From the NCBI GenBank assembly GCA_003550425.1, contig PUKE01000262.1, forward strand, positions 1 through 41,465: DNA of 41,465 bases, given 5' to 3'. Both the position numbers and the translations under genes were made by a program. The DNA is from Nitriliruptoria bacterium. Its GTDB lineage: Bacteria > Actinomycetota > Nitriliruptoria > Euzebyales > Egibacteraceae. Under the pieces are notes generated by a model. The model saw only the letters and a list, made by a program, of their open reading frames with translations, did no database searches and was not told where the DNA came from. Below are positions 1-41,465 of this stretch, piece after piece (position 1 is the stretch's first letter; each line of letters starts with the position of its first letter).

Positions 1-1846
1 CGGCCGCGAGCACGCCGATCCCTCCCCGAGAGCCGATGGACCCCTCTCGATCCCCGGTGGGAACGAGAGGCCTCCTTGGCCATCGCCACGCGCCATGCGG
101 CGCACTGCGCATGATGTCTGCCCGCGTGGCCCATGCGTGGAGAAGATGACGTCTCCGCGCGACCACGGGGGCGACGGGTGCAACACCGGCACGCACTCGG
201 TCGGCGGCCGGGCTCGCTGCTGTCCTCGCTCGCCAGCGGCGCAGGGCCCGCACAAGGACCAGTGGCTGCAGCCGCTCTCGGCAGATGAGCCCTCCGTAGC
301 GCGGGCCGATGGCGGCCCTTGCCACGTTGCTGAGAGACGGGTCGCATCAGCGCAGGTGCAGCTTGCCCGCGTCTCGGCTTCACGGCCTGCGCCCACCCAC
401 GCGTCACGGAAGCGAGGAGGTGGTGTGAGGATCGCATCCCGCCACCCGGCTACTGCCTGATGAGCCACGCCCATCGGGAACCCCGCAACCATCGCTCGCC
501 CAATGTTCGCGTAGGCGCCAGTGGCCCCTGTCGCTCGCTGCATCATGTGCGCGTCGCTTCGCCCACCACCGTAGGAAGCAGGCCGCCCTACACGTCCTTC
601 TGCTTGCCCGTCGCTGTCCTGGACAGCGCCGTCACTCCCGCGCTCCGTCTCGTCATCACCCCGAGCCGCCGCACTGGGAGAAGCGGCGCTCCTCCTCACT
701 GGCGATGCCACGCTGCCGAGTCGCCTGCAGGGGCCATGCGGCTTGGCCTCGCTGGCGGCGACCGCGCCGTATGGGAGGCCGCCAGATCGTGTGCCGCCGA
801 CTGGCCCGAAGAGGCGATGGGGGAGTGGTACCGCGAGCGCCGACGTCCGAGACCCCTCACGAGTGGGCGTAGAGCGCCACGTGTCCCGCCCATCCTCTGG
901 CCGCAAGCACGCATTTGCGCGGCCTCCCAGACCAACCGAGGCCTCAGCACCGTGCCCGACAGCGCCCAGGACTGCGGCTCCAGGTGGGGCTGGCCCGCGC
1001 TAGCAGCCCTCGTGTCCGAAGCCGATGCGGGCTCACCGCGCCATGAGACTGCAGCACCCCAAGGGCCACCCTTCGGACCAGAGAGCTCGGCGTCCAGGAG
1101 GATGGTGCTGCCGATCATGGCCGTGGACCTCGCTGCTCCTGCGCCGATCGGTGCCCAATCGATGTGGCTGTGCTGTGCCGCGGCGTGAGCCACTGCGCGG
1201 CCATGTTTCACGTGGAACACCGACGCCGCTATGTGCTCCACCCACGACCCACGCCCCCTTGCCCCACCGTGCGCATCGACGCGAAGGCCTGTCCCGTGGT
1301 CATCCAGCGTGGGCACATCGTCTCCCCTCCGGCGCTCTCGTTGCCGATCCGGGGACACGCCCTCGCTGCCGCGAGCACGCCTCTCATCGAACCGCCGCTC
1401 GGCCGCCCAGCACGCAGCCTTCCGCCTTGCTGACCCATGATCCAAGCCCATCGGGGAGCTCGCCGGAGCGATCGCTGTCTCGGGGGCAGCGAAGCAGCCG
1501 CACCATGTCGTGGGGACAGCGGAGCAGGCACGCCAGGGGGCTCACCCCCGTCGGGACAGTCATGGCGAAGGGCTTGCCTCGCGCTCTGCCCCTCGTCCCT
1601 GGTTCGCCTCCGGTGGGACCCTCGCTGGCCGAGAGGTCCGGCGAGCCAGCATGGCTGTCTGCCCCCTGTCGCAGCTGATGGCTTGGAGGGTGTTGCCACC
1701 AGTGCCGCTGGGCCCCGCGGGACCGCTCATGGGGAGGCCCGCGCTGCGCGCGCTGATTCGTCTCGTGGCCGACGGCGGCGCCCGAACGGACCAGTTCGGC
1801 TGCACGGTCACGTGGCAGAGGGCAGCCGCAGGGGCCAGACCCCGCC
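1..1846. other. Gene desert at left edge, no supported gene
   Basis: No open frame here resembles a known protein on either strand. The longest frames (for example plus 460-1188 and minus 696-1451) overlap each other, have no ribosome-binding site and read as low-information Arg/Pro/Ala/Ser/His-rich sequence, as expected from stop-poor GC-rich DNA. The base composition looks slightly less GC-rich and less codon-structured than the genes to the right. The only recognisable element is a parS-type site near 1204. No tRNA, tandem array or long inverted repeat was seen. It may be decayed accessory DNA continuous with the IS110 remnant to its right. Confidence 0.6.
1204..1219 (-). promoter_or_regulatory. 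parS: parS centromere-like site (ParB binding)
   Basis: The 16-mer TGTTTCACGTGGAACA reads on the minus strand as TGTTCCACGTGAAACA, which fits the degenerate parS consensus TGTTNCACGTGAAACA without mismatch and is one base from the perfect palindrome. Such sites load the ParB CTP-switch clamp near the origin. It lies about 1.9 kb beyond the end of rsmG, where Actinobacteria normally have parA-parB and parS sites. I saw no second copy in the window and no parA/parB gene. Confidence 0.85.
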
Positions 1847-2770
1847 GAGGTCGACGTGCTGGTCGGCCTTGACGTCGGCAAGACCAACCACCAGGCCACC
1901 GCGAACGACGCGAGCGGGCGGTGCTGTTCGACCGGCCCATCACCGACGCCCCGGCTGCGCTCGAGGCGCTGCTCGACCGCGCAACCGAGCATGGGGTGCC
2001 GGCGTTGGTGATCGACCAGCCCGGCCCAGACGCCCGCGCTCGCCCTGGCGGTCGGCCGCGCCCGTGGCGTGGCCGTGGCCGTGGCCTCCATCCCCAGGCT
2101 GGTGCTGCGCCGTGCCGCTGACCCGTCTCCCGGTGAGGCCAAGACCGAAGCCCGCGCGAGGCCGCGCGGTGCTGGCCGACACCGCCCGAATGCACCGACC
2201 TCGGATCGCATAGCACCCCCGACGACGAACCGCTACAGCGCCTCCGCGTGCTGTCGGGCTGCGACTCGGGCTGCGACGACGATCCGACCGCCGATCTTGT
2301 CCGCGTGGCCAACGGGCAGCGCGCCACCCTCACCGCCCTCAACCCGGCCCTCGAAGGGGTCCTTGGAGCCACCCCGGGCACCACGCGGTGCAGGCGCTGC
2401 GGGCCCGCCACCCCACACCGGGAGCGCTGCGCGACGCCGGCCAGCCGCGACTGGTGCGCCTACCGACCCCCCACGCGCCCCGCATGAGGCGAACGCCAGC
2501 GCGACGAGGTCCTCGCCGCCGCAGCCACCCAGACCGTAACGACCCCGCCGAGACCACCCACGGCCGCATGGTCGCGGACCTCGCCGGCGAGCTCGACCGG
2601 CTCCATGACCGCCGCCACCAACGTGCCGTCGGTCCCAAGCACGCCTTCCTCACCCACGATCTCGGGCCGGTCCAGGCGACCCTGCCGCCGTGGGGCCCGA
2701 GCCCGGCGCGGCGCCTCTCGCTCAACCGTGATCGCAGCCGCTTCACCACTCCTCACCCCGCGCAGCGCCT
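1847..2770 (+). pseudogene. IS110-family transposase remnant, multiply frameshifted
   Basis: Pieces of an IS110-type (DEDD, bridge-RNA-guided recombinase) transposase follow in the right order but in different frames. From 1850 there is the N-terminal catalytic motif VDVLVGLDVGKTNHQATAND. From 1921 comes VLFDRPITDAPAALEALLDR. Around 2040-2167 comes a block with VASIPRLVLRRAADPSPGEA and a KTEAR motif. Near 2170 comes VLADTARMHRPRIA followed by a stop. From about 2290 comes DLVRVANGQRATLTALNPAL. From 2388 to about 2690 come QALRARHPTPGALRDAGQPR, a GRMVADLAGELDRLHDRR block and HDLGPVQATLP. At least four frame changes and one stop make it non-functional. Similarity fades after about 2750. Ends of the element and a bridge RNA could not be recognised; boundaries are approximate. 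Confidence 0.8.
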
Positions 2771-3106
2771 CCAGCCATCCACACCCGGCGGCCCCGCCGA
2801 TGCGTCGCTCACGCGGCTTGACGAGAAGATGGGGAGACACCCCTCGCCACCGCGATCTCGAGCTGCGCCCTGACCGCATCGGATTGGAGTTGGCCTGCGG
2901 GCTCGGCGCGATCACCCTCTACGAGCATCGCCCGGCGAGCCAGTCCCGAGCACCTGCGGCCACATGCGATGCCGCCGGACGCCGCCACCCACGGTCATGT
3001 CCGGCCCCCGGGGCGGGAGCGTGCCAAACCACATTCGCGGAGTTCCACGCGGAGGATGCAGCGCAGCCACGACGACCGTCGCGCCCTCGTGGCGGCAGCG
3101 CCACCG
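2771..3106. other. Intergenic stretch downstream of rsmG, nothing recognised
   Basis: This stretch lies between the fading C-terminus of the IS110 remnant and the stop codon of rsmG. I see no gene, RNA, hairpin strong enough to call a terminator, or parAB similarity on either strand. It could hold the decayed 3' end of the insertion element. Confidence 0.5.
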
Positions 3107-3736
3107 CTAGAGCGGATCGCGCTGTGCGCGCCCCGGCGGCCGCGGAACCCAGCTGGGAGGCGCTTCCCCCGTGGTCGCCAGCACGAGCAGCCCCCCGCGG
3201 GCCAACGGCTGGACGTGCTCCACGTCCATCCCGAGCTCCCGCAGGGCTCGCTGCGCCTCGTCGATCTCGTCCTCCCAGCGCTCTCCCTTGATCGCCCAGC
3301 ATCGCCCTGCTGGCGTCAAGAGGGGGCGCACGAGCTCCACCAGCGAGCGCAGGGGGGCGACGGCCCGTGCGACCACGCCCTCATAGGCGCCTCGGTGCTC
3401 GGGCTGCCGGGCGAGGAGCTCGGCTCGATCAGCCACCACCTCACAGGCGATCCCGAGCTCAGCGGCGAAGCGCTGCACCTCGTCGGCCTTCTTGCGCCGA
3501 GCGTCCACCAGGCGCCAGGTCGCCTGCGGATGCGCGCGGGCCAAGACGAGACCCGGCAGGCCGCCGCCGGTCCCCAAGTCCATCCACAGGCTGCCGGGAC
3601 GGGGGTCGAGCAGCGTCGCCAGCTCCTCGGCCTCGCGCACGTGCACCGTGCGCAGCACCGGGTGATCGGCGCGAGCGACCAGGTTGTGGGGTGACGCCGC
3701 GATGAGGTCGGCCAAGCGCTCGAGGTCGTCGCTCAC
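3107..3736 (-). CDS. rsmG: 16S rRNA (guanine527-N7)-methyltransferase RsmG
   Basis: This 209-residue protein has the usual RsmG length. It makes m7G527 in 16S rRNA from S-adenosylmethionine. The SAM-binding motif MDLGTGGGLPG lies at residues 52-62, followed by LVDARRKKADEVQRF at 77-91 (the acidic ribose-binding position and the typical RKK), ARAVAPL at 123-129 and AIKGE near 148. The start is GTG, chosen because a GGGAGGA ribosome-binding site sits about seven bases upstream and because the family's N-terminal helix begins here. It is the last recognisable gene of the minus-strand rpmH-rnpA-yidD-yidC-jag-rsmG series, separated from jag by 167 bp. In most Actinobacteria parA and parB follow; here a gene desert does. 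Identification is firm. Confidence 0.96.
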   Translation of the reverse strand: MSDDLERLADLIAASPHNLVARADHPVLRTVHVREAEELATLLDPRPGSLWMDLGTGGGLPGLVLARAHPQATWRLVDARRKKADEVQRFAAELGIACEVVADRAELLARQPEHRGAYEGVVARAVAPLRSLVELVRPLLTPAGRCWAIKGERWEDEIDEAQRALRELGMDVEHVQPLARGGLLVLATTGEAPPSWVPRPPGRAQRDPL

Positions 3737-3903
3737 GCGCTGTCCTCCCCGCTCGTCCGCAGTTCCGCGTGCCCCGCATCACACCATTGCCTCGCCGCGG
3801 CCGACCCGATCAGGACCCGCGAACCCACTCGGCGGACACACCGCCGAAGGCAGTCGTCCCCGCCGACCCCGTGCAGCGGTGACGGCGCACGCAGCGCGCC
3901 GCG

Positions 3904-4452
3904 TCAGTCCTCGTCGCCCTCGCGGTCCGGGCGGATCACGACGCGACGTCGCGGATCGGCGCCCTCGCTGGCGGACACCACGCCGCCGCTCTGCGCGACG
4001 AGGCCGTGCATGACCTTGCGCTCGTAGGCGTCCATCGGCTCCAGGCGCACCGCCTCACCGGTCTCGCGCACCTCGGCGATCGCATCGCGGCACTTGTCCT
4101 TGAGCTTCTCGAGATGGCGCTGTCGGTACCCCTCGACGTCGACGCGCACGTGCGCGCGCTGCTCGGTCTGGCGCTGCACCGCGCACCGCGTCAGCTCCTG
4201 GAGGGCCTCGAGGGTCTGCCCGCGCCGGCCGATGAGCAAGCCCGTGCCCACCTCGTTGATGCGCACGAAGGCCTGGTCCTCGGTCACCTCGATGTCGATG
4301 TCCCCCGGAAGGTCGAGGCGGTCCAACAGGCCCTCGATGAAGTCGGCGGCGAGGTCGGCCTCGTGGTCGAGCTGATCGAGCCATTCCTCGGTCGAGAGCG
4401 CGTGGCCCTCGTCTGCCTCTGCGACCTGCTGCTCGTGCTGGTCGGCGCTCAT
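3904..4452 (-). CDS. jag: Jag/KhpB-type RNA-binding protein (KH + R3H)
   Basis: This 182-residue protein combines a KH domain and a C-terminal R3H domain, the Jag/KhpB arrangement; as usual in Actinobacteria it lacks the N-terminal Jag_N domain. An acidic leader (about residues 1-45) precedes the KH domain, whose GxxG loop is IGRRGQT (Gly75-Arg-Arg-Gly78). The R3H signature ERKVMHGLVAQ supplies Arg145 and His149. Known family members bind single-stranded RNA and affect cell-wall synthesis and division; the exact role here is inferred. It follows yidC by 75 bp on the same strand, the conserved position. The ATG start is preceded by GAGGAG nine bases upstream. Confidence 0.93.
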   Translation of the reverse strand: MSADQHEQQVAEADEGHALSTEEWLDQLDHEADLAADFIEGLLDRLDLPGDIDIEVTEDQAFVRINEVGTGLLIGRRGQTLEALQELTRCAVQRQTEQRAHVRVDVEGYRQRHLEKLKDKCRDAIAEVRETGEAVRLEPMDAYERKVMHGLVAQSGGVVSASEGADPRRRVVIRPDREGDED

Positions 4453-4527
4453 GGACGCATGCTCCTCGAGAGGTGATCGGCGGTTTCGACGAGTCCGACG
4501 CGAGCACCGCTCGCGCGGCTCGTGAGG

Positions 4528-5289
4528 CTAGCTCTTGGCCTTCGCGGGCTGGGGTGCGCTCGCGCCCCTGAACATGACGTACTGCTGCCCCATGGTCCAC
4601 AGGTTCGTGGTCACCCAGTACAGCACCAGCCCGACGGGGAAGTTCATGGCGAAGATCGTGAGCATGACCGGCATCAGGTACAGCATGATCTTCATCTGCG
4701 GGTTGTCCGCTGACGCCGGATTGTTGGCCATCATCTGGCGCTGGGAGACATACATCGTGATGCCCATGGCGAGCACGAGGAACCAGGCCCCGATGCCGGC
4801 GCCCTGCAGCGCGTTGACCGTCAGGTCGTCGACCAGCAGGAAGCCCTCGCCCTGCAGGGGGTCGGCGCGCTCGGTGGTCAGCAGCCGGAACATGGCGATG
4901 AAGATCGGCATCTGGGCCAGCAGCGGCAGGCAGCCCCCCAGGGGGTTGACGTTGTGCTCCTTGTAGAGCTTCATCGTCTCTTCTTGCTGCTTCTGCTTGC
5001 GAGCCCGGTACTTCTCCGGGTCTGTCTTCATCATCGACCGGTCGGCCTTGTACTTCTTCTGGATCCGGTCGATCTCGGGCTTCAGCGACTGCATGGCCCG
5101 CATCGAGCGCGTCTGCTTGATGGCCAACGGCAGCAACAGGACGCGCACCACGACGGTCAGGGCGATGATCGAGAACGCCCAGCTCCAGGCGCCCACCAGC
5201 GGGATGGGCTCGAAGACGCCCTGGAAGGTGGCGAGGATGGCGGCCAGGCCGTCGAGCAGCCCGTTCCAGATGCCGATCAGGAAGTCCAC
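4528..5289 (-). CDS. yidC: Membrane protein insertase YidC (Oxa1 family)
   Basis: This 253-residue insertase helps fold and insert membrane proteins alone or with SecYEG. It has the short five-helix Gram-positive form without the large periplasmic domain. Visible hallmarks are the helix with Arg49 ([14 protein letters not shown]), which would form the hydrophilic groove, the basic cytoplasmic hairpin at about 60-112 (many Lys/Arg/Gln), then [20 protein letters not shown] at 115-134 and the last helices MYVSQRQM and [20 protein letters not shown] ending near 225. The start is GTG with AGAAGGAG upstream, and the gene overlaps the end of yidD by 13 bp, implying coupled translation. No lipoprotein signal is seen. 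Identification is firm. Confidence 0.97.
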
Positions 5290-5540
5290 GGTTCGACTCC
5301 TTCTGCGTCGTCACGTCCCTCGCGTGGAGGGACGTGATCGATCCCCCCAGGATGGAAGGGATGGCAGCGGCCCACGCGCTTGATCGTCAGCCAGGCGCCC
5401 CGACCCGCGCCGTGCGTGGCCAGCGCCTCGCGGCCGTACTGCGAGCATGTCGGATAGAAGCGGCAGCGCTGGACAGGACCTCTGGGGATCAGCTGGTACA
5501 GCGCGATCAGACGATCCAGGATCCGGGCGCCCCAGCTCAT
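5277..5540 (-). CDS. yidD: Membrane protein insertion efficiency factor YidD
   Basis: This 87-residue protein matches the compact YidD (haemolytic domain, UPF0161) family. The Cys-containing core [11 protein letters not shown] (26-36) and [11 protein letters not shown] (58-68) are both present, preceded by an amphipathic segment ([12 protein letters not shown]) thought to attach it to the inner face of the membrane. YidD assists YidC-dependent insertion. The chosen ATG overlaps the rnpA stop by four bases (ATGA); a longer in-frame extension upstream would lie wholly inside rnpA and is unlikely. The last 13 bp overlap yidC, so rnpA-yidD-yidC look translationally coupled. Confidence 0.95.
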
Positions 5541-5926
5541 CGCAGCGACCCCGCGCTCGTCGTCTCGGCAGCGGACGCCGCGTCGCCCAGCTCGCGTCGC
5601 AGCGCACGCTGGACGAGGCCCCTCACCGCCGGGCGCAGCTCGTCCCATGGGCGCTCCGCGACGCCTGGGCGGCAGATGACCACGAGGTCGACATCGGGCG
5701 GGAGCTCGAGCTCGCGCATGATCGCCCGCGCCCGCCGCTTGGCGCGATTGCGCACCACGGCCGAGGGGAACCCTCGCGTGGCCGCGGCCGTCCAGCGCGC
5801 AGGAGCGCCGTCGACGTCAGGGCGCCGCCGAGCGCGCACCGTGGCGTCCTCGCCGCGTGCGGAGGATCCGGAGCGCAGGACGGCTCGCACGTCCCGTGAG
5901 GGCCGCAGGCGCATGGTGGTGGTCAT
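5537..5926 (-). CDS. rnpA: Ribonuclease P protein component
   Basis: The product (129 residues) is the basic protein subunit that binds the RNase P RNA and the pre-tRNA 5' leader. The RNR signature [13 protein letters not shown] lies at residues 57-69, followed by the helix [19 protein letters not shown]. The N-terminal [16 protein letters not shown] matches the start of the family, so Met5 (coordinate 5914) is an equally good initiator. The C-terminus, rich in Ala/Ser/Thr, is slightly extended. It lies between rpmH and yidD in the near-universal order, with a short 133-bp spacer after rpmH and a 4-bp overlap with yidD. Confidence 0.95.
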
Positions 5927-6059
5927 AGGCGCTGCTCGGCAGCCGCGGACAGTCGATGCCCAGCGTAACGGCCCGAGGCACGTCGCGGGCCCGCGGCCCG
6001 CTGACCATGGTCCTGGATCGCTCGGGCCCCGCGACCGCGCCTCGCGCGCGGCGACCGCC

Positions 6060-6194
6060 TCACGCCGTCAGGCGCTGGCGCCCCCGCTGACGACGACGCT
6101 TCACCACCGCACGCCCCTGCCGGGTGCGCATGCGCGCACGGAAGCCGTGGCGGCGGTGACGACGACGGTTCTTGGGCTGGTAGGTGCGCTTCAT
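6060..6194 (-). CDS. rpmH: 50S ribosomal protein L34
   Basis: This 44-residue protein is almost entirely basic and starts [20 protein letters not shown], the invariant L34 N-terminus, ending with the [13 protein letters not shown] tail. The start is fixed by homology; the same frame continues upstream without a stop but that part is not L34. It is the first gene of the minus-strand ribosome/RNase P/insertase series and is divergent from dnaA, the classical origin arrangement. An upstream sequence on the minus strand, GGGCAGGAGC, provides a GGAG-type ribosome-binding site. Confidence 0.97.
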
Positions 6195-6423
6195 CGGTCC
6201 TGCTCCTGCCCGCGGCGGACAACGCTCGCACGGTGGGTCGGCGCTGCAAGGTCGTGGCGGGTGCGGCGGCACAGTGACAGGGGCGGCCGTCCGCAGCCGC
6301 ACAGGTCAACGGTACGCCCCCGTGCCGCCATCAGCAACCAGCCGTCGAGGGGCCTCCCACGAGGCGCATCCCTGGGCCTGCCGACCCGCTGGGGGGGCCC
6401 GGCTGGTCGATCCCAAGGGATCC

Positions 6424-6460
6424 CCACCTGGGTGACCCACGACCTGGGTGACCCAGGTGG
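6424..6460. repeat. Nested inverted/direct repeat upstream of dnaA
   Basis: The unit ACCTGGGTGACCCA occurs twice, at 6426-6439 and 6442-6455, offset by 16 bp. The second copy extends to ACCTGGGTGACCCAGGT, an 8-bp-arm palindrome around a central G. The outer ends CCACCTGGGT (6424-6433) and ACCCAGGTGG (6451-6460) are also perfect inverted repeats. A separate palindrome GATCCCAAGGGATC lies just upstream at 6409-6422. The layout suits a dimeric repressor binding two adjacent operators about 50 bp ahead of the dnaA promoter; that role is inference. Confidence 0.75.
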
Positions 6461-6506
6461 CTCCAGGCTGACGGCCCGACCCTCCGCCGACTGTCCGACG
6501 GGGGTG

Positions 6507-6536
6507 TTGCACGCCGCGAGCGGGGACGCGTATTCT
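6507..6536 (+). promoter_or_regulatory. Probable dnaA promoter
   Basis: TTGCAC (6507-6512) and TATTCT (6531-6536) are separated by 18 bp, a fair match to the housekeeping -35/-10 pattern and unusually AT-rich for this sequence. Transcription would start near 6543, giving a leader of about 245 nt that contains the DnaA-box-like cluster, allowing autoregulation by DnaA. Confidence 0.5.
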
Positions 6537-6703
6537 GCCGACCTCGCACACGAGACCAGCCGCCCCGCTGGCGCGCATGGGGCGCCGTGGCACGATGCAC
6601 GGGCTCCGGTGGCGGGCTCGGCTGGGTAGAGGGGCACCGCGTCTTCCCCCGGTGCTGCCTGCCTGCGCGGCGCCTGCCGGCGTGCGCGCCGGGCCGCCCG
6701 TGA

Positions 6704-6736
6704 CCGTCCACACCTTGTGGATGATCCTGTGGACGG
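6704..6736. promoter_or_regulatory. Three DnaA-box-like nonamers ahead of dnaA
   Basis: Within 33 bp lie CCGTCCACA (6704-6712, plus), TGTGGATGA (6716-6724, minus-strand TCATCCACA) and TGTGGACGG (6728-6736, minus-strand CCGTCCACA). All keep the TCCACA core of the TTATCCACA box; the high-GC variants are usual in actinobacterial origins. Position suggests autoregulation of dnaA or part of the origin. Confidence 0.6.
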
Positions 6737-6789
6737 CTTGCCGGGCGGCTCTGCACCCTGCACCGAGCAGCGACGACGGGGACCACACG

Positions 6790-8232
6790 GTGAGCGATCT
6801 CGACGCCCTCGAGCTGACTGACCTCTGGCAGCACACGCTTGACGCCCTGCAGGACCGCGTCACGGGCGCGGCGCTGCAGACCTGGCTGCGAGAGACCTCC
6901 CCCGTGGGCTTCAGCGACGACACGCTGGTGCTCGCGGCGCCTCACGCCTTCGCCCGCGAGCAGCTGGACCTGCGCTACGGCGCCGAACTGCGCGCGGCCC
7001 TGACCGCCGCCGCGGGCCGAGCCCTGAACGTGATGATCACGGTGCGCCCCGACGCCCCTGCCCAACCAGGCGAGGACGGGGCGGACGCTGGCGCCGGGGA
7101 GCCCCCTGCCACGACGGTCTCCGAGGGGACCCGCGAGGGGGAGCGTCGGCGGGGCGCCCCCGAGAGCTTCACCGCCCCGGTCGGCGACCGTGACGCCCCC
7201 CTGAACGAGAAGTACACCTTCGACCGGTTCGTCATCGGGGCGAGCAACCGGTTCGCCCACGCGGCCGCGTTCGCCGTGGCCGAGGCGCCCGCACGCTCCT
7301 ACAACCCGCTGTTCATCTACGGGGGCGCCGGGCTCGGCAAGACCCACCTCCTCCAGGCCGTGGGGCACTACACGACCAACCTCTACCCCTCGCAGCGGGT
7401 GCGGTACGTCTCCAGCGAGCAGTTCACCAACGAGTTCATCGACGCGATCTCGAACAATCGCCAGGTGTCCTTCCAGCGTCGGTACCGAGACGTGGACGTC
7501 CTGCTCATCGACGACATCCAGTTCCTGGAGAACAAGGAGCGCACCCAGGAGGAGTTCTTCCACACCTTCAACGCGCTCCACAACGCCGACAAGCAGATCG
7601 TCATCTCCTCGGACCGTCCGCCCAAGAAGATCAGCCACCTCGAGGACCGCCTGCGCACCCGCTTCGAGTGGGGCCTGATCACCGACATCCAGCCGCCAGA
7701 CCTCGAGACGCGGCTGGCGATCCTGCGCAAGCGGTCCAACTACGAGCAGCTGCCGGTCCCCGACGAGGTGCTGGAGCTCATCGCGAGCCGCATCTCCTCC
7801 AACATCCGCGAGCTCGAGGGCGCCCTGATCCGCGTCACGGCGTTCGCCTCGCTGCAGCGCACCGAGGTGACCACCCACCTCGCCCAGACCGTGCTGAAGG
7901 ACCTCTTCCCCGAGACGGCGGGACAGGACATCAGCGCCGGGCTCATCATGTCCGAGACAGCCAGTTACTTCGAGCTGTCCCTGGACGAGCTGTGCTCGTC
8001 GCGGCGCACGCGCCAGCTGGTCCTGGCGCGCCAGATCGCCATGTACCTGTGCCGGGAGCTCACCGATCTCTCGCTGCCCAAGATCGGACAGGCCTTCGGT
8101 GGCCGTGACCACACCACGGTCATGCATGCCACCAACAAGATCGGCTCCCTCATCCAGGAGCGCCCCGCGGTCTACGAGCAGCTCCAGGAGCTGACCAGCC
8201 GGATCAAGACCGCTGCGCGCCACACCGGGTGA
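6790..8232 (+). CDS. dnaA: Chromosomal replication initiator protein DnaA
   Basis: This 480-residue initiator binds DnaA boxes, oligomerises with ATP and opens oriC. Domain I (about 1-85, [13 protein letters not shown]) is followed by a variable acidic linker (86-135), the AAA+ domain from [12 protein letters not shown] (139-150), Walker [10 protein letters not shown] (178-186), Walker [11 protein letters not shown] (236-245), and a domain IV helix-turn-helix with the DNA-binding signature [14 protein letters not shown] at 438-451. The GTG start was chosen because DnaA homologues begin about ten residues before the Leu-Trp motif; the ribosome-binding site is weak (GGGGA). A longer in-frame extension upstream has no family similarity. 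It is divergent from rpmH and followed by the likely origin. Confidence 0.97.
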
Positions 8233-8638
8233 CGCCGGTGCCCTCGACCCCACGCCCCACCCGGGCCGGCGCCGGGCGCGCCGCCGGCCCGACGCGGGCC
8301 CAGCGAGGCCTCCGCCGGCCTGTGGACGCTCAGGGGACGGCCTGGGGACCCGAGGCCCACCCGTCCACCGTCGTCCCTCGCCCGCGAGCCGCGCACGGCT
8401 CGCCTGGGGACGACGAGGCCGTGACCCACAAGCGGTGCACAGCCTCGCCCACCGGTGCCCCACAGCCCCGACCCGCCGCTGACCAGCCCGATCGAGACTT
8501 GTCCACAGCCCATGCGAGCCCCTACGGTTCCTACGCTCTTGACATACTGCTGAGCACCCTCGACCCCTTGCCCACCGACCCTGTTGAGGACGGCCCTGCG
8601 ACTGCCTGGCGCGGGCGCCGTGGAGCACTGGAGGACCC
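8233..8638. other. oriC: Probable oriC in the dnaA-dnaN gap
   Basis: The 406-bp gap between dnaA and dnaN is the usual origin position in Actinobacteria. It contains a perfect high-GC DnaA box TTGTCCACA at 8499-8507, TGTGGACGC at 8321-8329 (minus-strand GCGTCCACA) and several weaker TCCAC/CCACA words (for example CCGTCCACC near 8360). The least GC-rich stretch, around 8520-8550, is a candidate unwinding site and includes a perfect TTGACA (8539-8544) that could be the -35 of a dnaN promoter, although no good -10 follows. No protein-coding frame here is credible. Confidence 0.7.
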
Positions 8639-9751
8639 ATGAAGTTTCGCGCCGAGCGCTCGGAGTTCGCCGACGCGGTCGCCTGGGCCCTGCGCAGCGT
8701 GGGCTCACGCGCCACGCTGCCCGCGCTGTCGGGCGTGCTGTTGGACGCCCAGGGCGATGAGCTCCACCTCTCCTCCACCGACCTGGAGCTGTCGGGGACC
8801 CTGCGCCTGCCGGTCCAGGTCGAGCAGGAGGGACGCGCGCTGGTGCCAGGACGCCTGCTCGGCGACATCGTGCGGACCCTCCCGAACGCCGCCGTGGAGG
8901 CCGCGGTCGATGACGACGTGCTCCAGCTCACCTGCGGGCGCGCCAGCTTCGCGCTGCGCCTGATGCCCGCCGAGGACTTCCCGGCCCTCGCCCGTCCCGC
9001 CGAGGACGCCGCCGAGGCCACCCTGAAGTCCGAGGTGTTCGCCACGACCGTCACCCAGGTCGGGCGGGCGGCCAGCAGCGACGAGCACCGCCCCGCGCTC
9101 ACCGGGGTGCACCTATCCACCGCCGATGGCGTGCTGACCGCGGCGGCGACCGACTCGTACCGGCTGGCGGTCCGCTCGGTGCCCTGGGACGCCGCGGTGG
9201 ACGCGCAGGCGCTGATCCCGCGTCGGGCCCTGGACGAGGGCCGCCGGGCAGCGGAGTCGCTGGGCGCGGACGTGCACCTGCTGCTCGAGGCCTCCCAAGC
9301 CACGATCAGCCTGCCGGACCGTCGCCTGACCACCCGGCTGCTGGAGGCGAGCTTCCCGGAGTACCAGAACCTCATCCCCGACACCACCGAGCGTCGTCTG
9401 CGCGTGGATCGCGCGGCACTGCTGGAGACCGTCAAGCGCGTGGCCGTCGTGGGCGAGGCCAACACGAGCGCCACGCCCGTGACGCTGTCGCTGACCGGCG
9501 ACACCGTCGAGGTGACCGCTGGGAGCGGTGAGGTCGGCAAGGCCGAGGAGGCCCTGCCGGGCGAGCTCGAGGGCGAGCCGCTCCAGATCGGCTTCAACCC
9601 CCGCTACCTCTCCGACGGGCTGGAGGTCGCTGGCGGCGAGGAGGTCACCCTCGAGTTCCGCGACGAGCTCAAGCCGGCGGTCCTGCGGCCCGCGGCCGAG
9701 CCAGAGGACGGCGGCGACTTCCTCTATCTCCTCATGCCCGTGCGCCTGTGA
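8639..9751 (+). CDS. dnaN: DNA polymerase III beta sliding clamp
   Basis: The 370-residue product has the normal length for a clamp monomer with three repeated folds, which encircles DNA as a dimer and tethers polymerase III and repair factors. Family landmarks are the opening MKFRAERSEFADAVAWALRS, the GVLLDAQGDELHLSSTDLEL strand pair, TDSYRLAVR in the second domain (about 172-180), the SFPEYQNLIP loop (237-246) and the invariant C-terminus YLLMPVRL. The start ATG is preceded by GGAGGA at 8633 or so. It sits directly after oriC and is followed by recF with a 40-bp gap. Confidence 0.97.
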   Translation: MKFRAERSEFADAVAWALRSVGSRATLPALSGVLLDAQGDELHLSSTDLELSGTLRLPVQVEQEGRALVPGRLLGDIVRTLPNAAVEAAVDDDVLQLTCGRASFALRLMPAEDFPALARPAEDAAEATLKSEVFATTVTQVGRAASSDEHRPALTGVHLSTADGVLTAAATDSYRLAVRSVPWDAAVDAQALIPRRALDEGRRAAESLGADVHLLLEASQATISLPDRRLTTRLLEASFPEYQNLIPDTTERRLRVDRAALLETVKRVAVVGEANTSATPVTLSLTGDTVEVTAGSGEVGKAEEALPGELEGEPLQIGFNPRYLSDGLEVAGGEEVTLEFRDELKPAVLRPAAEPEDGGDFLYLLMPVRL

Positions 9752-9791
9752 GAGGACGGGCGGTGCCCGAGCGCGCCGTCGGCGGGCGCTG

Positions 9792-10997
9792 ATGCACGTC
9801 GAGCGCTTGGAGCTGATCGACTTCCGCAGCTATCACCACGCGGTGGTCGACCTGCAGCCCGGCCCGCAGGTGCTGGTCGGGCCCAACGGGGTCGGCAAGA
9901 CCAACGTCCTGGAGGCCTTGCACGTCCTGGCCGCTGGCGGCAGCCATCGCGTTGGCGGCGACGAGGCGCTGGTGCGCGAGGGCGCCCAGGAGGCGGTGCT
10001 GAGGGCCTGGACGCGCGACCGGGAGGGACGCGGCCAGGAGGTGAGCCTCGCGCTGCGCCCCGGGGGCCGCAACGTCGCGCGGGTCGACGGCGCGGGGGTG
10101 CCGCGCCTGCGCGACGCGCTCGGGCGGGTGCGCGTGGTGCTCTTCGCGCCCGAGGACCTCGCCCTGGTGCGGGGGGACCCGGCCGACCGTCGCCGGTTCC
10201 TGGACCAGCTCCTCGCGCAGCGGCGACCTGCCTACCACGCCGCGCGCCAGGAGTTCGAGCGCGCCCTGCGCCAGCGCAACGCGCTGCTGCGCCAGCAGCG
10301 CCTCGGCGACCCAGCCGCGCAGGCGGGGCTGCCGACCTGGACCGAGGCCGTGGCCACCACCGGCGCGCGCCTGGTGGCTGCCCGCCTCCTCGCGTGCCAT
10401 GCGCTCGCCGACCCCTTCGCCGCGCGGGCGGCCGAGCTGGCCGGCGGGGCCCCCGGTGCGACCCCGGGGCTCGCCTACCGCCTGAGCACCGATCGGGTGG
10501 AGGTGGCCGATGGCGGCGTGCAGGAGGTCGATCCCCAAGGCCTGGCGCGCGAGCTGGCCGAGGGGATGCGCGAGCGGGCGGAGGAGGAGCGCGAGCGCGC
10601 CACCACGCTCGTGGGCCCGCATCGCGACGAGCTGCGCATCGACCTGGACGGGCGTCCCGCCCGGTCCCACGCCAGCCAGGGGGAGGCGTGGACGCTGGCC
10701 CTGGCGCTGCGGCTGGCGGCGCGCGAGGTCCTGGAGGAGGTGGGCGAGGAGCCGGTGGTGCTGCTCGACGACGTCTTCAGCGAGCTCGACGATGGTCGGC
10801 GTGCCCGGCTGGCCGCCTGGTGTGGTCGCGCCGAGCAGGTCGTCGTCACCGCGGCGGTCGAGGGCGACGTGCCGCTGGGCGGTCCGCGCCTGCTGGTGCG
10901 GCCGGGGGAGGTGCAGGCGTCCACGGGGCCAGACGAGCACCGTGAGGCTCGGGGAGAGGGTGACCACGGCGACCCTGGCCAGAAGGAGCGCCCATGA
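9792..10997 (+). CDS. recF: DNA replication and repair protein RecF
   Basis: The 401-residue protein is an SMC-like ATPase that works with RecO and RecR to load RecA at gapped DNA. It begins MHVERLELIDFRSYHHAVVD, has Walker A GPNGVGKT at residues 30-37, the signature region ASQGEAWTLALALRLA (about 296-311) and Walker B PVVLLDDVFSELD (about 320-333). The ATG was fixed by homology; the frame stays open upstream into dnaN. A charged tail of about 20 residues (EHREARGEGDHGDPGQ) is lineage-specific. It overlaps the DUF721 gene by four bases (ATGA), so the two are probably coupled. Confidence 0.96.
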   Translation: MHVERLELIDFRSYHHAVVDLQPGPQVLVGPNGVGKTNVLEALHVLAAGGSHRVGGDEALVREGAQEAVLRAWTRDREGRGQEVSLALRPGGRNVARVDGAGVPRLRDALGRVRVVLFAPEDLALVRGDPADRRRFLDQLLAQRRPAYHAARQEFERALRQRNALLRQQRLGDPAAQAGLPTWTEAVATTGARLVAARLLACHALADPFAARAAELAGGAPGATPGLAYRLSTDRVEVADGGVQEVDPQGLARELAEGMRERAEEERERATTLVGPHRDELRIDLDGRPARSHASQGEAWTLALALRLAAREVLEEVGEEPVVLLDDVFSELDDGRRARLAAWCGRAEQVVVTAAVEGDVPLGGPRLLVRPGEVQASTGPDEHREARGEGDHGDPGQKERP

Positions 10998-11365
10998 GCC
11001 GCCGCTCGCGACGCCGCCCCGAGGATCCCCAGGAACCCCAGGCGCCCTCGCCCCTGGGTGGCGTGCTCGGCGAGCTGGCCCGCCGTCGCGGCTGGGACGA
11101 CCGGCTGCGTGATGCCGCCATCCACCAGCACTGGGAGGACATCGCCGGAGCGGACCTCGCTCGCCGGGCCCGTCCGGTGCGCCTGCACGGCGGGGTGCTG
11201 GTGGTGCGCGCCGAGTCGGCGGCGTGGGCCGGCCAGCTGCGCTACCTCGTGGGCGACCTCCAGCGACGCGCCAACGAGGTGCTCGGGGAGCGCCGCGTCG
11301 AGCGCGTCCGGATCGTCACTGGCGGACCCGAGCCGGGTGGGCCGAGCCACCGCGACCCGGCGTGA
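10994..11365 (+). CDS. DUF721 (DciA-like) protein
   Basis: This 123-residue protein carries a DUF721 domain, the same superfamily as DciA, which loads the replicative helicase in bacteria that lack DnaC/DnaI. After a basic N-terminus (RRSRRRPED) comes the core with HQHWEDIAGADLARRARPVR and the beta-hairpin GGVLVVRAESAAWAGQLRYL. Mycobacterial and streptomycete homologues lie at exactly this place between recF and gyrB. A function as helicase operator follows from the family; nothing in the sequence proves it. The start overlaps the recF stop. Confidence 0.88.
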   Translation: MSRRSRRRPEDPQEPQAPSPLGGVLGELARRRGWDDRLRDAAIHQHWEDIAGADLARRARPVRLHGGVLVVRAESAAWAGQLRYLVGDLQRRANEVLGERRVERVRIVTGGPEPGGPSHRDPA

Positions 11366-11439
11366 CGGTGGCGCGCGATCCTGCGCGATCCACCCGGTCG
11401 CGATCGGCGCCGAATCCTGCGCTGACCTGCGACGACGCC

Positions 11440-11480
11440 TGTGGACGAGCCGATCGTGCGACTCCCCGCTGTGGTAGCAT
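11440..11480 (+). promoter_or_regulatory. Candidate gyrB promoter with DnaA-box-like site
   Basis: In the 215-bp gap before gyrB, TGGTAGCAT carries an extended -10 (TAGCAT, 11475-11480) without a convincing -35. A DnaA-box-like nonamer TGTGGACGA lies at 11440-11448, partly where RNA polymerase would sit. The predicted leader is about 95 nt. This is a motif-level call only. Confidence 0.3.
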
Positions 11481-11487
11481 GGCCTGA

Positions 11488-13566
<2,079 letters not shown>

Positions 13567-13630
13567 CCCGAGCCGGTGCTCGCTGGCGCGACCCCGCAGC
13601 CGGCGCACCCGCGGCATGGACGGAGCAGGC

Positions 13631-16243
13631 GTGAGCGACGACCCGAACCAGCCACCGCTGGAGGCCGACCCCGAGCCCGAGGAGGGCGCGGTCCGCAGCC
13701 ACGTGGAGCCGGTCGAGATCGAGACCGAGCTCCAGCGCTCGTACCTCGACTACGCGATGAGCGTCATCGTGGGCCGGGCGCTGCCCGACGTGCGCGACGG
13801 CTTCAAGCCGGTGCATCGGCGGATCCTGTTCGCGATGCACGAGGGCGGCATGCGCGCCGGGACCCAGCACCGCAAGTCCGCGGCCGCCGTCGGCGACGTG
13901 ATGAAGAAGTACCACCCGCACGGGGACGCGGCGATCTACGACGCCCTGGTGCGCATGGGCCAGGACTGGGCCATCCGGTACCCCCTCATCGACCCGCACG
14001 GCAACTTCGGCTCGGTGGACGGCGACCCGCCCGCAGCGATGCGCTACACCGAGGCGCGCCTGTCGCCGATCGCCATGGAGCTGCTGCGCGACATCGACGA
14101 GGAGACCGTCGACTTCGCCGACAACTACGACGGGCAGGAGCAGGAGCCGCTGGTGCTGCCCAGCCGGTTCCCCAACCTGCTGGTCAACGGCTCGAGCGGC
14201 ATCGCCGTGGGGATGGCCACCAACATCCCGCCCCACAACCTCGGGGAGATGGTCGACGCCATCACCGCCCAGATCCACGATCCCGAGATCACCCTCGACG
14301 AGCTGATGCGCCACGTCCCCGCGCCAGACTTCCCCACGGGTGCGGAGATCGTCGGCGTCCAGGGGATCCGCGACGCCTACGAGACGGGCCGTGGGACGAT
14401 CCGCATGCGCGCGGTCACCGAGATCGAGGAGGATCGGCGCGGCAAGCAGCGCATCGTCGTCACCGAGCTGCCCTACCAGGTGAACAAGGCGACGCTGGCC
14501 TCGAAGATCGCCGAGCTCGTCAGCAGCAAGCGCATCGCGGGGATCTCCGACGTCACCGACGAGTCCAACCGCGAGGGCATCCGCCTGATCATCGAGCTCA
14601 AGCGCGACGCCAACGCGCAGGTCGTGCTCAACCAGCTCTACAAGCAGACCCAGCTGCAGGACTCCTTCGGGGTCATCAACCTCGCGCTGGTCGACGAGGT
14701 GCCGCGCACCCTCGGCCTCAAGGACACGATCCAGCACTACATCGACCACCAGGTCGACGTCATCGAGCGACGCACCCGCTACCGGCTGCGCAAGGCCGAG
14801 GAGCGCGCGCACGTGCTCGAGGGGCTGATCGTGGCCCTCGACGACCTCGACGGCGTGATCGACCTGATCCGCAACGCGCCCTCGGCCGATGAGGCGCTCG
14901 GGCAGCTGCAGGCGCGCTACGAGCTCTCCGAGATCCAGGCGCGGGCGATCCTCGACATGCAGCTGCGCCGCCTGGCCGCCCTGGAGCGCCAGCGCATCCT
15001 CGACGAGTACGAGGAGCTCACCGCGCGGATCGCCGACCTGCGCGACATCCTCGCCAAGCCCGAGCGCGTGCGGCAGATCATCGTCGACGAGCTCGCCGAG
15101 GTCCGCCAGCGGTTCGCCGATGCGCGTCGCACGCGGGTGGTGCCGGGCGAGGGCGACCTCGCCATGGAGGACCTCATCGCGCGCGAGGACGTCGTGGTCA
15201 CCCTGACCCGGGCGGGCTACGTCAAGCGCGTGCGCATGGCCGAGTACCGGCCGCAGCGCCGCGGCGGCCGCGGCGTGTCGGGCACGGCGCTGCGCGAGGA
15301 CGACCTGGTCCGCGACCTGTTCGTCACCACCACCCACCACTGGCTGCTGTTCTTCACCAACCAGGGGCGGGTGCATCGCGTGCGCGCCTGGCAGGTCCCC
15401 GAGAAGTCGCGGACCGCGCGTGGCACCTACGTGGCCAACGTCGAGGGCCTCGAGCTCGAGCCCGGCGAGACCGTCGCCGCGGTGGTGGCCGTGGACCAGA
15501 TCACCGAGGAGGACGACCGCCACCTGCTGTTCGCCACGCGCCGGGGCATCGTCAAGCGCACCCCGCTGCACGCCTACGACTCGCCGCGCACCACCCTCAT
15601 CGCCGTGCGCCTGCGCGAGGACGACGAGCTGATCGGCGCCCAGATCACCACCGGCTCCGACGACGTGCTGCTCGTCAGCCGCCGAGCGATGGCGATCCGG
15701 TTCAACGAGCAGGACGTGCGCCCCACCGGCCGCGACACCTCCGGCGTCATCGGCATGAGCCTGTCGGAGGGCGACGAGCTGCTGTCCATGACCACCGCGG
15801 TCGAGCAGGGGCAGCTGCTGGTGGTCACCGACGCCGGCTACGGCAAGCGCACCCCCTTGGAGCACTACCCGCTCCAGCGTCGCGGCGGCAAGGGCGTGCT
15901 GACCGCGCGGCTGGTGGAGGAGCGCGGGGGACTGGTCGGCGCCCTGGTCGTCAGCCACGACCAGGAGGTCTTCCTGATCACCGAGAGCGGCACGATCATC
16001 CGCACCCAGGTCGCCGACGTCCGCCCGACCGGACGCGCGACCCAGGGCGTGCGGCTGATGCGCCCGCGCGAGGGCCGCGTCGCCGCGCTGGCCCCCGTGA
16101 TCGACCACGGCGAGGCCGAGAGCGCCGCCGAGGACGCAGCGCAGGACGACCACGCCGACGCGCCAGCCGAGCCGGCGCACGAGGCTGCCGCCGAGCCGCG
16201 CAACGAGGACGCCCACGAGGCCGCCCCCGAGGAGGGGGCGTAG
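13631..16243 (+). CDS. gyrA: DNA gyrase subunit A
   Basis: The 870-residue product is the breakage-reunion subunit. The catalytic tyrosine is Tyr139 in [11 protein letters not shown]. The quinolone-resistance region reads [18 protein letters not shown], with Ala100 and Ala101 at the positions of E. coli Ser83/Ala84 and Asp104 at Asp87. The C-terminal six-bladed DNA-wrapping domain contains the GyrA-box [13 protein letters not shown] (about 538-550), needed for wrapping, and [11 protein letters not shown] later. A lineage-specific tail rich in Ala, Glu, Asp and His follows. I chose the GTG at 13631, which has GGAG five bases upstream; an ATG at 13616 would add five residues but has no ribosome-binding site. 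Confidence 0.97.
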
Positions 16244-16264
16244 GCCCGGGCCGGCTCGCGCGCC

Positions 16265-16270
16265 TACACT
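16265..16270 (+). promoter_or_regulatory. -10 element placed for a leaderless DUF3566 transcript
   Basis: TACACT ends nine bases before the ATG at 16279, so transcription would begin at or within two bases of the start codon. There is no ribosome-binding site between. A leaderless mRNA, common in Actinobacteria, is the simplest reading; it is an inference from spacing. Confidence 0.45.
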
Positions 16271-16278
16271 GCCCGGCC

Positions 16279-16872
16279 ATGACTGGCTCATCCGGCTCCA
16301 CCGGCTCCACCGGCGAGGCGCGCGGCCGCGGCGCCCGCGCAGGCGCCCGACGCCAGGCCCGGCGCGTGGTGCGGCGCCAGGCGGTGGTGCGGCGCCTCGA
16401 TCCATGGTCGGTGCTCAAGCTCAGCCTGGTCTTCTACCTGTTCCTGCTGGTGGTGTTCCTGCTCGGCCTGGTGGTCCTGTGGGCCGTGATCGACCGCCTC
16501 GGCATCATCGACCAGGCCTTCGAGCTGATGGAGGCCGTCGACCTGCCGGTGGTCGAGCTCGATCTGCTGGGGCTCGCCCAGACGGTCGCGCTGATCGGCC
16601 TGCTCCAGGTCGTGTTCCTGACGGCCCTCAACGTGTTCCTGGCCTTCCTCTACAACCTGGTCAGCGAGCTGATCGGCGGGCTGAAGGTCACGCTCGCCGA
16701 GGAGCAGCGCGTCGCCCCGCCGGCCCAGGCTCCCACGCAGGCGCCCACGCAGGCACCCGGGCAGGCGCCGGCCCAGGCGCCCACCCAGGCGGCGCCCGCG
16801 GACACGAGCGCGCAGCACCCGCCGGGGGCGCGCGGCGCCGCTGACGCGAGCCGGACCGAGCGGCTAGACTGA
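16279..16872 (+). CDS. DUF3566 transmembrane protein
   Basis: A 197-residue membrane protein of the DUF3566 family, found after gyrA in most Actinobacteria (mycobacterial counterpart Rv0007). A Ser/Gly and Arg-rich cytoplasmic N-terminus (1-38) leads to the family signature RRLDPWSVLKLSLVFYLFLL, the first membrane helix (about 46-70), then a loop and a second helix (VALIGLLQVVFLTALNVFLAFLYNLV, about 103-128). The tail (about 148-175) is a QAPTQAP-type repeat encoded by imprecise 12-bp units. Function is not established. The C-terminal codons overlap the probable tRNA-Ile promoter. Confidence 0.9.
   Translation: MTGSSGSTGSTGEARGRGARAGARRQARRVVRRQAVVRRLDPWSVLKLSLVFYLFLLVVFLLGLVVLWAVIDRLGIIDQAFELMEAVDLPVVELDLLGLAQTVALIGLLQVVFLTALNVFLAFLYNLVSELIGGLKVTLAEEQRVAPPAQAPTQAPTQAPGQAPAQAPTQAAPADTSAQHPPGARGAADASRTERLD
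16841..16870 (+). promoter_or_regulatory. Probable tRNA-Ile promoter
   Basis: CTGACG (16841-16846) and TAGACT (16865-16870) with an 18-bp spacer lie inside the last codons of the DUF3566 gene. The start point would be near 16877, seven bases before the mature tRNA, so the primary transcript has a very short 5' leader. Confidence 0.45.
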
Positions 16873-16883
16873 CCGCTCGGCAC

Positions 16884-16958
16884 GGGCCATTAGCTCAGTC
16901 AGGTGAGAGCGCACCCCTGATAAGGGTGAGGTCCGAGGTTCAAATCCTCGATGGCCCA
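16884..16958 (+). tRNA. tRNA-Ile (anticodon GAT)
   Basis: The cloverleaf is complete. The acceptor stem GGGCCAT pairs with ATGGCCC (16951-16957), with discriminator A at 16958. The anticodon stem-loop is CACCC-CTGATAA-GGGTG with GAT at 16919-16921. The T arm contains GGTTCAAATCC. CCA is not encoded and must be added after transcription. Its position after gyrA/DUF3566 and ahead of tRNA-Ala matches other Actinobacteria. Confidence 0.97.
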
Positions 16959-16986
16959 CGCGCCGCGCCGCCGCAAAGGAGAACCC

Positions 16987-17100
16987 ATGAAGAAGGTGCT
17001 CGTCGGACTGGCCGCAGCGGTCGGCGTGGCGGCGCTGATCAAGCGCCAGCGCGACCGCGAGCTCGACGAGGCCATCTGGGAGGAGCCCGAGGAGGTCTGA
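16987..17100 (+). CDS. DLW-39-like small protein
   Basis: This 37-residue protein starts MKKVLVGLAAAVGVAALIKR, a short hydrophobic segment, and ends in an acidic tail with EAIWEEPEEV. It resembles the DLW-39 family of tiny actinobacterial proteins encoded beside these tRNAs, although the Asp-Leu-Trp signature is replaced by Ala-Ile-Trp. It is supported by a strong ribosome-binding site (AAAGGAGAA, 16975-16983) and good codon structure. It is probably a membrane-associated single-pass peptide; its role is unknown. It lies between the two tRNA genes, so it may ride on the tRNA transcript. Confidence 0.8.
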   Translation: MKKVLVGLAAAVGVAALIKRQRDRELDEAIWEEPEEV

Positions 17101-17177
17101 CCCTCCCGTGGCATCACGCGCCCTTCGCACGAGCGTCGCTGGCTGCGTGTCCCTGATCCCGGCGAGCCGCTCCGCCC

Positions 17178-17250
17178 GGGCCCTTAGCTCAGTCGGCAGA
17201 GCGCCTGCCTTGCACGCAGGAGGTCGCCGGTTCGAATCCGGCAGGGTCCA
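17178..17250 (+). tRNA. tRNA-Ala (anticodon TGC)
   Basis: The acceptor arm GGGCCCT pairs with AGGGTCC (17243-17249) and includes the G3-U70 wobble pair that identifies alanine tRNAs. The anticodon loop is CTTGCAC within CCTGC...GCAGG, anticodon TGC at 17211-17213. The T arm has the usual GGTTCGAATCC. Discriminator A is at 17250 and CCA is not encoded. Confidence 0.97.
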
Positions 17251-17338
17251 CTCGCGCGCCCCCCGACGCCGCCCGCTGCCCGTGTGCGACGCGGCGTCGC
17301 GCGGTCGACGCCGCACGGCCCCGCGAGCCTGACGCCGC

Positions 17339-17353
17339 AAGGAGCCCGCCATC
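17339..17353 (+). promoter_or_regulatory. Ribosome-binding site pointing to an ATC start
   Basis: AAGGAG (17339-17344) is followed after six bases by ATC at 17351-17353. The next in-frame GTG, at 17366, is 21 bases from this site, too far for normal initiation, and no ATG, GTG or TTG lies in between. This decides the start of the thiolase gene unless the ATC is a sequencing error for ATG. Confidence 0.6.
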
Positions 17354-18541
17354 CGCGACGCGGTCGTGTGCGAAGCCGTTCGAACCGCGGTCGGTCGGCG
17401 CGGTGGCCGCCTCGCCGGGTGGCACCCCACCGACCTGCTCGGCGCGGTCCTGGCGGGCGTGCTCGAGCGCGCCGGGGTGGATCCCGGCCACGTCGACGAC
17501 GTGCAGGCCGGCTGCGTGACGCAGGCCGGCGAGCAGGCCGCCAACGTCGCGCGCAACGCCTGGCTCGCCGCGGGCCTGCCCGAGACGGTGCCGGCGACCA
17601 CCGTCGACCGCCAGTGCGGGTCCTCGCAGCAGGCGCTGCACAACGCGGCCGCTGCGGTGGCCTCCGGGGCCCAGGACGTCGTCATCGCCGCCGGCGTCGA
17701 GTCGATGACCCGCGCGCCGATGGGCAGCGCCGCCGGCCAGGCCGACCCCTTCGGCGCGACGCTGCGCGCCCGCTACCCCGAGGGCGTGGCCGCGCAGGGC
17801 CTGAGCGCCGAGCGCATCGCGGCGCGCTGGGGGCTCACCCGAGCGGCGTGCGACGCGCTGGCGCTGGCGTCCCATCGCCGTGCCGTCGACGCGACCGATC
17901 GCGGGGACCTCGCGGGCGAGATCCTGGCGGTGACCGGCACCGATCGCGACGGGGCCGCCGTGGTCCACGCCACCGACGAGGGGATCCGCCGCGACACGTC
18001 GGCGTCGGCGCTGGCCGCGCTGCCCCCCGCGTTTCGCACCGACGCGCTGGCCTCCGCGCACCCGGGGCTCCCGTGGCTCGTCACGGCCGGCAACGCCTCA
18101 CAGGTCTCCGACGGTGCCGCGGCCCTGCTGGTGACCGCCCCGGAGGTGGCGCAGCGACTCGGCCTGACCCCGCGCTGGCGCATCCGGGCCACGACGGTGG
18201 TGGGCAGCGATCCGGTCCTGATGCTGACCGGCCCGATCCCTGCGACGCGCCGGCTGCTCGAGCGCGCCGGTCTCGCCCTCGACGACCTCGACCACATCGA
18301 GATCAACGAGGCCTTCGCCCCGGTGGTGCTGGCCTGGCAGACCGAGCTCGGCGCCGACCCCGAGCGGGTCAATCCGTTGGGCGGCGCGATCGCGCTGGGC
18401 CACCCGCTCGGCGCCTACGGGGCACGGCTGGCCACGACCCTCGCCCATGCGCTCGAGCGCACCGGCGGGCGGCTGGGGCTGCAGGTGATGTGCGAGGGCG
18501 GCGGCATGGCCAACGCCACCCTGCTGGAGCGCCTGGGCTGA
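17351..18541 (+). CDS. Thiolase (acetyl-CoA C-acyltransferase)
   Basis: This enzyme joins or cleaves acyl-CoA units (beta-oxidation or acetoacetyl-CoA formation). Counting from the ATC at 17351 it has 396 residues, and the nucleophilic cysteine in VDRQCGSSQQAL falls at position 89, the textbook position. The start region reads RDAVVCEAVRTAVGRRGG, as in relatives that begin Met-Arg-Asp/Glu-Ala. Other motifs are GVESMTRAPMG, NEAFAPVVLAW (general Asn/Glu loop), GHPLGAYGARL (catalytic His) and the C-terminal CEGGGMANATLLERL (second Cys). The alternative GTG start at 17366 gives 391 residues. Substrate length cannot be read from sequence. The zinc-ribbon membrane gene follows after 23 bp, probably cotranscribed. 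Confidence 0.92.
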   Translation: MRDAVVCEAVRTAVGRRGGRLAGWHPTDLLGAVLAGVLERAGVDPGHVDDVQAGCVTQAGEQAANVARNAWLAAGLPETVPATTVDRQCGSSQQALHNAAAAVASGAQDVVIAAGVESMTRAPMGSAAGQADPFGATLRARYPEGVAAQGLSAERIAARWGLTRAACDALALASHRRAVDATDRGDLAGEILAVTGTDRDGAAVVHATDEGIRRDTSASALAALPPAFRTDALASAHPGLPWLVTAGNASQVSDGAAALLVTAPEVAQRLGLTPRWRIRATTVVGSDPVLMLTGPIPATRRLLERAGLALDDLDHIEINEAFAPVVLAWQTELGADPERVNPLGGAIALGHPLGAYGARLATTLAHALERTGGRLGLQVMCEGGGMANATLLERLG

Positions 18542-18564
18542 CCCGGGCGAGGAGGACCGCGGCG

Positions 18565-18906
18565 ATGGGCGTGTGGGGCAAGCGGCTGGCGCTGCTGGCG
18601 CTGGTGACCGGCGCGGTGCTGTGGCTCACGGGCATCGTGCCCGGGGCCTGGGTGCTGGCGCCGCTGCTCGGCTACCTGATCCTGCGCCTGGGACTGGCGA
18701 CCTTCGGCTCGCTGGCCCGCGGGGCCGCGCACGTGCCCTCAGGTGAGCCCCAGCCCGTCGACCCCGACCGCGAGCGCGTCACCTACTGGTGCGAGGGCTG
18801 CGGCGCCGAGCTGCTGCTGCTCGTGCGGGGCACGGGGATGCCCCCTCGCCACTGCGGCGAGCGCATGCACGAGCGCGCCGAGGTCCCGCGAGACCCCCAG
18901 GCGTGA
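18565..18906 (+). CDS. Small membrane protein with zinc-ribbon tail
   Basis: A 113-residue protein of unknown function. Residues about 7-26 and 28-48 form two hydrophobic helices separated by a Pro-Gly turn; a polar linker follows and the C-terminal half is a compact metal-binding module, WCEGCGAELLLLVRGTG and PRHCGERM, with Cys76, Cys79, His96 and Cys97 as the likely ligands. Similar soluble C-terminal modules occur in many actinobacterial hypothetical proteins; the pairing with two membrane helices is what can be seen here. A GAGGAGG ribosome-binding site precedes the ATG. It follows the thiolase closely and is terminated by the hairpin at 18991-19023. Confidence 0.78.
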   Translation: MGVWGKRLALLALVTGAVLWLTGIVPGAWVLAPLLGYLILRLGLATFGSLARGAAHVPSGEPQPVDPDRERVTYWCEGCGAELLLLVRGTGMPPRHCGERMHERAEVPRDPQA

Positions 18907-18990
18907 CGTGAGTCACCTGGAGGTGCGCCTCGACCCGCCCCGTGGCCCTGAAGCACGCCGCTGTGATCGTCCAGATCCAGGATCGAGGGT

Positions 18991-19023
18991 TCCTCCACAA
19001 CCTTGTCCCCAGGTTGTGGAGGA
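18991..19023. terminator. Bidirectional hairpin terminator
   Basis: A perfect 13-bp inverted repeat, TCCTCCACAACCT (18991-19003) and AGGTTGTGGAGGA (19011-19023), encloses the 7-nt loop TGTCCCC. It stands between the convergent zinc-ribbon gene and crgA. There is no T-tract on either side, as is common in such GC-rich genomes, so termination is inferred from position and stem strength. Confidence 0.7.
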
Positions 19024-19058
19024 TCGCAGGACGCAGGGGAGGGGCGAGCGGGTGGCGG

Positions 19059-19280
19059 TCAGCGCCACTGGCTCAGGGTCACGAGCCCCCCGGCCATCGC
19101 GGCGAACCCGGCGGCGATGAGCCACGCGGTCGCGGCGGCGAGGTAGGCCACCACGACGACGATCGCCCCGACGCCGATCAGGCTGACGCCGGTGATCGGC
19201 ACCCAGCGAGGGCTGGGCTCGGGCTTGGCAGGCTCGGGCGGCACGTAGGTGTCGCGCTTCGAGCGGCGCTTCTTCGCCAT
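19059..19280 (-). CDS. crgA: Cell division protein CrgA
   Basis: A 73-residue protein with the CrgA plan: a basic N-terminus (MAKKRRSKRDTYVPPEP) followed by two membrane helices (about 27-47 and 50-69) and a short C-terminal Gln-Trp-Arg. CrgA recruits and stabilises septal peptidoglycan factors (FtsI, PbpA partners) and restrains FtsZ ring formation in Streptomyces. The ATG is preceded by a GGAGGAGGCC ribosome-binding site. It is divergent from the sortase and convergent with the preceding gene, the same location as in mycobacteria and streptomycetes. A possible -10, TACCAT, lies on the minus strand at 19323-19318. Confidence 0.92.
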   Translation of the reverse strand: MAKKRRSKRDTYVPPEPAKPEPSPRWVPITGVSLIGVGAIVVVVAYLAAATAWLIAAGFAAMAGGLVTLSQWR

Positions 19281-19371
19281 GGCCTCCTCCTCTGAGGACC
19301 GGGGCACGGCCGCGGTGATGGTAGCGTGATCGCCTGCTGACCTCCTCGTACCCAACCGGTCGTCGCCATCC

Positions 19372-20151
19372 ATGCGCAGTCCCACGCCTCCCCCGCCTGG
19401 CGCCCGCTCGCGCGGCGCACGCCGTTGGCGCGCGAGGCTCCTCATGGCGCTCGGCGGGCTGCTGGTGTCGGCGGGGGCCGTGGTCGGGCTCTACGTCCTC
19501 TACGCCCTGGTGCTGACCGGACAGGAGACCGCCGCGGCCCAGGCCGAGCTGCGGGAGTCGTGGGTCGACCCGGAGGCCGTCGAGGCCAGCGACGAGGACG
19601 ATGGCGACGCCCAGCGCGCGACGGACCGCGACGACGTGCACGACGAGCAGGACGCCGAGGACGAGCAGGACGCCGAGGACGACGACGGCGCCGAGGATGC
19701 CGAGGCGCCGCAGGACGGCGTGGCGCTGCTCGAGGTGCTCACCGCGGACGGCGAGCCCGGGCCGCTCGACGACGACCCCTACGTGGTGGTCGAGGGCGTG
19801 ACCTACGACGACCTCACGCGCGGCCCGGGCCACTATCCCCACAGCGCGCAGCCCGGCGAGGAGGGCAACGTCGCGGTGGCCGGCCATCGCACCACCTACG
19901 GGTCGCCCTTCTTCCACCTGGACGCGGTGAGCGAGGGCGATCGGATCGAGGTCACCGACCGGGAGGGGCAGGTGCACCGCTACGAGGTGCGCGAGCAGCG
20001 CGTGGTGCAGCCGAGTGACACCTGGGTGGTCGAGGATGACCCCCTCGACACCGGCGAGCCGACGCTCACGCTGACGACCTGCCATCCGCGGTTCTCGGCG
20101 GCCGAGCGCCTGATCGTCTTCGCCGAGCTGGTCGAGACCGAGGGAGGTTGA
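19372..20151 (+). CDS. srtE: Class E sortase
   Basis: A 259-residue transpeptidase that would anchor LAxTG-type secreted proteins to peptidoglycan. A basic N-terminus precedes one membrane helix (about 24-49). The linker at 65-115 is extremely acidic, with DEQDAEDEQDAEDDDGAED. The catalytic domain (about 135-258) has His172 in AGHRTTYGSPFFHLD, Cys237 in LTLTTCHPRFSAAERLI and Arg246 in the same segment, forming the His-Cys-Arg triad. No substrate gene with a sorting signal is visible in the window. It heads a three-gene unit: the small membrane gene starts 4 bp after its stop and the third gene overlaps that one. Class E assignment rests on the actinobacterial context and overall pattern. Confidence 0.93.
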   Translation: MRSPTPPPPGARSRGARRWRARLLMALGGLLVSAGAVVGLYVLYALVLTGQETAAAQAELRESWVDPEAVEASDEDDGDAQRATDRDDVHDEQDAEDEQDAEDDDGAEDAEAPQDGVALLEVLTADGEPGPLDDDPYVVVEGVTYDDLTRGPGHYPHSAQPGEEGNVAVAGHRTTYGSPFFHLDAVSEGDRIEVTDREGQVHRYEVREQRVVQPSDTWVVEDDPLDTGEPTLTLTTCHPRFSAAERLIVFAELVETEGG

Positions 20152-20155
20152 GGCG

Positions 20156-20362
20156 ATGGTGGTGCGGCGCATGGTGCTGATCGGCGGGCTCGGCCTCGCG
20201 GGGGTCGTGGTCCTGTGGCTGCTGTTCACGCTGGTGTTCCCCTGGGTGGACCGTCAGCTCAACGACCCGGCGATGGGCGCCCTGCTGCTCGCGGCGCCAC
20301 TGCTGGCGCCGCGTCGCCTGGCCCCGTGGCCTGCGAGCCGCGACGGGCGGGTGCAGCGGTGA
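20156..20362 (+). CDS. Small hydrophobic protein of the sortase operon
   Basis: A 68-residue protein of unknown function. It has one clear membrane helix (LIGGLGLAGVVVLWLLFTLVF, about 8-28), a short polar loop with DRQLNDPAMG, and a second moderately hydrophobic stretch (ALLLAAPLLAP), ending in a basic tail. It starts four bases after the sortase stop, with GGAGG inside the sortase's last codons serving as ribosome-binding site, and its stop overlaps the GTG of the next gene (GTGA). Conserved spacing and codon use support a real gene. Confidence 0.65.
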   Translation: MVVRRMVLIGGLGLAGVVVLWLLFTLVFPWVDRQLNDPAMGALLLAAPLLAPRRLAPWPASRDGRVQR

Positions 20363-22050
20363 CGAGCGAGGGCGTGCGCATGGGCGCCGACCGTGAGGGC
20401 GAGGGCAGCGGCACCGTCCGCTCGGGGCGGGCCGGGCGCGGGGGCGCCCCAGAGGCGGCCTCCGAGGGGCTCCCGCGTCCCGGGAGGCTCCCGCGTCCCT
20501 GGCAGCGGGCCTATCCGCGGCACGTCCCCACGACCTGGGCCTACCCCGACGTCGCGGTCACGCGGCTGCTGGATGACGCGGCCGCGGACTTCCCTGGTCG
20601 TCCGGCGTGGCGGTGCGGTCGCACCACGCGCACCTTCCGCGAGCTGCTCGATGCCGTGGATCGCTTCGCGGTGGCCCTCGGCGCGCTCGGCATCGGCCCC
20701 GGCGAGCGGGTCGGGGTGCTGTTGCCGGCCGAGCCGGCGCACCTCGTGACCCTCCTGGCCGCCTGGCGGTGCGGGGCCAGCGTCGTCCCGGTGGATCCCG
20801 ACGCCGCGCCGGCCGAGATGGCCTCTGCCCTGTCCGGCGAGGGCTGCCGGGTGGTGGTCTGCGCCGAGCGGGGCTATCCGGCGCTGGCGGCGCTCAAGGG
20901 CAGGCTGCCGGGGGTGCGCCACGTCGTCGCCGCCGCGGAGGGCGAGGGCCTCGCGGCGCCAGCGGCCGTGGTGGCCCGGGCGCGCGCCTGGCGGCAGCGA
21001 CGCCGGCTCGCACGGGATAGCGTGCACCGGATGGACCACCTCATCACCGCGGCGCTGCCGGCGCCGCCGGAGGGGCTGGCCACGTCCGAGGCCGAGGCCC
21101 TCGTGCTGCGACGCGGCACCGCCCGCGTCGCGCTGTCCCACGGCAACCTCGTGGCCAGCGCGATCCAGGTGCGCCTGTGGCTCCCTGACGTGCGGGCCGG
21201 CGACGAGCGCGTCCTCGCGGCCGAGCCCCTCCACGACGCCCTCGGGGTGGTGGGCGGCGTGGCGCTCGCGCTGCTGACCGCGGCGAGCCTCGAGCTGCCC
21301 GGCAGCACCGCGCCGACGAGCCTGGTGCGCGCAGCGCGGCGCGGCCGTCCGACGCTGGCGGTGGGCGGCCCCGCCGCCCTGGAGGTCCTCGCCGAGGCCG
21401 AGGAGGGCGTCGACCTCGCGGCCCTGCGCGCGGGGCTGTGCGTCGCGGGCCACCCCCGCACAGCGGGGCCTGGCGGGGCGGAGGCCAGCGCCGCGCAGGG
21501 CGCCGCGCAAGGCCAGGCGCAGGACGAGCCGACCGAGGGCACGGCCGGCGTGGACGCGGCGGGCGTGGACGCGGCGGGCGTGGACGCGGCGGGCGTGGAC
21601 GCGGTCGAGGCCGTGGCCCGCGCGCTGTCGACGCGCACCGGCGGCCGCGTGCGCACCGCCTGGGGGGTGCCCGCCGCGCCGGTCGTGACCGCCAACCCGC
21701 TCTACGGGCGCGCCGAGGCGGGCACGCTCGGCGTGCCGCTGCCCGACACCGTCTGCACGCTGCGCGATCCCTTCGATCCCGGCGATCCCGCGGACCCCGG
21801 TCATCCTGCGGACCCCGGCGAGCCCGCTGACCCGGCCGCCTCGCCCCCGTCGCGGGGGCGCGTGGCGGTCGCCGGCCCGCAGGTGGCGCGGTGGCCCACG
21901 GCCGCGGGCGCCGAGGAGGCCACCGGGGCCGGCGCGTGGCTCGTCACCGGGCTCGTCGCGTCGCTGGACGAGCGCGGCTACCTCGCCCCGACCGCGGGCG
22001 CGCAGAGGCCCTCGCACAGCGAGGGCGCGGAGCACCGGCGAGGGCCCTAG
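20359..22050 (+). CDS. Degenerate AMP-binding (acyl-CoA synthetase-like) protein
   Basis: A 563-residue protein of the ANL adenylating-enzyme superfamily, closest in style to long-chain acyl-CoA ligases. After a 45-residue unstructured start, the fold is clear: YPDVAVTRLLDDAAADFPGR, then RTFRELLDAVDRFAVALGAL, IGPGERVGVLLPAEPAHLVT and WRCGASVVPVDPDAAPAEMA. But the catalytic motifs are lost: the TSGTTGxPKG loop is replaced by VLRRGTARVALSHGN (249-263), the YGxTE motif by AWGVPAAPVV, the TGD motif by AWLVTGLVASLDERGYL (526-542), and the C-terminal lid domain with its catalytic Lys is absent. Two repeat insertions (GVDAA x4 at 397-416; Asp-Pro-rich near 473-495) interrupt it. The frame and codon use are intact over its whole length, suggesting a maintained pseudoenzyme rather than a decaying gene. 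ATG at 20380 is an alternative start. Confidence 0.8.
   Translation: MTSEGVRMGADREGEGSGTVRSGRAGRGGAPEAASEGLPRPGRLPRPWQRAYPRHVPTTWAYPDVAVTRLLDDAAADFPGRPAWRCGRTTRTFRELLDAVDRFAVALGALGIGPGERVGVLLPAEPAHLVTLLAAWRCGASVVPVDPDAAPAEMASALSGEGCRVVVCAERGYPALAALKGRLPGVRHVVAAAEGEGLAAPAAVVARARAWRQRRRLARDSVHRMDHLITAALPAPPEGLATSEAEALVLRRGTARVALSHGNLVASAIQVRLWLPDVRAGDERVLAAEPLHDALGVVGGVALALLTAASLELPGSTAPTSLVRAARRGRPTLAVGGPAALEVLAEAEEGVDLAALRAGLCVAGHPRTAGPGGAEASAAQGAAQGQAQDEPTEGTAGVDAAGVDAAGVDAAGVDAVEAVARALSTRTGGRVRTAWGVPAAPVVTANPLYGRAEAGTLGVPLPDTVCTLRDPFDPGDPADPGHPADPGEPADPAASPPSRGRVAVAGPQVARWPTAAGAEEATGAGAWLVTGLVASLDERGYLAPTAGAQRPSHSEGAEHRRGP
21547..21606 (+). repeat. Four tandem 15-bp repeats in the AMP-binding gene
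   Basis: The unit GGCGTGGACGCGGCG occurs four times head to tail (the last ends in GTC), encoding four Gly-Val-Asp-Ala-Ala steps. The reading frame is kept because the unit is a multiple of three. Such a tract is prone to length change by slippage. Confidence 0.9.
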
Positions 22051-22784
22051 GGCTCGGAGCGTCCCACGATGATGGTGGCGTCGGCGCGGTAGGCCAGGCG
22101 CGTGCCCACGGTGCGCACGCCCAGCCGGTCCAATGGCAGGTCCTCGCTGGCGCCCAGGGCCAGCAGGCCGCTGGCGTCGGCGGCCTCGACGAGCAGGTTG
22201 ACCACGTCGCGGCCGACCTCCACGCGGGCCTCGGCGTCGGGCATGAGCTCGGCGCACAGGTACTGGGCGTTCTCGACCTCGCTCTCGTCGTCGACGCCGC
22301 GCAGCGCCTGCACGTCCAGGTCGAAGGCGAGGCCCAGCCGCTGGCCCACCGCGGCGGCGAGGGGGGCGTTGGGGCCCGGCCCCACGCCGACGGTCACCGA
22401 CTCCAGGCGCGCGAGGCTGCCCGGGCGCACCAGCAGCACGTCGCAGGGGGGCGCCTCCAGCACCTGGCGGGCGAGGTCCTGCTCGCCGCCGACCATCCGC
22501 GGCTGCCACTCGACCACCAGCAGGCCGGCGGTGACCTCGGCGGCCAGCCGGTCGACGCCGGCGGCGTCGACCGGGGCGTCGCCGTCCCACAGGCGCACCT
22601 CCTTGTCGTGCGCCTCGGCCAGGGCCTCGATGGTGGAGGCCACGTCCTCGCCCTGCTCGCCGTGCAGCGCCGGGCCGTGGGCATGCACGACGCGCGCCTC
22701 GAGGCTGGCCAGCGCGATGCTGACCATCAGCGGGGCGCTGTGGATCGTGCGATACAGCACGACGGTCGTGCGTCCTGGGGTCAT
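22047..22784 (-). CDS. Tandem universal-stress-protein-like protein
   Basis: A 245-residue soluble protein that looks like two USP-type alpha/beta halves. Half one (about 5-121) ends in LARQVLEAPPCDVLLVRPG; half two (about 127-242) ends in LALGASEDLPLDRLGVRTVG followed by ADATIIVGR. These mirror the final strand and glycine-rich phosphate loop of UspA domains, although the classical GxxG(9x)GS spacing is only partly kept, so ATP binding is uncertain. Its stop overlaps the end of the AMP-binding gene by four bases on the opposite strand, and it is divergent from pabA across 99 bp. Role in stress response is a family-level guess; no regulatory site was recognised. Confidence 0.62.
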   Translation of the reverse strand: MTPGRTTVVLYRTIHSAPLMVSIALASLEARVVHAHGPALHGEQGEDVASTIEALAEAHDKEVRLWDGDAPVDAAGVDRLAAEVTAGLLVVEWQPRMVGGEQDLARQVLEAPPCDVLLVRPGSLARLESVTVGVGPGPNAPLAAAVGQRLGLAFDLDVQALRGVDDESEVENAQYLCAELMPDAEARVEVGRDVVNLLVEAADASGLLALGASEDLPLDRLGVRTVGTRLAYRADATIIVGRSEP

Positions 22785-22871
22785 CTGCCCGCCTCGCGTG
22801 GTCCGGCGCCCGGGCGGTGAGCACGTGGGCGGGGATCGTAGCGCCACCGGCCACCGCCAGGGGACCCCCGG

Positions 22872-22877
22872 TACGCT
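22872..22877 (+). promoter_or_regulatory. -10 element placed for a leaderless pabA transcript
   Basis: TACGCT lies so that transcription starting seven bases downstream would begin exactly at the ATG at 22884. There is no ribosome-binding site before that ATG. This supports the ATG over an in-frame GTG at 22878. Confidence 0.4.
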
Positions 22878-22883
22878 GTGGGC

Positions 22884-23486
22884 ATGGCCGGTCCACGGGT
22901 GCTGCTCATCGACAACTACGACAGCTTCACCTACAACCTCGCCCAGCAGCTCGGGGAGCTCGGGGCGGCGGTCGAGGTGGTGCGCAACGACGCGACGACC
23001 GCCCCGGAGGTGGCGGCCTGGGGGGCCGACGCGGTGGTCATCTCGCCGGGGCCGGGAGGGCCCGCGGACGCGGGGATCTCCAACGACGTGATCCGCGAGC
23101 TCGGTGGGCGCACCCCGCTGCTCGGCGTGTGCCTGGGCCACCAGTGCATCGCCGAGGTCCACGGGGGCTCGGTGGTGCGCGCCGACGAGCCGCGCCACGG
23201 CAAGGCCAGCGACATCCACCACGACGGCCAGGGCGTGTTCGCCGGCCTGGACGACCCCTTCCCGGCCACCCGCTACCACTCGCTGGTGCTCGACCCGCCG
23301 ACCTGCCCCGAGGAGCTCGTGGTCTCCGCGCGGACCGCGGACGGCATCATCATGGGCCTGCGCCACCGCACCCATCCGGTCGAGGGGGTGCAGTTCCACC
23401 CCGAGTCGGTGCTGACCGACCTCGGCAAGCGGCTGCTCGGCAACTTCCTCGAGCGGCTCGTCCCGGTCACCGGGGAGCGCGCGTGA
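22884..23486 (+). CDS. pabA: Aminodeoxychorismate/anthranilate synthase glutaminase subunit
   Basis: A 200-residue class I glutamine amidotransferase that supplies ammonia to a chorismate-using partner for folate (PabA) or tryptophan (TrpG). It opens RVLLIDNYDSFTYNLAQQL, has the oxyanion loop SPGPGGPADAG, the nucleophile Cys83 in GVCLGHQCIAEV and the His172/Glu174 pair in VEGVQFHPESVLT, plus RYHSLVLD. Its place just before the pknB region is that of the mycobacterial/streptomycete pabA/trpG homologue; no chorismate partner is in the window, so the folate versus tryptophan role is open. The stop overlaps the next gene (GTGA). Confidence 0.93.
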   Translation: MAGPRVLLIDNYDSFTYNLAQQLGELGAAVEVVRNDATTAPEVAAWGADAVVISPGPGGPADAGISNDVIRELGGRTPLLGVCLGHQCIAEVHGGSVVRADEPRHGKASDIHHDGQGVFAGLDDPFPATRYHSLVLDPPTCPEELVVSARTADGIIMGLRHRTHPVEGVQFHPESVLTDLGKRLLGNFLERLVPVTGERA

Positions 23487-24577
23487 GCGCCCCGGGCGCA
23501 GCGGCCTCGCCCGCGGCGGCCAGCACGGAGCGCGCCGCCGACGTCGTGGTCGTCGGCGCGGGCCTGGCCGGCCTGATCGCCGCGCGACGCCTCGCCGAGG
23601 AGGGCGCGCAGGTGCTGCTGGTGGACAAGGGGCGGCGGCCCGGCGGGCGCGCCAGCACACGGCGCGTGGCCGACCTCGGCCGGATCGACCAGGGACCCCA
23701 GTTCTTCACGGTGCGCTCCGAGGCGTTCGCGGGCGAGGTCGACCGCTGGCGCGCGCTCGGCGTCCCGGTGGTCGAGTGGTCGCGCGGCCATGCGCGCGCC
23801 CGCCACGTCGCCGAGGGGCCCGAGGGCGCCATCACGCCCGCGGACGGGCATCCGCGCTACGTGATCGAGGGCGGCTTCGGGACGCTGACGCTCGCGCTGA
23901 CCCGCGCGCTGCCCGCGGCGGTCACGCTCCAGCCGGCCGTGCGCGCCGTGGCCGTGGCCGAGCGCGACGGGCGCCTGGCCGTCCACGTCGAGCCCGCGCA
24001 CCGGCCGGGCCCCCCGCGCGTCGTCGCGGCGCCGCGCGTGCTGCTGACCGCGCCGACGCCCCAGGCGCTGGCCCTGTGCGAGGCGGGCGGCCTCGACCTC
24101 GGGGAGACCGGCGCTGCGCTCGCCCGCCTGCGCTGGGGGCCGACGCTGTCGTGGCTCGCGGTGCTCGACGACGACCCGGGGCTGCCCGCGCCCGGCGGGG
24201 TGCAGCTGGAGGAGGGACCCGTGGAGTTCCTCGCCGACGGCGCGCGCCGCGGCGTCGGCGAGCGGCCGACCCTCACCGCCCACGCCAGCGGCCCGTGGAG
24301 CCTCGCGCGCTTCGACGCGCCCGACGCGGTGGTCGCCGACCGTCTCCAGGCGCTGTTGCGCCCCTGGCTGGGCGCGACCCAGCCCCTGGCGTGGCGGCTC
24401 AAGCGGTGGCGCTACGCCCGTCCGCTCGACCCCTGGCAGGCGGGGACCGCGCGGGTCGACGGCGGCGGCGGCAGCCTGGCGCTCGCCGGCGACGCCCTCG
24501 GTGGCGCCGCGATCGAGGGCGCCTGCACCAGCGGGCTGGCCTCGGCCGAGGACCTCGCCGACGTCGTTCAGGGTTGA
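23483..24577 (+). CDS. Renalase-like FAD-dependent oxidoreductase
   Basis: A 364-residue flavoprotein with an N-terminal Rossmann motif VVVVGAGLAGLIAARRLAEE (21-40; Gly25, 27, 30) and the GG motif RRPGGRASTRR (51-61), followed by DQGPQFFTVRS, a pattern typical of bacterial renalase-type amine oxidases that oxidise aberrant dihydro-NAD(P) isomers. The C-terminal FAD contact is LALAGDALGGAAIEGACTSG. Substrate is inferred from family only. The GTG start overlaps the pabA stop by four bases, so they form a two-gene unit. The gene ends 33 bp from the convergent methyltransferase stop. Confidence 0.82.
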   Translation: MSAPGAAASPAAASTERAADVVVVGAGLAGLIAARRLAEEGAQVLLVDKGRRPGGRASTRRVADLGRIDQGPQFFTVRSEAFAGEVDRWRALGVPVVEWSRGHARARHVAEGPEGAITPADGHPRYVIEGGFGTLTLALTRALPAAVTLQPAVRAVAVAERDGRLAVHVEPAHRPGPPRVVAAPRVLLTAPTPQALALCEAGGLDLGETGAALARLRWGPTLSWLAVLDDDPGLPAPGGVQLEEGPVEFLADGARRGVGERPTLTAHASGPWSLARFDAPDAVVADRLQALLRPWLGATQPLAWRLKRWRYARPLDPWQAGTARVDGGGGSLALAGDALGGAAIEGACTSGLASAEDLADVVQG

Positions 24578-24581
24578 GGTC

Positions 24582-24612
24582 GCCGCGGCGGGCGTCGGCC
24601 GCGGCGGGCGTC
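24582..24612. repeat. Short direct repeat between convergent genes
   Basis: GCCGCGGCGGGCGTC occurs at 24582-24596 and again at 24598-24612, filling the gap between the renalase-like and methyltransferase stops. It may be a duplicated fragment or part of a weak termination signal; no stable long hairpin was evident. Confidence 0.55.
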
Positions 24613-25264
24613 AGCCGCGTGCGTCCGGGCGCTGCGCGAGCACCACGAGGTCGAGGGCGTCGCGGGTGACGCCGTCGTCGCCGGTGACCGGCCGGGGCGC
24701 CTGCTCGGCGCGGTGGATCGTGAGCCCCTCGAGGGCCGCCAGCACCTGCTCCTCCGACTGCAGCAGGTCGGGGTCGGGCGGGCCGCCCACGCCGTGCTCG
24801 AGGTTGTCGGCGTGATGGCCGACCAGCAGGAGGTGCCCGCCCGGGGCCACCGCGTCCACGGCGTCGCGCAGCACCGTCGCGAACGTCGCCGAGGGCAGGT
24901 GGAGGTAGGCGAGCAGCACCAGGTCGAACGCGCGCGCGGGCGGCGCCCAGCGGGTGACGTCGCGCTCCAGCCAGGTCACCTCCACCCCGAGGTGCTCGGC
25001 GACCTCGGCGCCGCGCGCCAGGGCGACCGACGAGAAGTCGGCGGCGGTGACCTCCCAGCCCTCGCGGGCCAGCCACACCGCGTGGCGGCCGTCGCCGCAG
25101 CCGAGGTCCAGCGCGGTGCCGGGCGGCAGCGCCGTGGCGTGATGGCGCACGAACACGTTGGGCTCGTCGCCCCACAGCGCGGGCCGCTCCTGGTAGCGGG
25201 CGTCCCACATCGCCTGGGGGTCGTCGCTGGCCGCCTGTGCGGTGTCGTCGTGCTCCTCGGTCAT
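24611..25264 (-). CDS. Class I SAM-dependent methyltransferase
   Basis: A 217-residue soluble methyltransferase. It starts with an acidic leader, then MWDARYQERPALWGDEPNVF, a beginning shared with TehB/thiopurine-type methyltransferases, then motif I ALDLGCGDGRHAVWLA (51-66) and the ribose-binding acid in VTAADFS (Asp76). Post-motif sequences are FDLVLLAYLHLP and PGGHLLLVGHH. The acceptor is unknown; TPMT/TehB relatives methylate sulfur, selenium or tellurium compounds, which would suit its neighbours. The ATG overlaps the rhodanese stop (ATGA), making it the third gene of a coupled SulP-rhodanese-methyltransferase operon. Confidence 0.85.
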   Translation of the reverse strand: MTEEHDDTAQAASDDPQAMWDARYQERPALWGDEPNVFVRHHATALPPGTALDLGCGDGRHAVWLAREGWEVTAADFSSVALARGAEVAEHLGVEVTWLERDVTRWAPPARAFDLVLLAYLHLPSATFATVLRDAVDAVAPGGHLLLVGHHADNLEHGVGGPPDPDLLQSEEQVLAALEGLTIHRAEQAPRPVTGDDGVTRDALDLVVLAQRPDARG

Positions 25265-25710
25265 CGCTGCGCCTCCGCGCCCTCGCGCACCAGCCCGTCG
25301 AAGCCGCCGATGTTGGTCACGTCGGTGAACCCCATCTCGGCCATCGCCCGGGCGGCCTGCCCGCTGCGGTTGCCCGAGCGGCAATAGAGCAGGTACGCGC
25401 CGTCGCGGTCCAGCCCGTCGACCTGGTCGCGGAAGTCCGGGCTCTGCCAGTCGATGAGCTCGGCGCCCACCAGGTGGCCCTGCGCGTGCTCGGCGGGGGT
25501 GCGCACGTCGATGAGCGTGACCTCGTCGGCGCGCTCGGCCAGCTCGGCGGCCCCGTCGGCCTCGTCGAGGGTGCGCGGGCTCGGCGTGGCCTCCGCCTCG
25601 GTGGCGGCGGCGTCGCTGCCGCCCTCGTCCTCGGTGCAGGCGGCCAGCGCCAGGGCCAGCGGCAGCAGACCCAGCAGCAGCATCAGCGATCCCTTCGCTC
25701 GGATGGTCAT
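25261..25710 (-). CDS. Rhodanese-domain lipoprotein
   Basis: A 149-residue exported protein. The N-terminus is a lipoprotein signal (basic MTIRAKGS, hydrophobic stretch, lipobox LAAC with Cys25), followed by a low-complexity Glu/Ala/Thr linker (26-45) and one rhodanese domain. The domain has TLIDVRTPAEHAQGHLVGAE (65-84) and the active-site loop LLYCRSGNRSGQAA with Cys110, then MGFTDVTNIGGFDGL. It would carry sulfur as a persulfide outside the membrane. Start and stop both overlap neighbours by four bases (ATGA). Its substrate is unknown; the adjacent transporter suggests a link to sulfur oxyanion or thiosulfate handling. Confidence 0.93.
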   Translation of the reverse strand: MTIRAKGSLMLLLGLLPLALALAACTEDEGGSDAAATEAEATPSPRTLDEADGAAELAERADEVTLIDVRTPAEHAQGHLVGAELIDWQSPDFRDQVDGLDRDGAYLLYCRSGNRSGQAARAMAEMGFTDVTNIGGFDGLVREGAEAQR

Positions 25711-27047
25711 CGGCGGTCCTCTGGTCGGTCGGTGGGTGGTGGGGCGGGGCCGCGCGCCCGGCGCCATCCTCGCAGCGCGAGCGCGGCGACCACGCCGGTG
25801 GCAAGGCCGGGCTCGACGCCGAGCCCCAGCGTGGCGACGAGCGTGACGATCCCGACGATGCCCTCGCCGGGCGTGGCGCGCAGCAGGTGGGCGAGGCCGC
25901 GCAGGTCGACCAGGCGCAGCACCGCGGTGACGATGACCGCCGCCAGCACCGGCTCGGGCAGGGGCGCGAGCAGCGGGGTCAGGGCCAGGGCGACCACGAC
26001 CATGAGCAGCGCGGTCACCACGCCCGACAGCGGGGTGCGGGCGCCGGCCTGGTGGTTCACCGCGCTGCGGGAGAACCCCCCGGCCACTGGGAGGCCCCGC
26101 ACGGTGCCCGCGGCCAGGTTGGCCAGGCCCGTGGCCACCAGCTCGCGGTCGGCGCGGACCTCGTCGCCGGTGCGCTGGGCCAGGGCTCGCGCGACGCTCA
26201 GGCCCTCGGCGAAGCCGATGAGGGCGATCGCCACCGCGGCCGGCGCGAGCGCCAGCACGTCGGCGGCCTCCACGGCCGGCAGCGTCGGCGAGGGCAGGCC
26301 GGCCGGCACGGGGCCGACCACGGAGACCCCCAGCGAGGCGAGCCCGAGCACCGCCGAGGCGCCGGTGGCCACCACGAGCACCAGCAGCGGCGTGGCGCGC
26401 GGCAGGAGCCGTCCGCCCACGAGCAGCAGCGCCACCGCGCCCGCCCCGACGGCCAGGCTGGCCGGGTGCGCCTCGCCCAGGCGCGCTCCCAGGGCGGTCA
26501 CGGCCGCGAGCGCGTCGCCGCTGCGCGGCGCCTCCACCCCGAGCAGCCCCGGCACCTGGGTGAGGGCGATCACGATGGCCGCGCCGCTGGTGAACCCCAG
26601 CACGACCGGGTGGGTCAGCACCCGGGTGATCCACCCGAGTCGCAGCAGGCCCAGCAGCAGCTGCAGGGCGCCGACCAGCAGCGCGAGGGCGCCGGCCAGC
26701 GCCACGGCGGTGACCGGGTCGCCGTCGGCGCGGGGACCCACGGCGCTGGCGGTGAGCAGCGCCACGATCGCCACCGGGCCGATCGCCAGCTGCCCGCTCG
26801 TGCCGACCAGCGCGTAGGCCAGCAGGGGCAGGGTCGAGGCCCACAGCCCGACCACCGGCGGCAGCCCGGCCAGGCTCGCGTAGGCCAGCGCCTGGGGGAC
26901 CAGCAGCACGGCGACCGTCAGGCCCGCCAGCGCGTCCGCCCGCAGGTCCCAGAGCCCGTAGCCCCGCGCCCACGCTGGCCGCAGCCGCGCCCAGGCGCGC
27001 GCGGGCCGCGTCGCCTCGGTGCGCGGTGGGGCGTCGGTGCGCGACAC
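25707..27047 (-). CDS. SulP-family anion transporter without STAS domain
   Basis: A 446-residue membrane transporter of the SulP (SLC26-like) family. The first segments are YGLWDLRADALAGLTVAVLL and VPQALAYASLAGLPPVVGLW, then the family motif GTSGQLAIGPVAIVALL (82-98), HPVVLGFTSGAAIVIALTQV and the late GFSRSAVNHQAGARTPLSG. It ends after the membrane domain with RRARGPAPPPTDRPEDRR; the cytoplasmic STAS domain usual in SulP proteins (about 100 further residues) is missing. Transported ion (sulfate, bicarbonate or other) cannot be read from sequence. The GTG start has GAGGAG seven bases upstream. It heads the operon with the rhodanese and methyltransferase, overlapping the former by four bases. 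Confidence 0.9.
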   Translation of the reverse strand: MSRTDAPPRTEATRPARAWARLRPAWARGYGLWDLRADALAGLTVAVLLVPQALAYASLAGLPPVVGLWASTLPLLAYALVGTSGQLAIGPVAIVALLTASAVGPRADGDPVTAVALAGALALLVGALQLLLGLLRLGWITRVLTHPVVLGFTSGAAIVIALTQVPGLLGVEAPRSGDALAAVTALGARLGEAHPASLAVGAGAVALLLVGGRLLPRATPLLVLVVATGASAVLGLASLGVSVVGPVPAGLPSPTLPAVEAADVLALAPAAVAIALIGFAEGLSVARALAQRTGDEVRADRELVATGLANLAAGTVRGLPVAGGFSRSAVNHQAGARTPLSGVVTALLMVVVALALTPLLAPLPEPVLAAVIVTAVLRLVDLRGLAHLLRATPGEGIVGIVTLVATLGLGVEPGLATGVVAALALRGWRRARGPAPPPTDRPEDRR

Positions 27048-27362
27048 GGCTGGCTCCTCGGCTCGTGGGGCCCCTCCGTGGGGTCCGTCGCGGGCTGCCG
27101 TGCGGAGCCCCTCGCAGGGCCCTCGACGGGGCAGCCACATTGTACGGACTTTTAGAACGCGGCGCGGCGCGCGGATGTTCCCGGAGAACGTCCCGCCTGC
27201 GCGGGGACTTCTGGACCGCGACAGGCCGGGCCGACCTCGCAGACTTGCCAACGACCGCGTAAGGGCGTCCGCTCGCCGCGCGAACCCGCGCCGACGGACC
27301 GGCGTCCCGGCGCGGCGCCCCCGGCGCCCGCCCCGGGCGCCACCGCAGCAGAAGGGCCGCAC
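27048..27362. other. Divergent intergenic region SulP-cydA
   Basis: This 315-bp region separates the leftward sulfur operon from the rightward cyd operon and holds no gene. The minus strand has TACAAT (27144-27139), a near-ideal -10 for the SulP operon with a leader of about 85 nt. Two similar 16-mers, GGACTTTTAGAACGCG (27146-27161) and GGACTTCTGGACCGCG (27205-27220), match at 13 of 16 positions and could be operators. A short inverted repeat GTTC-CCGGA-GAAC occurs near 27177. No Rex-type (TTGTGAA) site was seen. cydA has a modest AGAAGGG ribosome-binding site. Confidence 0.55.
27139..27144 (-). promoter_or_regulatory. -10 element for the SulP-rhodanese-methyltransferase operon
   Basis: TACAAT on the minus strand differs from TATAAT at one position and lies in the only AT-rich patch of the divergent region. 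No good -35 is visible 16-18 bp upstream, so an activator or extended recognition may be needed. Confidence 0.4.
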
Positions 27363-28742
27363 ATGGAGGCGCTCGAGCTCGCTCGCTGGCAGTTCGGGAT
27401 CACGACCGTCTACCACTTCCTGTTCGTGCCGCTGACCATCGGGCTCGCCCCGCTGGTGGCGATCATGCAGACCGTGGCCTACCGCACCGATGACGAGCGG
27501 TGGTGGCGGCTGACGAAGCTGTTCGGCAAGCTCCTGCTGATCAACTTCGCGATGGGCGTGGTCACCGGCATCGTGCAGGAGTTCCAGTTCGGCATGAACT
27601 GGTCGAGCTACTCGCGCTTCGTCGGCGACATCTTCGGGGCCCCGCTGGCCATCGAGGGCCTGGCCGCGTTCTTCCTCGAGTCCACCTTCCTCGGGCTGTG
27701 GATCTTCGGGTGGCGCCGCATGCCGCGCGGGCTGCACCTGGCCACGATCTGGCTGGTGGCGCTGGGGACCTGGGCCTCGGCCTACTTCATCCTGGCCGCG
27801 AACTCGTGGATGCAGAACCCCGTGGGCTACGCCATCAACGAGGAGGTTGGGCGCGCGGAGCTGCAGAGCATCGGCGCGGTGCTCACCAACGCCAACCTCG
27901 GGTGGATGTTCGCCCACACGATCGTGGCCTCGCTGGCCACCGCCGGCTTCTTCGTGCTGGCCGTGGCCGCCTACCACATGCTCAAGGGCAACGACGTCTC
28001 GGTGTTCCGTGGCACCGCCGCGATCGGGCTGATCACCGCCCTGGGGGCCACCGGCATCCTCGGCTTCACCGGCCACGAGCAGGCGCAGCTCAAGACCGAC
28101 CTGCAGCCCATGAAGATCGCCGCCGCCGAGGCGCAGTACGAGACCGAGTCGCCGGCGTCGTGGTCGGTGTTCGCGATCGGGTCGCTGGACGGCGAGGAGC
28201 TGCTGTTCGACGTCCGCGTGCCCTACCTGCTGTCGGTGCTGGCGACCAACTCCCTGGACGGCGAGGTCGAGGGCATCAACGACCTGCAGTCGCAGGCCGT
28301 GGCCGAGCACGGCGAGGGCGACTACACCCCCAACATCCCCGTGGCCTACTGGACCTTCCGGGTGATGATCGGGCTGGCGATGCTGATGCTCGCCTTCGGC
28401 GCCTACGGCCTGTGGCAGCTGCGGCGCGGGCGCCTGGAGTCCTCGACGCGCTACCTGCGCTACGCGATCCCCATGGCGGTCACGCCCTTCGTGGCCTCCT
28501 CGGCCGGGTGGATCTTCACCGAGATGGGCCGCCAGCCGTGGGTGGTCCAGGACGTGCTGCTGACCGCCGACGGCGTGAGCCCCTCGGTCTCGCTCGGCGA
28601 GGTCGCGCTGTCGCTGGCCGGCTACACCGCGATCTACACGATCCTGCTGGTGGTCAACGTCGGGCTGATCCTCAAGTACGCCCGGCAAGGGCTCGGGGAG
28701 GAGCGCAGCCCCGAGGACGTCGGCGACGCGCTGCAGTACTAG
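27363..28742 (+). CDS. cydA: Cytochrome bd oxidase subunit I
   Basis: A 459-residue polytopic subunit that carries haems b558, b595 and d and oxidises quinol while reducing oxygen. His18 (TTVYHFLFVPLTIG) matches the haem b595/d-side ligand, His185 (GWMFAHTIVAS) and Met335 (FRVMIG) match the b558 ligands, and GRQPWVVQDVL is the conserved late motif. The quinol-binding Q-loop is of the short type (about 245-325), as common in Gram-positive bacteria. It starts a four-gene cyd operon; cydB follows after 21 bp. High-affinity bd oxidases support growth at low oxygen or under respiratory stress. Confidence 0.97.
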   Translation: MEALELARWQFGITTVYHFLFVPLTIGLAPLVAIMQTVAYRTDDERWWRLTKLFGKLLLINFAMGVVTGIVQEFQFGMNWSSYSRFVGDIFGAPLAIEGLAAFFLESTFLGLWIFGWRRMPRGLHLATIWLVALGTWASAYFILAANSWMQNPVGYAINEEVGRAELQSIGAVLTNANLGWMFAHTIVASLATAGFFVLAVAAYHMLKGNDVSVFRGTAAIGLITALGATGILGFTGHEQAQLKTDLQPMKIAAAEAQYETESPASWSVFAIGSLDGEELLFDVRVPYLLSVLATNSLDGEVEGINDLQSQAVAEHGEGDYTPNIPVAYWTFRVMIGLAMLMLAFGAYGLWQLRRGRLESSTRYLRYAIPMAVTPFVASSAGWIFTEMGRQPWVVQDVLLTADGVSPSVSLGEVALSLAGYTAIYTILLVVNVGLILKYARQGLGEERSPEDVGDALQY

Positions 28743-28763
28743 GACCCGGGAGGACCCCTCGCC

Positions 28764-29831
28764 ATGGACTTCATCGACCTGCCCGCGCTCTGGTTCCTCC
28801 TGATCGCGTTCCTGTTCCTCGGGTACTTCTTCCTCGAGGGCTTCGACTTCGGCGTGGGGATGCTCATGCCGGCGGTCAGCCGCGACGACGTGGACCGCCG
28901 CGTGGTCATCAACACCATCGGCCCGGTCTGGGACGCCAACGAGGTCTGGCTGATCGTCGCCGGCGGCGCGATGTTCGCGGCCTTCCCGGAGTGGTACGCG
29001 ACGCTGTTCAGCGCCTACTACCTGCCGCTGCTGCTGATCCTGCTGGCGCTGATCGCCCGCGGGGTCGCCTTCGAGTACCGCAGCAAGCGCGACGACCCGA
29101 CCTGGCGCGCCCGCTGGGACCAGGCCATCTTCTGGGGCTCGGCGCTGCCAGCGCTGCTGTGGGGCGTGGCCTTCGCCGGCATCCTCAACGGCATCCCGAT
29201 CGACGCCGACCGCGAGTTCGTCGGCGGCTTCCTGGACCTGCTGCACCCCTACGCCCTGCTGGGCGGGCTCATGACCCTGTCGCTGTTCCTGCTCCACGGC
29301 GGGGGGTTCCTCACCCTCAAGACCTCCGGGGACCTCGTGGAGCGGGCGCGCGCCTACGCCCGGCGCCTGTGGTGGCCCGCCGCGCTGACCACGGCGGGCT
29401 TCCTGACCTGGAGCTACGTCAACGCCTTGACCCAGGACGACTTCGGCGTGGTGCCCGACCTGGTGCCGATCCTGGCGCTGGTGTCCATCGCGAGCGTGTC
29501 GTGGCTGCTGCGCGAGGGGCGCGACGGGTTCGCGTTCCTGGCCACCGGCGCGACGATCCTGCTGACCTTCGGCACGATCTTCGCCAACCTGTTCCCGCGG
29601 GTCATGGTCTCCTCGACCGACCCGGCCTTCGACCTGACGATCCGCAACGCCAGCTCGACCGACTACACCCTCACGATCATGACGTGGGTGGCGCTGGCGC
29701 TGACGCCGGTGGTGCTGGCCTACCAGGCCTGGAGCTACTGGGTGTTCCGCAACCGCGTCAGCCGCGACCGGTTCGTGGGCGCGAGCACCGGCGGCGACGA
29801 CGGCGAGGCCGGCGAGGACGCCTCCGGGTGA
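28764..29831 (+). CDS. cydB: Cytochrome bd oxidase subunit II
   Basis: A 355-residue integral membrane protein that completes the bd oxidase heterodimer. Family features are the N-terminal LPALWFLLIAFLFLGYFFLE and GFDFGVGMLMP, the GPVWDANEVWLIVAGGAMFA motif (52-71), the FPEWYATLFSAYYLPLLLIL helix and WGSALPALLWGVAFA. About eight membrane helices are visible, with a polar acidic C-terminus (GGDDGEAGEDASG). It follows cydA with a CGGGAGGA ribosome-binding site and precedes cydD by 34 bp. Confidence 0.96.
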   Translation: MDFIDLPALWFLLIAFLFLGYFFLEGFDFGVGMLMPAVSRDDVDRRVVINTIGPVWDANEVWLIVAGGAMFAAFPEWYATLFSAYYLPLLLILLALIARGVAFEYRSKRDDPTWRARWDQAIFWGSALPALLWGVAFAGILNGIPIDADREFVGGFLDLLHPYALLGGLMTLSLFLLHGGGFLTLKTSGDLVERARAYARRLWWPAALTTAGFLTWSYVNALTQDDFGVVPDLVPILALVSIASVSWLLREGRDGFAFLATGATILLTFGTIFANLFPRVMVSSTDPAFDLTIRNASSTDYTLTIMTWVALALTPVVLAYQAWSYWVFRNRVSRDRFVGASTGGDDGEAGEDASG

Positions 29832-29865
29832 GGCGCCGACCGGGCCCGACCCAGGCCGAGCGCCG

Positions 29866-31689
29866 GTGACCGCGACGCCCGTCCCCGTCACGGGCCGACG
29901 ACGCGGCCCACCGGTCGACCCGCGGCTGCTGCGGCTCGCCCGCAGCGCCCGGGCCTTCCTGGCGCTCACGGTCGCGCTGGGGCTCGTCACCGCCGTCACC
30001 GTCATCGCCCAGGCCGAGCTGCTGGCCACCGTGGTCGCCGGGGCCTTCGCCGACGGGCGCGACCTGGCGGCGCTGACCACGCCGCTGCTGGCCCTGCTCG
30101 CGGTGGTGGCCGTGCGGGCGCTGATCGCCTGGGGCACCGAGGTCGCCGCCCACCGGTCGGCGGCCGGGGTGCGCGGCGAGCTGCGCCGGCGCCTGCTGCG
30201 CAAGGTCGTGGCCGACGGGCCGGTCGCGCGCAGCGGCGACCAGCGCGGCGCCCTCGCCGTGTCGGCCACCCGCGGGCTCGAGGCGCTGGACACCTACTTC
30301 TCGCGCTACCTGCCCCAGCTCGCCCTGGCGGTGCTCGTGCCGATCCTCGCGATCGCGTGGATCTGGCCCCGTGACCTGCTCACCGTGGGGCTGCTGGCCG
30401 TCACGCTGCCGGTCATCCCGCTGTTCATGGCGCTGATCGGCAAGATGGCCAACCGCCACGTCAACCGCCAGTGGCACGCGCTGCGCCAGCTCGGCGGGCA
30501 CTTCGTCGACGTGCTGTCGGGGCTGACGACCCTCAAGGCCGTCGGCGCCGCGCGGCGCCAGCGCGAGCGCGTGGAGCACATCACCGACCGCTTCCGCGCC
30601 TCGACGATGCGCACCCTGCGGGTGGCGTTCCTCTCGGCCGGGTGGCTCGAGCTCATGGCGATGATCGGCACCGCGATGGTCGCGGTGGGCATCGGCCTGC
30701 GGCTGGTCGAGGGCACCCTGGACCTCCAGACGGGGCTGGCGATCCTCATCCTCGTGCCCGAGGTCTACCTGCCGGTGCGCAACCTCGGACAGCAGTTCCA
30801 CGCCGCCCGCGAGGGCATGGAGTCCGCCGCCGAGCTGCTCGACGTGCTCGAGGCCGACGACCAGGGCGCCGCGGCCGAGCCCTTCGCCGCGCCTGCCCCG
30901 ACGCGGGTGGCGGGCGGCGACGCCATCCGCTGCCAGGCGGTGGCCTTCGCCTATCCCGGGCGCGCCGAGGGCGCGCTGCACGGGCTGGACCTGACCATCG
31001 CGCCCGGGGAGCGCCTGGCGCTCATCGGCCCGACCGGCGCGGGCAAGTCCACGCTGCTGGCGCTCCTGCTGGGCTTCGCCGCCCCGGACGAGGGCGCGAT
31101 CACCGTCCCCGCCGGCCCGCGGGGCGCCCCCACGCCGCTGACCGACCTCGACCTGTCGGCCTGGCGCGCCGGCATCGCCTGGGTGCCCCAGCGCCCCCAC
31201 TTGATGGCCGGGTCGCTGGCCGACAACGTCCGCCTCGCCCGCCCCGATGCGACCCAGGACGAGGTCGCCGCGGCCGGCTCCCGGGCCGGGCTCGATGGGC
31301 TCGTCGCCGAGCTGCCGCAGGGCTGGGCGACCGACGTTGGCGAGGACGGGGGCCGACTGTCGGTGGGCCAGCGCCGTCGCGTGGCCCTGGCCCGCGCCTG
31401 GCTGCGGGAGGCCACGCTGGTGCTGCTCGACGAGCCCACCGCTGGCCTTGACCCCGCCAGCGAGGCCCACGTGGTGGCGGCGGTCGGGGCGCTGGCCCGC
31501 GACCGCACCGTCGTGACGGTCACCCACCGCCTGGCGCTGGCCGAGCGCGCCGACCGCGTCGCCGTCGTCGCCGACGGGCGGGTGGCCCAGAGCGGCCCGC
31601 CCGAGGCGCTCGCGCGTCGCGAGGGCCCCTACCGCGCGATCGCCCAGGCCGACCCCGAGGCGCTGCGCGGGCTGGGGTGGGTGACATGA
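29866..31689 (+). CDS. cydD: CydD-type ABC exporter half, cytochrome bd assembly
   Basis: A 607-residue fusion of a six-helix membrane domain and an ATPase. CydDC exports cysteine/glutathione reductants (or haem-related ligands) needed to mature cytochrome bd. The membrane part (about 20-320) contains the family-like HFVDVLSGLTTLKAVGAARR and EVYLPVRNLGQQFHAAREGM. The ATPase has Walker A GPTGAGKS from Gly388, signature LSVGQRRRVALARAW and Walker B LVLLDEPTAGLD (about 516-527). The start is GTG at 29866 by homology; no strong ribosome-binding site. It overlaps cydC by four bases (ATGA). CydD rather than CydC is assigned from operon order. Confidence 0.93.
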   Translation: MTATPVPVTGRRRGPPVDPRLLRLARSARAFLALTVALGLVTAVTVIAQAELLATVVAGAFADGRDLAALTTPLLALLAVVAVRALIAWGTEVAAHRSAAGVRGELRRRLLRKVVADGPVARSGDQRGALAVSATRGLEALDTYFSRYLPQLALAVLVPILAIAWIWPRDLLTVGLLAVTLPVIPLFMALIGKMANRHVNRQWHALRQLGGHFVDVLSGLTTLKAVGAARRQRERVEHITDRFRASTMRTLRVAFLSAGWLELMAMIGTAMVAVGIGLRLVEGTLDLQTGLAILILVPEVYLPVRNLGQQFHAAREGMESAAELLDVLEADDQGAAAEPFAAPAPTRVAGGDAIRCQAVAFAYPGRAEGALHGLDLTIAPGERLALIGPTGAGKSTLLALLLGFAAPDEGAITVPAGPRGAPTPLTDLDLSAWRAGIAWVPQRPHLMAGSLADNVRLARPDATQDEVAAAGSRAGLDGLVAELPQGWATDVGEDGGRLSVGQRRRVALARAWLREATLVLLDEPTAGLDPASEAHVVAAVGALARDRTVVTVTHRLALAERADRVAVVADGRVAQSGPPEALARREGPYRAIAQADPEALRGLGWVT

Positions 31690-33422
31690 GCGACCTCGCG
31701 GTCCTGCGTCGCTTGGCCGGGCTCGCCGCGCCGCTGCGCGGGCGCTTCGCCCTCGCGACCCTGCTCGGGGTGGGCACCCTGGCGGCCAGCATCGGGCTGA
31801 TGGCCTCCAGCGGCCTGCTGATCTCCTGGGCGTCGCTGCAGCCGCCGCTGCTGGACCTGATGGTGGCGATCACCGCCGTGCGTGCCCTCGGCATCTCCCG
31901 GGCGGTGCTGCGCTACCTCGAGCGCCTCGCCAGCCACGACGCGGCGCTGCGGCTGCTCGGGCGCGTGCGGGCCCGGGTCGTGGCGCGGGTCGAGGCGCTG
32001 GCTCCCGCCGGCCTGGAGGGCTGGCGGCGCGGCGACCTCGTCTCGCGGCTGGTCGACGACGTCGAGTCGCTGCAGACGGTCTACGTCCGCGCGCTGGCCC
32101 CGCCCCTGGTGGCCCTCGGCGCGATCGCGGTGGCGCTGGCGATCGTGGTGCCCCTCGACCCCCGCGCCGGCGCGGTGCTGGCCGCCGGGCTGCTCGGCGG
32201 CGGCGCGGCGGTCAGCCTGCTGGCCCTGCGCCTGGGGCGCGCGGCGGGCCGCCGCTTGGCGCAGGCGCGCGGGTCGCTGGCCACCGCGGTCGACGACGTG
32301 CTCGGCGGCGCCGGCGAGCTGCTGCTCTACGACCGCGTCGAGGACCACCTCGCCCGCGTCGACGCCGCCGACGCGGTCCTCGCCGACCTCCAGCGCCGCG
32401 AGGCCTGGCGTGCCGGGCTGATCGCCGGGGCCAGCGCCGCGCTGACCGGCGTGACCGTCGTGGCCGTGGCCGCCGTGGCGGTGCCGGCCGTGACCGCGGG
32501 GACGCTGCCCGGGGTGTTCCTGGCCGTGGTGGTGCTGACGGCGCTGGCGGCCTTCGAGGCGATCACCCCGCTGCCCCAGGCCGCCCAGCAGCTCTCCGAC
32601 GCGCTCGGCGCGGCCCGCCGGGTGTTCGCGGTGCTCGACGCCCCCGACCCCGTCGCCGACCCCGCCGAGCCGCGGCCCCGCCCCGAGGGCAGGGTGCTCG
32701 CGCTGGAGGGCGCCACGCTGCGCTACGACGGCGCGGACGCGCCGGCGCTGGTCGACGTCGACCTGACGGTGCGCCGCGGCGAGCGGGTGGCGCTGCTCGG
32801 CCCCAGCGGTGCGGGCAAGACGACCGTCGCCGAGGCGCTGACGCGCCTGCGCCCCCTGGCGTCGGGGCGCGCGACCCTCGACGGCGTCGACCTGTCGGCG
32901 TTGGCCGGCGACGACGTTCGCGAGGTCGTCGGGCTCGTCGAGCAGCAGCCGCACCTGTTCGCCACGACGCTGCGGGAGAACCTGCGGCTGGCCGACCGCG
33001 AGGCCACCGACGCCGACCTGCACGCCGTCCTCGCGCGCGTGCGCCTGGACCGCTGGGTGGCCGGGCTGCCCGACGGGCTCGACACCGAGGTCGGTCCCGG
33101 CGGCGAGCAGGTGTCGGGCGGCCAGCGCCAGCGGCTCGCGCTGGCCCGGCAGCTGCTGCGCGACCCGCCGCTGCTGCTGCTGGACGAGCCCACCGCCGAC
33201 GTGGACCGCGTCACCGCCGCGGCGCTGCGCCGCGAGCTGCTGGACGCCGCCGCTGGGCGTGGCGTGCTGCTCATCACCCACGAGGCGCCGGGGCCCGGCG
33301 AGGTCGACCGGGTGGTGACGCTGGACGGAGGGCGCGTGGTCGCCGAGGCCGACGGCGCGCAGCCCAGCGCCGCCGCCCGCGGCCTGGCGGGGGAGGAGCG
33401 CGCCGCGCCGGCGACGCAGTAG
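31686..33422 (+). CDS. cydC: CydC-type ABC exporter half, cytochrome bd assembly
   Basis: This 578-residue ABC half-transporter should form a heterodimer with the preceding gene product. The membrane domain includes AVLRYLERLASHDAALRLLG, a CydC-like element, and ITPLPQAAQQLSDALGAARR close to the ATPase. The nucleotide-binding domain shows Walker A GPSGAGKTT from Gly372, signature VSGGQRQRLALARQ and Walker B LLLLDEPTADVD, then the switch His in LLITHE. The ATG overlaps the cydD stop; a start nine bases earlier is possible but less likely. It is followed immediately by the GntR gene, which suggests a single transcript. Confidence 0.93.
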   Translation: MSDLAVLRRLAGLAAPLRGRFALATLLGVGTLAASIGLMASSGLLISWASLQPPLLDLMVAITAVRALGISRAVLRYLERLASHDAALRLLGRVRARVVARVEALAPAGLEGWRRGDLVSRLVDDVESLQTVYVRALAPPLVALGAIAVALAIVVPLDPRAGAVLAAGLLGGGAAVSLLALRLGRAAGRRLAQARGSLATAVDDVLGGAGELLLYDRVEDHLARVDAADAVLADLQRREAWRAGLIAGASAALTGVTVVAVAAVAVPAVTAGTLPGVFLAVVVLTALAAFEAITPLPQAAQQLSDALGAARRVFAVLDAPDPVADPAEPRPRPEGRVLALEGATLRYDGADAPALVDVDLTVRRGERVALLGPSGAGKTTVAEALTRLRPLASGRATLDGVDLSALAGDDVREVVGLVEQQPHLFATTLRENLRLADREATDADLHAVLARVRLDRWVAGLPDGLDTEVGPGGEQVSGGQRQRLALARQLLRDPPLLLLDEPTADVDRVTAAALRRELLDAAAGRGVLLITHEAPGPGEVDRVVTLDGGRVVAEADGAQPSAAARGLAGEERAAPATQ

Positions 33423-33432
33423 GGTGCGGGCG

Positions 33433-34233
33433 ATGACCTCCGCGCGCCTGGACCGCGACCGCGACGAGCCGTTGTGGGCCCAGCTCGAGAGCGACCTGCG
33501 CGCCCGCCTGGCGCGCGGGGAGTTCGCCGAGCGGTTCCCCACCGACCGCGAGCTCACCCAGGAGTACGGCGTGTCCCGCCACACCGCGCGGGAGGCGGTG
33601 CGTCGGCTCCACGCCGACGGCGTGCTGTCGCGGCGCCGCGGGCGCGGCTCGTTCGTCAACCCCGACGCCCTCGAGCAGTCGCTCGGCGCGCTCTACAGCC
33701 TGTTCCGCAGCGTCGAGGAGCAGGGGCTGCCCCAGCGCAGCGAGGTGCTGGCCGCCGACGTGCGGCGCGACGCGACCGCGGCCGGCGAGCTCGGCGAGGA
33801 CCCCGATGCCGACCTCGTCTTCGTCGCCCGGCTGCGCTGGGCCGGCGACGAGCCGCTGGCGGTCGACCGCGTCTGGCTGCCCGCCCAGGCGCGCCCGCTG
33901 CTGGAGGCCGACCTCGGCCGCGCCGCGCTGTACGAGGAGCTGAGCCGTCGCACCGGGCTGACGGTCGTCGCCGGTGAGGAGCGCATCCAGCCGACGCTGC
34001 CCGACCCGGCCGACGCCGCCCTGCTCGGGGTGCCCGCCAGCCATCCGGTGTTCGCCGTGGCGCGGCGCGGGCGCACGCGCACGCGCGTCATCGAGCGGCG
34101 CCACACCGTCATCCGCGGCGACCGCTACGCCTTCGTGGCGCGCTGGGGCGAGCAGGGCCAGCAGGGCGACCTGCGGGCCGCGGCTGCCGGGCCCGACCCC
34201 TCGGCCTCGGGCGCGTCGCCCGCCTCGCCCTAG
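33433..34233 (+). CDS. GntR/HutC-family transcriptional regulator (UTRA)
   Basis: A 266-residue regulator. The N-terminal winged helix-turn-helix reads LWAQLESDLRARLARGEF, FPTDRELTQEYGVSRHTARE and GRGSFVNPDA (about 15-85). The C-terminal UTRA ligand-sensing domain (about 90-245) contains DLVFVARLRWAGDEPLAVDR and ends RRHTVIRGDRYAFVARW. The inducer is unknown. It follows cydC by only a few bases, so control of cyd genes or of the divergent sulfur operon is a reasonable but unproven guess. A GTG at 33424 is an alternative start; I prefer the ATG because AGGGTG precedes it. Its TAG stop is shared in a CTAG palindrome with the stop of pknB on the other strand. Confidence 0.87.
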   Translation: MTSARLDRDRDEPLWAQLESDLRARLARGEFAERFPTDRELTQEYGVSRHTAREAVRRLHADGVLSRRRGRGSFVNPDALEQSLGALYSLFRSVEEQGLPQRSEVLAADVRRDATAAGELGEDPDADLVFVARLRWAGDEPLAVDRVWLPAQARPLLEADLGRAALYEELSRRTGLTVVAGEERIQPTLPDPADAALLGVPASHPVFAVARRGRTRTRVIERRHTVIRGDRYAFVARWGEQGQQGDLRAAAAGPDPSASGASPASP

Positions 34234-36101
34234 TCGTCGGCGGGCACGCCGTCGGGCGCGCCCGCCCCGGCCGAGGCGCCACCATCGCCCTCGTCGTCGT
34301 TGCCTTGGCCGTCGTTGCCGTCGTTGCCGTCGTCCTCGGGCGGCTCGTCCTCGGGCGGGTCGTCCTCGGGTGGCTCGTCCTCGGGTGGCTCGTCGGGCTC
34401 GTCGGGCTCGACGGGGCCGGTCGAGACCACGATGGTGACGGTCGAGCCGCGGGGCACCTCGTCCCCGGCGACCGGCGTCTGGCGGATCACCCGGCCCTCG
34501 TCGACCTCGTCGCTGGCCTCCTCGACGACCTGCACCTGCAGGTCGGCGCCCTCGAGCAGCGAGGTCGCCTGCTGCTCGGTGCGGTCGACCACGTCGGGCA
34601 CCTCGACCGGCGGGTCGCCCTCGGAGACCAGCAGCGCCACGGCGCTGCCCTGCTCGACGCTCTCGCCGGCGGGCGGCTCGGTCGCGATGACCGCGCCCTC
34701 GGGCACGTCCTCGCTGGGCTCCTCGGTGACCTCCCCGGGCTCGAGCTCGGCGTCGGCGAGCGTCTCGCGGGCGTCGTCGAGGTCGGCGCCGGTGACGTCG
34801 GGCACCTCCACGAGCGGCGGTCCGTCGGAGAGCACGAGGACCACGGTGCTGCCGGCCTCGAGGGGCGTGCCGGCGTCGGGCTCGGTGCGGATCACGTGGT
34901 TGGGCTCGACGTCGGGGTCCTCCTCGGTCTCCCCGAACTCGGCCTGCAGGCCCACCTCGGTCAGCTGGGCCTGGGCCTCGTCGAAGGGCAGCCCGGCGAG
35001 CTCGGGCACCTCGATGGTCTCGACGACGTCGCCCTCGAACAGCTCGGCGCCGAGCACGATGACCGCGCCGATCGCTGCGAGCAGCAGCAGGATCAGCAGG
35101 ATGAAGCCGGCGGCGCGCCCGCGTCGCGGGCGGTCCTCCTCCGGCTCGGCGGCCGGCGCCTGGCCGCCGGGCAGCGGCGTGGTGGCCGGCGCGCCCAGCG
35201 ACTGGGTCGTGCCGTAGGCCGCGGCGGCGGCGCTGGCCAGCGGCGCGCTCACCGGCAGGCCCGCGATGGCGCGCTGGAGGTCCGCGTTGAGGTCGCGCGC
35301 GCTCGGGTACCGGTGGTTGGGGTCCTTGGCCATCGCGCGGAGCACCACGGCCTCGAGCTCGGGCGTGACGTCCCCGGAGAGCCGGCTCGGCGGGATGGGC
35401 TGGGACGACACGTGCTGGTAGGCCAGCGCGACCGCCGTGTCGGCCGAGAAGGGCTGGCGCCCGGTCAGCAGCTCGTAGAGGACCACGCCGAGTGCGTACA
35501 CGTCGGTGCGTCGGTCCACCTCGAAGCCCTGCGCCTGCTCGGGCGCGCAGTAGGCGGCGGTGCCGAACACCGCGGCGGTCTGCGTGGCGTCCTGGGCGTC
35601 GACGGCGCGGGCGATCCCGAAGTCGGTGACCTTCACCTGCCCCTGGGGGTCGATGAGGATGTTGCCCGGCTTCACGTCGCGGTGGACCAGGCCGCGCGAG
35701 TGCGCGTAGTCCAGGGCCAGCGCCACGTCGCCGACGATCTCGGCGGCGCGCTCGGGCAGCAGCCGCTCGCTGCTGATGAGGTCCTCGAGGCTGCGCCCGG
35801 GGACGTACTCCATGACGATGTAGGGCCGCCCGTCGGCCGAGCCGCTGTCGAGCACCCCCACGATGTTGGGGTGCGACAGGCGCGAGGCGTTCTGGGCCTC
35901 GCGGGCGAACCGCCGCTGGAACGCCGGGTCGGTGGCGTAGCGGTTGTGCAGCAGCTTGATCGCCACCTGGCGGTCGAGCTCGCGATCGTGGGCGAGCTCG
36001 ACGTCGGCCATGCCGCCCGACCCGATCAGGCCCTTGAGCTCGTAGCGGTCGCCGAGCACCCGCGGCCCGTCGCCGGTGATGCGCTGCGTCTCGTCATCCA
36101 T
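34230..36101 (-). CDS. pknB: PknB-type Ser/Thr protein kinase with PASTA domains
   Basis: A 623-residue membrane kinase that controls wall growth and division. The kinase lobe has the glycine loop LIGSGGMADVELAHDRELDR (25-44), Lys49, HRDVKPGNIL (His140-Arg-Asp142), DFG at 160-162 and an activation loop with Thr173/175 in DATQTAAVFGTAAY. A single membrane helix lies at about 331-352. Outside the cell are three PASTA repeats (about 362-427, 431-495, 499-561) that should bind muropeptides or lipid II. The tail (565-623) is an acidic EPPEDEPPEDDPP repeat then Gly/Asn/Asp-rich, unusual after PASTA. PknB in other Actinobacteria often has four PASTA repeats and a PknA partner; neither a fourth repeat nor pknA is present. 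The ATG lacks a clear ribosome-binding site. Confidence 0.96.
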   Translation of the reverse strand: MDDETQRITGDGPRVLGDRYELKGLIGSGGMADVELAHDRELDRQVAIKLLHNRYATDPAFQRRFAREAQNASRLSHPNIVGVLDSGSADGRPYIVMEYVPGRSLEDLISSERLLPERAAEIVGDVALALDYAHSRGLVHRDVKPGNILIDPQGQVKVTDFGIARAVDAQDATQTAAVFGTAAYCAPEQAQGFEVDRRTDVYALGVVLYELLTGRQPFSADTAVALAYQHVSSQPIPPSRLSGDVTPELEAVVLRAMAKDPNHRYPSARDLNADLQRAIAGLPVSAPLASAAAAAYGTTQSLGAPATTPLPGGQAPAAEPEEDRPRRGRAAGFILLILLLLAAIGAVIVLGAELFEGDVVETIEVPELAGLPFDEAQAQLTEVGLQAEFGETEEDPDVEPNHVIRTEPDAGTPLEAGSTVVLVLSDGPPLVEVPDVTGADLDDARETLADAELEPGEVTEEPSEDVPEGAVIATEPPAGESVEQGSAVALLVSEGDPPVEVPDVVDRTEQQATSLLEGADLQVQVVEEASDEVDEGRVIRQTPVAGDEVPRGSTVTIVVSTGPVEPDEPDEPPEDEPPEDDPPEDEPPEDDGNDGNDGQGNDDEGDGGASAGAGAPDGVPADD

Positions 36102-36192
36102 GGTCGTCCGGTCGTGCGAGGGTCCTCAACGGTCTGACGCCGCCGACCCCGGGAGGGATCCATGCCCGCGTGGTCCCGGGGCCGGGGGCGCG

Positions 36193-37674
36193 TCACTCGC
36201 TCAACGCCGCCTCCATGATCGTGCGCGCGACGGGCGCGGCGACCGAGCCGCCGGTGGCCCCGGCGCCCGCGCCGCCGCCGTCCTCGAGCACCACGGCCAC
36301 CGCGACCTCGGGGTTGGTCGCCGGCGCGAACCCCGCGAACCACGGGGTGGGGGCGCCGCCGTCCTCGCGGGACTGGGCGGTGCCGGTCTTGCCGGCCACG
36401 TCCACGCCGCTGATCGCCGCGTTGGTGCCGGTGCCCTCGTCCACGGCGTCGACCATCATGGCGCGCAGCGCCGAGGCCGTCTGCGTGCTGACCGCCTGCG
36501 ACCCGTCCTGCCCCGGTGGGGTGTAGGGCTGGGCGGGGTGCTGGGCGAGGGTCTCGCCGCGCTCGTCGCGCACCGCCTCGACCAGCCGCGGCTCCATCAG
36601 CACGCCGCTGTTGCCGATCGCGGCGGCGACCTGGGCGATCTGCAGCGGGGTGGCGCGCACGTCGAACTCCCCGATGCCGGTCTGGGCGGTCTGGGGCTCG
36701 TTCAGCTCCTCGGGGAAGCGACTGGCCAGCGGGTTGGCGAGCTGCTCCAGTGGCGCGGCGTTGAAGCCGAAGCGCTCCGCCTGCTCGCGCACCGCGTCGT
36801 CGCCGACCTCCATGGCCATCTCGGCGAAGGTCGTGTTGCACGAGACGACCATGGCCTCGTCCACGGCGATCTCGTCGCCGTCCAGGCACGGCCCGCCGCC
36901 GAAGTTGGAGATCGTCGCGGTGGTCTGGGGCAGCTCGAGCTGGGCCGGGTCGTCGTAGGCGTCGCTCGGGCTGATGCCCTCCTCGAGGCCGGCGGCGGCG
37001 GTGACGAGCTTGAACGTCGACCCTGGCGGCCACCACTCGCGGACCGCGCGGTTGCGCAGGGGGTTGTCGGGATCGTCGTTGAGCTCCTCCCAGACCTCGG
37101 CGGCCGCGGCCCGGTCGTGGTCGGCCAGGCGGTTGGGGTCGAAGGTCGGGGTGGAGGCCAGGGCGAGGATCGCCCCGGTGCTCGGCTCGATCGCCACCGC
37201 GGCGCCGGGTCGGCCGTCGAGGGCGTCGAGCGCGGCGCGCTGGACGGTCGGGTCGATGGTGAGGGCGAGGTCGTCGCCGCTGCGCTCGCGCCCGGCGAGG
37301 ATGTCGGCGACGTTGCGACCGAACGCCTCCTGGGCGCGGCCGGCGAGCTCGTCGTTGAACGACTGCTCCAGCTCGGCCAGCCCGTAGTTGACGGCGACGT
37401 AGCCGGTGATGTGGGCGTAGTCGGCGCCCTCGGGATAGTTGCGCTGGAAGCGCAGCTGCCCGTCGGTCTCCTCGGACTCGGCGAGCACCGTCTCGTCGTC
37501 GCCGGCGAGCATGAGGCCGCGGGCGACCTCGTACTCGCGCAGCAGCGTGCGCGAGTTGCGGGGGTCCTCCGAGAGGTCGTCGGACTGCACGACCTGCACG
37601 TAGTTGAGGTTGAGGAACAGCGCCCCGAACAGCAGGAGCATCGCCACGGCGGTGCGGCGCAGCGCCCGGGTCAT
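36193..37674 (-). CDS. pbpA: Class B penicillin-binding protein PbpA
   Basis: A 493-residue transpeptidase that cross-links peptidoglycan outside the membrane, partner of RodA. A single N-terminal membrane helix (about 9-28) is followed by a dimerisation/pedestal region with GYVAVNYGLAELEQSFNDEL. The catalytic motifs are SxxK at Ser219-Lys222 (PPGSTFKL), SxN at 278-280 (VSCN) and KTGT at 429-432. A WW pair just before the active serine is a local variation. It overlaps rodA by four bases (ATGA) and is separated from pknB by 91 bp. The name follows synteny with mycobacterial pbpA. Confidence 0.95.
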   Translation of the reverse strand: MTRALRRTAVAMLLLFGALFLNLNYVQVVQSDDLSEDPRNSRTLLREYEVARGLMLAGDDETVLAESEETDGQLRFQRNYPEGADYAHITGYVAVNYGLAELEQSFNDELAGRAQEAFGRNVADILAGRERSGDDLALTIDPTVQRAALDALDGRPGAAVAIEPSTGAILALASTPTFDPNRLADHDRAAAAEVWEELNDDPDNPLRNRAVREWWPPGSTFKLVTAAAGLEEGISPSDAYDDPAQLELPQTTATISNFGGGPCLDGDEIAVDEAMVVSCNTTFAEMAMEVGDDAVREQAERFGFNAAPLEQLANPLASRFPEELNEPQTAQTGIGEFDVRATPLQIAQVAAAIGNSGVLMEPRLVEAVRDERGETLAQHPAQPYTPPGQDGSQAVSTQTASALRAMMVDAVDEGTGTNAAISGVDVAGKTGTAQSREDGGAPTPWFAGFAPATNPEVAVAVVLEDGGGAGAGATGGSVAAPVARTIMEAALSE

Positions 37675-39068
37675 GAGGGCACCCCCTCGGCCGGGCGCCT
37701 CGGGCGGGCGGGCGCCGGCGCGGCCGACACGCGCAGCACCAGGGCGATCAGCAGGTAGTTGGACACCAGCGCCGAGCCGCCGTAGGAGGCGAAGGGCAGC
37801 GTCATGCCCGACAGCGGGATCAGCCCGGTGACGCCGCCGACGATCACGAACACCTGGAGGCTGAACACGATCGCCAGGCAGGCGGCGAGCAGCGTGCCGA
37901 ACTCGTCACGGCAGCGCACCGCGATCGCGAAGATGCGGCCCACCAGCAGCAGGTAGACCAGCAGCAGCGCGGTGGCCCCGAGCAGGCCGAGCTCCTCGGC
38001 GAACGCGCTGAAGATGAAGTCGGTGCGCGAGAACGGGATCATGTCGGGGCGCCCGCCGCCCCAGCCGACGCCGAACAGGCCGCCGTCGGCCATGGCGAAC
38101 AGCGACTGGACGATCTGGAAGCCGGCGCCGGACGCGTCGGCGAAGGGGTCCTGCCAGATCTCCACGCGCTGGCGGAAGTGGTCGAACGTCTGGTAGGCGA
38201 ACACCGCGCCGATGACGAACAGCACGCTGCCGCCCAGCAGGTAGGCGACGCGCTCGGTGGCCACGTACAGCAGGAGGACGAACATCCCGAACAGCAGCAG
38301 GCTCAAGCCGAGGTCGCGCTGGTTGATCAGCACCAGCAGGCTCGCGGCCCACACGGCGGCGATCGGGCCGAAGGAGCGCAGCGGCGGCATGCGCAGCGGC
38401 CCGATCCGGTTGGTGGCCGTCTGCAGCAGCTGGCGGTTCTGGGCCAGGTAGCTGGCGAAGAACACCGCCAGGCCGATCTTGGCGAGCTCGCCCGGCTGGA
38501 ACGAGAACACGCCGAGGTTCAGCCAGATCCGCGCGCCGTTGACCTCCTGGCCGATGATCGGCAGCGAGGGCAGCAGCAGCAGCACGATCGCGCCGACGCC
38601 GATCAGGTACCGATAGCCGTCCAGCACGCGGTGGTCGCGCAGGCCGACGATCACCGCGCAGAACGCCAGCACCGCCACGAGCGTCCACATGGCCTGCTGC
38701 GGCGCGAACGCGACCTCGGTGCCCCGCGCGGTCTGCAGCGACAGGTCGATGCTGCGCACCATGACCACGCCGAGCCCGTTGACGAGGAACGCCAGCGGCA
38801 GCAGCAGCGGGTCGGCGGCGGGCGCGAAGCGTCGCACGCACAGGTGGGCGAGCAGGCCAAGGCCCGCCAGCGCGGTGCCATACACCGCGAGGTCCTCGGG
38901 GATGGCCTCCTGGGTGGCCAGGCCGAGGTTGACGTAGGCCAGCAGGATCAGCACCACGGCCAGCACCAGCAGGCCCAGCTCGCGGTTGCGGATGCGCCGC
39001 GTGGGCGGTGGCGGCGTGCGCTCGCGACGGCCGGTGCCGTGACGGTCGCGGCGGCGGGTGCGGGCCAT
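37671..39068 (-). CDS. rodA: SEDS peptidoglycan glycosyltransferase RodA/FtsW family
   Basis: A 465-residue polytopic enzyme that polymerises lipid II. A basic N-terminus (about 1-30) leads into roughly ten to twelve membrane helices. SEDS motifs are NGARIWLNLGVFSFQPGELA with the KIGLAVFFASYL helix, LVLINQRDLGLSLLLFGMF and the late GGVTGLIPLSGMTLPFASYGGSALVSN. The Asp of the NQRDLG loop is the expected catalytic residue position. It sits between pstP and pbpA as in mycobacterial rodA. The ATG shares one base with the pstP stop (TGATG), so translation is coupled. Confidence 0.95.
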   Translation of the reverse strand: MARTRRRDRHGTGRRERTPPPPTRRIRNRELGLLVLAVVLILLAYVNLGLATQEAIPEDLAVYGTALAGLGLLAHLCVRRFAPAADPLLLPLAFLVNGLGVVMVRSIDLSLQTARGTEVAFAPQQAMWTLVAVLAFCAVIVGLRDHRVLDGYRYLIGVGAIVLLLLPSLPIIGQEVNGARIWLNLGVFSFQPGELAKIGLAVFFASYLAQNRQLLQTATNRIGPLRMPPLRSFGPIAAVWAASLLVLINQRDLGLSLLLFGMFVLLLYVATERVAYLLGGSVLFVIGAVFAYQTFDHFRQRVEIWQDPFADASGAGFQIVQSLFAMADGGLFGVGWGGGRPDMIPFSRTDFIFSAFAEELGLLGATALLLVYLLLVGRIFAIAVRCRDEFGTLLAACLAIVFSLQVFVIVGGVTGLIPLSGMTLPFASYGGSALVSNYLLIALVLRVSAAPAPARPRRPAEGVPS

Positions 39069-40375
39069 CAGTCCTCGTCGTCGGCGTCGTCGGACCAGCG
39101 CTCTGCCGTCGAGCGGGCCTGGTCGAGGCTGTTGACCGCCAGCCCCTCCTCGACCCGGTCCTGGCGGTAGGTCGGCAGGTCGTCGGCGACGAGGTCGGTG
39201 GACTCGACCTCCCAATGCAGCGGCACGCCGGCCACGTCCTGGGGGATGCCGTTGTAGATGGCCACCAGGCCCTCGTCGTCCACGCCGAGGAAGTAGGCGC
39301 GCGCCACCAGGGCGTAGCCACCGCCGCCGACCAGCCCGACGAGCAGCACGAGCCCGAGCAGCCCGGCGGTCCAGCGCCCCAGGCGCCCGCGCCCGCGGCG
39401 CTTGGTGGCCTGCTGCGGCTCGCCGACGCTGCCGCGCCGTGCCCCCTGCTGCTCGCCGAGGCGCCCGAGCTGCTCGGCCCAGTCGCCGCTGCCGACCGTG
39501 CCCGGCGCGGTGCTGATCTCGTGGGTGCGAGCGGGCTCGCCGCGCGCGGCGGTGGCCGGGGCGGTCGCGGCCAGCGCCTGGTCGCCGCCCCCAGGGGCGC
39601 CGGCGGTGCTGGCGGGCGCTGGCTCGCGGGCCGTGGTCGGCTCGACGCGCAGCAGCACCGCGGTGATGTTGTCGGGCCCACCGGCCTCGTTCGCGGCGGC
39701 CACGAGGCCCTCCACCGTGTCCTGGTCGGGCTCGTCGGCGGCCAGGCGCGCCGCGATGGCCTCGTCGTCGACCGGGCCGGTCAGCCCGTCGGAGCACAGC
39801 AGCACCTGGTCGCCGGGCCGCAGCTCGATGGGGTCGAGCGTGTCGACCTGCACCTCGCGCTCCACGCCGATGGCGCGGGTGATGACGTTGCGCTGGGGGT
39901 GGGCGGCCGCCTCGTCGCGGCTCAAGCGCCCGTCCTGCACCATCTGCTCGACGAGGTTGTGGTCGGTGGTCAGCTGCAGCAGCCGACCGTCGGCCTGCAG
40001 CAGGTACGCGCGACTGTCGCCGACGTGGGCCAGGTGCAGGCGGCCCTCGCGCAGCAGCGCCACCGTCAGGGTGGTGCCCATCCCCGCCAGCTCGGGGTGC
40101 TCCTCGCCGTGGGAGACCACGCGCGCGTTGGCCTCGACGATCGCCTCGCGCAGCGCCTCGGTGGCCTCCTCGGGGGTGGCGAACGCGCGGCCGTCGAGGG
40201 CGGCGACGGGCTCGAGCGCCTCGGAGGAGGCGACCTCGCCGCCGACGTGGCCGCCCATGCCGTCGGCGACCGCGAACACCGTGGTGCCCACCAGGTAGCT
40301 GTCCTGGTTGCGGTCGCGCACCCGCCCGGTGTCGGTGCTGGCGGCGGTTCGCACCCGGATCGCTGGTGCGCTCAT
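39068..40375 (-). CDS. pstP: PP2C-family Ser/Thr phosphatase PstP
   Basis: A 435-residue phosphatase that reverses PknB phosphorylation. The cytoplasmic PP2C domain (about 5-245) includes DRNQDSYLVG, VADGMGGHVGGEVAS with Asp38, GDSRAYL with Asp120, SDGLTG with Asp196 and GGPDNITAVL with Asp235, the metal-binding set. A Pro/Ala-rich linker (250-330) precedes one membrane helix (335-357) and an extracytoplasmic domain of about 75 residues. The ATG lies 43 bp after the fhaB stop; a GTG/ATG alternative was not needed. Confidence 0.95.
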   Translation of the reverse strand: MSAPAIRVRTAASTDTGRVRDRNQDSYLVGTTVFAVADGMGGHVGGEVASSEALEPVAALDGRAFATPEEATEALREAIVEANARVVSHGEEHPELAGMGTTLTVALLREGRLHLAHVGDSRAYLLQADGRLLQLTTDHNLVEQMVQDGRLSRDEAAAHPQRNVITRAIGVEREVQVDTLDPIELRPGDQVLLCSDGLTGPVDDEAIAARLAADEPDQDTVEGLVAAANEAGGPDNITAVLLRVEPTTAREPAPASTAGAPGGGDQALAATAPATAARGEPARTHEISTAPGTVGSGDWAEQLGRLGEQQGARRGSVGEPQQATKRRGRGRLGRWTAGLLGLVLLVGLVGGGGYALVARAYFLGVDDEGLVAIYNGIPQDVAGVPLHWEVESTDLVADDLPTYRQDRVEEGLAVNSLDQARSTAERWSDDADDED

Positions 40376-40418
40376 CGGCGTGCTCCGGAGGGGTCGAGGT
40401 GGTCGGTGGGGCGGGGCC

Positions 40419-40973
40419 TCATCGGCGGACCTCCACCACGGTCTTCCCGACGGTGAAGGTGTCGCCGGCGCTCAGCAGCGCCGCGTCCTGGAGGCGGTGG
40501 CGGTTCAGGTAGGTGCCGTTGGTCGACCCCTGGTCGGCCAGGGCCCAGCCGCTCTCGTGGGGGAACACCTTGGCGTGGCGGTCGCTGGCGTAGCTGTCGC
40601 GCAGCGTCACCTCGCAGGCGCTGTTGCGGCCCAGGCGGACCTCCGTTCCGTCGAGATCGACCACCTGCGGCTTGGCGTCGGGGTGGTGGACGACGAGCTG
40701 GCGCGGCGTGGCCCCGCGCCCGCGGCGCGCGCCCGCGGCGGGCGCGGCCGAGGCGGCCGGCGAGGTCGCGCGGCCCGCCGCGGCGCCGCCGGTGACCGGC
40801 GCCGCCGCTGCCGGGGCGCGCTGCGCGGCCGGCTGGCGGGGTGGGGGCTGCTGGCGCGTGGAGGGCGCGGGGGCGCGCAGGTCGCGCAGGACCGCTCGCA
40901 CCGCGCGGGCCACGAACAGGTACAGCAGGAGCAGGAAGAGCGCCTGCAGCGCGAGGAGCACGATCGGGGGCAT
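40419..40973 (-). CDS. fhaB: FHA-domain protein FhaB
   Basis: A 184-residue protein that reads phospho-threonine marks made by PknB. One N-terminal membrane helix (PIVLLALQALFLLLLYLFVA, 3-22) is followed by an Ala/Pro-rich linker (33-90) and a C-terminal FHA domain (about 93-182) with the recognition residues GRNSACEV (Arg116, Ser118), SDRHAKVF (Arg132-His133) and GSTNGTYLN (Asn152). Mycobacterial FhaB (FipA partner) has this layout. It is six bases from the fhaA stop. No start other than the ATG is likely. Confidence 0.94.
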   Translation of the reverse strand: MPPIVLLALQALFLLLLYLFVARAVRAVLRDLRAPAPSTRQQPPPRQPAAQRAPAAAAPVTGGAAAGRATSPAASAAPAAGARRGRGATPRQLVVHHPDAKPQVVDLDGTEVRLGRNSACEVTLRDSYASDRHAKVFPHESGWALADQGSTNGTYLNRHRLQDAALLSAGDTFTVGKTVVEVRR

Positions 40974-40979
40974 GGCCGA

Positions 40980-41465
40980 TCACGCCTCCAGGCGGACGGT
41001 CAGCGTGACGCTGCCGAGCTCGAGGCGGTCGCCGTCGGAGAGCTCGGCGCGGTGCACGGCCTCGCCGTTGACGTTGGTGCCGTTGGTGGAGTCGAGGTCC
41101 TCGACGACCCAGCGGTTGCCGCTGGCTGACAGGTGGGCGTGACGCCGCGAGACCGACGGGTCGTCCAGGCGCACGTCGCACTCGGGCAGGCGCCCGATCG
41201 TGGCAGTGCCGGTCAGGCGGGTGGTCGCCCCGCCGGGGTGCGCGAGCACGAGGGTCGGCGGCCCGACGCTCAGGACCTGGGTCTTGGGGGCGCCCGCCGC
41301 GCCGGGGCTCGGCTGCGCGGCCTGCCCGTCGCCGCGGCTGCCGTGGCTGTCGCGGCTGTGCTCGCGCGCCTCGACCTTCCCGCGCAGCTCGTAGGTGCCC
41401 ACGCGCACCTGCTCGGCCTCCTCGAACTCGATGCGCACCGGCCCCTTGAGCGTCCAGCCACGGTC
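40980..41465 (-). CDS. fhaA: FHA-domain protein FhaA, 5' end beyond window
   Basis: Only the last 161 residues are present; the gene continues past the right edge. The visible N-terminal part (GWTLKGPVRIEFEEAEQVRV, then GTYELRGKVEAR) is the end of the FhaA-type N-terminal domain, showing that the in-frame GTG at 41438 is not the start. After a Ser/Ala/Gly linker the C-terminal FHA domain (about 75 residues) has the pattern IGRLPECDVRLDDPSVSRRH and DSTNGTNVNGE with the conserved Arg, Ser, His and Asn. FhaA is a PknB substrate linked to septal cell-wall synthesis through MviN/MurJ. It lies just upstream of fhaB, the first gene of this minus-strand operon in the window. Confidence 0.93.
   Translation of the reverse strand, partial: DRGWTLKGPVRIEFEEAEQVRVGTYELRGKVEAREHSRDSHGSRGDGQAAQPSPGAAGAPKTQVLSVGPPTLVLAHPGGATTRLTGTATIGRLPECDVRLDDPSVSRRHAHLSASGNRWVVEDLDSTNGTNVNGEAVHRAELSDGDRLELGSVTLTVRLEA

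Follow-up and report, generated by a model that had tools for sequence, protein, structure and literature searches.

The gene at positions 20359..22050 on the forward strand of the window (the whole 41,465-nucleotide stretch analyzed here) encodes a FadD-type protein of 563 residues that we read, with a probability of roughly 60%, as a non-catalytic pseudo-subunit kept for its N-terminal dimer face. The main and new result behind this reading is an inversion of constraint, which in the sequences compared appears as catalysis released from selection while the dimer face is kept. The frame contains zero internal stops over its 563 codons, and its GC content by codon position (0.84/0.63/0.94) is coding-like at such GC, in agreement with an earlier note on this DNA that had described a frame open over 1.7 kb with ordinary codon use. 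The GTG start at 20359 shares the four bases GTGA with the stop of a small upstream ORF, and since an overlap of the same kind occurs at the locus in G001, G002, and G018, a start at this position is plausible. An 880-residue gene on the opposite strand (20254-22896) was considered and rejected, as homology, codon-position pattern, and synteny all favor the forward frame. Two low-complexity expansions on which the earlier note was silent lie within the gene: a 15-bp tandem repeat in 4.2 copies (21542..21604, forward strand) that encodes (AGVDA)n, is absent from other relatives, and has low pLDDT, and an 18-bp tandem repeat in 3.1 copies (21778..21833, forward strand) that encodes a (DPADPG-like)n stretch.

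Judged by its sequence, the protein is a member of the ANL/AMP-binding superfamily, yet it fails every functional criterion tested for an acyl-CoA synthetase: the P-loop [ST]G[TS]TGxPKG with its lysine, A5 YGxTE (TAWGVP instead), A7 TGD (TGL instead), the lid with the A10 lysine, and the NF004114 model. Membership is supported by a Pfam match to PF00501 (AMP-binding) that scores 120 bits where the cut-off is 29.9 (E = 1.4e-34), mainly over residues 64-184 of the 555-residue form that was scanned. NF004114 is the best NCBIfam model, at 146.5 bits about one-fifth of its cut-off of 766, a strict cut-off that is also missed by the intact orthologue G006 (598.8) and by a paralogue on C85. When intact syntenic orthologues are taken as the reference, their P-loop YTGGTTGTSKGVMLTH corresponds in the window protein to RRG(gap)TARVALSH, a shortened remnant of the phosphate-binding (A3) loop without TGGTTGxxKG (21103..21132, forward strand). 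The A4 sequence FFHAYG has become LHDALG, RTAWGVP (21652..21672, forward strand) replaces REGYGLTE so that the A5 motif is lost, and the A7 region, WLVTGLVASLDERG (21937..21978, forward strand), reads WLVTGLV in place of WFLTGDV, with leucine for the TGD aspartate. The protein ends soon afterwards, some 20 unrelated residues taking the place of the lid of about 110 residues, and it has neither catalytic lysine (P-loop, A10). The Pfam search found no AMP-binding_C (PF13193) lid match in the window protein, while intact G006 has one. These comparisons confirm the earlier claim that the P-loop, YGxTE, the TGD aspartate, and the C-terminal lid are absent or replaced. The possibility that a recent frameshift or stop cut off the lid and left its remnant downstream was rejected because no lid remnant was found anywhere in the window, the best match (E = 10) lying far from the gene.

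An AlphaFold2 single-chain model built from an input of 28 sequences predicts that the protein folds as an ANL N-terminal domain (pLDDT 83.7, pTM 0.85). Most of the body exceeds 90, and confidence drops in the repeat insert (385-402) and at both ends of the chain, in the N-terminal tail and near the C-terminus. The best Foldseek matches (E ~1e-25) are feruloyl-CoA synthetase (8wev), anthranilate-CoA ligase (4wv3), and ttLC-FACS (1ult). The earlier note had recognized an acyl-CoA synthetase fold and had proposed structure prediction as a check; the predicted ANL N-terminal fold, with ligases as its top matches, and the 120-bit PF00501 match bear that recognition out.

Where constraint now lies was measured as retention, defined as the fraction kept in degenerate orthologues of the residues that are invariant in six intact enzymes of the class. 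The degenerates keep 0.23 of 26 catalytic residues against a background of 0.57, while retention reaches 0.92 in TRLLDDAAxDFP and 0.93 in FQxRLWxPDxxAGxE. As these two segments were first noticed in the same data, a fair test needs a residue list from outside, and one is available in the 44 interface residues through which the N-terminal domains of M. tuberculosis FadD13 dimerize (PMC8253482), a list independent of this dataset, though the conserved segments were seen before it. The FadD13 sequence used matches PDB 3r44; it is a distant homologue and was mapped with N-termini trimmed, six rows not being trimmable by motif. Across the 27 degenerates, retention is 0.86 at positions matching the FadD13 interface, 0.51 at other positions, and 0.23 in active-site motifs, and the interface value is not equalled when the mask is shifted circularly (0 of 377 shifts). 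In an alternative alignment in which the FadD13 N-terminus is misplaced, the interface enrichment has p 2e-5. All nine lineage subsets rank the interface first, other positions second, and the active site last (0-26 of the 385 shifts reach as high a value), with weaker contrast in small ones (0.75 at the interface versus 0.55 and 9/385 shifts for the window protein with G001; 26/385 for G017), and the ranking is reversed in seven active outgroup enzymes (0.65 interface, 0.79 other, 0.96 active site).

Four retained stretches of the window protein, all on the forward strand, map to this face: segment 1, TRLLDDAAADFP (20560..20595), aligns with FadD13 interface residues 6-17; segment 2, IQVRLWLPDVRAGDE (21163..21207), comprising a helix end and the loop after the P-loop, with 186-197; GVPLPDT (21730..21750) with 327-333; and AGPQV (21871..21885) with 354-356. 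The conserved residues may be important for folding too, which is a caveat on the dimer-face reading. The earlier note had suggested a ligand-binding or scaffolding protein, and because retention within the N-terminal domain is lowest in the ATP/acyl-site motifs and highest at the dimer face, a protein-interaction role is favored and ligand binding is disfavored. If the protein were a sensor of fatty acid, acyl-AMP, or nucleotide, the predicted retention of the N-terminal domain fold would be expected, but the P-loop, the A4 aromatic/His, and A5 around the ATP/acyl site are the least retained elements, and we consider such a sensor improbable. We give very little credence to a re-purposed enzyme that performs different chemistry through migrated residues. 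Nothing speaks for it directly; the invariant R137, R357, R432, and Y449 could sit along the walls of a new site, but the protein has no lid, from which half of an ANL active site comes, and a conserved new catalytic cluster was not recognized.

The gene evolves under purifying selection, neutrality being strongly rejected by pairwise codon tests (GY94 F3x4 likelihood, omega free versus omega = 1). Close pseudoenzyme pairs have omega of 0.05 (G029-G024), 0.07 (G051-G053), 0.12 (G051-G052), and 0.09 (G002-G018, partial), and pseudoenzyme pairs with dS of 0.3-1.1 give 2dlnL of 102-368 against omega = 1; intact pairs have omega of 0.03. The window gene compared with that of G001, a Nitriliruptoria sediment MAG congeneric with the window organism, gives omega of 0.07 and 2dlnL = 177 against omega = 1 at a saturated dS (4.75), and the dS estimates for G030-G034 and G026-G028 diverge to meaningless values. 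Neutral decay is rejected under these models. A recently inactivated, early-stage pseudogene, its frame not yet closed since stop codons seldom arise at ~78% GC, would fit the presence of intact orthologues at the same locus, the low-complexity expansions and fast evolution of the window lineage, and the lack of the gene in some relatives. Against this stand the rejection of omega = 1 in the window pair and in all pseudoenzyme pairs tested, differences by codon position of 0.29/0.29/0.46 for window-G001 and 0.06/0.06/0.28 for G029-G024, and 27 degenerate orthologues that are every one open and specifically retain one surface, so that recent inactivation appears highly implausible. The earlier proposal of a gene that is kept and not drifting neutrally holds for every pair tested, and the confident predicted fold, the rejection of neutrality, and the wide occurrence of orthologues with like losses together support a kept pseudoenzyme.

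The genomes compared are mostly MAGs, and the species tree comes from one gene (gyrA). Six class members (G004, G006, G011, G019, G054, and G060) keep the full motifs, as do the enzymes of seven outgroup genomes, while 27 non-redundant orthologues, the window protein included, lack both lysines in frames that are all open (P-loop Lys 0/27, A4 His 0/27, A10 Lys 0/27). Partial states also occur: G008 has an altered P-loop and Arg for the A10 Lys with the lid present, and in G005 the P-loop is present and the protein stops before the lid. All class sequences form one clade in the gene tree with outgroups (100/99), so the class copies are orthologues. The gyrA tree intersperses intact with degenerate copies, places the window organism and G001 as sister to the part-decayed G008 (100/100), and requires about five changes between intact and degenerate, at least four changes of the intact label being forced, with G005 and G008 scored as intact in the count. 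The gene tree clusters most degenerate copies together, and an AU test of the window sequence, G001, and G008 as one clade gave p = 0.056. Our own reading is that catalysis was probably lost repeatedly and that long-branch attraction affects the gene tree; the gyrA tree implies many losses and the gene tree few, and an ancient duplication with differential loss may apply instead of repeated loss.

The earlier description of a lineage-specific branch needs amending, for the degenerates span most of the class and are not a small single branch. Orthologues with intact motifs, which the earlier note took as a sign of recent decay, do occur (the six in the class); recent decay is not indicated here, because G001, of the same genus, has the same loss, and long-standing degenerates under purifying selection occur in other lineages. 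Some copies carry additional sequence. Intact G006 (L041), G019 (L035), and G011 (L034) have long Lys/Ala-rich, histone-H1-like N-terminal tails, for example PAAKKAAPAVKK and GKKAASKKAAGKK; codon-position GC favors coding of the tails in G006 and G019, and they possibly bind nucleic acid or polyphosphate. In four degenerate copies from one family (L043, L044, L049, and L051 in G029, G024, G026, and G028), open extensions of 430-670 codons, with a high content of Pro, Thr, and acidic residues, lie upstream of the FadD domain.

The order crgA, sortase E, small membrane ORF, FadD homologue, pabA is conserved in most of 61 genomes of Nitriliruptoria, an actinobacterial class of soils and salt lakes that includes the window organism, and a FadD homologue lies between sortase and pabA in most of the 60 relatives searched. 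In the window these neighbors are the cell-division protein CrgA (19059..19280, reverse strand; PF06781), a class E sortase (19372..20151, forward; Pfam, NCBIfam, and synteny), a small predicted membrane ORF of 68 residues (20156..20362, forward; synteny) whose end overlaps the pseudoenzyme start, and the pabA/trpG glutamine amidotransferase (22878..23486, forward; Pfam, NCBIfam, and synteny). The 68-residue ORF has no Pfam family, and several relatives have an ORF resembling it in the equivalent position. The wider cluster runs gyrB-gyrA-DUF3566-tRNA-crgA-sortase E-pabA, and farther along come genes for a PASTA kinase, a penicillin-binding protein, and a PP2C phosphatase. FadD genes also adjoin pabA in other parts of the phylum (among others in G083, G069, G099, G097, G072, G086, and G108), and since the P-loop is intact in those where it was displayed, an active enzyme at the pabA locus is the ancestral state. 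Sortase directly adjoins pabA in G003 and G016, and several other relatives yielded no copy at the pabA locus, so the gene can be lost and is not essential throughout the class. The neighboring sortase E, small membrane protein, and CrgA suggest an envelope role for the pseudoenzyme, location alone being a weak guide.

Other genes of the window deserve mention in their own right. A conserved 243-residue protein (22047-22778, reverse strand; 46-81% identity in relatives), convergent with the pseudoenzyme gene, has no Pfam or NCBIfam match and by eye resembles universal stress proteins. A thiolase (17366-18541, forward; PF00108/PF02803) between a tRNA pair and crgA is a second acyl-CoA gene in the neighborhood, and cydA-like and cydB-like genes, named from sequence inspection, are followed by two ABC exporter genes (PF00005/PF00664) at 27363-33422 (forward).

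The proposed ancestor is an active long-chain acyl-CoA synthetase of FadD type whose gene had long held its place between sortase/crgA and pabA. The computations show that the residues for adenylation and thioesterification are gone, predict an ANL N-terminal domain fold, and find the constraint, in the window protein and its degenerate orthologues, withdrawn from the active site and concentrated at positions equivalent to the FadD13 dimer face. We infer a non-catalytic subunit that may assemble through the dimer face, either with itself into a homodimeric scaffold or with another protein, and that would be co-produced with the products of the genes immediately before it, the small membrane protein and sortase E; its translational coupling to the 68-residue ORF through GTGA is probable from the sequence. 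The genome encodes active-looking ANL enzymes at other loci: one intact FadD, whose lid was checked by HMM, and three proteins named from sequence inspection as AcsA-like, FadD15-like, and MenE-like. These can perform acyl activation, which thus has other owners.

Inactive subunits control active ones in other enzyme families, and the pseudoenzyme could likewise bind and control an active paralogue such as the intact FadD on G000:C85. The best-kept part being the dimer face and the existence of that paralogue, with PF00501 and a lid domain, would both suit such a regulatory heterodimer, but by eye the corresponding segment of the C85 protein lacks the RLWxPDxxxGxE signature, so a matched interface is not apparent, and we regard this arrangement as rather unlikely. 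A tentative extension of the preferred reading, a kept non-catalytic subunit, is that the FadD at the crgA/sortase/pabA locus had a prior structural role for its dimer face and that several lineages independently dropped the chemistry, leaving an envelope or division scaffold component. This is doubtful as matters stand; if true, it would amount to a convergent, clade-wide enzyme-to-scaffold transition in bacteria.

Pseudoenzymes are well known as a class. In the open-access literature, to which the search was confined, we found no earlier report of this pseudoenzyme and no direct precedent for a pseudo-acyl-CoA-synthetase. A single position-conserved gene that within one class ranges from intact (G006, G011) through partial (G008, G005) to dead is a natural experiment, and the inverted conservation profile points to a surface worth testing. 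For annotation, an "AMP-binding protein" at this Nitriliruptoria locus needs a motif check before it is counted as fatty-acid activation.

Among known systems, the FadD ligases of the PRK05605/PRK06710 group (ANL) share fold and ancestry with the window protein, and the intact syntenic orthologue in G006 scores 599-640 bits against the models of this group; the window protein, at 146.5 bits versus the NF004114 cut-off of 766, differs in lacking the core catalytic motifs and the lid. FadD13 (3r44) and T. thermophilus ttLC-FACS (1ult), which both form N-terminal dimers (PMC8253482), have the N-terminal fold in common with the window family, which keeps the positions matching the FadD13 interface, but they are active and lid-bearing. 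The FadD13 face is basic and membrane-associated, whereas segment 1 of the window family is acidic (LDDAAxDF) where its FadD13 counterpart is basic, so the partner or the mode of assembly may differ from that of FadD13. A more distant likeness is offered by the fungal pseudonucleases Ssd1/Dis3L2, in which catalytic activity disappeared repeatedly and a non-catalytic second function remained constrained (PMC8097288). There too, an orthologous line loses catalysis while something else stays under constraint, although the enzyme family is unrelated and eukaryotic and the second function is RNA binding and cytokinesis.
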